A stretch of DNA of 64,000 nucleotides from positions 1 to 64,000 of the forward strand of contig JAKALA010000005.1 of assembly GCA_021813325.1 (NCBI GenBank), in the 5' to 3' direction. Under the pieces are notes generated by a model. It ran no database searches. It saw only the letters and a list, made by a program, of their open reading frames with translations, and was not told the origin of the DNA. Source of the DNA: a bacterium. GTDB taxonomy: Bacteria > Verrucomicrobiota > Verrucomicrobiia > Limisphaerales > UBA11358. Every line of letters starts with the position of its first letter. The first letter of the stretch is position 1. Below, piece by piece: positions 1-64,000 of this stretch. The position numbers were made by a program, and so were the translations under genes.

Positions 1-99
1 TAGAGCGTCTTGTAATTTCCACTCACGTTCACCACCCCGTTCGTCCCCACCGTCAGCGCCCCGCCCATATCCCCCCCGCTCCAGTTCAATACCCCGCCG
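1..99 (-). repeat. Copy A of a 99-bp exact direct repeat inside the repeat protein gene
   Basis: These 99 bases match 814-912 base for base. The distance between copies is 813 bp, exactly 271 codons, so both copies are read in the same frame. The match may continue beyond the left edge. Confidence 0.9.
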
Positions 100-1193
100 T
101 CTCGCACCAGCGAGGTGCCCCCTAAACTGCCCCCGCTCCAGTTCACCACCACGCCGTTCGTCACATCCAGGCCGCTGTTGATGCTGCCCCCGTTCCAGTT
201 CAGCACCGACCCGCTCGTCAATTGCAAGCCGCCGGCCACGCCGTTGTTCACCGTCAACACGCCGCTCACCACATAGCTGCCGCTCAATCCGCCGCTTGTC
301 ACCAAATTCGTAATCGTGCCGCCTTGAAAATTTGTGCCCAACACCAGCGTCCCCCCGTTCAACCCCAGGTTCGCCAGCACATCATCCACCAACACCAGCG
401 TTCCACCCGTAAACCGGTTCGTCCCCAAACCCCCAAACACCGGCACCACCGGGTTCGTGTAACTAAACGTCCCCCCGTTCAAATTCATCACCGCTCCCGC
501 CCCCGCCGTCGTCGCCCCCGCCAGCACCCCGCCGCTGTTGAAGTTCACCGTCCCCTGCAACACATTCACCAACCCGCTGTTGTTGAACGGTAAATTCATG
601 CTCGTAATCCCGCTCCCGCTCGTCTTCCGAAACTCCCCGTAATTGTAAAAGGTTTCCCCGTTGTTCCAGTAGTGATCAAATCCCTGGTCGCTCTGGCAGT
701 CCCACAACGCTCCCGGCTCATTATAGACCGACCCCAGCCACGAACTCCCGTTCCACGCACATCGCAGCCCACCGCCGCTCCACGTCACCACCCCGTAATT
801 CGTCAACACATTGTAGAGCGTCTTGTAATTTCCACTCACGTTCACCACCCCGTTCGTCCCCACCGTCAGCGCCCCGCCCATATCCCCCCCGCTCCAGTTC
901 AATACCCCGCCGGCACCAATGGTCAAGAGCGTTCCGTTCAAGCTGCCACCGGTCCAATTCATCTGTCCGTTAATGGTGACGGGAGCGGTAAGGTTGGGGT
1001 TGCCGGAACTGATGTTGATGATGTCGTTCGTGGCGGGAACCCCCGCCGGCACCCAGTTGGTTGGATTATACCAGTCCGAACTGGCCGAACCGCTCCAAGT
1101 CTTGTTGACCTGCGCGGAAAGCGAAAAAACGCAAGTAAATAACGACATAAAGAGACACCAATGAAGCGCCCATTTTCTGAATACCTTCGTCAT
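1..1193 (-). CDS. Secreted repeat-rich (beta-helix/autotransporter-like) protein, N-terminal part
   Basis: An open frame of 397 codons starts at ATG 1191-1193 and runs off the left edge without a stop. The first 28 residues look like a signal peptide: basic MTKVFRKW, a hydrophobic stretch, then SLSAQ before the mature VNKTWSG. The rest is rich in Gly, Asn, Thr and Val, with recurring phrases of the type LNWSGG-(D/S)-(M/L/I)GG and VVNVSGN. Such short repeats are typical of right-handed beta-helix passenger domains and of verrucomicrobial autotransporter-associated repeat proteins, so an exported surface role is inferred. The C-terminus, which would show a beta-barrel or sorting signal, lies outside the window. 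It is separated from the kinase gene upstream by 247 bases, so it is probably its own transcription unit. The start is well supported by the signal peptide; the function is not established. Confidence 0.75.
   Translation of the reverse strand, partial: MTKVFRKWALHWCLFMSLFTCVFSLSAQVNKTWSGSASSDWYNPTNWVPAGVPATNDIINISSGNPNLTAPVTINGQMNWTGGSLNGTLLTIGAGGVLNWSGGDMGGALTVGTNGVVNVSGNYKTLYNVLTNYGVVTWSGGGLRCAWNGSSWLGSVYNEPGALWDCQSDQGFDHYWNNGETFYNYGEFRKTSGSGITSMNLPFNNSGLVNVLQGTVNFNSGGVLAGATTAGAGAVMNLNGGTFSYTNPVVPVFGGLGTNRFTGGTLVLVDDVLANLGLNGGTLVLGTNFQGGTITNLVTSGGLSGSYVVSGVLTVNNGVAGGLQLTSGSVLNWNGGSINSGLDVTNGVVVNWSGGSLGGTSLVRDGGVLNWSGGDMGGALTVGTNGVVNVSGNYKTL
814..912 (-). repeat. Copy B of the 99-bp exact direct repeat
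   Basis: This is identical to 1-99. It encodes the segment from VLNWSGGDMGG through VVNVSGNYKTL. Sequence on the high-coordinate side (913 onward) differs from the corresponding bases at 100 onward, so that edge of the duplicated unit is inside the window. Confidence 0.9.
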
Positions 1194-1440
1194 ATATCAC
1201 CTCAATGAATTTTATTGTTTAACTCAACTCCTGAATGAAGCTATTGATTCAGGAATTTCTATTCACTTCAAGACAATAAATCATTCAGAAGTATGAATTA
1301 AATTTAACCGACAAGCCTCCACCAACGAATTGATCAAAGCAGAGAAAAGGCAGAGTTATGACCAGCCCCGCTCAAATTAACCAACCCCAATTTTCCCGGT
1401 CAAGATTTCCCAGAGAAGTTACAAAACTGCGAGCAGTCTA
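1194..1440. other. AT-rich intergenic region with a stem-loop
   Basis: This 247-bp gap is much more AT-rich than its flanks. It contains a perfect 8-bp inverted repeat, 1229-1236 with 1247-1254 (TCCTGAAT / ATTCAGGA, 10-base loop), in the 5' region of the repeat protein gene, 36 bases before its ATG. I could not pick a convincing promoter. The region must also hold the end of the kinase operon transcript. Confidence 0.4.
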
Positions 1441-3753
1441 TCAGGCGGCTGCCTTGGTGAGCGTGGCGACTTCACTTTTTTCCGCCAGTTTTTCGGTGAC
1501 CATTTTGGCGGCGTCATGCATGTCGTAGGGCTTGGCCAGGATGCTGGCCTGGCACTGCTCGATGCGCGCATAGGTTTCGTCGTCCAAGAACCCGGAAGCG
1601 AGGATGAATTTGGTTCTCGGCCATCGTTTGGAAATGGCCTCGATCAATTCGAGTCCGGTCATGTTCGGCATGTTGTAGTCGGTGAATACCAAGTCCACCG
1701 GCTCGACGGATTCTTCCAGCACCTTGAGGGCTTGCTGGCCGCTGCTGGCAACCAGAACTTTGAGTCCGGTCATTTGCAGGAATTTCTGGGTGAAATCCCG
1801 CAACAAATCCACGTCATCCACCACGAGCACGCGCCCCTTGCCGTGGGCCAGTTTCACTTCAACCTGCGGCGGCACCGGCGCCAACTGCTCCGCCACCAGC
1901 GGCAGATAAAGATGAAAGGTCGTGCCGGAACCGGGCGCGCTTTCCACCTCGATAAATCCGCCCGCCTCCTCAGCCACGCGTTTGACAATCGGCAGGCCCA
2001 GACCAGTTCCCTTGCCATTTTCCTTGGTGGTGAAGAAAGGCTCGAAGATTCGGGGCAGGATATGCGACGGAATGCCACAGCCAGTGTCGCCCACGCTGCA
2101 ACGGGCGTAGGAAACTCCCGCCGGCAGGTTGTGGCTGGCGATTTGTTCGGTCGTGGGTTCCACAATGACGTTGGTCAAGGTCAGACGTCCGCCATCCGGC
2201 ATGGCGTCCTGGGCGTTGACGCACAAATTCACAAGCGCCTGACTGGCTTTGGTGGGATCTATTTTCACCCGAATCGGCTTGGCCGTCGGGTTCAATTCCA
2301 CGGTCACATTGCCGCGCAGGGTTCGTTTGGCCAGGTGATTGGCCTCTTTGATCACCTTGTTCAAATCCAGCACCATGCGGCGTTCGTCGGAAACGCGGCT
2401 GAAGGAAAGCAACTGCTGGGTGATTTCCGCGGCCCGGATCGCCGCCATGTCCACGCGCTGCAAGCCATGACGCAAAGGCGTGCCTTCCGGCGCCTGCATC
2501 AGCGCCAGACTGGTGTGCCCGCGGATGACTTGCAGCAGATTATTAAAATCATGCGCCACGCCGGCGGCCAGGGTGCCGATGATTTCCATCTTCTGCGATT
2601 GGAACAACTGGTTTTGAAGTTCGTAATGCCGGGTCTGATCGGAAATATTGCAAATCAAGCCGCGCGTTTGCGAGGCATTGATCCAGGGAGAAATTTTCAC
2701 CAGCCAATGCTGGCCGTCCGAAGCGTGATAATGATGGTCCTGCGCCTTGCCCGTGTTGACAACTTCCGTGAAAGCCGTCATCAACTCCACCCGCCGCGCC
2801 GGGTCGGGGACATAGTCCAAGAGCGATTTGCCGATTTGCGGAGCGCCATTCAAACGGAGGCCGCCATGTTCGGTCGAGAAATGCCGCCAGCCTTCGTTGG
2901 CGTGGGTGATGCGAAACACCGGGTCGAGCGTGTAAACCGCCATGTCCAGCGATTGCAAAATGCTTTGGGCAAAATCGCGTTCCGCCCGCAATTCTTCCTG
3001 CAAACGCAGGCGCATCGTAATATCGCGTTCCGACACGACATAGCCCATGAACCGTCCGGCGATGTCCGAAATGGGCGAAATGGTGGATTCGACGTGATAA
3101 TTTTCGCCGTTGCGGCGCTGGTTGACGAATTCACCGATCCACTCGCGCCCCTGGCTGACGCGCTCGCGATAGGCATTCACCTTGGCCAGTTCAAACGGCG
3201 CCCGCAAAAATTCATCTGAGCGGCCCAACACTTCCTCCAAGCTGTAGCCGGTTGCCGTTTGAAACGCCGGGTTCACAAACGTAATCCGCAAATCGGCATC
3301 CGTGACCAAAAACACATCCGGCGTGGCGTCAATGGCGGTGATGAGCCGTTGAATATGCGATTCCAGCCGGAGGCGATGGCCGGAATCCCGAAAGACGATC
3401 AAGGCAAAACCGCCCTGCAACGCCACCATTTCCAAGTCCATCAAGGATTGCGGACAGCCCTCGTGAAGCAACAAAACCGAATGCAGTTTCTCCGTGTAGG
3501 AGGGACGTTGCTGCAAAACCCAGCCGACCTTGCGAATGGCCGTGGACGGCAGCAGCTTGAAAACCGAGAAGGATTCCCGGTCCAAATCGATCTTGAGTTT
3601 GAACAGCCGGCGGGCCTGTTTGTTGATATGCACGGCGGTGCCATCGGCGCGGCAGACCATTTTGGCCTCGACCGAGGCCTCGAAGAGATTGGCCCACCAC
3701 TGGCCGGCAAACTCGTCCTTAAATGCTGGTTTTTGATCGGAAAAATCGTTCAT
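1441..3753 (-). CDS. Hybrid PAS-sensor histidine kinase with C-terminal receiver
   Basis: This is a 770-residue soluble hybrid histidine kinase with no obvious membrane segment. The N-terminal ~140 residues look PAS-like. A PAS/PAC unit follows at about 145-265 (TFVNPAFQTATGYSLEEVLG, then a VVSERDIT-type end), then another PAS at about 270-385. The HisKA motif AAGVAHDFNNLLQ carries the phospho-accepting His401. Next come the HATPase N, G1 and G2 boxes (NLCVNAQDAM, DTGCGIP, GKGTGLGLPI). The receiver domain at about 640-755 has VDLVFTDYNMPNMTG with Asp692 and a conserved Lys near ILAKPYD. It is the last gene of the fliD-to-kinase operon, 20 bp after the HD-GYP regulator, which suggests a signalling pair acting on c-di-GMP and motility. 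The input signal is unknown. Confidence 0.9.
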   Translation of the reverse strand: MNDFSDQKPAFKDEFAGQWWANLFEASVEAKMVCRADGTAVHINKQARRLFKLKIDLDRESFSVFKLLPSTAIRKVGWVLQQRPSYTEKLHSVLLLHEGCPQSLMDLEMVALQGGFALIVFRDSGHRLRLESHIQRLITAIDATPDVFLVTDADLRITFVNPAFQTATGYSLEEVLGRSDEFLRAPFELAKVNAYRERVSQGREWIGEFVNQRRNGENYHVESTISPISDIAGRFMGYVVSERDITMRLRLQEELRAERDFAQSILQSLDMAVYTLDPVFRITHANEGWRHFSTEHGGLRLNGAPQIGKSLLDYVPDPARRVELMTAFTEVVNTGKAQDHHYHASDGQHWLVKISPWINASQTRGLICNISDQTRHYELQNQLFQSQKMEIIGTLAAGVAHDFNNLLQVIRGHTSLALMQAPEGTPLRHGLQRVDMAAIRAAEITQQLLSFSRVSDERRMVLDLNKVIKEANHLAKRTLRGNVTVELNPTAKPIRVKIDPTKASQALVNLCVNAQDAMPDGGRLTLTNVIVEPTTEQIASHNLPAGVSYARCSVGDTGCGIPSHILPRIFEPFFTTKENGKGTGLGLPIVKRVAEEAGGFIEVESAPGSGTTFHLYLPLVAEQLAPVPPQVEVKLAHGKGRVLVVDDVDLLRDFTQKFLQMTGLKVLVASSGQQALKVLEESVEPVDLVFTDYNMPNMTGLELIEAISKRWPRTKFILASGFLDDETYARIEQCQASILAKPYDMHDAAKMVTEKLAEKSEVATLTKAAA

Positions 3754-3773
3754 GCGTCAACCACCGGGTGCGA

Positions 3774-5051
3774 TTACCCATAGACGACCAATGACTGTGT
3801 AATCGGCTGAATCCGGTTGTGATTAAGCACTTTTTCAATGTAGGTGGCATTCAGGCGCTGGCCTTCCGGCACCAGCAACAAACCATTCTGAGTATAAACG
3901 CCTTGGGCCAAAACCATGCCCGGACGCAGTTCGGTCAACAACACCTGCCGTTCTTTGCGCGGGATCACCGCCATGACTTGCGCCCGCAAAAACACACGCA
4001 CCGCCTCCGGATCAAAGGCCGTGCCGGATTCCATTTTCACCTTCTCGCTGGCGTCGGAATCGGTCAACCGGCAGGAAGCATAAGCCACCGCCACCGCCAA
4101 GAGCCGCGCCAGCCAGGGAATGTTTTCGCCCATAAGCTGATCGGGATACCCCGCCCCGTCATAACGTTCGTGATGCGCGCGGATGACCTCGCCCACATTT
4201 TTGAGATCGCTCCCAAACGCGGCCAGTTCCTGGCCCAGAATGGGATGTTGCTCGATCAAGGCTTTTTCGGCTTGATCCAGCGAAAGCGGGTCTTCCTGCC
4301 AATGCCGGATGATCTGACGCGGCACGCCCACAAGTCCGATGTCATGCAGCAACGCGCTGGTTTCGAGCACGCGCCGCTCCTCATCGCTCAGTTTGAGCAC
4401 CTGCGCAATGGCCTTGCACAACTGCGCCACGCGCCGGGCCTGGTTGCCCAGCGAGGGATAAAAGGTTTGCATCGTGTGAACGCACAGTTCCATGGACCGG
4501 ACAAAATTGCGTTCCAAGGCGGTGTTCACGTCGGCCAGTTGCCGGTTCTGGCTGGCCACCAGTTGATACTGCTGCTCCAACGAACGGTTCAGCTCCACGA
4601 GTTGTTCGTTCATGGACTGGGTGCTGGCCTGCAACCGGGCGTTCTGACAGATCAGCTCGTAGCGTTGCACGCCATTTTTGATGGTGGCCAGAAATTCCTC
4701 GTGCAGCCAGGGTTTGACCAGAAACCGGAAGATTTCGCCTTTGTTGATGGCGTCGATCACCGTGTTCAGATTGACCACGGCCGTGATCAGCACGCGGGTC
4801 GCGTAAGGCTGGATTTTGCGCGCGCGCCCCAGCAACTCCAGACCGGACATGGCCGGCATGACCTGATCGGAAATGATCATCGAAAAGGTCTGCTGGTTGA
4901 GTTGTTCCAGGGCGGCCAGCGGATCGGCGAAGGCCACGGTCTCGTAGTGGCAACGCCGCAGCGTTTGCTGCAGGGTGGTGAGCATGATGGATTCGTCGTC
5001 CACCACCAAAATGGGAGCGGCCGGATGAGCATTGGTGTCCGGAAGGTTCAT
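3774..5051 (-). CDS. Response regulator with HD-GYP domain (probable c-di-GMP phosphodiesterase)
   Basis: The 425-residue product has an N-terminal receiver domain (ILVVDDE at about 15, phosphorylatable Asp in MIISDQVMPAMSG, Lys in FLVKPW). A coiled-coil linker of about 50 residues follows (SMNEQLVELNRSLEQQ), then an HD-GYP domain. The HD pair is His236-Asp237 in LLHDIGLVGVP, and the signature HHERYDGAGYP is near 293-303. Proteins of this RpfG-like design usually hydrolyse cyclic di-GMP when phosphorylated. Key HD and GYP residues are intact, so activity is expected. It sits 21 bp after the FliT/FlgN-like gene and 20 bp before the hybrid kinase. This links c-di-GMP turnover to the flagellar filament operon and makes the kinase its likely partner. 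Overall type is highly certain; the partnership is inferred. Confidence 0.92.
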   Translation of the reverse strand: MNLPDTNAHPAAPILVVDDESIMLTTLQQTLRRCHYETVAFADPLAALEQLNQQTFSMIISDQVMPAMSGLELLGRARKIQPYATRVLITAVVNLNTVIDAINKGEIFRFLVKPWLHEEFLATIKNGVQRYELICQNARLQASTQSMNEQLVELNRSLEQQYQLVASQNRQLADVNTALERNFVRSMELCVHTMQTFYPSLGNQARRVAQLCKAIAQVLKLSDEERRVLETSALLHDIGLVGVPRQIIRHWQEDPLSLDQAEKALIEQHPILGQELAAFGSDLKNVGEVIRAHHERYDGAGYPDQLMGENIPWLARLLAVAVAYASCRLTDSDASEKVKMESGTAFDPEAVRVFLRAQVMAVIPRKERQVLLTELRPGMVLAQGVYTQNGLLLVPEGQRLNATYIEKVLNHNRIQPITQSLVVYG

Positions 5052-5072
5052 GCCATCACCTTGATCCCATTT

Positions 5073-5465
5073 TTACGACAGCGTGTTCAACGCCGGTGAA
5101 TGGACGCCGCCGTAGGAGCGTTGAATGTGTTTCAAGTTTTGGCCGACCTGGTTGATGGTGGCAAGTTTGGCCCGCATGGCCTGTTGCACCGCCTGGAGCA
5201 ATGTCTGGTTGCGGCGTTCAATGACGATCAGTTCCTGAATGGTTTCCGTCAACGTCCGCTCTTTGCGCGCCACGTCGCCCCCGGATTGGGACCATTCCGC
5301 CCGGACGATTTGGGTCAGACTGGAAACTTGTTTTTGAAGTTGCAGCAGGGCCGCCTGGCAGGCCGCGACCAGACTCCAATTGCCTTCGCCGATGGCTTCG
5401 CCTTCGGCTTCCGCCAGACGACGCCACTCGCGATAGGCATTGGTCAGGTCGCGTTCGGCTTTCAT
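5073..5465 (-). CDS. FliT/FlgN-like small helical protein of the flagellar operon
   Basis: From ATG 5463-5465 the product is 130 residues. An upstream in-frame ATG at 5489 would overlap the end of fliS, so the shorter form MKAERDLTNAYREW is preferred. It is charged and predicted to be almost entirely alpha-helical, with heptad-like stretches (LLQLQKQVSSLTQIV; TLTETIQELIVIERRNQTLL). Its size, helicity and position directly after fliS fit the FliT/FlgN class of export chaperones, which are short helical bundles with poor sequence conservation. No diagnostic motif is visible, so the role is inferred from context only. The gene is 21 bp before the HD-GYP regulator and is almost certainly co-transcribed with fliS. 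Confidence 0.6.
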   Translation of the reverse strand: MKAERDLTNAYREWRRLAEAEGEAIGEGNWSLVAACQAALLQLQKQVSSLTQIVRAEWSQSGGDVARKERTLTETIQELIVIERRNQTLLQAVQQAMRAKLATINQVGQNLKHIQRSYGGVHSPALNTLS

Positions 5466-5473
5466 GGGCGATT

Positions 5474-5908
5474 TTACGCGGTGACACATTCAGCCAGCCG
5501 GCTGGGTTCGCACCGCAAGGGATTTTGATTTTCCAGCATCTGGGCCCAGGCGTTGCGCAGTTCCGTCAGGTGGCGGATGACTTCCTTCACCCCGGACTCG
5601 TCTTTCTTGAAATTGCTTTCCGCGAGGCGGCGGTCAAAATACTCGTAGAGGCGGCGCATGGTGCGGGCAAATTCTCCGCCAGCTTCCAGATTCAATGAAC
5701 CGTTCAATTCGCGGATGATGTCTTGGGCGCGCTGGAGATTATTGTGAATGGTCATGTTGGCTTCCGCCGGATCCGAGTAGGCAAATCCCGGCAAAGACCG
5801 CTCCAACGCCAGCAGCGCCCCCTCGAAGAGCATCAGGATGATTTGTCCGGGCGACGCGGTAAGCGTGGTAATTTGACGGTATGATTTCCATGGATTGGCG
5901 GTTTGCAT
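5474..5908 (-). CDS. fliS: Flagellar secretion chaperone FliS
   Basis: The 144-residue product begins MQTANPWKSYRQITTL and contains the FliS hallmark TASPGQIILMLFEGALLALE, followed by helices including NNLQRAQDIIRELNGSLN and a conserved-type MRRLYEYFDRRLAESN. FliS binds newly made flagellin C-terminal ends in the cytoplasm and delivers them to the flagellar export apparatus. Length is typical (FliS is usually 125-145 residues). It lies between a FlgM-like gene (53 bp upstream) and the FliT/FlgN-like gene, in the same operon as fliD, which is the common fliD-fliS arrangement. Identification is strong from the N-terminal motif. Confidence 0.93.
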   Translation of the reverse strand: MQTANPWKSYRQITTLTASPGQIILMLFEGALLALERSLPGFAYSDPAEANMTIHNNLQRAQDIIRELNGSLNLEAGGEFARTMRRLYEYFDRRLAESNFKKDESGVKEVIRHLTELRNAWAQMLENQNPLRCEPSRLAECVTA

Positions 5909-5961
5909 AGGGAATATGCCTTAAACGAAGACAGATTGTTGCTCCAACGAACCAACTTAAA

Positions 5962-6249
5962 CTAACTCAAATTAGACTGCACGGAAGAGCTGGAATTGCC
6001 GCTAATGGCCAGCAGCTTTGCCACTCGGTCCAACAGATAATCGGGCGGATAGGAAGCGTCAGCAACCAATTGCTTGCCCTTGGCCACGGCCTCCGGCCGG
6101 GGCGCAGAGAGACTGCTCAACTGGCTTTTCAACGAATCCGACGCTGAGAACGATACGGCGGCCGATGCGTCCGGGACCGAAGTCCTCTTGGCCGCCTGCG
6201 GGCTGGATTCCGCTTGCGGAATTCTGCCGGTATTGAACTCTATTTCCAT
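5962..6249 (-). CDS. FlgM-like putative anti-sigma-28 factor
   Basis: ATG 6247-6249 gives a 95-residue protein (MEIEFNTGRIPQ...); a longer frame up to 6315 lacks support. The first half is polar and low complexity (Ser, Ala, Gln), consistent with disorder. The second half has PRPEAVAKGKQLVADASYPP followed by DYLLDRVAKLLA, which resembles the FlgM C-terminus, where an Arg-x-Glu-x-V segment precedes a short helix ending in a hydrophobic LA(x)LL. FlgM holds sigma-28 inactive until the hook is complete and then is exported. Its position beside fliS, and sigma-28-like promoters before the flagellin and che genes, support this. Similarity is weak, so the call is tentative; it could be another small flagellar protein. 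Confidence 0.55.
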   Translation of the reverse strand: MEIEFNTGRIPQAESSPQAAKRTSVPDASAAVSFSASDSLKSQLSSLSAPRPEAVAKGKQLVADASYPPDYLLDRVAKLLAISGNSSSSVQSNLS

Positions 6250-6346
6250 ACGTTTGCTAATTCTGGTGGCAGACCTTTGTCTCCATTTCAGCCAAGGCCT
6301 GCCTACTTGTCTCATCGGCAGACGTGGAGAAAACTTTAATCATTTC

Positions 6347-7072
6347 TCAGCGTGCCGGCAACGTTGCCAGAACCCGGCTGACGGTATATTCCCCAAACTT
6401 TCGGGGGGAATTATCCATTTCCCAAGCTTCTTTTATGCCATCCTGAGCTTGATTCCAATCAAAAATTGAACGCCACTTCGCGGGTTGCTTCCGTTGCAAC
6501 TCCTTGGATACCTGTGGTTGCCTGGCGTCAAAAGACTGATCCGCCGCCCATAAAACTTGGTGCGAACGCACATCCACCAGTTTCAACCGCCACCCCACCG
6601 CCAAAGGCGCATACGCCCGATACTGCGACAACTCCGAAAACAAGACCGCATCGCAACCCGAAATCCGCTGCAAGGCGTCAAAAAAATCGGCAGGCAGTTG
6701 CTCGGTCCCGGTCCAACTGAGCCGTCCAGTCACCCCGCGCAAGTCTTCAGGCGCGATGGGCACCACCTCGAATTTGCCGGTTTTGCCCAGCTCGGCGTTC
6801 AAAATGGGACCCAACGCTTCGCACCCCTGCATCCGATCCGAGGAATCGCTGGCGGTGGCCAAGGGCAACACCGCCACGCGCCGCAGCGTGACCGGCAAAA
6901 CCGACGACAAACTGAACACATTATCCACCGGATTGGAGCAGGCTCCCGGCTCGGCTGAAACCGGAACCAGCAAACAAACCATTAACACCCCAAGCCGCCT
7001 TTGGGTTTTCACCAGCCACCAACAGCGGATCTGATCCGATTTGGCATTAAGTTGATCATTGGCGCGCTGCAT
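6347..7072 (-). CDS. Exported CsgG/TolB-like protein of the flagellar operon
   Basis: The 241-residue product has a hydrophobic export segment near residues 26-42 (RLGVLMVCLLVPVSA) with a Cys soon after (PGACSN). The mature part carries RRVAVLPLATASDSSDRMQG, then a region with GPILNAELGKTGKFEVV. This is the layout of the anticodon-binding-like fold shared by CsgG, FlgO/FlgT-type outer-membrane flagellar proteins and TolB N-domains, in which an inner VxVLPF strand is followed by a helix and an F(e/d)VV strand. It begins 4 bp after the fliD stop codon, which implies translational coupling. A periplasmic or outer-membrane role in flagellar assembly is inferred from context. The exact family cannot be settled by eye. 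Confidence 0.6.
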   Translation of the reverse strand: MQRANDQLNAKSDQIRCWWLVKTQRRLGVLMVCLLVPVSAEPGACSNPVDNVFSLSSVLPVTLRRVAVLPLATASDSSDRMQGCEALGPILNAELGKTGKFEVVPIAPEDLRGVTGRLSWTGTEQLPADFFDALQRISGCDAVLFSELSQYRAYAPLAVGWRLKLVDVRSHQVLWAADQSFDARQPQVSKELQRKQPAKWRSIFDWNQAQDGIKEAWEMDNSPRKFGEYTVSRVLATLPAR

Positions 7073-7076
7073 GTTC

Positions 7077-8816
7077 CTAGAGCGACCCGTTGTTGACCGC
7101 CTGCTGCAAATAGGTCAGTTGCTGATTGACTTGTGATTGCGCCGTCTCCATGGCTTGAAACTCGGCCGTCCACTGGGCCGTATCCGCGGTGATTTTTTTT
7201 TCCAAAGTGGCAATTTGACTGGCCAACGCATCGTTTTGCTGGGTGAGGGAATCCTGGTGCGTGGCAATCGTGCCGCCAGCCCCAATCGTATTATCCAGAA
7301 ACGTGTTCAAACGGGTGGCCCAGCCGTTGGTGCTGTCGGAAAAGAAATTCTTCACGTCGTTCAAGTTGTTGGCCAGGGCGGAACTCAACGCCGTGGAATC
7401 CTTCAGGGTCAGCGTGTTGTCCTGACCGTTGGTCTGGATGCCCAGGCTGGCCAGCATTTGAATGGCTCCCGACAAACCGCTCAACGGGGAAAAAGCGGAC
7501 GAACGCAGGTTGGAAGCGATGCCCGTGATCGTCTGATCGCTGGTCAGGATCCCGGGAGTCACCTTCCCGTTCGAACCGGTGGTGACAATCTGCTGGGCGC
7601 TGATGGTGGTTTGCACCGCATTGTAATCCGTGATGAACTTCTGGATGGCCGTGCCGATCTTGGATGTGTCAGTGCTGACCGCCATCGTCACGGAACCCTG
7701 ATTCAGCGCCGTCACCGTAAGTCCGGCAACATTGGAACTGTCCGAAGTAATGGTGTTGGATTGGCTGACCAATTGCTGCGTGCCGCCGTTCAGCGTGTAG
7801 AGCAGATTATTGCCGCGCGCCAGGGTGCCGCCCGTCAGCCCGACCGCATCCAGAAAATTGCCTTTGCCCGAAACGGATTGCAGGGTAATGCCCACATCCC
7901 CCGTGCTGTTATTGGTCAGCACAAACCGGTTGTTCTGGGTGTCATAACTGGCGGTGACCCCGGCGCTGGAATTGTTGATGCGGTCGAGCACGTTGCTGAT
8001 GCTATCGCTGTTGACGTTGTAATTGATCGTCACGCCATTGATGGAAAACTGGCCATCGCCGTTGGCATCGCCGGTAATGGCCGTGGCCAGGTCCGAGTTG
8101 GCCATGGCAGCCGTCAACCGCACCCCGCCCAGCGTTGCGGTGCTGGTGATGGCGCCGGTGCCATTGTTATAGAGCTTGGCCGCCTGGAGAAAATTGCTGG
8201 TGTCGGTCGCGCTGCCCAAAGTAATCGCCTGCCCGGAAGTGTTGCTGGTGAGGGTGATTTTATCCGCGGCGGCATCATAAGTCGGCGTCACCCCGGCTGC
8301 GCTGATCTGGTCAAAAACGCTTTGCAGCGAATCCGTCGCGGCAATGGTGATCTGCGTGCCGTTCACCGTGAACGTGCCGGCCGAGACGGGCGTCATAAAG
8401 CCGGCCGTCCCCAAAGTGACATTGCTCAGATTTCCGCCGGGAGCCAGCACCTGGCTGATGCTGGCGGTGCCGTTGATTTTGGCCGCCGTGGCCAGTTGCG
8501 AAATATTGAAAGTGAAGCTGCCGCTGGCCGCGCCCGCCACGGTGGCCGCGGTGGCAATGGTGGCATTGGAACTGTTGACCGTGGTGCTCTGGTAAAGCGT
8601 GGAATCTTGCAGGGCTTTGACATCCGCCTGCAGGGTGGTCAGATCGGTTTTGACAGTATCGTAGGCCGATTTTTGATTGCTAATGGTGGCCTGCTGCGTG
8701 GTCCAGGGCGTTTCCGCCCCCCGCTCTGCGGCGGCCAACTGGGTAATCACCGATTTCCAATCCATGCCCGAGGCCAGACCGGAAATTGACAGGCTGCTTG
8801 ATAGCGAACTCGACAT
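7077..8816 (-). CDS. fliD: Flagellar filament capping protein FliD (HAP2)
   Basis: This 579-residue protein starts MSSSLSSSLSISGLASGMDW, the FliD N-terminal pattern (GLASGMDWxxxItqL). It has the N-terminal coiled coil (TTQQATISNQKSAYDTVKTD) and a C-terminal coiled coil ending AMETAQSQVNQQLTYLQQ. The long Ser/Thr/Asn-rich centre matches the exposed domains of the cap. FliD forms the pentameric or hexameric cap that folds flagellin subunits at the filament tip. It is the first gene of the operon that continues to the hybrid kinase and lies 134 bp after the first flagellin gene, with a strong hairpin between them. No clear promoter or Shine-Dalgarno is visible directly before the ATG. Confidence 0.93.
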   Translation of the reverse strand: MSSSLSSSLSISGLASGMDWKSVITQLAAAERGAETPWTTQQATISNQKSAYDTVKTDLTTLQADVKALQDSTLYQSTTVNSSNATIATAATVAGAASGSFTFNISQLATAAKINGTASISQVLAPGGNLSNVTLGTAGFMTPVSAGTFTVNGTQITIAATDSLQSVFDQISAAGVTPTYDAAADKITLTSNTSGQAITLGSATDTSNFLQAAKLYNNGTGAITSTATLGGVRLTAAMANSDLATAITGDANGDGQFSINGVTINYNVNSDSISNVLDRINNSSAGVTASYDTQNNRFVLTNNSTGDVGITLQSVSGKGNFLDAVGLTGGTLARGNNLLYTLNGGTQQLVSQSNTITSDSSNVAGLTVTALNQGSVTMAVSTDTSKIGTAIQKFITDYNAVQTTISAQQIVTTGSNGKVTPGILTSDQTITGIASNLRSSAFSPLSGLSGAIQMLASLGIQTNGQDNTLTLKDSTALSSALANNLNDVKNFFSDSTNGWATRLNTFLDNTIGAGGTIATHQDSLTQQNDALASQIATLEKKITADTAQWTAEFQAMETAQSQVNQQLTYLQQAVNNGSL

Positions 8817-8899
8817 ATGTTTTCAAATCGGTTTGTTATTTTAAACGGCCAACCATACCTGACTCAAACCACCTGCCCGCCGCCGCCAAGTTCAAACCC

Positions 8900-8922
8900 C
8901 GGACGGCGCACCGCGCCGTCCG
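8900..8922 (-). terminator. Hairpin downstream of the first flagellin gene
   Basis: A perfect 10-bp stem (8900-8909 with 8913-8922, CGGACGGCGC) with a 3-base loop lies 28 bp after the flagellin stop codon. The strand after the stem has only a weak T-run, so it may terminate only partly or may stabilise the mRNA 3' end. Confidence 0.6.
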
Positions 8923-8950
8923 AGGATGTAACTGCGGCTAAACCGGCTGA

Positions 8951-9754
8951 TTAACCCAAGAGTTTCAGCGCGATTTGCGGCATGGCGTTGGCTTGCGCCA
9001 ACATGGCCGTGCCGGTTTGCACAAGAATATTTTCTTTTGCGTAGTTAGTGCTCTCCTTGGCCACGTCCACATCCATGATCTGGCTGTTCGCAGCGGAGAG
9101 GTTGTTGTTCAACGTGGCGAGCTGGTTGTTGTAGTTCGTCAACGTTTCGATGTTCGAACCCACATCAGCGCGCTTGGAGGCGACATCGGTCAACGCCGCT
9201 TTGACAGAGGTCAACGCCGCTGCCGCACCGGTGGTGGTCCCGACGGTGGCCGAATTCAGGCCCGTGAAGGCGCTGGTCGTCAGATCAACGCCCTTGTTGG
9301 TGAACCCGTTGGCATCGCTGTCCACCGTAACGCTCAGGTTGTTGCCACTGAACAAGCTCACCCCATTGAAGTCCTTGGTCGATACGTTGTTCACATATTG
9401 GGCCAAAGTATTGAACTCCTGTTGGTAGAGAGCGCGATCACTGTCCGACTTGGTCACGTCCTGGGCTTGGACCGACAATTCGCTCATACGATTCAACGCA
9501 TTGGTCACCTGTCCCAGATAACCGTCTTGCGTCTGGTTGAACGAAATGGCGTTAGCCACGTTGTTTTGCGCCGCCGTATTCCGCCCCATTTGGGCGGTCA
9601 ACTGCATGGAGACCGCCAAACCGGCGCTGTCATCCGCCGGCGAAGTGATCTTCGAACCGGAAGACAAACGCGCAAGTGAGGCGCTTAACCGTGCGCTGGA
9701 TTGTCCCAGCAGCTGTGCGGTTGCTTGTGCTGATGTGTTTGTATTGATTACCAT
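8951..9754 (-). CDS. fliC: Flagellin (copy 1)
   Basis: The 267-residue product has only the conserved flagellin ends. The N-terminal D0/D1 part includes LARLSSGSKITSPADDSAGLA and AISFNQTQDGYLGQV; the C-terminal D1/D0 part ends AKENILVQTGTAMLAQANAMPQ-IALKLLG. The variable D2/D3 domains are almost absent, so the filament surface is minimal compared with the ~500-residue enterobacterial form. The start is fixed by MVINTNTSAQ and by a good Shine-Dalgarno (GGAAGGAG). It is about 80% alike by eye to the second flagellin 535 bp away, which implies tandem duplication. A sigma-28-like promoter and a structured leader precede it. Confidence 0.96.
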   Translation of the reverse strand: MVINTNTSAQATAQLLGQSSARLSASLARLSSGSKITSPADDSAGLAVSMQLTAQMGRNTAAQNNVANAISFNQTQDGYLGQVTNALNRMSELSVQAQDVTKSDSDRALYQQEFNTLAQYVNNVSTKDFNGVSLFSGNNLSVTVDSDANGFTNKGVDLTTSAFTGLNSATVGTTTGAAAALTSVKAALTDVASKRADVGSNIETLTNYNNQLATLNNNLSAANSQIMDVDVAKESTNYAKENILVQTGTAMLAQANAMPQIALKLLG

Positions 9755-9815
9755 AACTGACTCCTTCCATGAGTCACCCCTTGCGGGGATCTATTGCACG
9801 GCATCCCTGCCGCGA
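9755..9815 (-). promoter_or_regulatory. Structured flagellin leader with two GGA-loop hairpins (candidate CsrA sites)
   Basis: Reading the minus strand toward the ATG there are three stems. The distal one, 9799-9812, has stem CGGC(A)/(T)GCCG and loop AGGGAT. The middle one, 9777-9788, is CCCC-GCAA-GGGG. The proximal one, 9759-9775, has stem GACTC/GAGTC and loop ATGGAAG, which hides part of the Shine-Dalgarno. The distal site reads CAGGGATG, matching the CARGGAUG core of the known CsrA SELEX consensus. The two GGA loops are 38 nt apart. The same layout precedes flagellin copy 2. Confidence 0.65.
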
Positions 9816-9895
9816 GGCAAACCTTTGATTATGAGGCGTTCACCTGTTGTTTCCTCTCTGGCCGTTGATGGTCGCCAGCACCATGTCGCAACTTC

Positions 9896-9924
9896 TTTAT
9901 CGGCGTTTGGCGCCAATACTTGAG
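9896..9924 (-). promoter_or_regulatory. Sigma-28-type promoter of flagellin copy 1
   Basis: On the minus strand the sequence is TCAAGTAT, 11 bases, GCCGATAA. The enterobacterial sigma-28 consensus is TAAAGTTT-N11-GCCGATAA, so the -10 octamer is exact and the spacing is exact. It lies about 143 bases before the ATG, giving a leader of roughly 135 nt. Confidence 0.8.
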
Positions 9925-10210
9925 CCGCGAAATTTACCGGGGTTGACGGTTCCCAAACCTTGCCCCAGCCCGAAGCCGATGGCGTTCCTGAGACTGAGAC
10001 TTAACAGACGGTTCTGACGGGCGAGGAGCCGAACCAGCACCCCCGGGGGCAAAGTCATGGCGAATCGAATCGTGCATCTCTCGGTGGCGAACGTGGTCGC
10101 TAGACGTTCGGCCGGAGGGCAATGGAATCTGCCACGGGGGGGTTGCGCTGGTTGGTTTAGGCGAGGCTTCATAGCCGTGCTCCTTCATCCGCTTTATAGG
10201 TCATTTGAGG

Positions 10211-10238
10211 TGGTTTAAAAGTTGCCGGTAAAGCCGGC
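10211..10238 (-). terminator. Terminator of flagellin copy 2
   Basis: A 5-bp GC stem (10224-10228 with 10234-10238, GCCGG/CCGGC) is followed on the minus strand by AACTTTTAAA. It lies about 50 bp after the flagellin stop. The remaining stretch to 9925 holds no gene I can support; short open frames there overlap the promoter and have no recognisable features. Confidence 0.55.
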
Positions 10239-10289
10239 CTGGACGTTCCTCATGAACCGCCCAAGCCCACTAACTGCCGGCGTTGAATT

Positions 10290-11102
10290 TTACCCCAAAA
10301 GCTTCAGAGCAATCTGCGGGAGCGAATTCGCCTGCGCCAACATCGCCGTGCCGGTTTGCACCAAAATGTTGTATTTGGCGTATCTAGTGCTTTCCTGCGC
10401 CACATCCACATCCATGATCTGGCTGTTGGCCGCGGAAAGATTGTTGTTCAGCGTGGAAAGCTGATTATTGTAGTTGTTGAGCGTCTCCACATTGGCGCCG
10501 ATATTGGCGCGGTCGGCCGCCAGGAGCGCGATGGCCGACTTGACGTTGCCCAGGGCGGTCGCCGCACCCGTCGTGGTGCTGATGTCGTTGGTGCCGGTGT
10601 TGGCCAGGGTCGAGAAGGTGGAATCCGTCAGATTCACTCCTTTCATGTCAAACGTGTTGCCATCGCTGTCGATGGTCACCTTAAGCGTGTCGCCATTGAA
10701 GAGACTGACACCGTTGAATTCCTTGGTGGACACATTGTTGATGTAGTTGGCCAAGGTGTTGAATTCCTGTTGATACAGGCCGCGGTCGCTATTCGATTTC
10801 GTCACATCCTGCGCTTGCACCGAGAGTTCGCTCATGCGGTTCAAGGCGTTGGACAACTGGGACAGATAACCGTCCTGAGTTTGGTTGAACGAGATCGCGT
10901 CGCCCACGTTGTTGGAGGCGGCGGTATTGCGGCCCATCTGGGCCACGAGCTGCATGGACACAGCCAGACCGGCGCTGTCATCCGCGGGTGAAGTGATTTT
11001 CGAGCCTGAGGACAAACGAGCGAGGGATTTACTGAGCTGCGTGGAGGATTGCATGAGCAGCGAAGCGCCGCTCTGCGCCGACAAGTTAGTATTGATTACC
11101 AT
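10290..11102 (-). CDS. fliC: Flagellin (copy 2)
   Basis: ATG 11100-11102 (MVINTNLSAQSGAS) gives a 270-residue flagellin; longer in-frame starts lie inside the structured leader and are rejected. It keeps LARLSSGSKITSPADDSAGLA-type D0/D1 motifs and the C-terminal NILVQTGTAMLAQANSLPQI. As in copy 1, the central variable region is reduced to a short Thr/Asp-rich insert near residues 150-190 where the two copies differ most. It probably forms the filament together with copy 1, and FliS and FliD encoded downstream act on it. It is preceded by GGAAAGAG as Shine-Dalgarno, by a leader parallel to that of copy 1, and by a sigma-28-like promoter. Confidence 0.96.
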   Translation of the reverse strand: MVINTNLSAQSGASLLMQSSTQLSKSLARLSSGSKITSPADDSAGLAVSMQLVAQMGRNTAASNNVGDAISFNQTQDGYLSQLSNALNRMSELSVQAQDVTKSNSDRGLYQQEFNTLANYINNVSTKEFNGVSLFNGDTLKVTIDSDGNTFDMKGVNLTDSTFSTLANTGTNDISTTTGAATALGNVKSAIALLAADRANIGANVETLNNYNNQLSTLNNNLSAANSQIMDVDVAQESTRYAKYNILVQTGTAMLAQANSLPQIALKLLG

Positions 11103-11161
11103 AACTCTTTCCGTGAGTCGCCCCGTGAGGGGCATTGATTTTTCGCGGCGTCCTTGCCGCG
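11103..11161 (-). promoter_or_regulatory. Structured leader of flagellin copy 2 (candidate CsrA sites)
   Basis: Three stems occur in the same order as before copy 1. The distal stem, 11144-11161, is CGCGGC/GCCGCG with loop AAGGAC. The middle stem, 11120-11133, is GCCCC-GTGA-GGGGC. The proximal stem, 11103-11119, is GACTC/GAGTT (one G-U pair) with loop ACGGAAA over the Shine-Dalgarno, touching the ATG. GGA motifs are 41 nt apart. The stem sequences differ from copy 1 while pairing is preserved (covariation), which supports real RNA structure. Confidence 0.65.
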
Positions 11162-11241
11162 GGCGCATCAGTTAGAGGGCGATGCACCGTTTACCCTGTC
11201 AGCTCTATTTGGTGGCTGACCACCAGTCTTGCGACAACCCA

Positions 11242-11270
11242 TTCATCGGTGGAAACCGCCAACACTTGAG
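11242..11270 (-). promoter_or_regulatory. Sigma-28-type promoter of flagellin copy 2
   Basis: Minus strand TCAAGTGT-N11-ACCGATGA aligns base for base with the copy 1 promoter (same -35 core CTCAAGT, same 11-base spacer). It lies about 140 bases before the ATG, the same distance as in copy 1. Upstream to 11504 I see only low-complexity A-rich sequence and no gene. Confidence 0.72.
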
Positions 11271-11504
11271 GCCCGTTTGCAAAAAAATCCAACCCCGCGC
11301 CGCAACCACGCGGAACCATTGTAAACAAAGGCGATCTTAAACATCCCAGCATCAAAAAAAACATTCCGCCGCCGCGAAAAAGTTGAAAATTTTGTGCAAA
11401 AAACCGTTCGCCGCCCCCCATTCCCGCGCCCCATTCACCCAGCCGCCGGCCGCGGCATTCGTTTACGACTTGCCAGCCCCAGGCCGAATTTGAAAACTGA
11501 CCCC

Positions 11505-11855
11505 ATGGCAGACCATTCCTTCAAAGCCTTCGTGCTCGATCAGTTGAGCGCCTTGCCGGACGTGCGCGCCAAAGCCATGTTTGGCGCCTTCGGCATTTAT
11601 TCCGGCGAACACTTTTTCGGCATCGTGGACGACGGCAAGCTGTTCTTCAAAACGGATGCCCAAGCCAAAACCGCTTACGAAGAACGCGGCATGAAACCCT
11701 TCACCTACGCGTCCCAAGGCAAAATGTTGACCATGGCCTACCACGAAGTGCCAGCCGACATTCTGGAATGCGCCCCCGAGCTGGTGACGTGGGCGCAGCG
11801 ATCCATCCGGATTGCCGCTGACAAGCCGAAAAAAGTGAAAAAGCCCCGCGCCTGA
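11505..11855 (+). CDS. TfoX N-terminal domain protein
   Basis: ATG 11505 (MADHSFKAFVLDQL) gives 116 residues; an upstream in-frame start adds a Pro/Arg-rich stretch that does not look like protein. The sequence follows the TfoX_N family from end to end: LPDVRAKAMFGAFGIYSGEH, DDGKLFFKTDAQ, MKPFTYASQGK, AYHEVPADILE and a final helix, then a Lys-rich tail (DKPKKVKKPRA). In Haemophilus and Vibrio, TfoX (Sxy) activates competence genes, but those proteins also have a C-terminal domain that is missing here. Stand-alone TfoX_N proteins are common and of unknown function. It is transcribed alone, away from the flagellin gene and toward the glycosyltransferase. Confidence 0.88.
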   Translation: MADHSFKAFVLDQLSALPDVRAKAMFGAFGIYSGEHFFGIVDDGKLFFKTDAQAKTAYEERGMKPFTYASQGKMLTMAYHEVPADILECAPELVTWAQRSIRIAADKPKKVKKPRA

Positions 11856-11938
11856 TCCGCCGTGATCGTTCGCACTCCCCGTCGCCATAAACCCATGCTC
11901 GCCAAATTTCCCGGCAAATTGTATTAACCGTCAGCAAC

Positions 11939-13153
11939 ATGAGCAAACCCGTGGAACTGACCATCCTCATGCCCTGCCTGAACGAGGCCGAAACGATTGG
12001 CCGCTGCATCGAAAAGGCCAGGCAAGGCCTGGCGCGCACCGACATCACGGGTGAAATCCTGATCGCCGACAACGGCAGCACCGACGGTTCCCAGGCCATC
12101 GCCGAAAAATTGGGCGCCCGCGTGGTGGCGGTCGCGGAAAAAGGATACGGCAACGCCCTGCGCGGCGGCATCGAAGCCGCGCTTGGCAAATGGATTCTGA
12201 TGGGCGATGCCGATGACAGCTACGATTTTTCGGAAGCCGATCGCTTCGTGGCAAAATTCAAAGCGGGCGATGAGTTGATCATGGGATGTCGTCTGCCTTC
12301 CGGCGGCGGCACCATCCGCCCCGGAGCGATGCCCTGGAAAAATCGCTGGATCGGCAATCCGGTGCTGACGAACATCGGACGGGTTTTCTTCAATTGTCCG
12401 GTCCATGACTTCCACTCCGGGCTGCGGGGTTTCACCAAAGAAGCGTATTCCAAAATGGATTTGCAAACCACCGGCATGGAATTCGCCTCGGAAATGATCA
12501 TCAAAGGCACGCTCAAGCGTCTGAAAATTTCAGAGGTTCCAATCACTTTGCACAAGGACGGGCGCTCCCGTCCGCCGCATCTCAAACCCTGGCGCGACGG
12601 CTGGCGGCACTTGCGCTTCATGCTGATCTATTCGCCGCGCTGGTTGTTTTTATTGCCGGGATTGGGGCTCACCGCCGCGGGGCTGGGCCTCTCCAGCCTG
12701 TTGACCGCCAGCGATGTGCGGATCGGCAATATTCACCTGGATGTCGGCACGCTCATGATGTCCTGCATGGCCGTGATCGTGGGGGTCCAATTGGTGGCTT
12801 TTGCTTTCTACACCAAAGTGTTTGCCATCGCCGAAGAGCTTTTGCCGGAAGACCCCAAAATGAATCGGTGGTTTAAATTTTTCACATTGGAAAAGGGCAT
12901 TGCCTGTGGTCTGGGCGTGCTGGTGACGGGAACCGTGATGGTGGCGCATGATTTCTGGTTGTGGCGCAAAGCCGGGTTCGGCCCGTTGATCATGGCGGAA
13001 AATCTGCGGCGTCTGATTCCCGCGGCCACATTGATCGTGCTCGGTATCCAAACCATCTTTTCCAGCTTCTTTATGAGCGTGCTGGGCTTGAAAACCGTGG
13101 CGCGGCGCCCGCCATCCGTGGCGGAAAACCCCGGCAAAGACGCACCAAAATGA
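11939..13153 (+). CDS. Family 2 glycosyltransferase with C-terminal membrane segments (dolichol-phosphate-mannose-synthase-like)
   Basis: The 404-residue protein has a GT-A catalytic domain in residues 5-225: TILMPCLNEAETIG, a nucleotide-sugar segment ILIADNGSTDGSQ, the metal-binding GDADDSYDF (DxD-like) and the acceptor-loop HDFHSGLRGF. At least four hydrophobic helices follow (LFLLPGLGLTAAGLGL, the LMMSCMAVIVGVQLVAFAFY region, the CGLGVLVTGTVMVA region and a final one near 365). This layout is that of membrane-anchored polyprenyl-phosphate hexosyltransferases which load sugar onto undecaprenyl phosphate. The lipid-linked product could feed the GT39-like protein encoded nearby at 13734-15608. 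The stop codon overlaps the methyltransferase start (ATGA). Confidence 0.88.
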   Translation: MSKPVELTILMPCLNEAETIGRCIEKARQGLARTDITGEILIADNGSTDGSQAIAEKLGARVVAVAEKGYGNALRGGIEAALGKWILMGDADDSYDFSEADRFVAKFKAGDELIMGCRLPSGGGTIRPGAMPWKNRWIGNPVLTNIGRVFFNCPVHDFHSGLRGFTKEAYSKMDLQTTGMEFASEMIIKGTLKRLKISEVPITLHKDGRSRPPHLKPWRDGWRHLRFMLIYSPRWLFLLPGLGLTAAGLGLSSLLTASDVRIGNIHLDVGTLMMSCMAVIVGVQLVAFAFYTKVFAIAEELLPEDPKMNRWFKFFTLEKGIACGLGVLVTGTVMVAHDFWLWRKAGFGPLIMAENLRRLIPAATLIVLGIQTIFSSFFMSVLGLKTVARRPPSVAENPGKDAPK

Positions 13154-13710
13154 AATTCACCGATCGCGTGTTGCAGCGCTGGCGCATCCGGAAAATCCGC
13201 CCGTTCATGGCTCCCGGCGCGAAAATCCTCGATATCGGCAGCGCCGACGGCGCGTTGTTTCAACAATTGGGCGCGGCGGTTGGCGCCGGCAGTTTGGGCG
13301 TGGACCCGACCTTGACAGAAACCATCCAAGTAAATCATTGCAAGCTGCTGCCGGGAAAATTTCCCGAAGCGGTGCCGCCGTCCGCCGGCCCGTTTGATGT
13401 CGTCACCATGCTGGCCGTGCTGGAGCATTTTCCATCGGAAGCTTACGCAGCACTGCGAGCCGGCTGCGAGCAGTTCCTGCGTCCCGGCGGCAAACTGTTG
13501 ATCACCGTGCCTTCACCGCAAGTTGACCAAGTCCTGGCGGTGTTGAAATTTTTTCGGCTGGTGGATGGCATGTCGCTGGAGGAACATCATGGTTACCGGG
13601 TGGAGCAGACTGCGGAAATCTTCCCCGAGCCAGCCTTCAAATTAGTCCAAAAAAAGACCTTCCAACTGGGCTTGAACAACCTCTTTGTTTTTGAACGCGC
13701 TTCGACATGA
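13150..13710 (+). CDS. SAM-dependent methyltransferase (class I)
   Basis: The gene starts at ATG 13150, overlapping the glycosyltransferase stop by four bases, so the two are translationally coupled. The 186-residue product has the class I methyltransferase motif I AKILDIGSADGALFQQ, an acidic motif II around LGVDPTL, and the post-I segment FDVVTMLAVLEHFPSEAY, followed by PGGKLLITVPSP. The pattern is that of Methyltransf_11/23 enzymes acting on small molecules or sugars. Given the coupling, methylation of a glycan or a lipid-linked sugar is a reasonable inference, but the substrate cannot be read from the sequence. Confidence 0.85.
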   Translation: MKFTDRVLQRWRIRKIRPFMAPGAKILDIGSADGALFQQLGAAVGAGSLGVDPTLTETIQVNHCKLLPGKFPEAVPPSAGPFDVVTMLAVLEHFPSEAYAALRAGCEQFLRPGGKLLITVPSPQVDQVLAVLKFFRLVDGMSLEEHHGYRVEQTAEIFPEPAFKLVQKKTFQLGLNNLFVFERAST

Positions 13711-13733
13711 ATTCTTGTTTGCGCGGTCCAGGC

Positions 13734-15608
13734 TCAGTTTTTAAACCGGACCACATACCACGTTAGCGGTCCTTCCCCAACTTTGAGCGTGGCTTTGGTG
13801 GAGGCAATCAATTCGGCCTGGTTTTTCTCCAACCACGTGTCAATGGTCGTTTTATTGCTGGCCAGGACACCTTCCGACACCACCAGGCAATCCACCTTTG
13901 AACGCATCAGTTCCGGCGGATCGTTGAAGAAAAAATGTTCCACCCGGCGGCTGCCATACGGCCGCCACAGCGAGATGTCACTGTCATCCGCCGTGCCCAT
14001 GAAGCCAACCACTTTGGTTCCCCGCGGCAGGAGCGCCCGCACGTCCGCCAAGGCATCAAAACGTCCGGCATAAGTGGTGTAAACGCGCAAGGCCCGATCA
14101 ATCAATTTTTGGTTCGGATGCTGATGATGCCATCTGGATAAAACCGTTTTCGCCGGCCAAAGCGGACGATCCGGCGACACTACCAAAACAGCCAAAGCGC
14201 TGATCACGACGACGCCCACCAGCACTTTCCGGGTCACGGTGCGAATCACCCGCAACAGCGCCGGGCCTTGTAAAAGCGAAGGAATCAGCAGCGCATAATA
14301 CGGCGCCACCAAACGCGCCGCCGTGGTCATCCCGGATTTGACACTGTAAGCCCCCAGCGAAATCCAGGCCGCCGCCAAAACGCCGCGCCTGAGCCAGGGC
14401 GGAATCGCCAGGGAAAAAATCAGTGGGGGTTTTGGAATTTTAGATTGAAACCAGAAAGTGCCGACGACGCCAACCGCCAGCAACAGGCTGATGCCAAAGC
14501 CCACGCCGGCCCAATCTTCCGTCGGCAATTCGCCCACCGCAAACAGCCCGTGGTCAAAATTGGCCGCCACCGCGTCGCGAACGCTTTGCGGCATCATCAA
14601 CGGCACATTTTGATTCCACCAGCCGGCCAAAGGGAAAACCGGCGGAGTCAAATTGTCCAAAGTCAGTTGAAAGGCATTCCCGGCCAGTCCGACCAGCGGT
14701 TGTTTAATTTCCAGATGCGAGGTCTCAATCGTAGCGCCTAGCCAGTCGTCGGTATGCACTTTGTTCATCACCGCGACCGGCAAAAAAGAAACCGCCGCCG
14801 CGATTATCGCCGCCGCGATCGTAACCGCCCAGTTTCGCCGCAGGATTGGCAGCCGTAAAACCACCAGCAGCAGCCACGGCAGCAGTAATGGCAATGTGGT
14901 CGCTTTGGTTCCGGTCATCAATGCGGCCGCCAAAATCGAATAGAGGAGGTCGCGCGACGGCCGCGTTTGCCAGGCCCGGCACCCAAAATCCATGGCCGCC
15001 AGCACCAAAATGGCGACAAAAGCATCATTCACAATACTGCCCGCTTGGAGTAAATAAATGTAGCCGGTGGGCAGCAACCACATCCATTGTCGGGCCACTT
15101 TGGGGCGGACTCCCAGGCGCGAAAACACACTGAAGGTCAAACCGGGTAGCAAGAGAAAAGGAATGAAATTCAGCAAAAACAACGCGCGGTCCGACCCGGT
15201 GAACAACAAGATCGGAACATAGAGCCATTCGAAGCCGCAGCCGCTGAAATCCATCCGCACCACCGGCGTATGAATCCAATGCCATTGTTCGTGGGCGAGC
15301 CAGTGCAAGACCCGCGGCACATGATACGTCAGCCCGGTGTAATTGCTGGGTGGATACAAAATTCCTCCCAGAAAAACCAACCCGGCCAAAACCAGGAAAC
15401 TAAACGGCAACGGACGGCGAAATCGCCGCAGCTTCATTTTAACGCCAACAAGCCCCAAGGACTTTCGCTGCCAGCCAATAAAAGCGACGAACATGGCCAA
15501 GCTGACCGCGCAACCCACTCGGTTCAGTTGTCCGAAAGCGGACAAACACCAGCCGGAAAGACTGGCATAAACACAGAAACACACCCAAAGCCGGACAAGA
15601 GGAAACAT
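13734..15608 (-). CDS. Multi-spanning membrane protein, GT39/ArnT-like glycosyltransferase candidate
   Basis: ATG 15606-15608 (MFPLVRLWVCFCVYASL) gives 624 residues; the ATG at 15686 abuts the terminator of the neighbouring small gene and is less likely. About 10-12 hydrophobic segments fill residues 1-480. A first loop after the third helix contains YPPSNYTGLTYHVPRVLHWL, and the charged motif VRMDFSGCGFEWL follows. An extracytoplasmic soluble domain of about 140 residues ends the protein. The topology (large membrane core with an acidic first loop, C-terminal soluble domain) matches PMT/ArnT-type transferases which use polyprenyl-phosphate sugars. It converges on the glycosyltransferase/methyltransferase pair. 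Family assignment rests on topology more than motifs. Confidence 0.65.
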   Translation of the reverse strand: MFPLVRLWVCFCVYASLSGWCLSAFGQLNRVGCAVSLAMFVAFIGWQRKSLGLVGVKMKLRRFRRPLPFSFLVLAGLVFLGGILYPPSNYTGLTYHVPRVLHWLAHEQWHWIHTPVVRMDFSGCGFEWLYVPILLFTGSDRALFLLNFIPFLLLPGLTFSVFSRLGVRPKVARQWMWLLPTGYIYLLQAGSIVNDAFVAILVLAAMDFGCRAWQTRPSRDLLYSILAAALMTGTKATTLPLLLPWLLLVVLRLPILRRNWAVTIAAAIIAAAVSFLPVAVMNKVHTDDWLGATIETSHLEIKQPLVGLAGNAFQLTLDNLTPPVFPLAGWWNQNVPLMMPQSVRDAVAANFDHGLFAVGELPTEDWAGVGFGISLLLAVGVVGTFWFQSKIPKPPLIFSLAIPPWLRRGVLAAAWISLGAYSVKSGMTTAARLVAPYYALLIPSLLQGPALLRVIRTVTRKVLVGVVVISALAVLVVSPDRPLWPAKTVLSRWHHQHPNQKLIDRALRVYTTYAGRFDALADVRALLPRGTKVVGFMGTADDSDISLWRPYGSRRVEHFFFNDPPELMRSKVDCLVVSEGVLASNKTTIDTWLEKNQAELIASTKATLKVGEGPLTWYVVRFKN

Positions 15609-15687
15609 TGTCAGCGGGGGACCATACGAAGATTTAAGGTTCGATTCAACGTCGTTCCTCCGGGTAAACGCAAACGTGCCCGGCATG

Positions 15688-15713
15688 AAAAAGGCCGTCC
15701 GAAGACGGCCTTT
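15688..15713 (-). terminator. Rho-independent terminator of the 35-residue basic protein gene
   Basis: On the minus strand GGCCGTC-TTCG-GACGGCC forms a perfect stem with a stable TTCG tetraloop, extended by AAA/TTT and followed by TTTTT. It lies about 20 bp after the small gene's stop codon and is one of the best terminators in the window. Confidence 0.88.
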
Positions 15714-15731
15714 CGCATGATCAGATCCGGC

Positions 15732-15839
15732 TCAAGCTTTTTTGGCAGCGGCAATTTTGGCTTTGACCGCTGCTTTTTGGCGTTTGATATAACTTTTGCG
15801 GCGCTGCTTGTGCTGGTCTTTATTATGTTGTTTTCCCAT
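15732..15839 (-). CDS. 35-residue highly basic protein
   Basis: ATG 15837-15839 opens a 36-codon frame ending in TGA. The product begins MGKQHNKDQHKQRRKSYIKR and continues QKAAVKAKIAAAKKA; 13 of 35 residues are Lys or Arg. A strong intrinsic terminator follows directly, so this is a complete single-gene transcription unit rather than a chance frame. The composition resembles small ribosome-associated or nucleic-acid-binding proteins, but I recognise no named family. It diverges from the SecD-head-like lipoprotein gene 45 bp away. The coding call is good; the function is unknown. Confidence 0.75.
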   Translation of the reverse strand: MGKQHNKDQHKQRRKSYIKRQKAAVKAKIAAAKKA

Positions 15840-15884
15840 ATGTTACTTTACTTTGGTCGCTGATTGCGATTTTGTGTCAGCACT

Positions 15885-16409
15885 ATGAATTTTTACACGC
15901 AACGATTCAACCTTTATTTGTTGGTCTTGCTGGCCGGCCTGATGGCCTTCACCGGCTGCAAAACCGGCAAAAGCGGCAAACATCTGGCCACCTTTAGGAT
16001 GCATATGGAGAATCGGGCCCAGGTGCCCGGCACCGGCAAAACCGTCTCGGTGCTCCGCTCCATGCCCGTGCTGGTAACCATCAATGACGATCCCTTTCTG
16101 ACCGAACGCAATGTGGTGGCCGCGCGCGTGTTGAATACGATCGCCGGGTGCGCCATCGAAGTGAAATTCGATGAAACGGGCACCTGGATTTTGGAACAAT
16201 ACACCTCGGCCAACACGGGCCGCCACTTCGCCATCTTCAGCCAGTGGGGCGAATCGGCCGAGGACGCGCGCTGGCTCGCGGCGCCGCTGATTTCCCATCG
16301 CATCTCCAACGGAGTTTTCTCGTTCACCCCGGACGCCTCGCCCGAAGAGGTTAAAAAGATCGTGGACGGCCTCAACGAAGTGGCCAAACAGATCGCCAAA
16401 GGCAAATAA
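15885..16409 (+). CDS. Lipoprotein with a SecD P1-head-like domain
   Basis: From ATG 15885 (MNFYTQRFNLYLLVL) the product is 174 residues. A lipobox MAFTGC ends the signal peptide, so the mature protein should be lipid-anchored. Residues after about 50 follow the order of the SecD/SecDF periplasmic P1 head: LTERNVVAARVLNTIAG, a beta segment AIEVKFDETGT, then TSANTGRHFAIFSQWG, LAAPLISHRISNGVFSF and SPEEVKKIVDGLNE. In SecD this reads as ltgrdv-a, v.l.fd..G, T..n.gr.lAIvld, sAP.I...I..G and ..ea..l...L. The translocon membrane part is absent. It precedes the M23 peptidase gene by one base, so they are co-expressed. The role is unknown; a peptide-binding or envelope function is inferred. Confidence 0.7.
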   Translation: MNFYTQRFNLYLLVLLAGLMAFTGCKTGKSGKHLATFRMHMENRAQVPGTGKTVSVLRSMPVLVTINDDPFLTERNVVAARVLNTIAGCAIEVKFDETGTWILEQYTSANTGRHFAIFSQWGESAEDARWLAAPLISHRISNGVFSFTPDASPEEVKKIVDGLNEVAKQIAKGK

Positions 16410-16410
16410 C

Positions 16411-17421
16411 ATGAGCGGTTTGATTTCCCGACTGGCCTCCGTCGCGCTGCTGGCCGTTGCCGCCAATCTGTCCGCGCAAACCCCGTTTCAATTTCCCACG
16501 GCCAATCATTTTCTCTATGAAACCGGCGGGGAAATCAAATTCCTGGCTCCGACTTCACCGGATCGCCCTTGGACCACCGGCAGTTTCGGCTGCGTGCGCA
16601 CTGACGGCTGGCAAATGCACGAGGGCTTGGACATTCGCAGTTTGCAGCACGACCGCAACGGCGAGCCGACCGACCCGGTCATGGCCGCCGCCGACGGCAC
16701 GGTGATGTATGTGAATTTCAAAGCCGGGTTGTCCAACTACGGCAAATACATCGTCATCCGCCATGTGATTGAAGGCTTGGAGATTTACTCGCTTTATGGG
16801 CACCTGAGCGAAATTGCCGCCGGCATAACGCCCGGAAAAACCGTTCGCGGGGGTGAGGTGATCGCCGTCATGGGCCGGACCGGTCAACGCATCAACAAAG
16901 ATCGAGCCCACGTCCATTTTGAATTGAATCTGCTGGTGAACGACAACTTCGCCGCGTGGTATAAACGCAATGCACCCGGCGAAAAGAACGACCACGGCAT
17001 GTGGAATGGCCAAAATTTGGACGGACTTGACCCGCTCGAAATCTTCGAAGGCGAGCGGCCCGGGGCCAGAAAATTCAGTTTGCTCAATTACGTCCGCAGC
17101 CAGACCGAACTTTGCCGGGTGCTCGTCCGCGCCACCAATTTCCCGTATCTCCGGCGCTACACGGCTTTGGTGCTAACCAACCCGGTGGCCGAAAAAGAAG
17201 GCGTTGCCGGCTATGAAATCGCCTTGAACTACAACGGCGTGGCCTTTGCCCTGATGCCGCGGGCCGCCAGCGAAATTAAAAGCCCCGCCAAAATCCAGCT
17301 TCTTTCCGTCAATGCCGCCGAATACAAGGCGCATCCGTGCCGCAAGCTGGTGGTGCAACACAGCCGGGGCTGGCAACTCACCGAAAAAGGCCGGCGCGAG
17401 GTGGAAATGTTGATCTACTAA
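16411..17421 (+). CDS. Secreted M23 family metallopeptidase
   Basis: The 336-residue protein has a signal peptide (ISRLASVALLAVAANLSAQ). The M23 (LytM-type) fold follows: first zinc ligands in WQMHEGLDIRS (His70, Asp74), the central strand ADGTVMYVNFKAG and YGKYIVIRH, then YSLYGHLSE, GEVIAVMGRTG, and the last motif AHVHFELN (His167, His169). All ligands and the catalytic His in YGHL are present, so it should be an active peptidoglycan endopeptidase. About 140 further residues after the catalytic domain have no family I recognise. The gene starts one base after the SecD-head-like lipoprotein gene, and pseudopilin genes follow. Confidence 0.92.
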   Translation: MSGLISRLASVALLAVAANLSAQTPFQFPTANHFLYETGGEIKFLAPTSPDRPWTTGSFGCVRTDGWQMHEGLDIRSLQHDRNGEPTDPVMAAADGTVMYVNFKAGLSNYGKYIVIRHVIEGLEIYSLYGHLSEIAAGITPGKTVRGGEVIAVMGRTGQRINKDRAHVHFELNLLVNDNFAAWYKRNAPGEKNDHGMWNGQNLDGLDPLEIFEGERPGARKFSLLNYVRSQTELCRVLVRATNFPYLRRYTALVLTNPVAEKEGVAGYEIALNYNGVAFALMPRAASEIKSPAKIQLLSVNAAEYKAHPCRKLVVQHSRGWQLTEKGRREVEMLIY

Positions 17422-17471
17422 ATTTCTGTTGCGCGATCCGGAAGACGGCCTAATTTTCCAGAAAAGCCAAA

Positions 17472-18278
17472 ATGTGTTCAGCCAACGCCAAACGAAGTCC
17501 GGGGCCAAAGATCGCCGCCGGTTTCTCGTTGCTGGAATTGGTCACGGTAATCGCCGTCATCGCCATTGTCGCCGCGTTTCTGCTGCCGGCGTTGAGCAAG
17601 GCGAAACAACGGGCCAAATCCATTGTCTGCTTGAACAACCTCAAGCAACTCCAGATCTGCTGGCACATGTATGCCCATGACAATGAAGATATTATTCCGC
17701 CCAACAATTTTGTTTACACCATCAGCGTGGGCACCTCCAAAGATCCGGTGCTCAACGAGGACGAAATGACCTGGTGCCGCGGCTTGGCTCCGCTGGACAC
17801 CAATGCCATCACCGAACAAACCTCCCTGCTCTTCAATTACAACCGCAGCCCGGCCATCTATCATTGTCCGGATGATCATTCCACAGTCAAAGATCATCCA
17901 GAAATGCCGCGGAACCGCAGCTACAACATGAGCAACAGCGCCAATTGCGCGGCGGACAATCATTTCCGCAAAACCAGCGAAATCAAAGTTCCCACCAGTC
18001 TGTTTGTTTTCATTGATACCGATGAAAATGGGATTTGGGATTCCACCTTTGGAGTCATTCCCGCCGATTATCCCTACTGGTCGGATTACTGGCTGGATAT
18101 TCCGGCCGACCGGCATCAACAGGGAGCCAACCTCAGTTTTGCCGACGGTCATGCCGAGCATTGGACCTGGCGCACCGCCAAGCGCGGACTGGAACTAGGC
18201 CAGCGCGCCCGCAGTCCCGATGATCTGGATGATGTGCGCCGCCTTCAGGCGCACATCAAAGGCGCGGGCGGCAACTGA
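17472..18278 (+). CDS. Type II pseudopilin-like protein (H-x9-DG family), copy 1
   Basis: The 268-residue protein has a prepilin signal: basic leader to Gly17, then FSLLELVTVIAVIAIVAAFL with Glu5 conserved, so a prepilin peptidase would cut after Gly. The mature part has the usual KAKQRAKSIVCLNNLKQL helix, a Cys-containing region (YHCPDDHS), and near the end the H-x9-DG signature in DRHQQGANLSFADGHAEHW. Verrucomicrobia and Planctomycetes encode dozens of such proteins; they are thought to form pseudopilus-like envelope structures, but their real role is unknown. It lies 50 bp after the M23 peptidase and 99 bp before a second copy. Confidence 0.9.
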   Translation: MCSANAKRSPGPKIAAGFSLLELVTVIAVIAIVAAFLLPALSKAKQRAKSIVCLNNLKQLQICWHMYAHDNEDIIPPNNFVYTISVGTSKDPVLNEDEMTWCRGLAPLDTNAITEQTSLLFNYNRSPAIYHCPDDHSTVKDHPEMPRNRSYNMSNSANCAADNHFRKTSEIKVPTSLFVFIDTDENGIWDSTFGVIPADYPYWSDYWLDIPADRHQQGANLSFADGHAEHWTWRTAKRGLELGQRARSPDDLDDVRRLQAHIKGAGGN

Positions 18279-18343
18279 TCTGCATCCTTCGGCAGACGGT
18301 CATGGCTCCCCGCCAAACATCGCTATTAATTCACTTGCGCCCA

Positions 18344-18364
18344 GGAAGGTTGGAACTACCTTCC
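18344..18364 (+). other. Stem-loop before the second pseudopilin gene
   Basis: A perfect 7-bp stem GGAAGGT/ACCTTCC (18344-18350 with 18358-18364) lies 13 bases before the ATG at 18378, where it could influence translation of the second pseudopilin. No T-run follows, so it is unlikely to be a terminator. Confidence 0.4.
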
Positions 18365-18377
18365 CTGAAAACGCCCC

Positions 18378-19313
18378 ATGGACCTGGCCACCCGCAACCA
18401 GTCATTGAGCAAATCCAGCACCATGGGTTTCACGCTGATCGAACTGCTTGTCGTTGTCGCCATTATTGGAATTCTCTCCGCCATGCTTCTGCCGGCGTTG
18501 ACCACCGCCAAACTCAAAGCCCAGGCCATCCAATGCATGAACAATCACCGGCAACTCGCGATCTCGTGGAAAATGTATGTCGATGACAATCACGATGTGC
18601 TTCCTTACGCCAGCCACTGGCCCTACGGACCGGCGGCATTGGATGAACAAAGCAAATTTGCCTGGGTCAGCGGACAAATGGATTTCAACCCCAAGAACCC
18701 GTCAAATTGGGATGTCAACCAGGACATCGCCAAAAGTCCGCTTTGGAATTACTGCGCCCGCAATGCCGGCATCTGGAAATGTCCCGCCGATCATTCCTAC
18801 GTCACGGTCAATGGCGTCGCCAAACCGCGGGTGCGCAGCATGTCCATGAATTTCTGGATCGGCGGTTTTGTGGGTTATGACGGCGGACTTTCCGGGGGAC
18901 TCGGCTGGGTGAATCCGTATCCTTACCCGGCGGGCACGTTGGGGGGGTCTCCCTGGCGCGTTTATTTGAAAATGAGCCAGTTCACCGATCCCGGTCCGGC
19001 GGGAACATTTCTGTTCCTCGACATGCGCGAAGACAGCATTGATTGGGGCAATTTTGCCACCGACATGACCGGCTGGCCGGATCATCCCGAACAGACCGGC
19101 TTCTACGATCTTCCCGGCAGCTATCATCATCGCGCCGGCGGATTTTCGTTCGTCGATGGGCACGCCGAACTCAAACGCTGGCAAGATGGCCGCACCCTGC
19201 CGCCGCTTAATTTTAACGGCGAAACCTATGACAGCTTTGCCTCGCCAAACAATCCCGACATCCTCTGGCTGCAACAACACGCCACCCGGCGCCAACCCGT
19301 TGCTTCACCATGA
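18378..19313 (+). CDS. Type II pseudopilin-like protein (H-x9-DG family), copy 2
   Basis: The 311-residue protein has the leader MDLATRNQSLSKSSTMG and the prepilin core FTLIELLVVVAIIGILSAML. The N-terminal helix continues KLKAQAIQCMNNHRQLA. Its middle has CPADHS as in copy 1, and near the C-terminus YHHRAGGFSFVDGHAELK has the H-x9-DG signature. A second ATG at 18423 (MGFTLIE) would leave almost no leader, so the first start is kept. The stop overlaps the start of the zinc-ribbon gene by four bases (ATGA), which ties both into one unit with the upstream pseudopilin. Substrate or partner cannot be inferred. Confidence 0.9.
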   Translation: MDLATRNQSLSKSSTMGFTLIELLVVVAIIGILSAMLLPALTTAKLKAQAIQCMNNHRQLAISWKMYVDDNHDVLPYASHWPYGPAALDEQSKFAWVSGQMDFNPKNPSNWDVNQDIAKSPLWNYCARNAGIWKCPADHSYVTVNGVAKPRVRSMSMNFWIGGFVGYDGGLSGGLGWVNPYPYPAGTLGGSPWRVYLKMSQFTDPGPAGTFLFLDMREDSIDWGNFATDMTGWPDHPEQTGFYDLPGSYHHRAGGFSFVDGHAELKRWQDGRTLPPLNFNGETYDSFASPNNPDILWLQQHATRRQPVASP

Positions 19314-19729
19314 CCACCGAACTTCCTCCTTCAACACCAGACGCCGAAGAAAAACAACTGTGCCTCAGTTGCCTGACACCCAATCATCTGGCGAACCACT
19401 TTTGCGCCAAGTGCGGCGCGCCCTTGACTTCCTACGCCGCCACGGCTCCGTTTGAATCGATTTTTGCCGAGGGCAGCGTCTATCGACAAGCTGCGGAACG
19501 CCCGCATAAATTTATCATTGTGCTGGGCATCTGGCTGATCTTTGGCGGAATGGCGCTGGGCGGCCTTGCCATCACCGGCTTCAGCCTCGCAGATCAAGAC
19601 AGGGTTCATTCCATTTTTGGTGCCCTGTTCGGCCTTGGTTTGATCATTTTCTCAGGATTGATCATCAGGAAAACTACCCGGAATTACCTCGCCAGAAAAC
19701 GAACGAATGAACAGGCTCCTGATTCATAA
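19310..19729 (+). CDS. Zinc-ribbon membrane protein
   Basis: The 139-residue protein has an N-terminal zinc ribbon with CLSC at about 18-21 and CAKCGAPL at about 32-39 (two CxxC knuckles, the double-zinc-ribbon spacing). Two hydrophobic helices follow: FIIVLGIWLIFGGMALGGLA near 70-89 and IFGALFGLGLIIFSGLII near 101-118, and then a basic tail. Such proteins are commonly annotated as zinc-ribbon domain-containing and have no assigned function. The gene overlaps the second pseudopilin gene by four bases, so the product may act in the same envelope process. Cytoplasmic placement of the zinc ribbon is inferred from the basic tail. Confidence 0.8.
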   Translation: MTTELPPSTPDAEEKQLCLSCLTPNHLANHFCAKCGAPLTSYAATAPFESIFAEGSVYRQAAERPHKFIIVLGIWLIFGGMALGGLAITGFSLADQDRVHSIFGALFGLGLIIFSGLIIRKTTRNYLARKRTNEQAPDS

Positions 19730-19834
19730 ATTCCAGCCGCCAATTTTTCGCGTCCGCAAAATTGCCGGTGCCATGGCTTGTTGGCGGCAAACCGCAGCCT
19801 TGGTTTCCCGGCCACCTCCCGCTAACCTTCCGGC

Positions 19835-20980
19835 GTGTTGACCGACATCAAATCTTTAAACCGCGACGAATTGGAGACCCTCTTCAACGACTGGAGCGAG
19901 CCGGCATTTCGCGTGAACCAGTTGCTGGACTGGCTTTACGCCCGCCGCGCCACGACGTGGGATTCGATGTCCAACCTGTCAAAACCGCTTCGCGAAAAAC
20001 TGCGCAGCCAGTTTTCCCTGAATTCACTTGTGTTAACCCGCAAGCAAGGTGCGCGCGACACCACGCAAAAATTTTTGTGGAAACTGGCCGATGGCGCGTT
20101 CATCGAAAGCGTCTTGATCCCGGCCAATCCCGCGCTCTATGGCGAAGCCAGCGATCGCCACACCCTCTGCATTTCCACCCAGGTGGGCTGCGCTTACGGT
20201 TGCCGTTTCTGCGCCAGCGGGCTGGACGGCTGGAAACGCAATCTGGGCGTGCATGAAATTATGGACCAGATTTTGGCCACCGAACGCTGGCACGCCGCGC
20301 AGCCCAAAGAGGAAAGTCTTGAGCCAGCCGCAAACCGCGTCGTCAACAACATCGTCGTCATGGGCATGGGCGAACCGCTAGCCAATTATGAAAATTTGCT
20401 GAAGGCGCTCAAAATTCTCAATGCTCCGTGGGGCGGCGGGATTGGCGCCCGTAAAATCACCGTTTCCACCAGCGGCCTGGCTCCGCAGATTCGTCAGCTT
20501 GCAAAGGAACCGCTGCAATTCCGACTGGCCATTTCCCTGCACGGCGCGACGGATGAAGTCCGCAACCGCATCATGCCGGTGAACAAGAAGTATCCGCTCA
20601 CCGAACTGGCCGCCGCCTGCGACGATTATCAGCGGGTAAAAGGACGGATGATCACGCTCGAATATATCTTGATCGCCGGCATCAACGATTCAATGGATCA
20701 AATCAAACCGCTGGCGACATTGGCCAAACGGCTCAACGCCAAGGTCAATTTGATTCCCTACAACACGGTCGAGGGGCTGCCTTGGGAACGGCCGAGCGAA
20801 CCGGCATGCGAAGCCTTTCACGCGGCGTTGGAAAAGTTGAATATCACCGCCACCCTGCGCAGAGAAAAAGGCGGCGACATTGATGCCGCCTGCGGCCAGT
20901 TGCGCCTGAAAACTGAGCGCGAGCTGGCCACCGGCGTGCCTTCAAATCAACTTACGGATTTGCCGCCAACAGCGCGTTGA
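19835..20980 (+). CDS. rlmN: 23S rRNA (adenine-2503-C2)-methyltransferase RlmN
   Basis: This is a 381-residue radical SAM enzyme. The cluster-binding motif is GCAYGCRFCASG with Cys119, Cys123 and Cys126. The family-typical VVMGMGEPLANYENLLKALK, KITVSTSGLAPQIRQLA and FRLAISLHGATDEVRNRIMP blocks follow, and near the end GGDIDAACGQLR has the methyl-carrying Cys353. RlmN makes 2-methyladenosine at A2503 of 23S rRNA and at A37 of some tRNAs. Length is typical. The start is GTG 19835 or TTG 19838; neither has a strong Shine-Dalgarno. The 3' end overlaps the convergent etfA gene by 29 bp. Confidence 0.96.
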   Translation: MLTDIKSLNRDELETLFNDWSEPAFRVNQLLDWLYARRATTWDSMSNLSKPLREKLRSQFSLNSLVLTRKQGARDTTQKFLWKLADGAFIESVLIPANPALYGEASDRHTLCISTQVGCAYGCRFCASGLDGWKRNLGVHEIMDQILATERWHAAQPKEESLEPAANRVVNNIVVMGMGEPLANYENLLKALKILNAPWGGGIGARKITVSTSGLAPQIRQLAKEPLQFRLAISLHGATDEVRNRIMPVNKKYPLTELAAACDDYQRVKGRMITLEYILIAGINDSMDQIKPLATLAKRLNAKVNLIPYNTVEGLPWERPSEPACEAFHAALEKLNITATLRREKGGDIDAACGQLRLKTERELATGVPSNQLTDLPPTAR

Positions 20981-21989
20981 CCTTCTGCATGACTTGGAAC
21001 GCGTCCGCCACATAAAGCACATCCGTCTTGCCCCGTGCCCAGCCGCAGTTGGCATCCAGGCTGATCGCCCGTCGTTCCGCAATGAAACGCCAGCCCACCG
21101 TGTGCGGCTCTTCGCCGTGGCAGCACGTCGAAAGCCCTTTGGGATGGCGCGGCGTCGCTCCGGTCTGCCCAATCTGGTTCAAATGCGAAAGGAACGGCAA
21201 GATCGCCTGGCCTTCCCCGCCCAAATCCACCAGCGATTTGCTGCTGCCCAAGGACGCCCGGCTGACTTTCAAGAAGTCGCGGATGAGATGTTCGGCTTCC
21301 GGCACATGCGTTTGACCATCCGCCTGCTTCTTGGTCCAGCCGGCCCCTGTCACGAAGAGCAATTTCGCATCGGGACGGATGGTTTGCGCATCCGCTGCGG
21401 GCGCGCGAACGCCCACCACTTTGGTCCGCAAACTGGCTTCGGGAATTTGCATTGAAATGACCTCCACCACCGCCGTTCCCGCGCCGCAATTGCACGGCGT
21501 CTGGCTTCCGGGATCAATGGCCACGATCCAGGGCCGCTGCGTGCGCTGAACCAGCGCTTCCATGCGTTGACGGTAATACCAACGACTGATGCCGATCACG
21601 CCTGATTCAGCAGAGATGCCGGTCACATGCGTGTCGGCCCGGCCGCCGAGGCGTTGTGCCAGTCCGGCCAGCACGCGGTTCCAGCGCGCGGTGGCGGGTG
21701 CAATGACAATGGTCGCCTGGGCAGATTTGCAAATCGCCTCGGCGGCGGCACAATCCGTGGCGTAACGAGGCTGGGCGAATTCAGCGCCGGTCACGCCGAA
21801 ATATTTCGTCGCCGGACAGGCGGCGATGGCATTGGCCGCCGCTTCCACATTGGTTCCGATCAATCCAACAACCAGTTTCGAATCCGGCGATGCCTGGTGC
21901 AAATTCACCGCCGCGTGCAGGGATTCACGAACCGTTTGGGCCGGTGAACCGTCGGCTTCGGTGTGGGCAAGAACAAGAATAGTTTCCAT
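20952..21989 (-). CDS. etfA: Electron transfer flavoprotein alpha subunit, divergent
   Basis: The 345-residue protein starts METILVLAHTEADG, the usual EtfA N-terminal strand, with an alpha/beta domain up to ~195. The C-terminal FAD domain has KLLFVTGAGWTKK, a SRASLGSSKSLVD segment equal to the canonical G-SRp-vD, and QIGQTGATPRHPKG equal to QVGQTG. After that the family normally has GISGAIQHLAGM and IVAINKD; here the positions read STCCHGEEPHTVGW and AISLDAN. The loop that contacts the FAD is thus altered, while the ending (VLYVADAFQVMQKVNALL) is normal. The gene lies 35 bp after etfB on the same strand. It is clearly an EtfA homologue but flavin binding may differ. Confidence 0.85.
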   Translation of the reverse strand: METILVLAHTEADGSPAQTVRESLHAAVNLHQASPDSKLVVGLIGTNVEAAANAIAACPATKYFGVTGAEFAQPRYATDCAAAEAICKSAQATIVIAPATARWNRVLAGLAQRLGGRADTHVTGISAESGVIGISRWYYRQRMEALVQRTQRPWIVAIDPGSQTPCNCGAGTAVVEVISMQIPEASLRTKVVGVRAPAADAQTIRPDAKLLFVTGAGWTKKQADGQTHVPEAEHLIRDFLKVSRASLGSSKSLVDLGGEGQAILPFLSHLNQIGQTGATPRHPKGLSTCCHGEEPHTVGWRFIAERRAISLDANCGWARGKTDVLYVADAFQVMQKVNALLAANP

Positions 21990-22024
21990 ATTGTTAGAAT
22001 AATTTTAGGCGCGATGCGGGGTTC

Positions 22025-22834
22025 TCATTGCTTGATCCAATCCACGATCTCCTTCGCAATGTCGTCGGGGCTGGCGTCTTTCACGATCTTCGTGTCCCGC
22101 ATCTGCTTGGGCAGCGTGACACTGGCAAATTTGAGACCGTCACCCGCCAGCTTTTGCGGTTTGGCCTTTTGCAGCGCGGGCATCACCGTGCGCATGTTGG
22201 TCATGCCGACCTGGGGGTTATTTTTTGGCTCGGGCAGATTTCCCGTGGCCCAGCCCAGCAACGCCGGCGCGCCGGCGCATTGCGAAACTTGATGCCGTCC
22301 GCCTTCGATGCGTTCCCAAATCTCCATCGTTCCATCCGCGCTCACCTTCAATTCATCCACCCCTTGAAATTGGTCGCTGATGCCGAGTCGTTCGCCGAGC
22401 ATTTGCAGGGTGGCACCGGCGCCGCGCGAGGCGGATTCCCATCCGCCGAACACCAGAAGTTTGGATTTGTCCAAGGCAGGAATCGCTTGAATCGCCTCCG
22501 TCAGCGCGGCGGCCACCTCCGTCGCCTCGGTAAAACCGCTGGCCGGGCCATCAAGCGCCACCAGTTCAAACGGCACTTTTTGCGCGACCGTCATCATTAC
22601 CTGCTGGAGTTTGGCCTTGGGGCCAAAACTCACGAGCCAGACTTTGCTGCCGGGCAGATTTTTCGCCAGGTTCGCCGCCTCGAACAACGCGTGTCCCGCC
22701 CACGGATCGAGGACAGCCGGCAGCATCATTTCATTTTTCAAGGCCGGTCCGGCGGGTGATGTGACCGGTTCCAGGGTTTGCAACGGATCCGGAACGATGC
22801 CGGCACAAACGACAATTTGGTAGGCAATACTCAT
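22025..22834 (-). CDS. etfB: Electron transfer flavoprotein beta subunit
   Basis: The 269-residue protein opens MSIAYQIVVCAGIVPDPL, the EtfB N-terminal pattern, then LDPWAGHALFEAANLAK (normally the N-x-(Y/F)-(D/E)-xxAlE block) and KVWLVSFGPKAKLQQVMMTV. KLLVFGGWESASRGAGATLQ replaces the more usual D-x-x-G-xvgpqlAe nucleotide-binding loop. EtfB supplies the AMP site and docking surface; with EtfA it passes electrons from flavin dehydrogenases to the quinone pool. The pair etfB-etfA is co-transcribed. Both subunits are divergent in nucleotide-binding loops, which suggests a distinct subgroup. No ETF-quinone oxidoreductase is in the window. Confidence 0.83.
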   Translation of the reverse strand: MSIAYQIVVCAGIVPDPLQTLEPVTSPAGPALKNEMMLPAVLDPWAGHALFEAANLAKNLPGSKVWLVSFGPKAKLQQVMMTVAQKVPFELVALDGPASGFTEATEVAAALTEAIQAIPALDKSKLLVFGGWESASRGAGATLQMLGERLGISDQFQGVDELKVSADGTMEIWERIEGGRHQVSQCAGAPALLGWATGNLPEPKNNPQVGMTNMRTVMPALQKAKPQKLAGDGLKFASVTLPKQMRDTKIVKDASPDDIAKEIVDWIKQ

Positions 22835-22998
22835 AAATCAGGGAATCACAAGTTCGCCGGAAATGCCGCAACAAAGGGTTGGGGCAGCCATTATTAGTTA
22901 ATGCCAGCGAATTTGATTTCCCGAAAAGTTAATCAGCCGAAAGCCGCGCGCAAAGTAATTTCGCAAACAAGTTTTCCCAGGTGGAAACGAACCCGGTT

Positions 22999-23571
22999 TT
23001 ACTCAGCCCACCGCGCCAGTTCTTCGCGCAATTTCTCCACCGGCAAACCGACCACGTTGCTAAACGAGCCGGAGATTTCCGAAATGATTTTTTCGCCGCC
23101 TTCCTGAATGGCGTAGGCGCCCGCCTTGTCGTAAGGATGAATCTGATCCAGATAGGCGCGAATCTGCCGGGGGGCGAGCGGATGAAATAAAACGTCGGAG
23201 CTGACCGCAAAAATGCGTTCGCGATGGGTGCGCAGACGCATCAGACAAACCCCGGTGACCACTTGATGGGTCCGTCCTTGAAGCCGCTCCAACATGCGGC
23301 AAGCCTCGGTTCGGTGACGGGGTTTGCCCAGGATCTCGTTGTCCAAAAAAACCAGGGTGTCCGCGCCAATGACCAAAGCGTCGGGAATTTGCTTGGCCAC
23401 GGCCCGCGCCTTGCGGTGCGCGTTAAGCTGGCATACCTCCAGGGGCGTGAGGTGATCGTGCGAGACCTCGTCCACATCCGCCGCCAAGACCTTGAATTTG
23501 ACCTGCAATAATTTCAGCAGTTCCACGCGGCGCGGCGACGCCGAGGCCAGGATAATGGGCGGCAAATTCAC
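22999..23571 (-). CDS. maf: Maf-like nucleotide pyrophosphatase
   Basis: The 190-residue protein begins MNLPPIILASASPRRVELLK, the Maf signature S-x-S-P-R-R-x-x-L-L, followed by VLAADVDE and the active-site strand VIGADTLVFLDNEILGKP (the catalytic Asp follows GA), and SDVLFHPL. The C-terminal part DKAGAYAIQEGG is also characteristic. Maf/YhdE/YceF enzymes remove non-canonical nucleotides such as dTTP/UTP or modified pyrimidine triphosphates and are tied to cell division arrest. Length is typical. It diverges from aroK with an 84-bp gap which must hold both promoters. The 164 bp between it and etfB hold no feature I can support. Confidence 0.94.
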   Translation of the reverse strand: MNLPPIILASASPRRVELLKLLQVKFKVLAADVDEVSHDHLTPLEVCQLNAHRKARAVAKQIPDALVIGADTLVFLDNEILGKPRHRTEACRMLERLQGRTHQVVTGVCLMRLRTHRERIFAVSSDVLFHPLAPRQIRAYLDQIHPYDKAGAYAIQEGGEKIISEISGSFSNVVGLPVEKLREELARWAE

Positions 23572-23655
23572 AGCCTGATTTTATCCGAATTTGACGCCGT
23601 GTCGAGCCGTTGAAATTAGCGTGCTTCCACCGCCGTTTTCCGCTAATCCATCCCC

Positions 23656-24189
23656 ATGCAAACTGCTCGCACTCCTGCCAACCTCGCGCTCATCGGATTC
23701 ATGGGCACGGGCAAAACGTCGGTGGGCCGGCTGGTCGCGGAATACCTGCATTTCAACTTTTTGGATACGGATGAAATGATTCAGGCGCGCACCAACCGCA
23801 GCATCAATGACATTTTTGCCCGGGAGGGCGAGGCCGCCTTTCGCGCGCTCGAACGCGAAGTGGTAAAAGAACTGGCGACGCGGGAAAGAACCGTCATTTC
23901 CACCGGCGGAGGCCTGCCGACCAATCCCGACAATCTGGTCTCGCTCAAGACCCACGCGCTGGTCATTTGCCTGTGGTCGTCGCCGGAAAAAATTTGGGAA
24001 CGCGTGAGCCACCAATCGCATCGCCCCCTGCTCCATGACGCCGATCCCCAGCAAAAAATCCGCGATCTGCTGGCCGCGCGCGAGCCGTTTTACAAACAGG
24101 CCGATGTGCTGATCAACACCGATCTTCGTTCCGCCCGCGAAGTGGCCCAGCAGGTGGAATTGCAGTTCAAACTCGCCACGCGCGGATGA
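23656..24189 (+). CDS. aroK: Shikimate kinase
   Basis: The 177-residue protein has Walker A GFMGTGKTSVG near residue 14, the shikimate-binding LDTDEMIQ with paired Asp, the ISTGGGLPTNPDNL block (Gly-Gly-Gly) and a lid with RPLLHDADP. It phosphorylates shikimate at the 3-hydroxyl with ATP in the chorismate pathway. Length is typical. The stop overlaps the queG start (ATGA at 24186), so the two are translationally coupled even though their pathways are unrelated. It is read divergently from maf. Confidence 0.94.
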   Translation: MQTARTPANLALIGFMGTGKTSVGRLVAEYLHFNFLDTDEMIQARTNRSINDIFAREGEAAFRALEREVVKELATRERTVISTGGGLPTNPDNLVSLKTHALVICLWSSPEKIWERVSHQSHRPLLHDADPQQKIRDLLAAREPFYKQADVLINTDLRSAREVAQQVELQFKLATRG

Positions 24190-25226
24190 AAGCGGCCATT
24201 CGCCAGCAGGCTCTGGAACTCGGTTTTGATGACTGCCGGTTTACCAGCGCGGCCGCTTCCGACCATGCCGGCAAACTGAAAGATTGGCTCGCCCAGCAGC
24301 AACACGGCGAAATGCTCTGGCTGGAGCGCAACGCTGAAAAGCGAACCGATCCGCAAAAGGTTTTAGCCGGAGCCAAAAGCGTCATTACGCTCGCCACGAG
24401 TTACGCGATCCCGGATTCATCACCGCCACCTAACCGTAGTTCCAAGGGCGTCATCGCGCGTTACGCTCGTTACGACGATTATCACGACGTCCTCGCCGCG
24501 CCGCTGAAAAGCCTGTGTCAATTTATTAACGGTTTGGGCGACAGCAACACCCGCTCGCTTTGGTATGTGGATACCGGACCAATTTTGGAACGTGACCTGG
24601 CTCAACGCGCCTCCATCGGATTCGTTGGCAAACACACGAACCTGATCAGCCGCACGCTCGGCAACTGGATTTTTCTCTCCGAGATTTTGACCACGCTGGA
24701 GTTGGAACCCGATCCGCCGGAAAAAAATCATTGCGGTAATTGCACCCGGTGCATCACCGCCTGCCCGACCCACGCCATCACCGCGCCGTTCACGCTGGAT
24801 GCGCGCAAATGCATTTCTTATCTCACAATCGAGTTGAAAGGCTCCATTCCCGTGGAACTGAGACCCGCGATCGGCAATCGCATTTATGGTTGCGACGATT
24901 GTCTGGCCACCTGCCCGTGGAACCGCTTTGCCCGCGCCGGCCATTTGATGCAGCCGTATTTTAAACCCGCTTTGCAGGCGCCGGACTTGATGGAGCTGTT
25001 GTCACTCGACCAGCCCCAATTCAAAACGCGATTCAGCCAGTCGCCCATTCTGCGCGCCAAACGGCGCGGTTTACTGCGCAATGTTTGCGTGGCCTTGGGC
25101 AACGCGGGAGACGCCACTGCGTTGCCCGCCTTGGCAAAAGCTGCCGGCGATCCGGAGCCGCTCATCGCCGAACACGCGCGGTGGGCGATTGATCAGATCA
25201 ACACCAAAACCCGGGCTTCCGGATAA
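24186..25226 (+). CDS. queG: Epoxyqueuosine reductase QueG
   Basis: This is a 346-residue iron-sulfur protein. Motifs in order: an N-terminal corrinoid-binding domain with YARYDDYHDVLA and VDTGPILERDLAQRASIGFVG; a first 4Fe-4S site CGNCTRCITACPTHAI; a second site CDDCLATCPWN; and a HEAT-like C-terminal tail (GLLRNVCVALGNAGDATALP). This is the QueG pattern, which reduces epoxyqueuosine to queuosine in tRNA using cobalamin. All eight cluster cysteines are visible. It is coupled to aroK by an ATGA overlap and followed by the cardiolipin synthase gene. Confidence 0.95.
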   Translation: MKAAIRQQALELGFDDCRFTSAAASDHAGKLKDWLAQQQHGEMLWLERNAEKRTDPQKVLAGAKSVITLATSYAIPDSSPPPNRSSKGVIARYARYDDYHDVLAAPLKSLCQFINGLGDSNTRSLWYVDTGPILERDLAQRASIGFVGKHTNLISRTLGNWIFLSEILTTLELEPDPPEKNHCGNCTRCITACPTHAITAPFTLDARKCISYLTIELKGSIPVELRPAIGNRIYGCDDCLATCPWNRFARAGHLMQPYFKPALQAPDLMELLSLDQPQFKTRFSQSPILRAKRRGLLRNVCVALGNAGDATALPALAKAAGDPEPLIAEHARWAIDQINTKTRASG

Positions 25227-25306
25227 TTTCTTCGGTCTGCTGAAATTATCCGCTCCGAGCCGTCCGGAAGTTGCATTCGGCCACTTTAACACTTACGCTC
25301 GCGCCC

Positions 25307-26749
25307 GTGGATTGGATCGATCAACTCACCCGATTCTGGCCGCATATCGCCGCGGGATTCGATTTGCTGGCCGCGTCGCTCGCCTCGGTTCATGCGCTGC
25401 TCAACAAGCGGGACACGCGGGCCGCCACCATCTGGATCAGCATCGTTTGGACGCTGCCAGTGCTCGGATCGATTCTCTATCTGGCGCTGGGAGTGAACCG
25501 CATTCGCCGTCGCGCTGTTCGACTGGGTGTTCACAAGACTTTCAGCCGCCCCGTGCCGGAGGATTTCGGCGAACCCGAGCCCGCGGGCGCCGAGCATCTC
25601 AAGCACATTGCCTGCGTGGTCAGCCGTTTCACCAGTCAGCCGCTCACCACCGGCAACAAAATTGAACCGCTGGTGAATGGCGATGCGGCGTTCCCAGCCA
25701 TGCTGACGGCCATCCACTCCGCGAAATCATCCATCTCGCTGTGCTCCTACATCTTTGACAATGATCTTTCCGGGCGAAAATTCATCACGGCATTGCAACA
25801 GGCGGTTGCACGCGGCGTTGACGTGCGCGTGCTGGTGGATGCGGCGGGAACCCGCTATTCCTGGCCGCCCATCACCTGGCACCTGCGGGCGGCCGGAATT
25901 CCGTTTGCCAAATTTCTTCCCGCCTCATTGCTCACGCCCTGGCGCGTAGCCACGATGAATCTGCGCAATCACCGCAAATCGCTCATCATTGACGGCCACA
26001 CGGCTTTCACCGGCGGAATGAACATCCGCCACGGCAACGTGCTGTCGGAAAATACCAACAGCCCGGTGCGGGATCTGCATTTTCTCGTGACGGGGCCGGT
26101 CGTGGCTTCGCTACAGGAAACTTTCGCGAATGATTGGGCGTTTACCACGCGGGAAATGCTCGATGGCGAACGCTGGTTTCCCGAATTGACGGATGCGGGC
26201 AACATCATTGCCCGGGTGATTCCCGACGGACCCGATGGCGACTTTGAGAATGCCCGATGGACGCTGCTGTCCGCGCTGGCCGAAGCGCAAACGTCCGTCA
26301 AAATTGTCACGCCCTACTTTCTGCCGGATGCCACCATCATCGCCGCGCTCAACCTGGCGGCGCTGCGGGGCGTGCAGGTGGACATTCTCTTGCCGGCAAA
26401 GAGCAACCTGCCGTTTGTGCACTGGGCGTCACGCGCTTTGTGGTGGCAGGTGTTGGAACGCGGCTGCCGTATCTGGCTGACACCGCCGCCGTTTGATCAT
26501 TCCAAATTAATGATCGTGGACCGGCACTGGGTGTTGCTGGGTTCGGCCAATTGGGACGCCCGCAGTTTGCGTTTGAATTTTGAGCTGAACGTGGAGTGCT
26601 ACGGACGCGAGTTTGCCGAAGCGATGGAACAGGTGATTTCCACCAAGTTGTCCGGCGCCAAGGAAGTCACTTTGGCCGAAGCGGACGGGCGCTCGATGCC
26701 CGTCAAACTGTTGGATGCCGGCGCCCGTTTGTTTTCGCCTTACCTGTGA
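25307..26749 (+). CDS. cls: Cardiolipin synthase / phospholipase D-type phosphatidyltransferase
   Basis: From GTG 25307 the product is 480 residues (a TTG at 25271 would add 12). Two hydrophobic helices occupy the N-terminal ~70 residues (the FDLLAASLASVHALL region and IWISIVWTLPVLGSILYLAL). Two PLD catalytic motifs follow: NHRKSLIIDGHTAFTGG near residue 225 and FDHSKLMIVDRHWVLLGSAN near 405, each with an intact H-x-K-x4-D. This matches bacterial ClsA-type enzymes, which join two phosphatidylglycerols or transfer phosphatidyl groups at the inner membrane. Length is typical. It is read in the same direction as queG, 80 bp after it. Confidence 0.93.
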   Translation: MDWIDQLTRFWPHIAAGFDLLAASLASVHALLNKRDTRAATIWISIVWTLPVLGSILYLALGVNRIRRRAVRLGVHKTFSRPVPEDFGEPEPAGAEHLKHIACVVSRFTSQPLTTGNKIEPLVNGDAAFPAMLTAIHSAKSSISLCSYIFDNDLSGRKFITALQQAVARGVDVRVLVDAAGTRYSWPPITWHLRAAGIPFAKFLPASLLTPWRVATMNLRNHRKSLIIDGHTAFTGGMNIRHGNVLSENTNSPVRDLHFLVTGPVVASLQETFANDWAFTTREMLDGERWFPELTDAGNIIARVIPDGPDGDFENARWTLLSALAEAQTSVKIVTPYFLPDATIIAALNLAALRGVQVDILLPAKSNLPFVHWASRALWWQVLERGCRIWLTPPPFDHSKLMIVDRHWVLLGSANWDARSLRLNFELNVECYGREFAEAMEQVISTKLSGAKEVTLAEADGRSMPVKLLDAGARLFSPYL

Positions 26750-26773
26750 CCTGGTCTTCGCTCTCCGAACAAA

Positions 26774-26804
26774 TAAAAAAACGCCACCGGGATGCGGTGG
26801 CGTT
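26774..26804 (-). terminator. Rho-independent terminator of nuoA
   Basis: On the minus strand AACGCCACC, a 7-base loop, GGTGGCGTT and then a T-run form a textbook terminator, 19 bp after the nuoA stop. Read on the plus strand the stem also follows cls by about 30 bp but lacks a T-run. Confidence 0.87.
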
Positions 26805-26822
26805 CTGAAACAAAGCAGAGAT

Positions 26823-27230
26823 TCAGCCCTTCCAATCAAAGGCCTTTTTCTTCAATGCGTAAAGGTAACCGGCAAAGAGAATGCCGAGGAAGGAAATCAT
26901 GGATCCCAGAATCAAGTTGCGGGTGAGATGTTCGGCCAGCATGTCGCGATAAACGACCGCCCACGGATACATGAAAACCACTTCGATATCGAACAGGATG
27001 AACAGCATGGCCACCAAATAGAATTTCACCGAGAAACGCGTTGAATTGGAGCCGATGGGATCTTTGCCGCATTCGTAAGCGGTGTCCTTGGCCTTGGTGG
27101 TCCGGGCGAATTTGCCCAGCAGCAGGGAAGCCAGCAAAGTGCCGGCTGCAAAACCGACGGCGACGGCGAGCAGAATCAGAACCGGGATGTATTGGGCGAG
27201 CTGCGATGGCGGCGTATGTTCCATGGCCAA
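26823..27230 (-). CDS. nuoA: NADH-quinone oxidoreductase subunit A (NuoA), orphan
   Basis: The 135-residue protein (start ATG 27230, or ATG 27224) has three membrane helices and the NuoA block AYECGKDPIGSNSTRFSVKF, then YLVAMLFILFDIEVVFMYPW, all diagnostic. NuoA is a membrane subunit of respiratory complex I near the quinone site. Unusually, no other nuo gene is next to it: upstream by 25 bp is a DJ-1/PfpI gene and downstream is a terminator. Either the remaining complex I genes are elsewhere or this is a second copy. All core residues appear intact. Confidence 0.93.
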   Translation of the reverse strand: MAMEHTPPSQLAQYIPVLILLAVAVGFAAGTLLASLLLGKFARTTKAKDTAYECGKDPIGSNSTRFSVKFYLVAMLFILFDIEVVFMYPWAVVYRDMLAEHLTRNLILGSMISFLGILFAGYLYALKKKAFDWKG

Positions 27231-27255
27231 AAGTTTAGTTTTTACCGGGGAAAAT

Positions 27256-27789
27256 TCAATGCCGAATACCGGTTTCCAGCCATTTCACCATGGCCTCGCC
27301 AAAGGCGGCCAGGTCGCGCGGCGTGCGGCTGGAAATCAAGTTGCCATCGACCACCACTGGCTCGTTCACCCAAATGCCGCCGGCATTTTCCAGGTCATCC
27401 TTGATGCCCAGCGAACCGGTCACGCGTTTGCCTTTCAATATTTGGGCCGAAATCGGAATCCAGCCGCCGTGGCAGATAAACGCCACCAATTTGCCCTGCT
27501 CAAAAAATTCGCGGGTCAGTGAAATCACCCGGGCCTCCCGCCTCAACTTGTCCGGCATAAAACCACCCGGCACCAGCAGGCCAACGTAGTCTTCGCTGCG
27601 GGCATCGTTCAGCAACACCTCTGAACTTGCCGGATAGCCATGTTTGCCCGTGTAGATTTTGATTTCCGGAGCCGCACAACTCAGGGCATAGCCCGCAGCT
27701 TCCAAACGCAACTTGGGATACCAAAGCTCCAAGTCCTCGTAAACATCATCCAGAAAAGCCAGCAACGTCCGTTCCTTTTGCATGCCCAA
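27256..27789 (-). CDS. DJ-1/PfpI family protein
   Basis: The 177-residue protein (start at 27789 or the ATG at 27783) has the DJ-1/PfpI fold: LLAFLDDVYEDLELWYPKL at the N-terminus with the conserved Glu, GLLVPGGFMPDKLR (the G-G nest), and the nucleophile elbow LVAFICHGGWIPIS with Cys-His. Related proteins are PfpI proteases, deglycases and stress chaperones; the CHG motif with adjacent Glu is of the PfpI/YhbO kind. It probably acts in protein or metabolite quality control. It precedes nuoA by 25 bp on the same strand, so the two are likely co-transcribed. Confidence 0.9.
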   Translation of the reverse strand: MGMQKERTLLAFLDDVYEDLELWYPKLRLEAAGYALSCAAPEIKIYTGKHGYPASSEVLLNDARSEDYVGLLVPGGFMPDKLRREARVISLTREFFEQGKLVAFICHGGWIPISAQILKGKRVTGSLGIKDDLENAGGIWVNEPVVVDGNLISSRTPRDLAAFGEAMVKWLETGIRH

Positions 27790-27959
27790 TTAATCCGGTA
27801 AAATCGCCGTGGAAACAAGCTTGGAAATCAGCAACGCCTGCCATTTGCAACGCGGCCCCCAAAATTGTTTTAACCGATGCAGCTCATAATTATTTTCAAC
27901 TCACACCCTCCAGCCACTCCGTTATACCCTCTGGCATAGCAATCTACAAAAACACGCTT

Positions 27960-29384
27960 ATGAAAACCTTATGGGCAACCCGGAATGAAACATTGAGCTG
28001 GAAGCGCTCATTCGTCTGGCTCGTCATGGCGGTGGCTGGTTTTCAACTGGCTTACTCGCTCAAACACCCCGCAGCCGGCGTCTGCATTTTTGGATATGTT
28101 TGCGGACTGATTCAACTGACGGATCAGCCAACCATTCGCCGGGCGTTTTACTTTGGATTGGCCACCGCCTTTCTGGGATATGCCCCGCAGCTATTTTTCT
28201 TCTACCATATTTTTAGCTTTGCCGCGATTGTCCTTTGGATCGTTCTGGCATTTTGGGTGGGACTATTCTCGGCCATTGTCTGGGCCGGCAGCCGGCGTTG
28301 GGGCCGGGCCAAAACGTTCTGGCTGATCCCAATTCTCTGGACCGGGATTGAGTTCTTCCGCAGCGAACTTTATTTTTTGAAATTTTCGTGGCTGAACGTC
28401 GGCTATGTTCTGTCCTCCGTCAGCGCCCGGCTGGGAATGTATGGCGCCGTTTTTTTGATATTTGCGCTGGCTGCAATCCTCCTCAACTGGCGAAACCTGA
28501 CCAAACGGTCGCAAGCCGTCCTGGGGCTGGCAATCTTGCTCGCAGCGGCGCTGATTTTAATTCCAAAGGAAAAACCGGAAAACGCGTTAAAGAACGCGCC
28601 GGCCATCTCGCTCGTCGGCGTCCAACTGGAATTCCCTCCTGAATCGCTTATCCCCCGGGTGCTGGACCAGGCCTACGCCAAACATCCCGACGCAAACATC
28701 TTCGTCCTGAGCGAATACACGCTCAACGGCGGGATTCCCGACGCGCTCAAAAACTGGTGCCGCAAACATCAACGTTACTTGGTCGTGGGCGGAAAGGATT
28801 TCATCACCAACGACATTTATTACAACACAGCGTTTGTGGTTGGCACCAACGGCGGGATTGTTTTCCAGCAGGCCAAATGCGTGCCCATTCAATTCTTCAA
28901 CGATGGCCGGCCCGCCCGGGAACAGAACGTGTGGCACTCGCCTTGGGGAAAAATCGGTCTTTGCGTGTGCTACGATCTGAGTTACACGCGCGTCACCGAT
29001 AAACTGATCCGCCAAGGCGCGCAACTGCTCATCGTCCCCACTATGGACGTGGAATATTGGGGCCGGCGCCAACACGAGTTGCATGCGCTCGTCGCCCCGG
29101 TGCGCGCGGCCGAATATGGGGTTCCCATTTTCCGGCTTTGCAGTTCGGGCATTTCCCAAGCGGTCGATGCAACCGGCAACGTCATTGCCAGCGCCCCCAT
29201 GCCCGGCAATGCCGCCGTGATGGCCGCGCGACTTCGCTTGCCGGCTCGCGGGCACCTGCCGGTTGATCGCTGGCTGGCACGGGGCTGCGCCTTTGCCACG
29301 CTCATGCTTCTGGCCGGACACCTTTTTCTGACGGGCAAAGATCGATCAAATCGTCTTCGAACAAAATCTTCAAACCCTGAGTGA
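27960..29384 (+). CDS. Apolipoprotein N-acyltransferase-like protein (carbon-nitrogen hydrolase)
   Basis: The 474-residue protein has about seven hydrophobic segments in residues 15-205 and one at the C-terminus (ARGCAFATLMLLAGHLFLTG). Between them is a nitrilase-type domain: the catalytic Glu in LSEYTLNGG, Lys in QQAKCVPIQFFNDGRP, and the nucleophile Cys in IGLCVCYDLSYTRV. This topology is that of Lnt, which adds the third acyl chain to lipoproteins on the periplasmic face. The region around the Lys differs from the usual LVPFGEYVP, so it could be a related acyltransferase. It stands alone, with a 170-bp gap before it. Confidence 0.8.
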   Translation: MKTLWATRNETLSWKRSFVWLVMAVAGFQLAYSLKHPAAGVCIFGYVCGLIQLTDQPTIRRAFYFGLATAFLGYAPQLFFFYHIFSFAAIVLWIVLAFWVGLFSAIVWAGSRRWGRAKTFWLIPILWTGIEFFRSELYFLKFSWLNVGYVLSSVSARLGMYGAVFLIFALAAILLNWRNLTKRSQAVLGLAILLAAALILIPKEKPENALKNAPAISLVGVQLEFPPESLIPRVLDQAYAKHPDANIFVLSEYTLNGGIPDALKNWCRKHQRYLVVGGKDFITNDIYYNTAFVVGTNGGIVFQQAKCVPIQFFNDGRPAREQNVWHSPWGKIGLCVCYDLSYTRVTDKLIRQGAQLLIVPTMDVEYWGRRQHELHALVAPVRAAEYGVPIFRLCSSGISQAVDATGNVIASAPMPGNAAVMAARLRLPARGHLPVDRWLARGCAFATLMLLAGHLFLTGKDRSNRLRTKSSNPE

Positions 29385-29419
29385 AGTGAGATAAAACACT
29401 CAAAACCGAGTTTCCCCCA

Positions 29420-32278
29420 TTGTCAATTGCCACTTGCGCCGATAGGTTATCCGACGTGCTCTCCACGCAACAGATGGCGGCATTAAATGCGGCAAACTGC
29501 GATGTCGCCTTTGACAACCGCACGCGCCAGCTCTATGCGACAGATGCTTCGCCCTACCAGATTGTTCCGGAAGCGGTGGCCTTTCCCAAAAACACCAGCC
29601 AGGCAGCGAACATCATTGAAGCCGCTTTGATTTCCGATATTTCAGTCACCCCGCGCGGCGGCGGCACCGGTTTGAGCGGCGGCGCTTTGGGCGACGGATT
29701 GATCATTGATTTCGCCCGTCATAATCGTTTGATCTGGGATTTCAACGACCAAGCCCGCACCGTGCGGGTGGGCGCCGGCGTGGTTCTGGACCAGCTCAAC
29801 GCCTATCTGCATCCGTTGGGCTATTGTTTCGGCCCGGATGTGGCCACCAGTTCTCGCGCCACCCTGGGCGGCATGATTGCGAACGACTCGTCCGGCGCGC
29901 ACACGCCGGTTTACGGCACCACCTGCCGCCACGTGCGCGAGATTGAAATTGTCCTGGCGAACGGCAAAATCACGCGCATCGGAGCCCATCTGGATACTTT
30001 GCGCAAACAACGGCTGCACGTTGAGGAATTGCTGGCGCTCAACTCGCTGCTGATTTCCGAGCAATTTCCCGCCGGATTGCTCAAACGCTGGCCGGGTTAC
30101 GCCGTGAGCCGGGCGGCGCGGAATCCGGGCGACCTGATTCCGCTGCTGTGCGGCAGCGAAGGCACGCTCGCGGGTATTTTTTCCGCGGAACTGAAAGTCA
30201 CTCCCCTGCCCGCCGAACGCGGCGCCGGATTAATTTTCTTCGCTTCCGTGGCCGAAGCCATGCAAGCCACGATGGCACTGCTGGACCTCCAGCCGGCCGC
30301 CATCGAACACATTGACCGTCCGCTCTTCGACCAAACCCGTGGCAACCGGGAATTCAAAGCGGTTCGCGACCTGTTAAAACTGGATTCGCATCCCTGCGAA
30401 GCCATTCTGGTGGTGGAATTTTTCGAAGGCGCACCGGAAAAATTGGAGCGCATGAGCCAGCGCAAATTGGGTTTGCGCCAAATGATTTTGAAGAACAACG
30501 GCGAGCGCAATCTCGTCTGGGCCATGCGCAAAGCGGGTTTGTCCCTGCTCACCAGCCGCAAAGGCAGCGCCAAGCCCGCCTGCTTCGTGGAAGACACGGC
30601 GGTGCGTCCGCAGGATTTGCCGGCGTATGTCGGCGGGCTGCAGAAACTGTTTTCGCGGCTTCAAATCGAAGCCTCATTTTACGGCCACGCGGCGGCGGGC
30701 TTGCTGCACGTTCGTCCGGTGCTGGATTTGCATCGCAAGGAGGATTTGAAGAAGTTCCGGCACGTTGCGAATGAAGTGGCCGCGCTGGTGGCGCAGTTCA
30801 AAGGTTCCCTGGCGGCGGAACATGGCGTGGGCATCGCCCGCACGGAGTTTCTCCAACAACAAGTCGGCGCTGAACTTTACAGTGTCATGCGCGAGATCAA
30901 GTCGGTCTTTGATCCGACCAACCTGTTCAATCCGGGGAAAATTATTGACGACGGCCGGTTCAAAATCGACCGCGACCTGCGAACCAAAAACCATGCCCCG
31001 CTCGTCCTGCCGTTTGCGCCCAAACTGGCTTTTGCCACGCGCGACGAATCGTTCATCGCCAATCTGGAACAATGCAACGGCTGCGGCGCCTGCACGAAGC
31101 AAACGCCAACCATGTGTCCCACTTACCTGGCCACAGGCGAGGAAGGCATGTCCACGCGTGGCCGGGCAAATCTGATTCGCGCGGCCCTGGAAGGCCGGGA
31201 AATCACCGACGCCGTGTTTGCGGAGGAAAGGGAATACGCCCTGAGCAATTGCCTTTCCTGCCGTGCCTGCACCACAGAATGTCCGTCCAACGTCAATTTG
31301 CCGCTGTTGAAAGCCGAGCTGGTTCATGCACGGCGATTGCGCAAGGGAATCACCTGGCAGCAACGGCTCATCGGCTCGGCGGATTTGTTGGGCCGGATCG
31401 GCACCGCCATGCCGGGATTGATGAATGTGCTGATCAATTTAAATTCCGTCCGGCACATCACCGCAAAGATTTTCGGCCTCTCGATCGAGCGTTATTTGCA
31501 GGAATACGCGCATGAGCGATTTGATAAATGGTTCGCGCGCCGGCGGAGCGCCATCACGCCGGTTCGTGGCGTGGTTATTTTGTGGGATGACACCTTCGTG
31601 CGTTACCAGGAACCGCATATTGGCCAGGCGGCGGTGACCGTGCTTGAGGCCGCCGGCTTTGAGGTCAAACTGCCAGCCCATCGCCAATGCTGTGGCCGTC
31701 CGGCTTTCAGCGCGGGCGATTTGGATAAAGCCGAAAAACTTGGCCGGCACAATCTGGCGCTGTTGCAGGCGACCACACATCAGGAACCCATTCTGTTTCT
31801 GGAGCCGAGTTGCTTTTCCATGTTCGCAGAGGATTATCGCGAACTGAAATTGGCGGGGGCCGGCAACATTGCCGCGCGGTGTTTTTTGTTTGAGGATTTC
31901 ATCGGGCAACTGCTCGAACGCGAACCCGACGCCCTGAAATTCACCGAGCAGCCGGAACGGATTGTTATTCACGCCCATTGTCATGCCAAGGCGTTGAGCG
32001 ACCCGGCCAACATGCAACGTCTGGCCGCGCGGCTTCCCGGACGCACCGCCGAATTGTTGGACACTGGTTGTTGCGGCATGGCGGGCGCTTTTGGGATGCT
32101 CGAATCGAAATACGAACTGTCGCTAAAGATCGCCGAACCGCTGGTGGAAAAGATCATTCATCAGCCTTACGGCACCACCACGGTGGTTTCGGGCACCAGT
32201 TGCCGGCATCAGGTGCAACATCTGGCGACCGTCCGCACCAAGCACATGGCCGAAGTGATTGCCGATGCGCTGGCTTGA
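29420..32278 (+). CDS. FAD-linked oxidase fused to an Fe-S CCG-domain protein (GlcD-GlcF / D-lactate dehydrogenase type)
   Basis: This is a 952-residue fusion. Residues 1-500 form a PCMH-type FAD oxidase (SDISVTPRGGGTGLSGGALG, DVATSSRATLGGMIANDSSG, VAALVAQFKGSLAAEHGVG). Residues 540-640 hold two 4Fe-4S motifs (CNGCGACTKQTPTMCPT and CLSCRACTTECPSN). The rest has two CCG domains (CCGRPAFSAG and CCGMAGAFG). This is the YdiJ/Dld-like architecture, oxidising a 2-hydroxyacid such as D-lactate, glycolate or D-2-hydroxyglutarate and passing electrons via Fe-S clusters. The listed start is TTG 29420; a GTG at 29456 is an alternative. The gene is monocistronic, 35 bp after the Lnt-like gene. The substrate is not determined. 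Confidence 0.9.
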   Translation: MSIATCADRLSDVLSTQQMAALNAANCDVAFDNRTRQLYATDASPYQIVPEAVAFPKNTSQAANIIEAALISDISVTPRGGGTGLSGGALGDGLIIDFARHNRLIWDFNDQARTVRVGAGVVLDQLNAYLHPLGYCFGPDVATSSRATLGGMIANDSSGAHTPVYGTTCRHVREIEIVLANGKITRIGAHLDTLRKQRLHVEELLALNSLLISEQFPAGLLKRWPGYAVSRAARNPGDLIPLLCGSEGTLAGIFSAELKVTPLPAERGAGLIFFASVAEAMQATMALLDLQPAAIEHIDRPLFDQTRGNREFKAVRDLLKLDSHPCEAILVVEFFEGAPEKLERMSQRKLGLRQMILKNNGERNLVWAMRKAGLSLLTSRKGSAKPACFVEDTAVRPQDLPAYVGGLQKLFSRLQIEASFYGHAAAGLLHVRPVLDLHRKEDLKKFRHVANEVAALVAQFKGSLAAEHGVGIARTEFLQQQVGAELYSVMREIKSVFDPTNLFNPGKIIDDGRFKIDRDLRTKNHAPLVLPFAPKLAFATRDESFIANLEQCNGCGACTKQTPTMCPTYLATGEEGMSTRGRANLIRAALEGREITDAVFAEEREYALSNCLSCRACTTECPSNVNLPLLKAELVHARRLRKGITWQQRLIGSADLLGRIGTAMPGLMNVLINLNSVRHITAKIFGLSIERYLQEYAHERFDKWFARRRSAITPVRGVVILWDDTFVRYQEPHIGQAAVTVLEAAGFEVKLPAHRQCCGRPAFSAGDLDKAEKLGRHNLALLQATTHQEPILFLEPSCFSMFAEDYRELKLAGAGNIAARCFLFEDFIGQLLEREPDALKFTEQPERIVIHAHCHAKALSDPANMQRLAARLPGRTAELLDTGCCGMAGAFGMLESKYELSLKIAEPLVEKIIHQPYGTTTVVSGTSCRHQVQHLATVRTKHMAEVIADALA

Positions 32279-32279
32279 A

Positions 32280-32300
32280 CGCCGGAACAATTCGCCGGCG
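32280..32300 (+). terminator. GC hairpin after the fusion oxidase gene
   Basis: A perfect 6-bp stem CGCCGG/CCGGCG (32280-32285 with 32295-32300) starts 1 bp after the stop codon. There is no T-run, so termination here is only a possibility. Confidence 0.35.
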
Positions 32301-32328
32301 CATGACGAATTCCCGCTAAATCAACCCG

Positions 32329-32796
32329 TCACCAAGATATATTCAGAAAAATGGGATTTAACAGGCACAAGGGATTTTTCCGTTTGATGGCCGTTAAAAG
32401 CGAACAGGAAATCTTCGTCTTGCCAACGTGATACACTTCCGTCCGGAACGCGGACTCAATAAAGTTTCCCGACGATTTTGGGGGCGGTATAATTTTAAAT
32501 GACTGCAATGATTGAAGACCATCCGCACTGCCCGTCATGGAAACGGCATACGTGTCCGAGCGTCTGGCTTCCGACTTGGTCGGGGTTGGCTGCGCCAGCA
32601 CCGCCATCTCCTTCATTTTACGTTCGCGCAATTCAACAGCTTTTACTGATGCTTCGGCAAATTCAGCCCGCAAGTGAACCGCTGGCGGAACGAAGAAACG
32701 CTCCATCCCAGACAGGCTGTTGGTTTGAGCTTTGAGACTCAGCGCCATCCCCAGCATCGCCAACCACTTAGTTAATCGACGCAAATCGCTGAACAT
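32329..32796 (-). CDS. Hypothetical exported protein
   Basis: The 155-residue product has a plausible signal peptide (basic RRLTK, then WLAMLGMALSLKAQ). The mature part has no motif I recognise. It includes a stretch with alternating charges, ASVKAVELRERKMKEM, a Ser/Gly-rich segment around SMTGSADGLQSLQS and a hydrophobic end. It lies alone between the convergent fusion oxidase gene and a 343-bp AT-rich gap leading to the chemotaxis operon. Coding is supported by length and signal peptide only. Confidence 0.45.
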   Translation of the reverse strand: MFSDLRRLTKWLAMLGMALSLKAQTNSLSGMERFFVPPAVHLRAEFAEASVKAVELRERKMKEMAVLAQPTPTKSEARRSDTYAVSMTGSADGLQSLQSFKIIPPPKSSGNFIESAFRTEVYHVGKTKISCSLLTAIKRKNPLCLLNPIFLNISW

Positions 32797-33139
32797 AAAA
32801 CACTTTCAAAAAGCGGATTTACAGATTTTCGGGCAAAAGTTTGATCCTTTGAATTCAGGTTATTGAGTTCATCGAAGTCTCAAACGTTCAACTCGTCTCG
32901 CCAAGAGTCATACTTCGACAATTTGAGTAATTGAATGGTCAAAATAACTCTTTTAAATCCACTAATTCGCGGAGCCCGCAAGCCACTTTGTAAACGGCTG
33001 ATCATTAAGCATTAACTTACAGCTTAAAAATACCCTTAAAGACTAGAGCAAATTAGCCGATGCGAAATTTGTTGTGCTTTTCATCCAACCATAGGGGCTA
33101 GGATTAAATGACGAGCATGGCGGGTATTTACAAGCATCT
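32797..33139. other. AT-rich intergenic region before the chemotaxis operon
   Basis: This 343-bp gap is noticeably AT-rich and holds the sigma-28-type promoter at 33037-33063. Apart from that I see no gene, repeat or hairpin that I can support. Confidence 0.5.
33037..33063 (+). promoter_or_regulatory. Sigma-28-type promoter of the chemotaxis operon
   Basis: TAAAGACT, 11 bases, GCCGATGC. The -35 core TAAAG and -10 core GCCGAT both match the TAAAGTTT-N11-GCCGATAA consensus with exact spacing. It lies 77 bases upstream of the first cheY. Confidence 0.78.
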
Positions 33140-33508
33140 ATGCCAAAAAAGATTATTACGGTGGATGACGCCATGACCATGCGTAAAATGATCAGTTTTA
33201 CGTTAAAAGAGGCTGGGCACGAGGTCATTGAAGCGGCGGATGGAGCTATCGCGCTAAACCTGCTCCGGAACCAAGCAGTGGATTTGGTCATTAGCGATGT
33301 CAACATGCCCAACATGGATGGCATTACGCTAACCCGCCGTTTACGCGAACTACCAAATTTCAAAACCGTCCCGATCATTTTGCTGACCACCGAATCCGCC
33401 CCGGAAGTGAAGTCCCAGGGCAAAGCCGCCGGCGCCACCGGCTGGATTGTCAAACCCTTCAAACCGGAACAATTGGTGGCCCTCCTGCAGCGACTTTTCC
33501 CCGTTTAA
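33140..33508 (+). CDS. cheY: CheY-type response regulator (first)
   Basis: This is a single receiver domain of 122 residues. It has paired acids in ITVDDAMTMRKM, the phosphorylation Asp in LVISDVNMPNMDG, the switch residues LLTTES and the conserved Lys in VKPFKP. All active-site residues are present. There is no output domain, so it acts by protein contact, typically on the flagellar switch protein FliM. It opens the chemotaxis operon 77 bp after the sigma-28-like promoter and precedes cheA by 16 bp. A second CheY gene is further down the operon, so one may serve as a phosphate sink. Confidence 0.95.
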   Translation: MPKKIITVDDAMTMRKMISFTLKEAGHEVIEAADGAIALNLLRNQAVDLVISDVNMPNMDGITLTRRLRELPNFKTVPIILLTTESAPEVKSQGKAAGATGWIVKPFKPEQLVALLQRLFPV

Positions 33509-33524
33509 TCCAACCGACATTTTT

Positions 33525-36170
33525 ATGGCCAACAACGACGCCCTCCAACAGCAATTGATCAAAGACCTGCTCGTTGAGAGCGCTGAAGGTCTGGACCGTT
33601 TTGACCGCGAAATCCTGGCCATTGAAAAAGGCGAGGGCACGACGGAAACCCCCAACATCGTGTTCCGCGTCATTCACACCATCAAAGGCACCAGCGGTTG
33701 TCTGGGGCTTAATAAAATTGAATCCGTGGCGCATGTCGGCGAAAACCTTTTAAGCGCCTGGCGCGACGGGAAAGTCGAGGTCAGCCCGGAAATGACGACC
33801 GCGCTGTTCGCCTACTCGGACGCGCTGCGGGAAATGCTCCGTTGTTTGGAAACCACCGGCGCCGAAGGCAGCGCCGACTATTCGGATTTGCTGCAACAAT
33901 TGCAAGACTTGCTCGACACCACCGCCACCCCCGCGCCCGAAGCTCCCGCCGCCCCGGCTGGGTTTGGCCTGTTCGAAGATGAACCGGGAACAAACGTTCC
34001 CGCCCCCCAACCCGACGCCGAGCCAGTGGCCAAAACCGTTGCTCCCGCGGAAAGCGACAGTCCCGCCAGTAAAGCGCCATCCGCAGCGGCCTCCGCCATC
34101 CGGGTGGACGTGGGCCAGCTCGACAAGCTGATGAATCTGGTCGGGGAACTGGTGCTGGCCCGCAACCAGATTGTGCAATATTCCGGCCAGGCGAAGGACT
34201 CCGCCCTCATTGCCGCCTCGCAGCGCCTCAACATCATCACCACCGAATTGCAGGAGAGCGTGATGAAAACCCGGATGCAGCCCATCGGCAACATCTGGTC
34301 CAAATTTCCGCGCGTGGTCCGCGATGTGGCGCATGAACTCGGCAAAGACGTGCAACTGGTAATGGAAGGGCAGGAAACCGAACTGGACCGCACCATCATT
34401 GAGGCCATCAAAGATCCGCTGACGCACATTGTCCGCAACTCCATTGACCACGGCATCGAGAAACCCGAAGCCCGGGCCGCCGCCGGCAAGAAGTCTCAGG
34501 GCAATTTGGTGCTGCGCGCCTTCCACGAGGGCGGACAGGTGAACATTGAAATCAGCGACGACGGCCGCGGCATCGACATTGGCCGCATTAAACAAAAAGC
34601 GATCGAAAAAGGCATTGCTAATCACGATCAAATTTCGCGGATGAGCGACCGAGAGGCGTTCAATTTAATTTTTCTTCCCGGCTTTTCGACTGCGGAAAAA
34701 GTGACCAACGTCTCCGGCCGCGGCGTGGGCATGGACGTGGTGAAAACCAACATCGAACGCATTGGCGGCTCGGTGGATATTCTGAGCGAAAACGGCAAGG
34801 GCACCACGCTGAAAATCAAGATCCCGCTGACGCTGGCCATCATTCCCGCGCTCATCGTCACGAGCGGGGGCGAGCGATTCGCCATTCCGCAGGTCAGCCT
34901 GCTGGAACTGGTGCGGCTCGAAGCGGAACAGGCGCGCAAGGGCATCGAAACGGTTTACGGGGCGCCGGTTTATCGCCTGCGCGGACAATTATTGCCACTG
35001 GTTTTTTTGAACCAAACGCTGGCCGGCACCTCCCGGGAGCGGGCGGGCGGTTCAGGGTTCATGCAGCAACAGGCCCATGACACCGGCGACCTGTTCCTCA
35101 AGGCCCGCGAAGCGCACCGCAACTGGCTGCGAAAGCTGCGCCAGGTGCTTGAGGGCACCCAGACCATGACATTGGAAGAAGCCGGCTCGCATACGCTTTG
35201 CGCGCTAGGCAAATGGATTTACGCGGATGGATTGAAGAAATTCGGCGCAGTGCCTGAAATGCAAGCCCTCGAAAAAGTCCATCAACATTTTCACGATGCC
35301 GTCAAGGAGGTGGTTGCTCAGAAAATTTCGGAAAACCCAGTCAAAGCCGAGGCCGCATTTAAGCGCGCCACAAACATCTCCCGTGACGTCTTCAATTGCC
35401 TCACCAACGCGGAAAAACGCATCGTCGAAAATCAGAACATCAACATCATTGTCCTCCAGGCAGACGGACGCCAGTTTGGTTTGGTGGTGGATGGGATCAA
35501 TGACACGGAGGAAATTGTCGTCAAACCGCTCGGCAAACAGCTCAAGGCGATCACCTGTTTTGCCGGCGCCACCATCATGGGGGATGGGAAAGTGGCGTTG
35601 ATTCTGGATGTGCTCGGCCTGGCCCAGCACGCCAAGGTCATTTCGGAAGTCCGCGATCACGCTTTGTTGGACAAGGAAGAATCCGCAACCCGGATCGACA
35701 ATCGCCAGACGCTGCTGCTGTTCGATGCCGGTGCCGGCTCGCGCATGGCGCTGCCGCTTTCGCTGGTGGCGCGACTGGAAGAATTTCCCCGGGCCAAGGT
35801 CGAAAACTCCGGCACCCAGGAAGTCGTGCAATACCGCGGCCAAATCCTGCCGCTCATCCAGGTTTCCAAATACGTCACCACCACGCGGCCCTCCGAGCCG
35901 ATCTGCTCGGACCCGATGCAGGTGGTGGTCTATTCCGAACAGGGCCGCAGCGTGGGCCTCGTGGTCAGCAAAATCAACGACATCGTCCAGGAAACCGTCA
36001 CCGTCAAACGCGAGGCGGCGGGCAATGGCATCCTGGGCTCCGCTGTCATTCAGAACAAGGTCACGGATCTGGTGGATATTCCGGCCATTATCCGCGTGGC
36101 CGCGCCGGCTTTTTACGAGAACCACTCTCCGGCCGCAGATTCAACCCCGGAAATGCAGGCCATTCTATGA
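33525..36170 (+). CDS. cheA: Chemotaxis histidine kinase CheA with a CZB-type domain inserted in P5
   Basis: ATG 33525 (MANNDALQQQ) gives 881 residues. The order is: Hpt (P1) with phospho-His51 in RVIHTIKGTSGCLG; a Pro/Ala linker to ~180; dimerisation P3; a kinase domain with HIVRNSIDHGIE and the D-G-R-G-I-D / GRGVGMDVV boxes; and a P5 first half at ~440-510. Then comes an unusual insert at ~520-635 with H531-x-x-W, Cys559 in TLCALGKW and H586-x3-H590, the zinc ligands of a chemoreceptor zinc-binding (CZB) domain. The P5 second half continues at ~640-715 (GRQFGLVVDGINDTEEIV). A second CheW-like domain occupies ~725-870. It phosphorylates the CheY proteins and CheB; the insert may sense Zn or redox state. 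Confidence 0.93.
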   Translation: MANNDALQQQLIKDLLVESAEGLDRFDREILAIEKGEGTTETPNIVFRVIHTIKGTSGCLGLNKIESVAHVGENLLSAWRDGKVEVSPEMTTALFAYSDALREMLRCLETTGAEGSADYSDLLQQLQDLLDTTATPAPEAPAAPAGFGLFEDEPGTNVPAPQPDAEPVAKTVAPAESDSPASKAPSAAASAIRVDVGQLDKLMNLVGELVLARNQIVQYSGQAKDSALIAASQRLNIITTELQESVMKTRMQPIGNIWSKFPRVVRDVAHELGKDVQLVMEGQETELDRTIIEAIKDPLTHIVRNSIDHGIEKPEARAAAGKKSQGNLVLRAFHEGGQVNIEISDDGRGIDIGRIKQKAIEKGIANHDQISRMSDREAFNLIFLPGFSTAEKVTNVSGRGVGMDVVKTNIERIGGSVDILSENGKGTTLKIKIPLTLAIIPALIVTSGGERFAIPQVSLLELVRLEAEQARKGIETVYGAPVYRLRGQLLPLVFLNQTLAGTSRERAGGSGFMQQQAHDTGDLFLKAREAHRNWLRKLRQVLEGTQTMTLEEAGSHTLCALGKWIYADGLKKFGAVPEMQALEKVHQHFHDAVKEVVAQKISENPVKAEAAFKRATNISRDVFNCLTNAEKRIVENQNINIIVLQADGRQFGLVVDGINDTEEIVVKPLGKQLKAITCFAGATIMGDGKVALILDVLGLAQHAKVISEVRDHALLDKEESATRIDNRQTLLLFDAGAGSRMALPLSLVARLEEFPRAKVENSGTQEVVQYRGQILPLIQVSKYVTTTRPSEPICSDPMQVVVYSEQGRSVGLVVSKINDIVQETVTVKREAAGNGILGSAVIQNKVTDLVDIPAIIRVAAPAFYENHSPAADSTPEMQAIL

Positions 36171-36610
36171 GTGAAAGCAAACAATTCTGCACGTTTTTTG
36201 TCAACGGCCTGTTCTTCGGCGTGGAAGTGCTGAAGGTTCAGGAAGTCATCCGTTTTCAAGACATGACCCGCGTGCCGCTCACTTCGCCCACCATTCAGGG
36301 ATTGATCAATCTGCGCGGTCAGATTGTCACCGCCATTGATCTGCGTCACCGGCTGGAGCTGCCGCCGCGCGCCAATGGCGAGCTGCCCATGAATGTGGTC
36401 GTCCGCAGCGATGATGGCGCCGTGAGCCTGCTGGTGGATGAAATCGGCGACGTGGTGGAAATCAACGACGATGTTTTTGAGAGCGCGCCGGAAACCCTGC
36501 ATGGCGTGGCCCGCGACCTGATTCTGGGCGTTTACAAACTCAAAGACCGCCTCCTGCTCATCCTTGATACCGAGCGCACCATCAACGTGTCCGCCGCCTT
36601 GACCATTTGA
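36167..36610 (+). CDS. cheW: Chemotaxis adaptor CheW
   Basis: The 147-residue protein is a complete CheW fold: [20 protein letters not shown], then [41 protein letters not shown] and a closing [17 protein letters not shown] strand. CheW bridges CheA to chemoreceptors in arrays. The ATG at 36167 overlaps the cheA stop (ATGA), which indicates translational coupling, and the mcp gene follows after about 50 bp. Its sequence resembles the second CheW-like domain of CheA more than the interrupted first one. Confidence 0.95.
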
Positions 36611-36660
36611 ACAACCAACCACAAATCACCAACCCACAGAACCGAAGATCCCCATCCGTT

Positions 36661-39087
36661 ATGAAAGCGAACATTCCGTCCATCACCACCAACGGCCAGA
36701 GCCGTCAAATCCGTCCCGGCAAAACCCCCAAAGCCCGGGGCGCGGCCAAGCGCACACCAGCAGAGACTGAAGCCTTGCTTGTCCAAATCGCCGAGCTGCA
36801 AGCGGAAGTGGCCGACCTTAAGACTCGTCGCGACATCATGGACATGACCAGCATCGTGTCTGAATCGGATTTGAGGGGCGACATCATCACCATCAACGAA
36901 AAATTCTGCGAAGTCTCCCAATACCACCGCGAAGAATTGCTTGGCAAGCCGCACAATATCGTCCGTCATCCCGACATGCCCAAGGAAACTTTCCGTCAAT
37001 TGTGGGCCACCATTGGCCAGGGCAAGACCTTCCGCGGCATCATCAAGAACCGCAAAAAAGACGGCAATCCGTATTACGTGGACGCGGTGATTGCCCCGGT
37101 GATGGGCAAAGATGGCAAGCCGGTGAAATATATCGGCGTGCGCTACGACATTACCGACATGGAATTGGAACGCCAAAACATGCGCGGCGTGCTGGCGGCG
37201 ATTGACAGCGCCTACGGTTACATTGAATTTGACACGCAAGGAAACGTGCTGAAGGCCAACGATCAATTGCTCAGGATATTGGGTTACCAACGTGAAGAAT
37301 TTGTCGGTAAAAACCAGCGGATGCTTGTGGATGCCTCCACAGCCAATTCGCAGGCCTACGCACAGTTCTGGCAAGATTTGAACAATGGCAACATCAAGGC
37401 CGATATTTACAAGCGCACCACCAAAGCCGGCCGCGAAGTCTGGCTGCAAGCCATTTATTCGCCAGTCAAGGACGACATGGGCCGGGTGGTCAAGATCGCG
37501 GAGATTGCCACGGACGTCACCGCCGCCCGGTTGCAACAGGCCGACTATCAAGGGCAGCTCGCTGCCATCAACAAGGCCCAGGCGGTCATTGAATTTAATC
37601 TCGATGGAACCGTCATCACCGCCAATGACAATTTCCTTCAGGCGTTGGGTTACACGCTGGACGAAATCAAGGGACAACACCATGGCATATTTGTTGATCC
37701 CGTTTACCGTGCCGGGGCTGAATACAAACAGTTCTGGCGCGACTTGAACGACGGCAAATTCCAGGCCGCCGAATACAAACGCATTGGCAAGGGCGGCAAG
37801 GAAGTCTGGATTCAAGCCAGCTACAACCCGATTTTCGACCTCAACGGCAAGCCCTTCAAGGTGGTGAAATTCGCCACAGACATTTCCTCCGCCAAAGTGG
37901 CCAGCTTGAACAACCAGCGCCAGATTGAGGAAAGCAACCGCACGCAGGCGGTGATTGAATTCACCAACGAAGGCGTCTGCCTCAGTGCCAACGAGAATTT
38001 CTGCAACGCCCTGGGCTACCGGGTGGAGGAAATCAAAGGCAAGCATCACAGCACCTTTATCGAACCGGCCTATCGCGAGAGCGCGGAATACCGGCAGTTC
38101 TGGCGCGACCTGAACGACGGCAAATTCCAAACCGCCGAATACAAACGCATCGGCAAAGGGGGCAAGGAAGTGTGGTTGCAGGCAACTTACAATCCCCAGT
38201 TTGACATCAACGGGAATGTCAACCGCGTGGTGAAATTCGCCACGGATATTACCGCCCGCAAAGTGGCCGAGGCCAAATTGGTGACCACCTTGCGAACCGT
38301 ATCCGAAAATGCCCAGGCGTTGTCCGCCTCGTCCGAGGAACTCACCGCCGTCAGCCAGCAAATGAGCGCCAACTCGGAGGAAACCTCCACGCAGGCCAAT
38401 GTGGTGGCCAGCGCCTCCGAACAAGTGACCAAGAATGTGGCCACCGTCGCCACCGCCGCCGAGGAAATGAGCGCCAGCGTCAAGGAAATCGCCAAGAACG
38501 CCAGCGACGCCGCCAAGGTGGCCACGCAGGCCGTCAAAGTGGCGGATGACACCAACAAAACCGTCGGCAAACTCGGCGAGAGCAGCATTGAGATTGGCAA
38601 GGTCATCAAGGTGATCACCTCCATCGCCCAGCAAACGAACCTGCTGGCGTTGAATGCCACGATCGAAGCCGCGCGCGCCGGCGAGGCGGGCAAAGGATTT
38701 GCCGTGGTGGCCAACGAAGTCAAGGAACTGGCCAAGCAAACCGCGACGGCCACCGAGGAGATCAGCCAAAAAATCGAGGCGATCCAAAACGACACCAAAG
38801 GCGCCGTTTCCGCCATCGAGGAGATCGGCAAGATCATCAACCAGATCAACGATATTCAAAACACCATCGCCAGTTCGGTGGAAGAACAGACGGCGACCAC
38901 CAACGAAATCGCCCGCAACGCGGCGGAAGCCGCCAAGGGCAGCAACGAAATTTCGAAGAACATCACCAATGTGTCGGAAGCCGCCCGCAGCACCACGGAG
39001 GGCGCCAACAACACCCTGACCGCCGCCACGGAACTCTCCAAGCTCGCGGCCGAGCTGAAGCGCGTGGTGGAACAGGGTAAAGTTTAA
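36661..39087 (+). CDS. Cytosolic methyl-accepting chemotaxis protein with four PAS domains
   Basis: ATG 36661 ([10 protein letters not shown]) gives 808 residues and no membrane segment. The first PAS (~55-175) is Aer-like: [17 protein letters not shown] and [15 protein letters not shown], a form that binds FAD in Aer. PAS2 (~178-300), PAS3 (~300-420) and PAS4 (~423-537) follow. PAS3 and PAS4 share [12 protein letters not shown]-(A/T)-AEYKR and then IGKGGKEVW, which implies recent domain duplication. The signalling domain has the conserved hairpin tip [20 protein letters not shown]. There is no HAMP domain or C-terminal CheR-binding pentapeptide. It likely reports cytoplasmic redox or small-ligand state to the CheA encoded upstream. 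Confidence 0.93.
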
Positions 39088-39185
39088 ATCGTTCGGTCGC
39101 CGGGGAACGCCACGCCTCACCCCCTTGCGTTCTCCGGGCCAACCCCTGTCGCGGCCAGCCCTCCGCAACTTTGTTCCCAATAATT

Positions 39186-39563
39186 ATGAAAATGTTGATA
39201 GTGGATGACTCGAAAGCGATGCGGACTTTTTTGTCCAGTCTGGCGCAGCCCATGCATTTTGCCGTCACCGAGGCGGCGGACGGACGGGATGCCCTCGACA
39301 CCATGATCAAAAACGATCCGCGCGAGCCTTATAACATCGCGCTCGTGGATTGGGACATGCCGCGCATGAATGGATTGGAATTCGTCCAGCACATCCGGCG
39401 CAACCGAGATTTCAATGAAGTGAAGATTTTAATGGTCACGACCTCCAACAGCATCGAGCGAATCAGCCAGGCGCTGGAAGCCGGCGCCAATGATTTTCTG
39501 ATGAAACCAGTGACCAAGGATAATCTGGCCGAGAAGCTGCAAATTCTGGGGTTTGAGGAGTAG
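39186..39563 (+). CDS. cheY: CheY-type response regulator (second)
   Basis: ATG 39186 (MKMLIVDDSKAMRTF) gives 125 residues; a TTG 15 bases earlier is less likely. It is a lone receiver domain with acidic DD, the phospho-Asp in ALVDWDMPRMNG, VTTSNS as switch and MKPVTK with the conserved Lys. It differs from the first CheY in helix 1 and helix 4, so the two are not simple copies. The acidic pocket is complete. It precedes cheB by 5 bp. Either it or the first CheY could act on the switch while the other acts as a phosphate sink. Confidence 0.93.
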   Translation: MKMLIVDDSKAMRTFLSSLAQPMHFAVTEAADGRDALDTMIKNDPREPYNIALVDWDMPRMNGLEFVQHIRRNRDFNEVKILMVTTSNSIERISQALEAGANDFLMKPVTKDNLAEKLQILGFEE

Positions 39564-39568
39564 GGATT

Positions 39569-40657
39569 ATGCCCAAAACACGCGTGCTGGTCGTCGATGA
39601 CGCCGTGGTGATCCGCAAGATCATCAGCGAAACGGTGAATCGCGACCCGGGTTTGGAAGTCGTGGGCCTGGCGTCCAACGGCAAGATCGCCCTTCAAAAG
39701 ATTCCGCAGGTGAATCCGGACATCGTGATTCTGGACGTGGAAATGCCGGAAATGAACGGATTGGAAACGATCCGTGAACTGCGTAAGACTTATGCCAAGC
39801 TGCCGGTGATCATGTTTAGCACGCTGACCGGCAAGGGCACGGTAACCACGATTGAAGCGCTCACGGCAGGAGCCAGCGATTATGTTTGCAAGCCCGCCAA
39901 TGTGGGCAATGTCACCGAATCCATTCAGCGGCTGGAGTCCGAGTTGATTCCCAAGATCAAGCACCTTTGTCCCGGCGCAGTCGTTCCCGCCCCCCCCCGC
40001 CTGCCTAAAGCGGCAGCTTATTTGCCTTCCCAGCGCACCGACGGCTTGCAGCCCGTGGAGATACTGGCGGTGGGCACATCCACCGGCGGCCCGAATGCGC
40101 TGGCGGAAATGTTCAAAGGGTTTGCCCGCGATTTTCCCGTGCCGATCGTCGTGGTCCAACATATGCCGCCGATGTTTACGGCGCTTTTGGCGGAACGTTT
40201 ATCCGCCAGCACACCCGTCAAATTTGTGGAAGGCCAGGCAGGCATGCCGGTGCTGCCCGGGCAAGGCTACATCGCTCCCGGAGGCAAACACATGGTAATC
40301 GTCCGGTTCAACGGGAAACCCGTCTTGCAGTTGAACGAAGAGCCGCCGGAAAATTCCTGCCGGCCGGCGGTGGATGTCTTGTTCCGCAGCGTGGTGGCCG
40401 CGTATGGCGCCGGCACGCTCGGGGTGATCCTGACCGGCATGGGTTATGACGGCCTGCGCGGATGCCAGTTAATCCGCGAACGACAAGGACAGATCATCGC
40501 CCAAGACCGGGAAAGCAGCGTGGTCTGGGGTATGCCCGGCGCCGTGGCCGAGGCGGGGCTGGCGGATACGGTCGTGCCGCTGTCCCAAGTCTGCACCGAA
40601 ATCCATCGCCGCGTCAAATTGCGCCGGCCCCCAATGCCGGGTGGGTTAACGCATTAA
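39569..40657 (+). CDS. cheB: Chemotaxis protein-glutamate methylesterase CheB
   Basis: This is a 362-residue two-domain protein. The receiver has DD in VLVVDDAVVIRK and phospho-Asp56 in VILDVEMPEMNG. The methylesterase domain has the catalytic triad Ser171 (GTSTGGPNAL), His198 (VVQHMPPMFT) and Asp294 (TGMGYDG). It removes methyl groups from receptor glutamates, or deamidates glutamines, after phosphorylation by CheA. All key residues are present and length is typical. It lies 5 bp after the second cheY and 4 bp before cheR. Confidence 0.96.
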   Translation: MPKTRVLVVDDAVVIRKIISETVNRDPGLEVVGLASNGKIALQKIPQVNPDIVILDVEMPEMNGLETIRELRKTYAKLPVIMFSTLTGKGTVTTIEALTAGASDYVCKPANVGNVTESIQRLESELIPKIKHLCPGAVVPAPPRLPKAAAYLPSQRTDGLQPVEILAVGTSTGGPNALAEMFKGFARDFPVPIVVVQHMPPMFTALLAERLSASTPVKFVEGQAGMPVLPGQGYIAPGGKHMVIVRFNGKPVLQLNEEPPENSCRPAVDVLFRSVVAAYGAGTLGVILTGMGYDGLRGCQLIRERQGQIIAQDRESSVVWGMPGAVAEAGLADTVVPLSQVCTEIHRRVKLRRPPMPGGLTH

Positions 40658-40661
40658 TTCT

Positions 40662-41531
40662 ATGCCATTAAGTTCAGAAAATTTTGAATTCATCCGGTCC
40701 TTTGCTTATTCAAGCGCCGCCATTGTGCTGGAGCCGGGAAAAGAATATTTGGTGGATACCCGGCTATCGCCGCTGGCCGATCAAGGCGGGTTCGACTCGC
40801 TGGACGACTTCATTCACAAACTGAGGAGAGATCGCGCCAACACGCTATTCCACGATCAAGTCATCGACGCATTAACCACGAATGAAACCTCCTTTTTCCG
40901 GGATTTTCATCCGTATGAAGCGTTGCGACATCAAATCCTGCCGCAGCTGATCGAGCAGCGCCGAACCAGCCGACGGCTGATGATTTGGTCCGCGGCAAGT
41001 TCCACGGGGCAGGAGCCGTATTCGATTGCCTTGTTGATCAAGGAATATTTCCCGGAACTAGCTTCATGGAATGTTTCCATCCTGGGCACTGATCTGTCCT
41101 CGACGGTGCTGACCCAGGCTAAACAAGGCATTTATTCCCAACTGGAGGTGAACCGCGGCTTGCCGGCCCCACTGTTGATCAAACATTTCTCCAAAACCGA
41201 AAACAACAAATGGGCCATCAAAGATGAAGTAAAAAAACTGGTGGAATTCAGGCAGATGAATCTCAACAAACCTTGGCCCATTTTGCCGGCGTTTGACCTG
41301 GTGTTCATTCGCAATGTGATGATCTACTTCGACATCGAAACCAAGAAAAACATTTTAAAGCGGATTCGCAATTGTCTGCTGCCCCACGGCTACCTGTTTC
41401 TTGGTTCCGCCGAAACCACCGTGAACCTGGACGCCGAATACAAGCCGGTGACCTTCAACCGGACGGTGGTTTATGAATCCATCAGTTCCTCCCGAAAGGG
41501 CGCGGCGGCGGCGTTGTCCACCGCAAACTGA
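40662..41531 (+). CDS. cheR: Chemotaxis protein methyltransferase CheR
   Basis: The 289-residue protein has the CheR N-terminal helical domain (FIRSFAYSSAAIVLE, TTNETSFFRDFHPYEAL) and the SAM-binding domain with WSAASSTGQEPYSIAL, ILGTDLSSTVL and FDLVFIRNVMIYFDIET. The pattern TNETSFFRD and the late YLFLGSAETT are diagnostic. It adds methyl groups to receptor glutamates using SAM and so sets adaptation with CheB. It is the last intact gene of the operon; a decayed receiver gene follows. Confidence 0.96.
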   Translation: MPLSSENFEFIRSFAYSSAAIVLEPGKEYLVDTRLSPLADQGGFDSLDDFIHKLRRDRANTLFHDQVIDALTTNETSFFRDFHPYEALRHQILPQLIEQRRTSRRLMIWSAASSTGQEPYSIALLIKEYFPELASWNVSILGTDLSSTVLTQAKQGIYSQLEVNRGLPAPLLIKHFSKTENNKWAIKDEVKKLVEFRQMNLNKPWPILPAFDLVFIRNVMIYFDIETKKNILKRIRNCLLPHGYLFLGSAETTVNLDAEYKPVTFNRTVVYESISSSRKGAAAALSTAN

Positions 41532-41542
41532 CCCGCGTTAAA

Positions 41543-41790
41543 CCCGCCCCAAACCGATCTGAACGATCCGGCGAATACGCGCAAGGAATTCATCCTGATT
41601 GTCGAAGACGGTCGGACGCAGGCGGCCTATTGCAACATTCTGGAGTCCGCCGGCTACAAAGTCATTCAGGGGAAAATAGCCGGGAAGCATTGGCGCTGCT
41701 GGAACGTCAGCCAGTCCTGATCATCAGCGACGTCATGATGCCGCTCATGGATGCTGGCGACCGGACTGCCAAGACCGCGAAATACTTTCC
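41543..41790 (+). pseudogene. Frameshifted receiver-domain remnant
   Basis: Frame 1 reads EFILIVEDGRTQAAYCNILE, then SAGYKVIQG; the reading then shifts at about 41671 (the GGGGAAAA run) to ENSREALALLERQPVLIISD, then VMMPLMDAGD. Together these make a receiver-domain N-half: beta1 with acidic residues, the usual SAGYKV, and the phospho-Asp in SDVMMP. After MDAGD the family pattern (MDGYELC) stops and no Thr or Lys motif follows, so the gene is broken by a frameshift and truncated. It was probably a third response regulator or the C-terminal receiver of a hybrid kinase. Confidence 0.75.
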
Positions 41791-41962
41791 CAGTTTGTGC
41801 CGAAACAAAAGCGGCAGACCGGGGCAACGCCCCGACGCCGCACTTTCGGTTTTCAAGCTTAAGCGGCAACGCGTGACGCGACCTGCCGCCCATGATTGGA
41901 AACTTCAGGCAGCCAATCGCCAAAACCATCGGCTGGCCAGGGGCGATTGATTTGAAAGCCGG
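41791..41962. other. Intergenic region with inverted repeats between the che operon and the giant surface protein gene
   Basis: A perfect hairpin CGGGGC-AAC-GCCCCG sits at 41820-41834. Further stems CAATCGC/GCGATTG and CAGCC/GGCTG lie at about 41912-41950, just beyond the stop of the minus-strand giant gene. They may form its transcript end, but no clear T-run is present. No gene is seen. Confidence 0.4.
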
Positions 41963-44900
41963 TTAATTCACCACCTGAACCCGATAATAACGCTCGGGCG
42001 TCGCGGTCAGATCCACATTCAAAACCACCGGCGCGCCCGTGCCGGTCTGTTCCACGCCCAACTGCGTCCAAGTCGCATCCGTCAGGTTGTTTTTATACTC
42101 GATCCGATAGGTTTTCCCGGGAACCGTGGGCCAGCTCAATGTCAGCGAATGGCCGCTGATGCCGTCGGAAGTGCCCACGGGCGGAGTCAAGGTGGTAACC
42201 GTGAAAGTCTGCGCGGAACTGAGCGGCGGCACGCCATCATCCGTCACGCGCACGGTGACTGCATTCGTGCCGGGCGTTTGCGCCGCGGTCGGCGTCCACA
42301 CGAACAAACCCGTGGCCGCATCAATCGTGGCATTTGCCGGCGCGCCCGGATCAAGCGAATAGGTCAGCGTTTGCGCGGGCACATCGGCATCTGTCGCCTG
42401 AACGGCAAAGCTGAGGGTTTGCCCGAAATACAAATATTGGTTGCCCGGGGAAACGACATGCGGCGCCGTGTTGGGGGCGACGTTGTTGATGCCCGGCGTG
42501 GCGTGCGGCAGCGTGTAAATAGTGGCGCCACCATCGGGGTAACGGCCTTCACTGATGTCGCTGACCTGCTCGCCAAACGTGACGTAATCAATGGCGTTGC
42601 CGGCCGCATCATATAAACCAATGCTCGCGCCGCTTTTGCTGAGCTTGAAATTAACGTGCAAATCGGTCGCGCCGGCGGTGTTTTTCTTGTCGGCCCACAC
42701 CAGCAGGAAGCCGTGTGGCGGAATGGGGTAGCCCGAAGGTATCAAAAATTCCGTTTCATTCGTAAGCGAATGGGTCAAATAATACCCCGCCAAATCCACG
42801 GTGTTGGTGCCATAGTTGTAAAGTTCAAACCAGTCGTCGTATTTGTTGTTGTCCAACGGATCCTGGATGGTGTTGGTATTGCCAGCCATCCATTCGTTGA
42901 TGGCCACGGAGATGGCCGGCTGGGCCGCACTGTTGGTGGCGCCGGGCGTGATGGCATACATCGGCTGACGGTAAAACGGCTGGGCATCCGGCAGATCACC
43001 GTAGGAATAATTCGCCGGCAGCGCGGAATAATTCAGATAATCCACCACCTGCAAACGGCTGCCCACAAAGCGCGAAAGCAAAATCGATCCGGTGCCCGGC
43101 GCCAGCCGGAAACTCGTGTGCAATTCAGCCGGCGTGGATAATTGCGGTTGTCCATCGCACCAAATCGTCATGAATTTGCCCGGCGCAATGCTGGAAGTGG
43201 CCGGGAACGTCCACGGCGTGGCCACCGAAAGATTGGTGCCCAGATAAAGTCCGTTCAAACTGACGGTGTTGGTGCCCGGATTATACAATTCCACCCAGGG
43301 ACCGCGTCCGCCGAGGGCATTCGTTGGTCCGGTGAGATTTTCGGGTTGAACTTCATTCAGCCAGAGTGGCGGAAATGCCGGCAACGTGGCCGCTGTGGAA
43401 CTTGCTGATCCGGGCGAAGCGGTCGCTGTGGAAACCACCGAGGGTGGCGCCGGATTAAACGTCGGGACGATCGAAGCGCTGGAAAGACGCGTGATGAGCG
43501 GATTGCCATGGGTGGTTTGCAAATACCAGAAACTGAGCGTGTATTTGGCTCCCACCGTCAGTCCCGAGACGGTGTCCTGATAAATGGCGTTGCCGCCGCC
43601 GCTGCCCGCCGCCGTGGCGATGACATGCAAACTGTTTGTGCCTTTGTGCCTTTGGGCGGAGCTGATGGCGGAGGAAGTAAAATTCGCCGTCAAATTCCAG
43701 CCCGTGCTCAGGGGCAGTTCAAAATCGCCATTGGTCAGCAGATTGCCGCCGGTTTCGGGCACCAAACCGGGAACGAGTTTGAAATCGTCCACATAAATGT
43801 CGCCCGCGCTCTTCAAATAAATGTAAAAGCGCGAAGACGTGGCGGTCATGTTCGTCCACACATACACCCACTGCGGCGTGACCACCGGATTGCCCTGGCC
43901 GACAGACCAGTTGCCCGCGCGGCTGGTGTCCTGCTTGGGATCAATGACCTGGAACGAGGCGCCCGGATTCAACGCGGCGGATGACCAGGGTGAATTCGTC
44001 TCGTAACGAACCCGGTCGATCACCACGTTCGTCGTTCCCGGCTGGATGAGCGAAAGGGTTTCACCTTCTGGTGGTAAATTGCCGCTAAATTCGGCAAACA
44101 CCGGACAAGTGGAATTGCAGGCATTTGCGAAGTTCACCGCGCTCCGCGTCAGCACCAGGTAATTGTTTGGAGCGAGGAGGGTGCCGGCGGGAAACGTGTA
44201 ACTCAAGCCGTTCACCTTCCAGCCCGAGAGATCAAACGTGGTGTTGGTGGAGCGATTATACAATTCCACAAACTCCGCGGCGGGAACCGCCGGATTGAAC
44301 ATGATTTCACTGAACACGATATTGCCCGCCGGCGACGCGGGCACGGAGGCGTTTTTGATGGTGACGGTATTGGTGCCGCCGATCAAATCACCGTGGCGGT
44401 CATGGGCGGTGATGCTCCAGAGATTGGTGCCAAATGACGCGGGCACCGACATGGTCCATCCGGTCAGGCTGTTCCACGTGGGCTTGAACGTTTCTCCATT
44501 GATCATTAGCGCGGTCACTTCAAACGGCGCGGTGCCGGAAAGCGTCACCGCATTGCTGCTCGCCTGGAAGCTGCCGGCACTGAGCGTGAAATCGGCGGCA
44601 TCCACCGCCGCCACCTGCGTGGCGATGCTGCCACGCGCCTGCGAAACCCAGGTTTCAATGGCGGATGGATTTTGCGCGTTGAAACCATCGGCGACAAATG
44701 CCGCATATTTGGCCTCCAATTTCGGGTTCATGACCGAATCCGTCATGCCGCCGTTCACCAACTCCTTCAACGCGCGCCAATACATGCGCATAAATTCCGG
44801 GGTGCTGTAAATCTTGGACCAGCCGGTGTCGCCGGGATTGGTCAGGAGATTCTGTCCCGGCCCCCACGTGATGCGGTTGCCCAGCACAATGTTCAAATCA

Positions 44901-47900
44901 AACATGAACATCGTCCAGCGGTGCTGCGGGCTGACCCAGCCGTAAACATTCTGTCCGTTTTGCACCCCCCAGCAATCCCAGTCCCCCGCCGCGTGATTGA
45001 CCGCCACCAGCCGCATCCAGTTCTCCATGTCGGCCACGGATTCCATCAATTGAACGAAATTGGCGGACGACGATGTGGCCGCCAGCGTAAGCGAAAAAAC
45101 ATTGGAATAATTGTTCAATGAATCGGGCGTTTCCCGCATCTCGTAGTTCCAGCGATAAGCCGCCATTTTCTGCGCGCCACCGGCGGTGGTAAACTGGGTC
45201 AGTTGATTCCAACGGACGTTGTTAAACGGCAGATAATTGCCGCTGGGCGAGGCGGCAAATTCAAACCACGGCTGAAGCTTGTAAAGCGATCCGCCGGTGT
45301 CATTCGGAAAATATTCGTCCTTGGCACTGACGCTCGGGCGCAACGCGTCTTCCATGAGCGCCCCGCGGCGGTGTCCATTCACATAGACCGCGACATACCG
45401 CCGGTTCACCCACGGAACGCCCACCGACCGCAGGAGCATGTTGGCGGCCTGTTCACGTTGCAACGTGGCGTCGTTGACATTTTGGTTGATGTTGTCGTCC
45501 TGAATGTCATTCCCCGGCCAGGCGATTTTGTTGAAAGAAGTTCCCCCCAACAACAGATCATCCTTGGGCATACTCCATTTATAATGGCAGGCCGCGTTGC
45601 CGGCGGGCGAATCAAACACCTGATGATACGGGCTCCCACCGTAACGACCTTTCATGTTGTAAATCACGCGGTTCCCGTAAACCAGGGTGCCGTCCATTTC
45701 CTCGTTGCTCAAAATGGGCAGCGCCACCCAGCGGTTCACGTTCGTTTGGGTCAGCCAATAATGATACGCGCCAAACGTGCTGGGCGGATTCGGATCGCCA
45801 AACATCACCACACATTCGGGCGTCACACCGTTGTCATTGACCAGCGCCGGAAAACGGCTGCTGGCACCGGCTTTGTCCGTGGCGGTGAGATAAAAGGCGA
45901 CGGTGGCGCCCGCCGGCTGCCTGGGAATCGTGGCGCTATAAACGCCGTCCTTGGCAATGGCATCGCCGCCTGTGCCATCGTCCGCCATGGCCACCTCCGT
46001 GTAAGTGGTGGCCGGATCGAGGCGGTAACTGACTTTCAAAGAACTGATGCCGTCGGGATCAGCCACCCGCGCCGTCACGACCACCGCCTGACCGGCCGCC
46101 GGCAGCGCAGGCGTGTGCGTGACTTCATAAATCGCCGGGGGTGCATTGGTCGCCACGCGGCTGTTGGGCAGACCCGGCGTGCCGAGATTTGCCGGAATGG
46201 GCAGGCGGCCGGTGGCTTCCAGCCAGTTGCCACCAAGACGCAACAGCACTTCCGGACAGCCATGCAACCAGCGGGCCTTGAATCGCAGCGTCGCCGTATC
46301 GCCGGAAGCCAGCGACGCGTTGGAGAGCTCGACTTGCGCCGAGTTGCCGCCGGTCCAGATGCGATCATCGGTGCGCAGGTGCAGCGCATGGCCACCGGAC
46401 GGGTAGCCGGCGTTGGCCTCCAAGCTCGATCGCGAATGATCGCCGAGCAACTGCCAACTGCCCAAGCCGCTCTCAAAATCGGGATTGGCCACGTAATTGT
46501 CTCCGTTGGTGCCGGGACGGACTTCAATGTTGTCCACCAAACATTCGCCGGCATCGAGCAGGCCGATCTGCGCAAAGCTGATGCTCGAACCGTAGTTGGC
46601 GCCGTTGTCCAGCACCCCCGTGGTTTCAATGTTGGTCCAGACGGATTTGGCCGAGTCATCGCTGTCCGCCCAGTTGGCCGCCAGGCGTTTGTCGGACCGC
46701 GCATTCACCAATTCCAGACTGCTGCCACCGCCATCCGACCATCGGCCCCAGCGTCCGCCGGTGCCGTAGGTCACTTCATCGACGATGAAATCTACATAGT
46801 TGGTGACGTTCACGCCGGTATTTGTATCCACAATGCTGCCGGGCAGGGACAACGCGAGCCGTTCGCCCTTGCCGGACAGTTTGCCGCTAAAGCCACCCAC
46901 GGTATTGGTGGAGTTCAACTGCGGATAATTGGCCAGCAGATGCGCCACGTTTTCCGCCACCACCAGATAACCGTTCGGCGCAATCAGGGTGTTGGTCGGA
47001 ATGGTGTAGGTAATGCCCGCAACGAATTTCCACCCGCCCAAATTGATGGCGTTGGTGCCGTGGTTATACAATTCGACATATTCATCCTCAACCTGGCCGG
47101 AAATCGGATGATACATGATTTCGTTGATGCCGACGGGGCTGATAAGCGGTGCGGCGTTGTTCGTGCCCAGGGTTTTGCTCATCAGCGGATACCATTGCGC
47201 GGCCCCATCCGGATAGCGGCCGCAGGCAATGCCATTGCGCTGGGCCTCGAACTTCAAGGCATCCAAAACCCGCGAGCCATCGGGATTCTTGAAATAAACG
47301 GATTCCCCCGCGGCGTTCAGGCGGAAACCCAGTTGCATTTGGGTGAAGTAAAGAAAGCCGCGCGCCGGGATGACAGTGTTGGTGGGAATGGTAAAGCGGT
47401 TCGTCGCCGCTTCATCGCTCAACGTGCAACCGGAAAGATCCACCGCTGTGTTGCCGTGATTGTAAAGCTCGATGGCATCGTAATCCGGCGGATCGGTATG
47501 CGCCAGAATTTCATTGATCACCACCGCGCGCAATGGGCTGGGATGATACGTTTCAAAGGTTCCGGGCGAACCGCCCACGCCATCGCTCAACGCCCACGCG
47601 TGGGGATCGGCTTCGCCATAAGACGGCCGCGCCAGCACAATCGAATGCCCGGTGCCATCAGCCCCCATCGGCCAAGGCGCCGTGTCCGCATAATTAACAT
47701 CCAGCAGCAAGGCGCCGTTTTCATCGAGCAATTCAATTGGGCCGGTGGTTTTGAGGGAGCCGACATACGGCCCCATGACGCCGCCGATGCCGTCGGCATA
47801 TTCCAAATCGGACGGCACCGCCGCCACGACGATGAATCCGTTGCCGGGAATGCTCGTGTACGCTGGAAAAGTGAAAGCAATTTGTCCCGCCAGCGTGTAA

Positions 47901-50839
47901 CCGCCGATGTCTTCAGACCACGGATTGGAATTGAACAATTCGAGAAATTCCGTGTTGCGAGCATCCGCGCGTTTGGCCGGTTTATACATGATTTCCGAAA
48001 TGGCAATGGGCGTGCGCCGGCTGGATGGCCCGAGCGGCTCCGTGCCGGTGTCCACCATGCCCACGACGGTGCTCACCGTCGGCCCCAAATCGCGAAACTG
48101 CGCGGTCACCGCATTGCCATTGCGGTGGCTGGAAACGGACAACCCAAAATAAATTGAGCTGGGCAAGGCCAGGGTAACGCTGCCCAATTGCGTCCACATG
48201 ACGCCATCGTAGCTGGCATAGCTGGTGAACAGATTGCCGGTGCGTTTCAAACGAAGCCATTGCTTCTGGGGATTCGGCGGAAATGATCCGGTCATCACGG
48301 CTTTCGTGTAGGCGATTTGCCGGTATTCAAAGTAACTCCCCTGCAAGCCCGGCGTGGCCACGGCCGCCGCCATCCGGCTTCCGGTATCCAGCGTTTCACG
48401 GGCCATCAAAGCGGCTTTGGCCCACGCATCCAAACTCCCCAAGCCCGCCACGCGCACCTGCCGGTCGAAGTCGCCGGAAACGATCTGAAAGCTGAAATTA
48501 ACCTGGTCGGAAACACCACCGAGATCACCGCCACCGGCGGTGACATCAAAGCCGTCGCTCGTGGGCACGGCACAGCCCGCCGGCAAAGCACCACCGAGAT
48601 CTTGTGAAGATAACGGCGAGGCTAAAAATGCGACCGCACTGTTTGGCGCAATTAAATTGGGCGTGTAGGCGCGATCGCGCACCGCGCTGACGAGGATCAT
48701 GTAATTGCTGCCGTAAACCAGCGGCGCCGTCGTCAACGTCACCGTGACATGATCAGACGCCAGCGTGGCCGCTGTCACGGCCAGGCCATTCGTGAAAACG
48801 TAATGGGCTGTGTTCGTGGCGCTCGCCGCCTCCACTGGTTTGGCGAAAACCACTTGCACGTTGGTGATGCCGATGTTCAGCGCCCGTGAAAGGGTCGGGG
48901 GATTGGTGTCAGGATAAACCGTCAACGTGGCGTTTGCGCTGACCGCGCTGTAATTCACGCCCGCCACGGTGTTGGTCAGGGCCACTGAAAATACGGCTCC
49001 GCTGGCCGGCGGCAGCGGATTGCTGAGACGATACGTGTCATTGGTTTCGCCAGCCAACGCCTGGCCGTTGCGGAACCACTGAAACTGCACCGGGCGACGG
49101 CCGTAATAATTCACCGAAAAAATCGCCGGCTGTTGTTCGTTGACCGCGACATCCTGCGGTCCGCCGGAGACGATGACCGGTCCGCTTTGCGGTGAAACAT
49201 CCGGCCCCAACTGGTAATTCTGCGTCACTTCGGCCGGCGACAATGCGGCTGAATAAATGCGAAATTCATCGATGGTGCCGTAAAAATACGGATCATTGTA
49301 TTGGGAACGGCCAAGCCAGTCGTTCACCGTGCTGCCAATGGCGGCAGGCGTGAAGGTAAAGCTGTCATTCTCGCCCGCCAGCGCGCCGTCGATGTATAAT
49401 TTGGCGGTTTGGGAATTCGCATCCTGCGTCCACACCAGATGATGTTCGATGTTAAGAGACGGTCGCGCGGCGATGTCCAAAACCTGCTCACCAAAACCTA
49501 AATTGTAGGAGCCACGGACACCTCCAAAACCCGCCGGGATGGACATGAACATGTAGCTCACGCCACCGCCTTGTTTGCCCTCGCCGCCGGAACTGTTGCC
49601 AAAATCATAAAGCCGCGCCCAGCCGTTGCCGCCCTTGTCCGTAAACCACGCTTCGAAGCTGATGGAATTTAAATTGGTGAACAGGTTGTTCGGCAAATCC
49701 ACGTAGGCGCTCGAACCGTTCAAGGATACGACTCCGTTGCTGATGGCGGCACCCCCTGAAAGAGTGCCGTTGGCACTGTCTTCAGAATCACTGGCATCCG
49801 CGCTGAAACTGTAGCGGTGAATGAGGGTTTGCGGCGGGGCGGTGACTTGGATGACTTGGGAATCCATCACGCCCTCAAAATTGGCGGTGACGGTTGCGGT
49901 TCCAGATTGAACGGCGGTGATATAACCGGACGGGTTGACGGACACCACACTCGGATCACTCGACGTGTAAAGCACGCCGGACAACGATTGCAGACTGACA
50001 TTGGTTATATCGGAAAAATCTCCGGTCAAGCCGGCGGATTGGGCCGATCCCGGAATCATCGTGGAACTGACATGCAAATTCACAGCCAGCAACGTCCCGG
50101 GATTTGTCACCACCGTGTCTGGTCCCGCCGCATCATTTATGGCGATTTGAAGCGGATCAATGGCGCCATTGTAAATGCGAAATTCGTCAAAGCTGCCGTA
50201 GAACAATGGGTCGTGCCATTGCGAACGTCCGATCCAGTCGTTAACCGTCGGCCCCAAAGCAGCCGGCGTGATGGTCACGTAATTATTGCTGCCCACCAAC
50301 ATTCCATCCACATACAGCCAGGCCGCCTGCGCATCGCCATCGGATTCCCAGACGACGTGTTTGCGCAGACCAACGGTAAGTTTGTTTCCGGTCCAATCGA
50401 TCCCCTGTTCGCCGCTGCCGACCGTGTAAGCTCCGCGCAATACCCCGGAACCGCTGGGCGACGTCAAAAACATGTATTGCAGGCCGGAAGTGCTGGAACC
50501 CAGCGGAAAATCTTCCCCGCCCGAGCTGTTGCCAAAATCGAAAAGCCGCGCCCACGCGCTGCTGCCGTAGTCCGTCACCCACATTTCCATGGTGATGGAG
50601 TTGTAATTGGTCACCAAATTGTTGGGCAAATTCACGTAGCCGCTGGAACCATCGAGCACGACTTTGCCGCTGTTGATGACCGCGCCGCCGACCAGTTGGC
50701 CATCGGCGCCGCCGACCACATCCCGGGCATTGGCATCAAACGGGTATCGATGGGTGAGATTGGCGGCAAATGCGGAAGCTGAAAATCCGGCGAAAATAAT
50801 ACTCGCCCACAACGCGGCTACGATGCATCGGGAAGACAT
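41963..50839 (-). CDS. Giant secreted surface protein: LamG, Ig-like, lamin-tail and CotH-like domains
   Basis: The gene encodes 2958 residues with a signal peptide (IVAALWASIIFAGFSASAFA). Order: LamG-like ~30-225; Big_2-like ~250-335; second LamG-like ~340-545 (tandem copy of the first); Ig-like ~555-640; DUF1349-like ~745-920; lamin-tail domains starting near 940, 1100, 1235, 2170, 2490 and 2640 (motif (I/N)EI(M/L) ... ELYN(H/Y)G); a CotH-like kinase region ~1680-2080 with SLYKLQPWFEF and MFMFDLNIVLG; cadherin-like ~2790-2890; and a C-terminus YRIEYKNNLTDATW typical of verrucomicrobial exported proteins. Such proteins are thought to act at the cell surface in binding or degrading polysaccharide. 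No catalytic glycosidase domain is recognisable. It is transcribed alone, 143 bp after the CvfB-like gene. Confidence 0.9.
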   Translation of the reverse strand: MSSRCIVAALWASIIFAGFSASAFAANLTHRYPFDANARDVVGGADGQLVGGAVINSGKVVLDGSSGYVNLPNNLVTNYNSITMEMWVTDYGSSAWARLFDFGNSSGGEDFPLGSSTSGLQYMFLTSPSGSGVLRGAYTVGSGEQGIDWTGNKLTVGLRKHVVWESDGDAQAAWLYVDGMLVGSNNYVTITPAALGPTVNDWIGRSQWHDPLFYGSFDEFRIYNGAIDPLQIAINDAAGPDTVVTNPGTLLAVNLHVSSTMIPGSAQSAGLTGDFSDITNVSLQSLSGVLYTSSDPSVVSVNPSGYITAVQSGTATVTANFEGVMDSQVIQVTAPPQTLIHRYSFSADASDSEDSANGTLSGGAAISNGVVSLNGSSAYVDLPNNLFTNLNSISFEAWFTDKGGNGWARLYDFGNSSGGEGKQGGGVSYMFMSIPAGFGGVRGSYNLGFGEQVLDIAARPSLNIEHHLVWTQDANSQTAKLYIDGALAGENDSFTFTPAAIGSTVNDWLGRSQYNDPYFYGTIDEFRIYSAALSPAEVTQNYQLGPDVSPQSGPVIVSGGPQDVAVNEQQPAIFSVNYYGRRPVQFQWFRNGQALAGETNDTYRLSNPLPPASGAVFSVALTNTVAGVNYSAVSANATLTVYPDTNPPTLSRALNIGITNVQVVFAKPVEAASATNTAHYVFTNGLAVTAATLASDHVTVTLTTAPLVYGSNYMILVSAVRDRAYTPNLIAPNSAVAFLASPLSSQDLGGALPAGCAVPTSDGFDVTAGGGDLGGVSDQVNFSFQIVSGDFDRQVRVAGLGSLDAWAKAALMARETLDTGSRMAAAVATPGLQGSYFEYRQIAYTKAVMTGSFPPNPQKQWLRLKRTGNLFTSYASYDGVMWTQLGSVTLALPSSIYFGLSVSSHRNGNAVTAQFRDLGPTVSTVVGMVDTGTEPLGPSSRRTPIAISEIMYKPAKRADARNTEFLELFNSNPWSEDIGGYTLAGQIAFTFPAYTSIPGNGFIVVAAVPSDLEYADGIGGVMGPYVGSLKTTGPIELLDENGALLLDVNYADTAPWPMGADGTGHSIVLARPSYGEADPHAWALSDGVGGSPGTFETYHPSPLRAVVINEILAHTDPPDYDAIELYNHGNTAVDLSGCTLSDEAATNRFTIPTNTVIPARGFLYFTQMQLGFRLNAAGESVYFKNPDGSRVLDALKFEAQRNGIACGRYPDGAAQWYPLMSKTLGTNNAAPLISPVGINEIMYHPISGQVEDEYVELYNHGTNAINLGGWKFVAGITYTIPTNTLIAPNGYLVVAENVAHLLANYPQLNSTNTVGGFSGKLSGKGERLALSLPGSIVDTNTGVNVTNYVDFIVDEVTYGTGGRWGRWSDGGGSSLELVNARSDKRLAANWADSDDSAKSVWTNIETTGVLDNGANYGSSISFAQIGLLDAGECLVDNIEVRPGTNGDNYVANPDFESGLGSWQLLGDHSRSSLEANAGYPSGGHALHLRTDDRIWTGGNSAQVELSNASLASGDTATLRFKARWLHGCPEVLLRLGGNWLEATGRLPIPANLGTPGLPNSRVATNAPPAIYEVTHTPALPAAGQAVVVTARVADPDGISSLKVSYRLDPATTYTEVAMADDGTGGDAIAKDGVYSATIPRQPAGATVAFYLTATDKAGASSRFPALVNDNGVTPECVVMFGDPNPPSTFGAYHYWLTQTNVNRWVALPILSNEEMDGTLVYGNRVIYNMKGRYGGSPYHQVFDSPAGNAACHYKWSMPKDDLLLGGTSFNKIAWPGNDIQDDNINQNVNDATLQREQAANMLLRSVGVPWVNRRYVAVYVNGHRRGALMEDALRPSVSAKDEYFPNDTGGSLYKLQPWFEFAASPSGNYLPFNNVRWNQLTQFTTAGGAQKMAAYRWNYEMRETPDSLNNYSNVFSLTLAATSSSANFVQLMESVADMENWMRLVAVNHAAGDWDCWGVQNGQNVYGWVSPQHRWTMFMFDLNIVLGNRITWGPGQNLLTNPGDTGWSKIYSTPEFMRMYWRALKELVNGGMTDSVMNPKLEAKYAAFVADGFNAQNPSAIETWVSQARGSIATQVAAVDAADFTLSAGSFQASSNAVTLSGTAPFEVTALMINGETFKPTWNSLTGWTMSVPASFGTNLWSITAHDRHGDLIGGTNTVTIKNASVPASPAGNIVFSEIMFNPAVPAAEFVELYNRSTNTTFDLSGWKVNGLSYTFPAGTLLAPNNYLVLTRSAVNFANACNSTCPVFAEFSGNLPPEGETLSLIQPGTTNVVIDRVRYETNSPWSSAALNPGASFQVIDPKQDTSRAGNWSVGQGNPVVTPQWVYVWTNMTATSSRFYIYLKSAGDIYVDDFKLVPGLVPETGGNLLTNGDFELPLSTGWNLTANFTSSAISSAQRHKGTNSLHVIATAAGSGGGNAIYQDTVSGLTVGAKYTLSFWYLQTTHGNPLITRLSSASIVPTFNPAPPSVVSTATASPGSASSTAATLPAFPPLWLNEVQPENLTGPTNALGGRGPWVELYNPGTNTVSLNGLYLGTNLSVATPWTFPATSSIAPGKFMTIWCDGQPQLSTPAELHTSFRLAPGTGSILLSRFVGSRLQVVDYLNYSALPANYSYGDLPDAQPFYRQPMYAITPGATNSAAQPAISVAINEWMAGNTNTIQDPLDNNKYDDWFELYNYGTNTVDLAGYYLTHSLTNETEFLIPSGYPIPPHGFLLVWADKKNTAGATDLHVNFKLSKSGASIGLYDAAGNAIDYVTFGEQVSDISEGRYPDGGATIYTLPHATPGINNVAPNTAPHVVSPGNQYLYFGQTLSFAVQATDADVPAQTLTYSLDPGAPANATIDAATGLFVWTPTAAQTPGTNAVTVRVTDDGVPPLSSAQTFTVTTLTPPVGTSDGISGHSLTLSWPTVPGKTYRIEYKNNLTDATWTQLGVEQTGTGAPVVLNVDLTATPERYYRVQVVN

Positions 50840-50982
50840 GTGAGATTGAAAAAATATAATTTAGAGATCACCACGAAACAAGTTCGAGTTTTAAGACTCT
50901 TAAGTAAATCGCCCGAAGCAGCGGCGATTCTTCACGCGTCAGGAAACGCTTCAACAGTTCTTTCAGCCCGGATGAAGGGGCC

Positions 50983-51861
50983 TCAGCCGGCTTTGGCGGA
51001 CGGCTTCCCAGGCAGATAAAGCGTATTATCGAGCAGCCGGATACCCGGACTTTGAAACGCGATCCGTCGTGACTTGTAAAGTGCGCCCAGCGCTTGCTTG
51101 AACGCATTTTTGCTGCACCCAAACCGATCCCGGATGATTTCCGGAGCCGTGCTGTCATCGAACGGCAACGCTCCGCCATTCGCCTCCAAAGCTTGGACGA
51201 TAAGCTGCTTGAGCGGAACAACCCGTTGATAACCTGATAGATCCAGGCTTAAATCCAATTTACCATCAGCCCGCACCGCGCGAACAAATCCCTGAGTCCT
51301 TTCACCAACGGTCAGCGGCCCGGCCAGGTTGCTGTGATAGAGCAGTCCCATTCGATCATTGTCCACAATGGCATTGTATCCGAGTGGCGTCCGCCCCGTG
51401 ACCAGCAATTTCACCGGCTGTTTGGGTTGATACGTGTCGCCGGAGCGATTCAAGAATTTGCGCAAGCGCGTGCTGGCGACAATGCGCCGGCTGCGCGGGT
51501 CAAGATAAACAAACACGGTGACAGTTTTACCCACCCGCACCGGAACTTCCTGCTCTTGGAAAGGCAGCAGCAAATCCTTCGGCAAGCCCCAATCCAAAAA
51601 CGCGCCCACGCGTGAATTGATGCCCACCACTTTCAAACAAGCAAATTCATCCACCATGGCCTTGGGCATTTCCGTGGTGGCCACCAGCCGGTCTTCGGAA
51701 TCCAGATAGACGAATACTGGCAATTTTTGTCCCAACTGCACCTCGCGCGGAATATAACGCTTGGGCAAAAGAATATCGCCCAGCTCGCCGCCATCGAGAT
51801 AAAGTCCCGGGCTGGTGGAGCGTAAAACGGTGAGCGTGTTGCGGCGGCCAATGATTGCCAT
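50983..51861 (-). CDS. CvfB-like S1 RNA-binding protein
   Basis: The 292-residue protein follows the CvfB/YitL pattern. An N-terminal S1-like domain has LDGGELGDILLPKRYIP, a second has VGINSRVGAFLDWGLPKDLL and VGKTVTVFVYLDPRSRRIV, a third has YNAIVDNDRMGLLYHSNLAG, and a winged-helix end reads FGCSKNAFKQALGALYKSR. In Staphylococcus and Streptococcus, CvfB binds RNA and affects expression of virulence and ribosome-related genes. A general RNA-binding role is expected here. It is read away from a 510-bp region that contains structured DNA. Confidence 0.9.
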   Translation of the reverse strand: MAIIGRRNTLTVLRSTSPGLYLDGGELGDILLPKRYIPREVQLGQKLPVFVYLDSEDRLVATTEMPKAMVDEFACLKVVGINSRVGAFLDWGLPKDLLLPFQEQEVPVRVGKTVTVFVYLDPRSRRIVASTRLRKFLNRSGDTYQPKQPVKLLVTGRTPLGYNAIVDNDRMGLLYHSNLAGPLTVGERTQGFVRAVRADGKLDLSLDLSGYQRVVPLKQLIVQALEANGGALPFDDSTAPEIIRDRFGCSKNAFKQALGALYKSRRIAFQSPGIRLLDNTLYLPGKPSAKAG

Positions 51862-52054
51862 CTTGAAAGACTAATTCATCAAATCCTGTTTCCAGAGAAA
51901 AATCTGCGTTCGGAAATTCGACGTGCCCGGAGCAAAACCGGGGTTTCACCGGCCGCGGATATTTTTATCCGCCCTGAAAAAATAACAACACCTTGCCGGC
52001 ACACTCAAATTGGAGAAAACCCGATTTTAAATGGAAAAACCGTAATTTTCGGGT

Positions 52055-52071
52055 TGGCATTGCCTGTGCTA
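52055..52071 (+). promoter_or_regulatory. Sigma-54-like promoter element
   Basis: TGGCA followed by TGCT has GG and GC separated by exactly 10 bases, the -24/-12 spacing required by sigma-54 promoters. It lies 11 bases before the start of the inverted-repeat block. Matches outside the GG/GC core are partial, so the call is tentative. Confidence 0.4.
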
Positions 52072-52105
52072 AAGTTGGCGTCGGTTGAAATGTTTGGTTA
52101 TGTTT

Positions 52106-52283
52106 TGGGTGGGGAACCCAGGCGGTTGGAGCAAACGCGGGTTGGGGAACCGGCGTTCCGTTTCAACCGCTTTCAAAACAGGAGGAACACCTCGCACGCG
52201 CCCGGTTGATTTGCCTGCAACTTGAACCGCGCATCATCAAGGAGGTGGTGGTCGGTTGCAACTGGATTAACGTGGCGCGTGCG
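52106..52283 (+). ncRNA. Candidate structured RNA (leader or small RNA) upstream of mqnD
   Basis: Nested perfect stems are visible. TGGGT/ACCCA is 52106-52110 with 52116-52120. GCGGTTG/CAACCGC is 52122-52128 with 52164-52170, enclosing AAACG/CGTTT and GGTT/AACC. GAGG/CCTC is 52182-52185 with 52190-52193. A 10-bp stem CGCACGCGCC/GGCGCGTGCG is 52193-52202 with 52274-52283 and encloses CGGTT/AACCG plus AAGGAGGTG at 52239-52247. I recognise no named RNA family. It could be a 5' regulatory leader of mqnD or an independent RNA. Confidence 0.5.
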
Positions 52284-52371
52284 TGTAACCAACCATGAAT
52301 CCACTGCCGAGCATAACATTCATCAGCCTTCTCGTCGTGACAGCCCAGGCCGCTTGGTATAATTTTCGCCG

Positions 52372-53223
52372 GTGCAAACGACGACCTTGACCCTCGGCCA
52401 TTCGCCCGATCCGGACGATGCTTTCATGTTTTATGCTTTGGCAAAGGAACTGATTCCCTCGCCCGGCTATCGTTTCGAACACATTTTGCAGGACATTCAA
52501 ACGCTGAACGAGCGCGCCACCCGCGGCGAACTCGACATCACGGCGGTCAGCATTCACGCCTACGCCTTCGTCTCCGACAAATACGCCCTGTTGCCCAGCG
52601 GCGCCAGCATGGGCGACGGCTACGGCCCCATGTTGGTGGCAAAACAGAAATTTTCGCGGGACGAAATTGCCAAAAAGAAAATTGCCGTGCCCGGCACCAT
52701 GACCAGCGCCTTTCTCGCGCTGCAACTCTGGCTCGGCAAGCCGGCCAAGGAATTCAACTACGTCGTGGTGCCGTTCGACCAGATTTTTGCCGCCGTGAAA
52801 AACGGCATGGCTGAAATCGGCCTGATCATTCATGAAGGCCAGTTGACGTATCAAAACGAAGGCCTCGTCGTCTGCGAAGATCTGGGCATTTGGTGGGGCC
52901 GGCAAAACGACGGGCTGCCCCTGCCCTTGGGCGGCAATGTGATTCACAAGAAATTCGCCCCCGCCGTGCGCAAGCAGATTTCCGACACCCTCACCGCCAG
53001 CATCCGTTACAGCCTGGATCACCGCCCCGAAGCCGTGCAGCACGCCCTGCAATACGCCCGCGACATGGGACGCGATCTGGCCGACAAATTCGTGGGCATG
53101 TATGTGAATCACTGGACCCTCGATTACGGCGAAAAAGGCCGCGAATCCATCCGGCGCTTCCTCGGCCAGGCCTTTGACCGCGGCATCATTCCGCACCGGC
53201 AGGAATTGGAATTCGTCGTGTAA
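52372..53223 (+). CDS. mqnD: 1,4-dihydroxy-6-naphthoate synthase MqnD (futalosine menaquinone pathway)
   Basis: The 283-residue protein starts GTG 52372 (MQTTTLTLGHSPDPDDAFMF). The block LGHSPDPDDAFMFYAL and the later YGPMLVAKQKF, VPGTMTSAFLALQLWLG, AAVKNGMAEIGLIIHEGQL and DLGIWWGRQNDGLPLPLGG are those of MqnD. It converts cyclic de-hypoxanthine futalosine to 1,4-dihydroxy-6-naphthoate, a menaquinone precursor. Other mqn genes are not in the window. A TATAAT lies 8 bases before the GTG and no Shine-Dalgarno is visible, so a leaderless transcript is possible in addition to one from the upstream structured region. Confidence 0.93.
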   Translation: MQTTTLTLGHSPDPDDAFMFYALAKELIPSPGYRFEHILQDIQTLNERATRGELDITAVSIHAYAFVSDKYALLPSGASMGDGYGPMLVAKQKFSRDEIAKKKIAVPGTMTSAFLALQLWLGKPAKEFNYVVVPFDQIFAAVKNGMAEIGLIIHEGQLTYQNEGLVVCEDLGIWWGRQNDGLPLPLGGNVIHKKFAPAVRKQISDTLTASIRYSLDHRPEAVQHALQYARDMGRDLADKFVGMYVNHWTLDYGEKGRESIRRFLGQAFDRGIIPHRQELEFVV

Positions 53224-53273
53224 TCACGGCCATTGCGAATCATTGATGGCGCGCGCGGCAAGGCCGGTTCCCC

Positions 53274-55181
53274 ATGAAAGTCGCTGAACACTTCAAACGC
53301 GAGGAACAGTCAGGTCCGGCCACCAACCGGCCGGCGTGGGAGAATTTCAAAATATCTCAACCGCTCGTCATCGCGCTCCTGCTGTTTGGGTTGACGTGCG
53401 TGCTGTATTGGCCGGCTTGTCAATTTGATTTCCTGAGCTACGACGACCCGATGTATGTCACCGGGAACCCGCGGGTTCTGGCTGGATTGAGCCTCAACAA
53501 CGTGGCTTGGGCATTTCTCACCAATGACGCCGCCAACTGGCATCCGCTGACGTGGCTGTCACTGATGCTCGACATTGACCTTTTCGGCAAAAACCCGCAC
53601 GGCGTTCATCTCGTCAATGTGCTGCTAAACGCCGCGAACAGCGTGCTCGTGTTTTGGTTGATGCGCCGCTGGACGAAAAAACTCTGGCCCAGCGCCATCG
53701 TGGCGGCCCTGTTTGCCGTGCATCCGCTCCATGTGGAATCCGTGGCCTGGATTTCCGAGCGAAAGGATTTGCTGTGCGCGTTTTTTACGCTGCTTACATT
53801 GCTCGCCTACAGCCGCTGGGCCGCGCCGCCACCCGGTCAAAAACCAGCCAAGTTGGCCTACCTCATGTCGTTGCTTTGGTTCGCGGCGGCGCTGATGAGC
53901 AAACCGATGGCCGTCACGTTGCCATTCGTGTTGCTGCTGCTTGACATCTGGCCGCTGCACCGATTTTCGCTGGAAAGTTTCCGCCCCGGCGAAATTAAAA
54001 AACTTCGACCGATAATCATCGAGAAAATCCCGTTTCTTGTCCTCACCCTGGCGGTCTGTGCCATCACCATTCTGGCCCAGAAGGAAGGTGGCGCCGTCGG
54101 ATCACTGGCCACGTTTCCGATGTCCGTTCGCGTGGAAAATGTCTTCGTTTCCTACCTCCGCTACATTGGAAAATTTATCTGTCCCCTCACCTTGGCCACG
54201 CCCTATCCGCACCCGGGACATTGGCCCTGGAATTTATTGCTGGCCTCATTGGTCGTGTTTGTATTGGCGAGCGCGGCGGCGTTTCGCCTGATGCGAGCAG
54301 CGCCCTGGGTTTTCTTCGGGTGGTTTTGGTTTGTGGGCATGTTGGTTCCAGTCATCGGGCTGATTCAAGTTGGCACTCAATCCATGGCGGATCGGTATGC
54401 CTATCTTCCCATCATCGGGCTGCTCGTTATTTTGGTTTGGGGAATTTATCTTCTGATTTCAAAATGGAAAATCGCTCGCTGGCCCATCAGGTTGGCTTTG
54501 GTTCTGGTCTTATGTCTTGCGATCGGCAAAACCCATGTTCAGCTGGGTTACTGGGCGAACGACGGCGCGTTGTTTCAGCACAGTCTCGCGACCACCCGCG
54601 ACAATTATGTGGCCCGGATCGATCTGGGAACGTGGCTGGCCAAAAACGGCCGGACGCAAGAGGCGCTGGAGCAATACGATGCCGCGCTCAAAATGAAACC
54701 TGACGACCCGCTCGCGCTCTACGACGTGGGCAACGCCTTTGCGCGGGTAGGCGGCTGGCCGCAAGCCGCCGCCATCTATCAGAGAGCTTTGCGCCTGGCG
54801 CCAAACGATTTGGATTTGCTGAACAATCTGGGCTGCGCCCAACTGGCTTTGAACCAGTTGCCGGAAGCCACCAGCAACTTTGACGCGGTGCTGAAAATCA
54901 AACCGGACTACGGCCAGGCGCACAACAACATGGCCACGGCACTGTTCAAACTGGGACGTTACGAGGAATCCGCCCGGCACTTCTATGCCGCGCTGAAAAC
55001 CGCCCCGGACAACGCGCAAATCTGCGCCAATCTGGGCGATGCCCTGTTTAAAGCCGGCCATCTGGATGCCGCCATTGAATGCTATCAACAAGCCGTGCAA
55101 CTGGAACCCGGGAATCAAAAATTTCAGTTCAAACTGCAGGCCATTTCACAACGCCCGCCCATCATACCTTCAACCAAATAA
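53274..55181 (+). CDS. Membrane TPR protein, TMTC/PMT-like
   Basis: The 635-residue protein has about 10 hydrophobic segments in residues 25-425. The first extracytoplasmic loop contains FDFLSYDDPMYVTGNPRVL and NWHPLTWLSLMLDIDLFG, the DD-x-Y and HP-x-T patterns of TMTC (DUF1736) glycosyltransferases. Later FAVHPLHVESVAWISERKDL and LMSKPMAVTLPFVLLLLDIW are also family blocks. Residues ~435-625 are about five TPR units (e.g. EALEQYDAALKMKPDDPLAL). TMTC proteins are O-mannosyltransferases in animals; bacterial members are uncharacterised. It starts 50 bp after mqnD, and a pair of hairpins follows it. Confidence 0.88.
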   Translation: MKVAEHFKREEQSGPATNRPAWENFKISQPLVIALLLFGLTCVLYWPACQFDFLSYDDPMYVTGNPRVLAGLSLNNVAWAFLTNDAANWHPLTWLSLMLDIDLFGKNPHGVHLVNVLLNAANSVLVFWLMRRWTKKLWPSAIVAALFAVHPLHVESVAWISERKDLLCAFFTLLTLLAYSRWAAPPPGQKPAKLAYLMSLLWFAAALMSKPMAVTLPFVLLLLDIWPLHRFSLESFRPGEIKKLRPIIIEKIPFLVLTLAVCAITILAQKEGGAVGSLATFPMSVRVENVFVSYLRYIGKFICPLTLATPYPHPGHWPWNLLLASLVVFVLASAAAFRLMRAAPWVFFGWFWFVGMLVPVIGLIQVGTQSMADRYAYLPIIGLLVILVWGIYLLISKWKIARWPIRLALVLVLCLAIGKTHVQLGYWANDGALFQHSLATTRDNYVARIDLGTWLAKNGRTQEALEQYDAALKMKPDDPLALYDVGNAFARVGGWPQAAAIYQRALRLAPNDLDLLNNLGCAQLALNQLPEATSNFDAVLKIKPDYGQAHNNMATALFKLGRYEESARHFYAALKTAPDNAQICANLGDALFKAGHLDAAIECYQQAVQLEPGNQKFQFKLQAISQRPPIIPSTK

Positions 55182-55310
55182 ACACGGTTTTCCAAGTTCG
55201 GCAGATGCCTGGGATCGTAATTATTTCCCATCCGTCACGATTTCACTCCGCGAGCGTCATTTTTCCATCGAACTGCGCGCTTAAACCCGAAAACCGCAGT
55301 TGGCATGGGG

Positions 55311-55336
55311 ACCACCCGCAGCTCGCGGGTGGTTTT
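55311..55336 (+). terminator. Terminator after the TMTC-like gene
   Basis: A perfect 9-bp stem ACCACCCGC/GCGGGTGGT with a 5-base loop is followed by TTT. It is about 130 bp after the stop codon and is immediately followed by a second hairpin. Confidence 0.65.
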
Positions 55337-55353
55337 CGGCGGCCGGCCGAAAA
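55333..55353. terminator. Second, symmetric hairpin
   Basis: TTTTCGGC-GGCCG-GCCGAAAA forms a perfect 8-bp stem flanked by T- and A-runs, so it could stop transcripts arriving from either side. The next ~130 bases are GC-rich with no feature I can support. Confidence 0.5.
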
Positions 55354-55494
55354 CCTCGTTGAACCAATATTTCTCCGTTTTGTTCGATGAAGATCATGGT
55401 GGGACGCCAGGTTTGGCGGGCCGCCAAACACCGCCGGCCAGCGCCGGCGCTCCCCAACTGCGGAGTTCGGGTTAAAAATTCCGCTAAATTTGGA

Positions 55495-55522
55495 TTGTCA
55501 GCGAGCGGGTATTTGCTAGTAT
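55495..55522 (+). promoter_or_regulatory. Sigma-70-type promoter of rpsB-tsf
   Basis: TTGTCA (55495-55500), a 16-bp spacer and TAGTAT (55517-55522) match the housekeeping consensus at five and four of six positions. It is about 147 bp upstream of the rpsB GTG. Confidence 0.65.
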
Positions 55523-55529
55523 TTTCGCT

Positions 55530-55668
55530 CGTTTGCCCCGGTTTTTCCGGGACATTTTAACGGTTCAGCCGGTTTTGACCTCAAGATCGGCGGCCATAAC
55601 CACACCAAACATAATCCCGTGTTCCGCGGGATGCTTCGGGAAACCGGAGTTTTAACCAAAGGAAAATT
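55530..55668 (+). promoter_or_regulatory. Long structured leader of rpsB
   Basis: Between promoter and start are hairpins: CCCGG-TTTTTC-CGGG near 55537-55552, and TCCCG-TGTTC-CGCGGGA near 55616-55632, followed by AAGGAAAA as Shine-Dalgarno. Ribosomal protein S2 represses its own mRNA through a leader in several bacteria. Whether this leader binds S2 is not known. Confidence 0.4.
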
Positions 55669-56430
55669 GTGAGCACTATCGGAGTAAAAGAATTGTTGGA
55701 TGCCGGCGTCCATTTCGGACATCAGACCAAGCGCTGGAACCCCAAGATGAAGCCGTTCATTTTCGACGCGCGCAACGGCATTCATATCATCGATTTGAGC
55801 AAGACTGAAGCGCAGTTGAATACCGCGCTCGACTTTCTCACCGCCACAGCCCGCAAAGGCGGCAAAATCTTGTTTGTCGGCACCAAGAAACAGGCCCAAC
55901 AGGTGGTCAAAGACGTCGCCAAGGAAACCGGCCAATTGTTTGTCACGGAACGCTGGCTCGGCGGCACATTGACCAATTTCACCACCGTCAAGACCTCCAT
56001 CAAACGCCTCAAGGAAATTGAAAAGATGGATGCCGACGGCTCCATGAACGACTACGTCAAGCAGGAACAAGCGGTCATCCGCCGCGAAGGCGCCCGGCTG
56101 CAGAAATACTTTGATGGCCTCCGCGAGTTGGACAAAATGCCCGCCGCCTTGTTTATCGTGGATGTGAAACGCGAACACAACGCCGTCGCCGAAGCCAAGA
56201 AACTTGGCATTCCGGTCGTGGCCCTCGTGGACACCAACAGCGACCCCGATGACGCGACGTATCCGATTGCCGCGAATGACGACGCGATCCGTTCCGTTCG
56301 TCTGATTCTCGGCGCTATTTCCAAGGCGATCACGCAAGCCCGCGCGGAATTCGAATCCAAGAAATCCCGCCGCGTCAACGAAGACGCCGCGCCCGCCGCC
56401 ACCGCAGCCGCAGCCCCGGCAACGGCCTAA
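55669..56430 (+). CDS. rpsB: 30S ribosomal protein S2
   Basis: GTG 55669 begins MSTIGVKELLDAGVHFGHQT, the S2 N-terminus, then RWNPKMKPFIFDARNGIHII, the conserved Lys-Gly stretch (GTKKQAQQVVKDVAKETG), RWLGGTLTNFTTVKTSIKRL and VALVDTNSDPDDATYPIAAN. S2 joins the 30S head late in assembly. The 253-residue length is normal; the C-terminal tail is Ala-rich. A Shine-Dalgarno AAAGGA lies 7 bases before the GTG. It forms the usual rpsB-tsf pair with the next gene. Confidence 0.98.
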   Translation: MSTIGVKELLDAGVHFGHQTKRWNPKMKPFIFDARNGIHIIDLSKTEAQLNTALDFLTATARKGGKILFVGTKKQAQQVVKDVAKETGQLFVTERWLGGTLTNFTTVKTSIKRLKEIEKMDADGSMNDYVKQEQAVIRREGARLQKYFDGLRELDKMPAALFIVDVKREHNAVAEAKKLGIPVVALVDTNSDPDDATYPIAANDDAIRSVRLILGAISKAITQARAEFESKKSRRVNEDAAPAATAAAAPATA

Positions 56431-56500
56431 AACTGGTTTAACTTGACGGACGGAACCCGCTTCCGTCCGCTCAATTTTAAATTTTCAACTTTTAAAATTT

Positions 56501-57346
56501 ATGGCTGAAATCACTGCTGCAAATGTGGCCAAGCTCCGTGAGATGACGGGCGTTGGCATGATGGAATGTAAAAAGGCGCTCGTCGAAGCGCAGGGCAATA
56601 TTGAAGCCGCCGTGGATCTGCTCCGCAAATCCGGCGCCGCCAGTGCCGCCAAAAAGGCGACCCGCGCCGCCAACGAAGGCGTCATCGCTCAGTTTGTCGC
56701 CCCCGGCGGCAAGGCCGGCTTGCTGTTGGAAGTCAATTGCGAAACCGATTTTGTTGCCCGCAACGAAGCATTCCGTGTTTTCGCGGACGAACTCGCCAAG
56801 AAGATCGCCTCCAATCCCGGCGCCGATCTGGAAGCTGACCGCCAGGCGGCCGTCAGCAAGCTGGGCGAAAACATCAAAATCGCCCGCAACGCCAAACTCG
56901 AAGTCAGCGGCAACGGTCTCGTGGCCGCCTACATCCACACCGGCGCCAAGGTTGGCGTGCTGGTGGAAGTCGGCTGCACCAAAGCCGAGACCGAAGCCAA
57001 GGATGAGTTCAAGCAGTTGGTCAAGGACATCACCTTGCAGATTGCCGCCGGTTTCCCCCACGCGGTCAGCCGCGAAGAGGTGGCGCCCGAAGTCATCGCG
57101 AAAGAGCGCGAAATTGCCGCCAATTCGGATCGTTTGAAAGGCAAGCCCGCCGCCGCGATGGAAAAGATTCTAGCCGGCGTTCTGGAAAAATTCTTCCAGA
57201 CCTACTGCCTCGTGGACCAGGGTTTCGTGAAGCGCAATTCCGAAGTCAGCGTCAAAGAACACGTTGCCCAGATCGGCAAACAGCTCGGCGATGAAATCTC
57301 CATCCGCCGTTTCGTCCGCTTTCAAGTCGGCGAAACCAACGCGTAA
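56501..57346 (+). CDS. tsf: Translation elongation factor Ts
   Basis: The 281-residue protein starts at ATG 56501. Its N-terminal UBA-like domain has KLREMTGVGMMECKKALVEA, the conserved EF-Ts signature, followed by GLLLEVNCETDFVARNEAFR. The C-terminal core covers ~60-270 (FPHAVSREEVAPEVIAKE, CLVDQGFVKRNSEVSVKEHV). It restores EF-Tu by displacing GDP. It follows rpsB by 70 bp. An intrinsic terminator lies 22 bp after the stop. No Shine-Dalgarno is visible; the region before the ATG is AT-rich. Confidence 0.97.
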   Translation: MAEITAANVAKLREMTGVGMMECKKALVEAQGNIEAAVDLLRKSGAASAAKKATRAANEGVIAQFVAPGGKAGLLLEVNCETDFVARNEAFRVFADELAKKIASNPGADLEADRQAAVSKLGENIKIARNAKLEVSGNGLVAAYIHTGAKVGVLVEVGCTKAETEAKDEFKQLVKDITLQIAAGFPHAVSREEVAPEVIAKEREIAANSDRLKGKPAAAMEKILAGVLEKFFQTYCLVDQGFVKRNSEVSVKEHVAQIGKQLGDEISIRRFVRFQVGETNA

Positions 57347-57367
57347 TCCACATTTAACGAACCCTTC

Positions 57368-57396
57368 AAGGCGTCCGGAAACGGACGCCTTTTTTG
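57368..57396 (+). terminator. Rho-independent terminator of rpsB-tsf
   Basis: AAGGCGTCCG-GAAA-CGGACGCCTT is a perfect 10-bp stem with a GNRA tetraloop, followed by a T-run. It is 21 bp after the tsf stop. Confidence 0.92.
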
Positions 57397-57670
57397 CACC
57401 AGGGAACCCGGTAACGCCATTGGAATCCTGCGCAAATCAGCCAGAATCGGGGCTTGGCATCAAAAATCCAATTTGACACTTCAAGGTATTTACGCCACAG
57501 TGGCTCCGTTGACTGCGAAATTCCCCTTGCCGATCTGAGGAAAAAAATCCCATCGGTCAGTAAATCCAAATTGAACTTTTCCTGACGCAGACCGTCCAAT
57601 TCGGGACAATCATCCTGAAGCATTGTCGGCTGCCACTGGGTTTCCCGGTCAGCCAACTGAGATCGAATTT
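57397..57670. other. Leader region of rho
   Basis: A TTGACA (57473-57478) could be a -35 box but the matching -10 (CACAGT at 17 bp) is poor. Otherwise this 274-bp stretch has no gene or clear structure. Rho genes are often autoregulated in their leader, which is a reason for such length. Confidence 0.35.
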
Positions 57671-59341
57671 ATGGCAAAAGTTTCCACCAAAAAGCCCGCC
57701 AGCAAGAAATCCGCCAAAGCCGCCGCCGCCGCCAGCACACCGCCGACTGAGACGGCGGCTCCTGCCGTCAACCAGCCGGCCCCAGTCCCCGCTGCACCCA
57801 AAACTTCCGAAAAAGCCTCCGGCAAAACTGCCGCCGAAAAGGCCAAAGCGGCGCCGGTTGAAAAACCCGCTCCTCCCGCGCCGGTCGAACCGGAACTGCC
57901 CGCTGAACGCACGGTGGACAGCATCAAAGCCGCCGCCCAGGAGGATGCTCAACGCGATGCTTCGATAATGGAATCCGCAAAGTCTTCCACGGCCTTGCGC
58001 CCGCCTTCAGCCCCGGTTGAACCAACGGGAGAAGAACCGCGCTACATTGAGCGCCGGGGCTACCAGCGCGACCGCATCGCCACCTCCATGAACATCGCCA
58101 AGCTGCAGGCCATGCAGATGACGGAATTGAACGCGATGGCCAAGGAGTATGGCGTGGAAAACTTCGGCACCATGCGCAAGCACGAGGTTATTTTTCATAT
58201 CCTCCAAAAAAACGCGGAACGCGCCGGCGTGTTGTTTTCCGAAGGCGTCATTGAAGTTTTGCCGGAGGGCTTCGGCTTTTTGCGTTCGCAAAGTTTCAAC
58301 TACCTGCCCTGCCCGGAGGATATTTACGTTTCGCCATCGCAAATTCGCCGGTTTGATTTGCAGACGGGCAACCTGATCACCGGCCAGATTCGTCCGCCGA
58401 AAGAGAAGGAAAAATTCTTCGCGCTCCTGAAAGTTGAGGCGGTCGATGGTGAGGATCCCGACAAGGCCAAGGACAAAACTCACTTTGACAACCTGACGCC
58501 GTTGTTCCCAAACAAGCGGTTCATTCTGGAAACCTCGCCCGATGAGTTGAGCACGCGGGTTCTGGACTTGGTTTGCCCGATCGGCAAGGGCACGCGCGGC
58601 TTGATCGTGGCACCGCCGCGCACCGGCAAAACAGTCATGATGCAAAAAATCGCCAACGCGATTTTGAAAAACAACCCCGAATCCTATTTGTTCATTCTGC
58701 TGATTGACGAGCGTCCGGAAGAAGTCACCGACATGGAACGCACCTGTAAGGGCGCTGAGGTGATTTCCTCCACCTTCGATGAACCGCCGGAGCGGCACGT
58801 GCAAGTTGCGGAAATGGTCATTGAAAAAGCGCGCCGCATGGTGGAACACAAGCGCGATGTCGTCATCCTGCTCGACTCGATCACGCGCCTGGCACGGGCT
58901 TACAACACAGTGCAGCCGCATTCCGGCAAGATTTTGTCTGGCGGCGTGGACGCCAACGCGTTGCACAAACCCAAACGCTTCTTTGGCGCCGCCCGGAATA
59001 TTGAAGAAGGCGGTTCGCTGACCATCATGGCCACGGCGCTGGTCGATACCGGCAGCCGCATGGATGAAGTGATTTTTGAAGAATTCAAAGGCACCGGGAA
59101 CATGGAGGTTCATCTGGATCGTGCGCTGGTTGACCGCCGCATCTTCCCCTCCATCAACATCGAACGCTCCGGCACCCGCAAAGAAGAATTGCTCTACCAT
59201 CCGGACGAATACAACCGGGTGGTGGTGCTGCGCCGCGCGCTCACCGGGGTGCCGCCGGTGGAAGCCATGGACCTCATGCTCGGCAGGTTGCGAAAAACAA
59301 ACAGCAACATTGAGTTCCTGCTTAATATGTCAATCAGTTGA
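57671..59341 (+). CDS. rho: Transcription termination factor Rho with N-terminal extension
   Basis: ATG 57671 ([16 protein letters not shown]) gives 556 residues, long for Rho (about 420). The first ~130 residues are a low-complexity Ala/Pro/Lys/Glu extension. The Rho N-domain follows ([20 protein letters not shown]), then the cold-shock-like RNA-binding domain ([35 protein letters not shown]). The ATPase core has Walker [15 protein letters not shown], Walker [17 protein letters not shown] and the Q/R loops ([20 protein letters not shown]). It is an RNA-dependent helicase that ends transcription. Its insert-like N-terminal tail is of the type seen in many high-GC or planctomycete/verrucomicrobial Rho proteins. 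Confidence 0.95.
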
Positions 59342-59371
59342 CAAATGGACAGCGATAGTCTTGCATTTTTT

Positions 59372-59389
59372 GCCACAGCTATGGCAATA
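59372..59389 (+). terminator. Weak hairpin after rho
   Basis: TTGCCA/TGGCAA forms a 6-bp stem around ACAGC at about 59370-59389, 30 bp after the rho stop, preceded by a T-run. It might end the rho transcript; confidence is low because no T-run follows. Confidence 0.3.
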
Positions 59390-59458
59390 TTCGCATAGTG
59401 AAAGCCAAAGGACGTTTCGCGTATTCCATAAAAACAAGCTATTTCAAAGACATTACTA

Positions 59459-60634
59459 ATGAAACTGTTTGCCTGCTCAAATATTCTGCCGCTGATGGCG
59501 GCGTCTCTGTTGGTGGCTGCGCTCGCGGGTTGCGGCCGTGACTCGGTCAAAGTTTACAACGTGGACACCAATGACACGACCTCGGTTCCATCGCAAACTG
59601 CCGGGGCCATGCCCATGACCATGCCTAACGGGTTGCCCGCGCCGGACAACAGCGGTCTGCCAAAGCTGAAATATAAACTGCCGGAAGGCTGGAAGGAAAA
59701 GCCGCTTACGCAAATGCGGGTGGCCAGCTTTGATGCCTCCGCCGGGGGCAAACAAGTCGATGTCAGTGTGATCCCGCTCGGCGGCATGGCCGGCGGCGAT
59801 TTTGCCAATGTCAATCGCTGGCTGGGCCAGGTGGGCCAGCCGCCCATTGCTGAGGCGGAATTGCCCAAACTGACGGAAAAAGTCGAAGTTGCCGGCCAGC
59901 CGGCCGATTTGTATGACCTGGCTGGCACCAACGCCGGTAGCGGCAATGTGGAACGGATCATCGCCACGATTTTGCATAGCGGTGACACGGCCTGGTTTTT
60001 CAAAATGAACGGCGACGGCGATGTGGTGGAACAGAACAAATCGGCGTTCATCGCGTTTTTAAAATCCGTTGAATTCGGAGCCCCGTCCGGAGCCGCACCG
60101 GCGGCGATGGATATGAGCCAGTTGCCTCCGTCACATCCGCCCATTGGCGGCATGGACATGAGCATGATGGGCGGCGCTTCCATGCCGTCAGCAGATGCCA
60201 CCAGCAAACCGGCTTGGACCGTTCCCAGCGGCTGGCAAGAAGGGCCGCTCGCTCAGTTTCTGACCGCCAAATATGTCATCAAAAGATCTGGGGACGAAAC
60301 GGCCGAGGTCAACGTCAGCGCTTTGAACGGCGATGGCGGGGGCTTGCTTTCCAACATCAACCGCTGGCGCGCACAGTTGGCCCAGTCGCCCATTGCCGGG
60401 GCCGACCTGGCCAAGCTGGCCACCATGGACATGTCCGGTGGGAAAGCCACCTTGGTCGAGATTTCGGGGACGAACCCACGCACCAGCAAGCCGGCGGAAC
60501 TCGTCGGCATCGTCTTGCCCTTGGGCAATCAAACCTGGTTCTACAAACTGATGGGCGATGCAACCGTGGTATCTCAACAAAAAGCGGCGTTGATTCAGTT
60601 TGCCCAGTCCGCGAAATATCCAGCCGGACAGTAG
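59459..60634 (+). CDS. Lipoprotein with a tandem duplicated domain
   Basis: The 391-residue protein has a lipoprotein signal peptide (LMAASLLVAALAGC, Cys at about 25). Two copies of a ~140-residue unit follow: first from LPEGWKEKPLTQMRVASF, with VNRWLGQVGQPPIAEAELPK; second from VPSGWQEGPLAQFLTAKY, with INRWRAQLAQSPIAGADLAK. Both end in a WFFKMNGD / WFYKLMGD strand. A Met/Pro/Gly-rich linker joins them. I recognise no named family. It precedes resB by 31 bp and is likely part of the cytochrome c maturation operon, where it might act on the outer face of the membrane. Function is unknown. Confidence 0.75.
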   Translation: MKLFACSNILPLMAASLLVAALAGCGRDSVKVYNVDTNDTTSVPSQTAGAMPMTMPNGLPAPDNSGLPKLKYKLPEGWKEKPLTQMRVASFDASAGGKQVDVSVIPLGGMAGGDFANVNRWLGQVGQPPIAEAELPKLTEKVEVAGQPADLYDLAGTNAGSGNVERIIATILHSGDTAWFFKMNGDGDVVEQNKSAFIAFLKSVEFGAPSGAAPAAMDMSQLPPSHPPIGGMDMSMMGGASMPSADATSKPAWTVPSGWQEGPLAQFLTAKYVIKRSGDETAEVNVSALNGDGGGLLSNINRWRAQLAQSPIAGADLAKLATMDMSGGKATLVEISGTNPRTSKPAELVGIVLPLGNQTWFYKLMGDATVVSQQKAALIQFAQSAKYPAGQ

Positions 60635-60665
60635 TTAGTTGGCCATTGCGGCTTTTGACTTTTGC

Positions 60666-61934
60666 ATGAAAAAAATCGTTGATTTCTTCATCTCGCTGAA
60701 GCTGACGGTCGTTTTGCTGGCATTTGCCATCGTGCTGGTTTTTGTCGGCACGCTGGCCCAGGCCGATGAAGGACTCTACGGTGCCCAAGCCCACTATTTC
60801 AAACAGTGGATTGTGATTGGCGCCCACATTTTCGGTCATGAAATCCCGCTGATTTTGCCGGGCGGCTATCTCATCGGCACGTTGTTGCTGGTCAATTTGG
60901 TTTGCACACACATTTACCGTTTTCAATTTACTTGGAAGAAGCTGGGAATTCAGATTGCCCATGCCGGAATCATTGTGTTGCTGGTCGGGCAGCTCTCCAC
61001 GGATCTCCTGTCGCGCGAATTGCAGATGCATTTCACGGAAGGCGAAACGCGGAATTACTCGGACAGTTCCACGGATTTCGAGTTGATCTTCGTCGCTGGC
61101 GACCAGGTCATATCCATCCCCTACAAATTACTGAAGCCCGGTCAGGAAGTTGAAACAGCCGCCCTGCCCTTTGCGATTCGCGTGAAAGCACGCTGGCATA
61201 ATTCGGATGTGAACTTTCGGGCGCCCATGCTGGCCAAGGCTCCCGCGCTGACCACCAATGGCATCGCCGCGAATTTTGATTTCAAGCGGGCCGAGGATAT
61301 TAAGACCACTGACCAGCGCAATATTCCCTCCGTGGTCATTGAACTGCTCACTCCCACCAACTCGCTCGGCACTTGGGTGGCAAGCGTCTGGGCCGGCGAT
61401 CCCGCGCTCGTGGATACGGTGCGCAGCAGCTACGCGCAAAGCGTGGGCATGGGCATGGCGCAAACCATTGCCAGCCAGCTGGCCGCGCCTCAAACCGTCA
61501 CCGTCGGCGGAAAGCAATATTCGTTCACCATGCGGCCCATGCGGATTTATCATCCGTTTTCCCTGACGCTGCTCAAAGCGACGCATACGGTTTACCCGGG
61601 CACCATTACGCCGACTGACCCCGAAGGCATTCCGAAAGATTTTCGCAGCCGCGTGCGCATCGACAATCCGCAAACCGGGGAAAAGCGCGAAGTGGAAATT
61701 TCCATGAACCACCCTTTGCGCTATGGCGGCTTCACCTTTTACCAATATCAAATGGATGCCGGCCAATTGACGCGGCAAGCCGGACGCGCCGCCTCTTCAG
61801 TGTTGTCCGTGGTGCGTAATCCCAGTTGGTTGACTCCTTACGTGGGTTGCACCATGGTGGGAGTGGGGATGGTGATTCAATTTGTCTATCACCTGATTCG
61901 GTTTATTACCAAGCGCCAAACCAAGAACACATGA
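60666..61934 (+). CDS. resB: Cytochrome c biogenesis protein ResB/CcsB
   Basis: ATG 60666 (MKKIVDFFISLKLTVVLL) gives 422 residues. Three N-terminal membrane helices (TVVLLAFAIVLVFVGTLAQ, the YLIGTLLLVNLVCTHIY region, QIAHAGIIVLLVGQL) precede a periplasmic domain of about 250 residues, and a last helix (TMVGVGMVIQFVYHLI) is near the C-terminus. The block with FRSRVRIDNPQTGEKREVEI and MNHPLRYGGFTFYQYQMD is a ResB hallmark. With CcsA it forms the system II heme-lyase complex that attaches heme to apocytochrome c. Its stop overlaps the ccsA start (ATGA). Confidence 0.93.
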   Translation: MKKIVDFFISLKLTVVLLAFAIVLVFVGTLAQADEGLYGAQAHYFKQWIVIGAHIFGHEIPLILPGGYLIGTLLLVNLVCTHIYRFQFTWKKLGIQIAHAGIIVLLVGQLSTDLLSRELQMHFTEGETRNYSDSSTDFELIFVAGDQVISIPYKLLKPGQEVETAALPFAIRVKARWHNSDVNFRAPMLAKAPALTTNGIAANFDFKRAEDIKTTDQRNIPSVVIELLTPTNSLGTWVASVWAGDPALVDTVRSSYAQSVGMGMAQTIASQLAAPQTVTVGGKQYSFTMRPMRIYHPFSLTLLKATHTVYPGTITPTDPEGIPKDFRSRVRIDNPQTGEKREVEISMNHPLRYGGFTFYQYQMDAGQLTRQAGRAASSVLSVVRNPSWLTPYVGCTMVGVGMVIQFVYHLIRFITKRQTKNT

Positions 61935-63844
61935 AAAAAATTTTCCAAAAATGGACGCCACCATGCTTGATGTTGGTAATGGCGGTATGGTTCCTTGGCA
62001 ACCTCCAGCCGGCCAAGGACAAGAATTTCGACTTCAATGAATTTGGTCAATTGCCCGCCATTGACAAGGGCCGCATCGTCCCGCTGGATACCATCGCCCG
62101 CAACTCACTTTTACTGATCCGCGAAAAACAGACTCTCAATACGGAACCATGGAAGAGTTGGAATGGGCACCCACGCATCATTTCGGCGACCGAATGGATG
62201 GCCAATCTGATGATGAATCCGACGGTAGCAGACGCCTGGCCGGTTTTTCGCATTGATAATCCCGACTTGATTTCGCTTCTGAAATTGCCCGAAAAGGACA
62301 CCGCCAAACAGTCCGATGGCAAACATTATTCCTGGAATCAGATTCAGCCCGTGTTGAGCGTATTCGACAAGGAAAACAGCCGCATCCGCGCCATCGAACC
62401 CAGCCACCGCACGGCTTACGAAAATTCCGTGTCCAAGCTGGAACAAAATTTATTCGTTTACGTGCAGTTAAAAAACACCGTTCAACCGGGCGACGCCTCG
62501 GACTGGCCGGCTGAACTTGGTGATTTTGAGGCGCTGATTCCCGCTGGCGTGGCCGCAGCCGAAGCTCAACAGGCGGGCAAGCTTTTTAATCAAACCAATT
62601 TCGCGGCCTTTGCCGGCTATGTGCAGGAATTTCAATACATGGCCAATTTGGAACCGCCGTTGATCGTGCCGCCCAACGGCAAACAAGACTGGCGTCGCAT
62701 GGGCGATGCCCTGCTCGCAGCGCCCCACGGCACGCCCATTGATAATGCGATGCGCGATTATGCCAACATGGCGGGCGCCCTGGCGGGAAACAAACCTGAT
62801 GCGTTTAACGCCGCGTTGAATGATCTGCGATCCCGTTTGATTTCGCAACAAACCAAGGCCATGGCCAAAGCCCGGGCCGAGGTTTTTTTCAACCAGATGG
62901 AACCGTTTTATAACGCGATGGTCATTTACGTCCTGGCCGGGCTGCTGGCGTTTTTCTCATGGTTTAATCTCTCCGAACTGCTCCGCCGCTCTTCCGTGTG
63001 GCTGATCTGGCTGGCGTTTGCCATTCACACCGTTGGATTGGTTTACCGCATGGTTCTCGAAGGCCGCCCGCCGGTGACAAATCTTTACTCATCCGCCATC
63101 TTCATCGGCTGGGGCGTGGTGCTGCTCGGATTGATTCTGGAGCACCTTTATAAAAATGGCATCGGCGGCGTGGCCGCTTCGGTCATTGGCTTTATTACGC
63201 TCATCATTGCCCACCATCTGGCCCTCGAAGGCGACACCATGGAAATGATGCGCGCCGTGCTGGACTCAAATTTCTGGCTGACCATTCACGTCGTCACCGT
63301 AACCATTGGATACGTCGGCACATTCCTGTCCGGCTTCCTGGGCTTGATTTACATCCTGCGGGGCTTGTTCACCAAAACCTTGGATGCCGCCACGGGCAAG
63401 GCCCTAGGCCGGATGATTTATGGCGTGGTCTGCTTCGCCACCTTGTTCAGCTTCATTGGCACCGTCACCGGCGGCATTTGGGCGGACCAGTCGTGGGGAC
63501 GTTTTTGGGGCTGGGATCCCAAGGAAAACGGCGCGCTCATCATCGTGCTGTGGAACGCGCTCATTCTACATCTGCGCTGGGGTGGTCACATTCGGGAACG
63601 CGGCCTCGCGCTCTGTGCGGTCGGCGGCAATATTGTCACCGGCTGGTCGTGGTTTGGCGTCAACATGCTGGGCATCGGCTTGCACAGCTATGGGTTCACT
63701 CAGGCGGCTTTCTTCTGGTTGATGCTGTTTGCCGTCAGCCAGTTCGTGTTTATCGCACTGGGGTCGCTGCCGATGAAATTGTGGAGAAGTTTCCAAACCC
63801 CACCCGCTTCGGAAATCCCGCCCACAGATCAAAGTTTGGTCTGA
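61931..63844 (+). CDS. ccsA: Cytochrome c biogenesis protein CcsA with a long N-terminal periplasmic domain
   Basis: ATG 61931 (MKKIFQKWTPPCLMLVMAVW) gives 637 residues. After an N-terminal membrane anchor there is a ~270-residue soluble domain that includes FNEFGQLPAIDKGRIVPLDT, then from ~335 about eight helices. The heme-handling motif reads WADQSWGRFWGWDPKENGAL, the tryptophan-rich WWD signature; His residues in LIIAHHLALEG and others could bind heme. CcsA moves heme across the membrane and delivers it to apocytochrome c. The extra N-terminal domain is typical of CcsA-like fusions in Bacteroidetes/Verrucomicrobia. The gene overlaps resB by four bases. Confidence 0.93.
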   Translation: MKKIFQKWTPPCLMLVMAVWFLGNLQPAKDKNFDFNEFGQLPAIDKGRIVPLDTIARNSLLLIREKQTLNTEPWKSWNGHPRIISATEWMANLMMNPTVADAWPVFRIDNPDLISLLKLPEKDTAKQSDGKHYSWNQIQPVLSVFDKENSRIRAIEPSHRTAYENSVSKLEQNLFVYVQLKNTVQPGDASDWPAELGDFEALIPAGVAAAEAQQAGKLFNQTNFAAFAGYVQEFQYMANLEPPLIVPPNGKQDWRRMGDALLAAPHGTPIDNAMRDYANMAGALAGNKPDAFNAALNDLRSRLISQQTKAMAKARAEVFFNQMEPFYNAMVIYVLAGLLAFFSWFNLSELLRRSSVWLIWLAFAIHTVGLVYRMVLEGRPPVTNLYSSAIFIGWGVVLLGLILEHLYKNGIGGVAASVIGFITLIIAHHLALEGDTMEMMRAVLDSNFWLTIHVVTVTIGYVGTFLSGFLGLIYILRGLFTKTLDAATGKALGRMIYGVVCFATLFSFIGTVTGGIWADQSWGRFWGWDPKENGALIIVLWNALILHLRWGGHIRERGLALCAVGGNIVTGWSWFGVNMLGIGLHSYGFTQAAFFWLMLFAVSQFVFIALGSLPMKLWRSFQTPPASEIPPTDQSLV

Positions 63845-63866
63845 GTTGGGCGTTGCCGGAGCAATC

Positions 63867-64000
63867 TTAAACCACGTTCAGCGGCGTGAACGTCCGGCCA
63901 AGAATCGGGGCACTCGGCGTGCGCAACCAATTTTCCAGCACACCCGCATAGACACTGCGAAAATCCACGTTGAATTTCACATCGCCCTGAAATAAATCGC
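63867..64000 (-). CDS. C-terminal end of a DUF1501-type protein
   Basis: The frame enters from the right edge and stops at 63867-63869. Visible residues are DLFQGDVKFNVDFRSVYAGV, then LENWL, then a tail with ILGRTFTPLNVV. DUF1501 proteins (sulfatase-like fold, exported with a Tat signal) end with a D-V-x-F-x-x-D-F-R-x-V-Y-A-x-L-L-x-x-W-L block and an ILG-x-x-F tail, so the match is clear despite only 44 codons. In Planctomycetes and Verrucomicrobia they often pair with a DUF1800 or DUF1553 partner. The gene converges on ccsA with 22 bp between stops. Confidence 0.8.
   Translation of the reverse strand, partial: DLFQGDVKFNVDFRSVYAGVLENWLRTPSAPILGRTFTPLNVV

Follow-up and report, generated by a model that had tools for sequence, protein, structure and literature searches.

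The FliA regulon of Escherichia coli includes, in the sections of PMC4183435 consulted here, flagellin, flgM, the che operons and receptors among its targets. For Bacillus subtilis, the portions of PMC6529632 and PMC7652899 that were consulted describe control at two levels, by FlgM and by CsrA, and a hag leader with two CsrA sites, one of which overlaps the ribosome-binding site. The present locus lies in a 64,000-nucleotide stretch of contig JAKALA010000005.1 (the window) from a bacterium of the Verrucomicrobiota, order Limisphaerales, whose genome is assembled in 123 contigs (4.28 Mb, 95% complete). As far as those sections of PMC4183435 go, it is like the E. coli FliA regulon in motif, spacing and target classes. 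It is unlike E. coli in two respects: E. coli fliDST has a FliA site, whereas fliD here is without one, and the relative of FlgM has diverged strongly and is encoded between fliD and fliS. Compared with the B. subtilis Hag-FliW-CsrA system, fliW and csrA are both present and adjacent in this genome, and the flagellin leader contains two candidate CsrA sites, one of them over the ribosome-binding site, but the host belongs to a different phylum. A conserved C-rich hairpin stands between the two candidate sites here, a possible further difference from hag.

We consider it very probable that the sites described below are FliA promoters of a late flagellar and chemotaxis regulon, with feedback through a FlgM-like protein and control of the flagellin leaders by CsrA and FliW. 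RNA polymerase carrying FliA would transcribe chemotaxis genes along with those for the two flagellins and the FlgM-like protein. The FlgM-like protein would sequester FliA up to the opening of the export gate, and, with its gene under the same promoter type, would close a feedback loop. Each flagellin transcript would start with some 135 nt of leader, in which two hairpins bear GGA in the loop and the second covers the ribosome-binding site; CsrA would bind there and block translation, and FliW would relieve this block, as for B. subtilis hag.

Sigma-28-type promoters in the window

A sequence-only reading of the window had proposed three promoters with the FliA pattern and an exact 11-bp spacing, two before flagellin genes and one before chemotaxis genes, and all three are present where it placed them, to within one base (Table 1). 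Direct reading of the sequence gives the consensus TNAAG-N15-CCGAT at each, which corresponds to an 11-base gap between two 8-mers, a TAAAG-like -35 element and a GCCGATAA-like -10 element; the cheY site fits this description weakly. While its sites and their sigma-28 assignment stand, that reading missed the promoter of the FlgM-like gene, which is the best consensus match in the window, has the second-best matrix score and lies 62 nt upstream of the gene start; its proposed sub-class of -35 elements does not hold, as set out below.

Table 1. Features of the window, and sigma-28-type sites elsewhere in the genome
Feature	Position	Strand	Remarks
Small gene after fliS	5073-5489	-	
fliS	5474-5908	-	Pfam FliS
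FlgM-like, putative anti-sigma-28 gene (95 aa)	5962-6249	-	HMM matches of family members, locus, promoter
FlgM-like gene sigma-28-type promoter	6312-6338	-	TAAAGTTT-N11-GCCGATGA; matrix score 26.0
Conserved gene between fliD and FlgM-like gene	6347-7072	-	No Pfam family; PelC/FlgT/TolB-N-type predicted fold
fliD	7077-8816	-	Pfam; no sigma-28-type site of its own
Hairpin between flagellin 1 and fliD	8870-8930	-	No clear T run
Flagellin 1	8951-9754	-	Pfam Flagellin_N and Flagellin_C
Flagellin 1 leader RNA, candidate CsrA target	9752-9840	-	Two GGA-loop hairpins and a C-rich hairpin
Flagellin 1 sigma-28-type promoter	9897-9923	-	TCAAGTAT-N11-GCCGATAA; matrix score 26.2, best in window
Flagellin 2	10290-11102	-	Pfam; likely start 11102, longer ORF reaches 11168
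Flagellin 2 leader RNA, candidate CsrA target	11100-11190	-	Architecture as in flagellin 1 leader
Flagellin 2 sigma-28-type promoter	11243-11269	-	TCAAGTGT-N11-ACCGATGA; matrix score 21.1
Weaker sigma-28-type site before cheY-cheA-cheW-receptor-RR-cheB-cheR	33037-33063	+	TAAAGACT-N11-GCCGATGC; matrix score 15.9
cheY	33140-33508	+	Pfam Response_reg; name rests on place before cheA
cheA	33525-36170	+	Pfam; likely start 33525, ORF open from 33447
Site before cheW	C118:2745		Matrix score 25.0
Site before second cheA (cheA2)	C118:5126		Matrix score 20.6
Site before cheR	C6:173277		Matrix score 23.5
Site 255 nt before cheD	C6:173108		Matrix score 20.9
Site before receptor gene	C6:175185		Matrix score 16.1
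Site before receptor gene	C91		Matrix score 19.8
Site before receptor gene	C41		Matrix score 19.3
Site before 319-aa ORF (no family scan)	C6:167656		Matrix score 25.6
Site before 132-aa protein without clear family (L169)	C34:75478-75504	-	Matrix score 24.0
Site before response regulator with SpoIIE domain	C15:12701		Matrix score 21.3
Site before DUF3391 protein	C83:13734		Matrix score 16.6

The promoter matrix was built from 37 sites of relatives, with none from the genome under study, namely 20 of 21 flagellin matches (L079 omitted as a near copy of L077) and 17 of 18 FlgM-like matches (the own site omitted), and the lowest score among these training sites is 17.4. Three window sites score at least 20, compared with 0.01 expected per window from 200 dinucleotide-shuffled windows, and four score at least 15.9 (0.13 expected from 200 dinucleotide shuffles). 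As for the spacing, TMAAG..CCGAT occurs in the window five times at a spacing of 15, compared with three occurrences summed over 20 other spacings (5-25). One of the five, at 58580-58604 on the minus strand, has a matrix score of 5.7 and is probably a chance match.

The arrangement recurs in relatives. In the upstream regions of 34 flagellin loci from relatives, TNAAG..CCGAT has 21 occurrences at spacing 15 and two at 16, and none of the remaining 13 spacings between 8 and 22 gives any; an exact match is absent at 13 of the 34 loci, one of which has just 124 bases upstream. The corresponding counts for the 26 distinct FlgM-like loci (own included, after four duplicates were dropped) are 18 at spacing 15 and three over 14 others. 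Promoter position and spacing are kept before the orthologous flagellin and FlgM-like genes. Flagellin relatives in named assemblies number 34, 29 of them with Verrucomicrobiota names, and eight of these 29 belong to Limisphaerales or subdivision 3. Throughout the own genome, TMAAG-N15-CCGAT occurs 43 times and the reversed pattern eight times; spacing controls are preferred because the reversed pattern has another composition and may carry a codon-use bias. Within the first 100 of 407 own-genome TNAAG matches, 21 fall at spacing 15, compared with 2-14 each (mean 7.9) at ten other spacings. Few bases of the motif are fixed, and across the genome many of its matches fall inside ORFs, as would be expected if all of the sites had arisen by chance, but the shuffle, spacing and conservation controls all oppose this: they refute a chance origin of the flagellin and FlgM-like sites, and we give practically no credence to the notion that every site is a chance match.

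The heptamer CTCAAGT at -35, taken in the sequence-only reading as the mark of a possible promoter sub-class, is present at both window flagellin sites, and could in principle define a distinct flagellin class read by another sigma factor or by a modified FliA. The C variant is, however, not associated with gene class: in relatives, base 2 of the -35 element is A, T or C in 13, 4 and 3 of 20 flagellin sites and in 11, 3 and 3 of 17 FlgM-like sites. The identical -35 element also occurs before cheR and the C91 receptor gene in the own genome, only one sigma factor of this genome lies over the FliA cut-off, and in E. coli TCAAGT is found at flgKL and TTAAGT at ycgR (both from the consulted part of PMC4183435). 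The upstream DNA of the two window flagellins, which are paralogues, can be aligned, and therefore their shared -35 element needs no special cause. We reject a flagellin-specific CTCAAGT sub-class on the C-variant counts, and consider its recognition by a different or modified sigma factor highly improbable.

The FlgM-like gene and its neighbours

The proposal that the flagellar locus contains a FlgM-like gene is borne out by a gene that co-occurs with FliA and carries the same promoter type. The window protein itself, unlike members of the FlgM family, matches neither PF04316 (at E<=10) nor any NCBIfam model, TIGR03824 included, but it is like that family in its C-terminal pattern RPExVARAxxLxxDxxYP, its locus and its promoter. 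PF04316 has no hit at E<=10 in the own genome, and the gene was recognised through its relatives. Of these, 15/23 have a PF04316 match at E<=1 (best 7e-6) and 9/23 a TIGR03824 match (best 1.6e-7), where the 23 are the aligned members of the 26 distinct loci, i.e., all except L068, L111 and L118. The sole PDB match of the family profile is a weak one (E 0.26) to 9wsf_B, 'Negative regulator of flagellin synthesis'; the same PDB entry includes a FliA chain. FliS or FliD is encoded next to the FlgM-like gene at 21/23 related loci.

Across 59 genomes, FliA is found in 22 at E<=1e-40 (21 over the family cut-off), and a FlgM-like protein in 22 at E<=0.006, with 21 genomes in common (p 9e-14, a value that assumes independent genomes, which related genomes are not). 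The threshold of 0.006 was chosen after the lists were known; at E<=0.1 there are 27 genomes with a FlgM-like protein, 21 of them FliA-positive, and at E<=1e-3 there are 20, of which 19 are FliA-positive. We describe the 95-aa protein as FlgM-like, i.e., a probable diverged relative that would bind FliA.

No sigma-28-type element had been noticed before fliD, and the matrix scan agrees, with no window site scoring at least 9 between 6338 and 9897. In relatives an exact site before fliD is missing from 14/15 and present in 1/15. Transcription of fliD may proceed by read-through from flagellin, which is uncertain because a very stable hairpin stands between the two genes (stretch 8860-8950: -48.9 kcal/mol, z -4.4 for folding relative to shuffles).

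The gene that separates fliD from the FlgM-like gene is conserved, with a relative in 21/23 related loci. The predicted structure of its product (pLDDT 83.9) resembles PelC (Z 13.2) and FlgT (Z 10.9), and also CsgG, GNA1162 and TolB N-terminal domains, and the protein may form a ring in the cell envelope as part of the flagellum. At the other end of the cluster, the small gene after fliS has relatives in 15/23 related loci; its product gives very weak FlgN/FliT-like matches and is possibly a flagellar chaperone.

FliA and the chemotaxis genes

A single protein encoded in the genome exceeds the FliA/WhiG family cut-off, with 248.4 bits against 189.6, and represents one clear fliA gene. Its best PDB matches are 6pfv and 6pfj, named 'RNA polymerase sigma factor', followed by FliA chains; the 6pfv and 6pfj chains are presumably WhiG. 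The matrix scan and annotation of own-genome sites support a promoter type common to flagellins and chemotaxis genes, with high-scoring sites before the flagellins, the FlgM-like gene, che genes and three receptor genes (Table 1). This survey covered 25 inspected sites, for which 11 downstream ORFs were located and ten of these 11 annotated. For many of the 25 there is an overlap with long ORFs of one strand or both, the cheR, cheD, second-cheA, C91 and C41 receptor sites included; the ORF list cannot part true from false sites, because che and receptor sites and probable chance sites both overlap ORFs. FliA control of chemotaxis in this genome is well supported.

The sigma-28 link between chemotaxis and flagellins drawn in the sequence-only reading thus stands as a shared promoter type, but the site on which it was based, that before cheY, is the weakest of the four window sites, falls below all 37 training sites, and has poor counterparts in the two closest orthologues. 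Upstream of these two cheY-cheA loci the best scores are just 8.5 and 4.2, and the site is not conserved, the 8.5-scoring one having exact spacing with CTCAAG and CCGAC. Together with the stronger sites before cheW, cheR and cheA2, these observations suit a reading in which the flagellin and FlgM-like sites are sigma-28 promoters, the one before the cheY operon matches by chance, this operon has some other means of transcription, and FliA governs chemotaxis via cheW/cheA2, cheR and receptors only. On the other side, the site combines exact spacing with TAAAG and GCCGAT and stands 76 nt upstream of the start of cheY, its score is rare among the shuffled windows, and the more distant cheA locus L137 has a site scoring 25.8 at 72 nt before the matched part. 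Scores of at least 15.7, a threshold chosen after the scores were known, occur in the 1.5 kb upstream of 7/29 CheA loci and on the reverse strand of 1/29; for scores of at least 17.4 the counts are 5/29 and 1/29. The 29 are all of 30 CheA loci except that of the window, with paralogues included, one of them from the own genome. The orthologue promoter test covered 17/30 CheA loci. In a count of exact motifs, 3/17 CheA loci have one within 1.5 kb upstream. CheY is found at E<=1e-30 in 3/59 genomes, own included. We regard a chance origin of the cheY-operon site as a distinct possibility, if a doubtful one, while FliA control of chemotaxis through 33037-33063 is moderately supported.

Four further cheA loci (L156, L157, L158 and L159) have in common a diverged -35 element (CTACAGT, TTTTAGT, CTTCAGT) with a good CCGATA -10 element. 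These sites are normally spaced and lie 457-494 nt upstream of the matched cheA part.

A structured leader RNA before the flagellin genes

Promoter and start codon are separated by about 140 nt in both window flagellins and by 129-201 nt in relatives. The final 70 nt before the start contain two GGA-loop hairpins, the second of which covers the ribosome-binding site, and a conserved C-rich hairpin is placed between them. Each GGA-loop hairpin is present in 31/33 leaders, compared with 12.5 (distal) and 10.0 (proximal) after shuffling with GGA kept; the 33 are those of 36 leaders other than L092, L093 and L095, and the flagellin 2 row is one base out of register. The leader alignment comprises 32 of the 36, near copies included, L086 being omitted in addition to these three. 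No such hairpins are seen in the L086 leader, and its omission makes the covariation count lean towards hairpin-bearing leaders. In the aligned rows the distal GGA is invariant (32/32) and the proximal GGA is found at the aligned columns in 28/32.

Covariation over the three-helix structure in these 32 leaders amounts to 28 double-sided cells, compared with 7.0 in shuffled alignments, a value reached by 0/500 shuffles, and 89% of cells are paired, compared with 35-47% for slid versions of the structure. Pairs with a double-sided change number 8 (4.8 shuffled; reached by 10/500 shuffles). Such changes affect 5/7 pairs of the distal hairpin and 1/5 of the proximal one, i.e., covariation support is strongest for the distal hairpin and weak for the proximal hairpin. 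In single-sequence folding relative to shuffles, the flagellin 2 leader is much more stable (z -4.14) and the flagellin 1 leader marginally so (z -1.46).

A covariance model of the leader has exactly two matches in the own genome, the two flagellin leaders, and matches in 19/59 genomes, 18 of which are FliA-positive. Among its 40 matches in the 59 genomes, 34 stand directly before a flagellin start and three reach a contig end; the others are two before a response-regulator gene and one before nothing recognisable. The two response-regulator matches (L214 and L215) are weak, and one of them has a sigma-28-type site upstream. A search of Rfam with window stretch 9600-11400 returned no match at E<=1.

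By analogy with hag, the flagellin leaders are likely to be CsrA-controlled. FliW is found in 22/59 genomes, 21 of which also have FliA. CsrA of this genome is 105 aa long; the B. subtilis protein is shorter. The hairpins might instead be a generic structure for translation control or mRNA stability that is not a CsrA target: the window copies lack an Rfam match, and the distal stem has 7 pairs, whereas most SELEX hairpins for CsrA have four or fewer (PMC7652899, in the part consulted). Against this, the GGA motifs are conserved in all (distal) or most (proximal) aligned rows, the distal loop CANGGAYG closely resembles RUACARGGAUGU, given as the SELEX consensus in that part of PMC7652899, and the genome holds both fliW and csrA, of which fliW co-occurs with FliA. 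We judge a generic structure rather unlikely, and retain CsrA-FliW control as the preferred reading of the leaders.

On balance, we think it probable that the flagellated Verrucomicrobiota of this order have a two-layer flagellin switch, in which a FliA/FlgM-type gate would be combined with a CsrA-FliW gate acting on a structured leader family (no Rfam match) that has a C-rich third hairpin between the CsrA sites. Two relatives (L214, L215) may show a spread of this leader to a response-regulator gene. As a type of circuit this is nothing unusual, but it is well supported in a phylum that has been little studied. Among the literature matches listed, judged by titles and the beginnings of abstracts and with few subscription journals covered, there was no paper on a FliA/FlgM or CsrA/FliW circuit in Verrucomicrobia, and the sentence of PMC4682653 that names phyla possibly using FliW does not include Verrucomicrobia.

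The analysis extends the FliA/FlgM circuit, and probably the Hag-FliW-CsrA circuit too, to a phylum on whose motility control literature searches turned up little, provides a promoter matrix and a leader-RNA model, and discounts the proposed CTCAAGT sub-class as a novelty. The most interesting part is the leader RNA, which lies outside the coordinates of the original observation: as a conserved element, it offers a testable case of CsrA control beyond the usual model phyla.

Follow-up and report, generated by a model that had tools for sequence, protein, structure and literature searches.

CrcZ is a sigma-54-driven small RNA (sRNA) that works as a protein decoy. Decoys of the CsrB/RsmY type, which sequester CsrA, are structured sRNAs with repeated G-rich or GGA-containing loops. 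The free-standing sRNA NrsZ of Pseudomonas, ~200 nt long, is a nitrogen-stress RNA whose synthesis depends on NtrB/C and RpoN (PMC8395346). A motif of another kind is found in Bacteroidetes that make scarce use of the Shine-Dalgarno sequence (SD), where the rpsU mRNA carries a strong SD (PMC10783764). A literature search retrieved no paper joining sigma54-dependent small RNAs with Verrucomicrobia.

The locus reported here lies in a window of 64,000 nucleotides (the whole stretch of DNA analysed) from a Limisphaerales genome of 4.28 Mb, designated G000. NrsZ is the system that its RNA appears, by analogy, to work most like. The two have in common a free-standing gene of ~200 nt, a sigma-54 promoter, and nitrogen control, which was shown for NrsZ and is suggested here by a common promoter architecture. 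They differ in phylum and in structure, and the RNA studied here has SD-like and GGGG loops, no Hfq found alongside it and no match in Rfam. Structured G-rich loops are a likeness to CsrB/RsmY, but GGA sites are few in this RNA and not strictly kept, and CsrA was undetected in 21 of its 35 carriers. The decoy-like logic of a sigma-54-dependent sRNA would be shared with CrcZ, whose motif is different. Like the rpsU SD, the apical loop retains a strong SD-like sequence in a clade that otherwise avoids SDs; unlike it, the sequence is part of a non-coding RNA with no start codon downstream. The RNA comes with a promoter, a likely regulon and a testable partner.

Structure and distribution of the RNA

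The preliminary description of this DNA recognized a structured intergenic block, and all the elements it named were found in their places. The GG-N10-GC element is present as TTGGCATTGCCTGTGCT (GG at 52056-57, GC at 52068-69); the 10-bp perfect pair between CGCACGCGCC (52193-52202) and GGCGCGTGCG (52274-52283) encloses 71 nt including further hairpins; and the anti-16S motif AAGGAGGTG is not followed by a plausible start codon. The block very probably encodes an independent sRNA of ~200 nt, transcribed from a sigma-54 promoter (Table 1). Its 5′ end was placed from the position of the sigma-54 box, and its 3′ end (~52300) is uncertain because most copies are without a clear intrinsic terminator.

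Table 1. Features of the putative sRNA locus and of the adjacent mqnD promoter (window coordinates)
Feature	Position	Strand	Basis
Upstream element conserved among copies, TATCCGCCCTGAAAAAATAACAACAC here and TnnnCnnnCTGnnAAAAAnncAACAG as consensus of the genus; candidate site for an enhancer-binding protein of NtrC type	51966..51991	+	Matrix score
Putative sigma-54 (-24/-12) promoter TTGGCATTGCCTGTGCT	52054..52070	+	GGCAY-N7-GCT in 37/37 copies
Predicted small RNA gene	~52081..52300	+	Fold z = -5.0, covariation, conserved in 35/49 genus genomes
P1 5′ arm ATGTTTGGTTA	52090..52100	+	Partner 52286-52296; not conserved in some copies
G-rich site 1 GGGTGGGGAACCC	52107..52119	+	Conserved block in 26-copy alignment
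P2 hairpin; stem varies, apical loop GGGG (52144-52147) conserved	52121..52171	+	Individual folds, 36 copies
G-rich linker ACAGGAGGAACAC (site 3)	52178..52190	+	Alignment of copies
P3 long hairpin, base CGCACGCGCC/GGCGCGTGCG	52193..52283	+	Covarying helices 1-3
Apical SD-like loop AAGGAGGTG (site 4)	52239..52247	+	GG(A/G)G in 37/37 copies, duplex energies
P1 3′ arm TAACCAACCAT	52286..52296	+	Fold and inverted-arm listing
-35 box GTGACA of mqnD promoter, outside the RNA	52337..52342	+	Exactly -35 in 36/42 mqnD upstream regions
-10 box TAATTT of mqnD promoter, 17-bp spacer	52360..52365	+	T-12 A-11 ... T-7 in 38/42

The plus strand of segment 52070-52300 folds at -103.9 kcal/mol, compared to -79.6 +/- 4.8 for shuffled sequences (z = -5.0, none of 200 as good), while the 317-nt stretch delimited in the preliminary description gives z = -3.7. 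The structure model runs from a 5′ G/U-rich stretch with GGGUGGGGA through P2 and the linker AAGGAGGAACAC to P3 with its AAGGAGG apical loop. The 5′ half is a long hairpin whose stem varies among the 36 copies that have this domain, the GGGG apical loop being present in most of them. P3 is the part covered by both covariance models used below. Neither a tRNA nor a tmRNA was detected in the whole window, and Rfam 15 gave no match at the gathering threshold in the window and none at E <= 5 in segment 51850-52420. The RNA is a member of no known family by any test run; the preliminary description had likewise left its family unnamed.

By DNA search, numerous genomes of the genus matched the block at 70–81% identity; the first 24 loci obtained were all directly upstream of mqnD. 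A covariance model built on the 3′ domain (107 nt) recovered it in 35 of 49 genomes of the genus; 97 genomes from elsewhere in the order gave no match. A second model, run on 320 genomes of the order with stricter filters that may lose weak matches, returned the same 35 genomes, all in the genus, and none of 271 others. The copies collected from the 35 genomes of this single Limisphaerales genus number 37; G032:C139:122180 (E 8e-4) may be a further one. The RNA is dispensable, since it is missing from, or escaped detection in, 14 of the 49 genus genomes. Its carriers are freshwater and peat Verrucomicrobiota, MAGs recorded as Limisphaerales or “Verrucomicrobia subdivision 3”, a few with broader labels.

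When 26 copies are aligned by plain MAFFT, the 24 consensus pairs are 95.7% paired, while slid structures used as control reach at most 42.5%. Changes on both sides affect 11 of the 24 pairs and 43 cells (5.0 and 9.9 when shuffled). With 37 copies, in an alignment fitted to the structure, they affect 14 of 23 pairs and 92 cells (8.0 and 21.9 when shuffled). These alignment counts show a structure maintained at the RNA level with compensatory base changes: the stems noted originally in the window are present and covary in relatives.

Position relative to mqnD

Some 30 of the 37 copies are immediately upstream of mqnD, a gene of the vitamin K (menaquinone) pathway, and this location would suit the metabolite-sensing 5′ leader or riboswitch initially proposed as one possibility. 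However, mqnD is preceded by a sigma-70 promoter of its own that is conserved and located downstream of the RNA gene (Table 1), with an inferred transcription start at the start codon itself (52372), and this promoter is kept also in genus members where the RNA was not found. The RNA is not the leader of mqnD because that promoter stands between it and the start codon. Terminator-like hairpins ahead of the mqnD promoter (L015, L020) and the existence of five copies distant from mqnD (two in G011, one each in G030 and G032, and the second copy of G017) also oppose the leader reading, which we regard as very improbable. Each of the five distal copies has its own sigma-54 box, so that the RNA unit is considered a free gene. 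The other possibility raised initially, a free small RNA exposing an anti-ribosome motif, is supported as anatomy by these distal copies and by the SD-like loop found in every copy.

Conservation between the RNA and mqnD could in principle be accounted for by a small protein, MNPLPSITFISLLVVTAQAAWYNFRRCKRRP (52297-52389), whose frame was seen by inspection to be open in many relatives. The frame is nevertheless interrupted by stops in L005 and L113, and the conserved letters, invariant third codon positions included, fit the -35/-10 spacing. The short ORF was rejected on these grounds as the main source of conservation, for which it is an extremely unlikely explanation.

A few observations concern the neighborhood. 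The mqnD mRNA is apparently leaderless, its genus-wide promoter GTGACA-17-TAATTT (52337-52372) being preceded by a conserved CTTCTCGTC. A distal copy in G011 and in G032 (L107, L108) is found near a gene with a NuoD-like product, a second site that seems to be shared. A CvfB/S1 neighbor was discarded as functional partner, as it occurs only in G000 loci among the loci compared. On the minus strand, segment 41963-50839 of the window codes for a multidomain protein of 2958 residues that is probably secreted.

Sigma-54 promoter and upstream element

All 37 copies feature the GGCAY-N7-GCT box, which is positioned 87–137 bp before the modelled domain in 36 of them; in L114 it is only 6 nt before the model match and the 5′ domain is seemingly lost. 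RpoN is encoded in 67 of 69 genomes searched. Both results agree with the sigma-54-like character attributed to the box in the preliminary description.

No perfect dyad in front of the sigma-54 box is common to the copies compared. A shared element was recognized in this region by direct inspection, followed by matrix refinement. It is positioned ~65–85 bp before the box and scores at least 17 bits in 35 of 36 copies. It accompanies most copies, most of the distal ones included, irrespective of the gene found upstream. When ~275 kb of G000 were scanned with the matrix, only two other sites exceeded 12 bits, the best scoring 14.1 compared to 30.4 for the site at 51966-51991. A strict pattern composed of this upstream activator-type sequence (UAS) and the sigma-54 box (UAS-N57..87-sigma-54) has 21 matches in 49 genomes, compared to one for the reversed control. 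Sixteen are RNA genes, two are upstream of glnK, which codes PII and is followed by amtB, one is upstream of the glutamine synthetase gene glnA, and two are apparently in coding sequence. The window's own copy falls outside the strict pattern due to replacement of ACAG by ACAC.

The matrix, for which RNA upstream regions alone were used, ranks the promoters of glnA (G012) and glnK (G041, G007) first to third among all positions of 47 kb. These gln promoters also carry sigma-54 boxes, and the combination of UAS and box is common to the RNA gene and the glnK/glnA promoters in the three genomes; the glnA sites of G041 and G007 are weaker than the glnK sites there. The promoter comparison shows an upstream element, of putative activator type, common to the RNA and to glnK-amtB and glnA. 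Its presence at these sigma-54 promoters leads us to infer an NtrC-type activator and induction under nitrogen limitation, a mode of control that we consider likely for the RNA. The glnK promoters (L161, L162) have two copies of the element ~36 bp apart, and a single copy is apparently present in the RNA promoters. Complementarity between the RNA 5′ end and the glnK leader (CACAACC in L161 and L162) was set aside, being lost in G012.

G-rich loops and candidate partners

The AAGGAGG apical loop is complementary to the 16S rRNA 3′ tail CACCTCCTT. In G000 this tail reads GGATCACCTCCTT, with the anti-SD intact. Duplexes between loop and tail have a mean energy of -10.8 kcal/mol, compared to -5.5 kcal/mol for shuffled loops, and by this comparison the RNA presents an accessible complement of the 16S tail. 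Some Verrucomicrobia have been reported as SD-scarce with an intact CCUCC (PMC10783764). By a rough measure relying on uncurated start sites, SDs precede candidate starts of G000 at close to background frequency (0.09 vs. 0.07 of ORFs); applied to E. coli, this measure detects SD use (0.50 vs. 0.00). Across the window and L164-L175, start codons of G000 have almost no SD enrichment despite the intact 16S tail.

GGA motifs within hairpin loops and linkers would also befit a sigma-54-driven decoy that sequesters CsrA/RsmA in the manner of CsrB/RsmY. CsrA is encoded by G000 and 13 other RNA-bearing genomes, and there is a weak association between RNA and CsrA (14/21/1/13, Fisher p = 0.04, uncorrected for relatedness). 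However, CsrA is patchy in the genus (15 of 49 genomes), and the 21 carriers without detectable CsrA include several that are 94–97% complete. Accessible GGA motifs, 3–4 per copy on average, are not more frequent where CsrA is present (3.1 per RNA, compared to 3.9 in genomes without it), and in L048 and L111 the apical loop changes from GGA to GGG, which keeps CCUCC pairing while losing the CsrA core. The CsrA sponge, plausible from anatomy, is contradicted by this distribution and was rejected as quite improbable.

The patchy occurrence of CsrA, the invariant loop, the scarcity of SDs and the failure to find Hfq (0 of 59 genomes of genus and order) lead us to favor base pairing through the G-rich loops, with the 16S anti-SD as first candidate. 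A nitrogen-stress sRNA acting through these loops, whichever their partner, is the explanation that we moderately favor. When nitrogen is limiting, the sigma-54 polymerase would be activated by an enhancer-binding protein of NtrC type located ~65–85 bp upstream of the box. The RNA produced would act by pairing of its G-rich loops, independently of Hfq because none was detected in the genomes searched. In the leading candidate the AAGGAGG loop would pair with the 16S anti-SD, and 30S subunits could be sequestered or marked in cells whose mRNAs make hardly any use of SDs. Pairing with CU-rich mRNAs or sRNAs would be the next candidate.

Pairing of the loop with the ribosomal anti-SD is proposed tentatively, at a likelihood well short of even. 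An unknown protein could equally be the partner of the SD-like loops, and Bacteroidetes ribosomes are reported to hide their anti-SD (PMC10783764); should those of the present clade do the same, ordinary 30S subunits would be inaccessible to the loop. The complete scheme, in which an RNA made in nitrogen starvation captures 30S subunits by SD mimicry and a near-idle anti-SD is a docking site for regulatory RNA, is rather unlikely as formulated. It would imply control of translation without competition against ordinary initiation and, if the SD-like loop does bind ribosomes, a function for the conserved, little-used anti-SD of SD-scarce bacteria.

The RNA may instead act in trans on specific CU-rich mRNAs through its G-rich loops or the 5′ stretch GUUGUGGUUUUGGGUGGGG, the likeness to an SD being incidental. 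NrsZ is reported to act in such a mode on rhlA (PMC8395346), and a nitrogen-type promoter, a conserved unpaired 5′ stretch and a GGGG loop additional to the SD-like one are compatible with it. This is a possible reading, though not one that we would expect to hold, and it has to be reconciled with an apical loop that in all 37 copies contains GGAG or GGGG, both compatible with the anti-SD.
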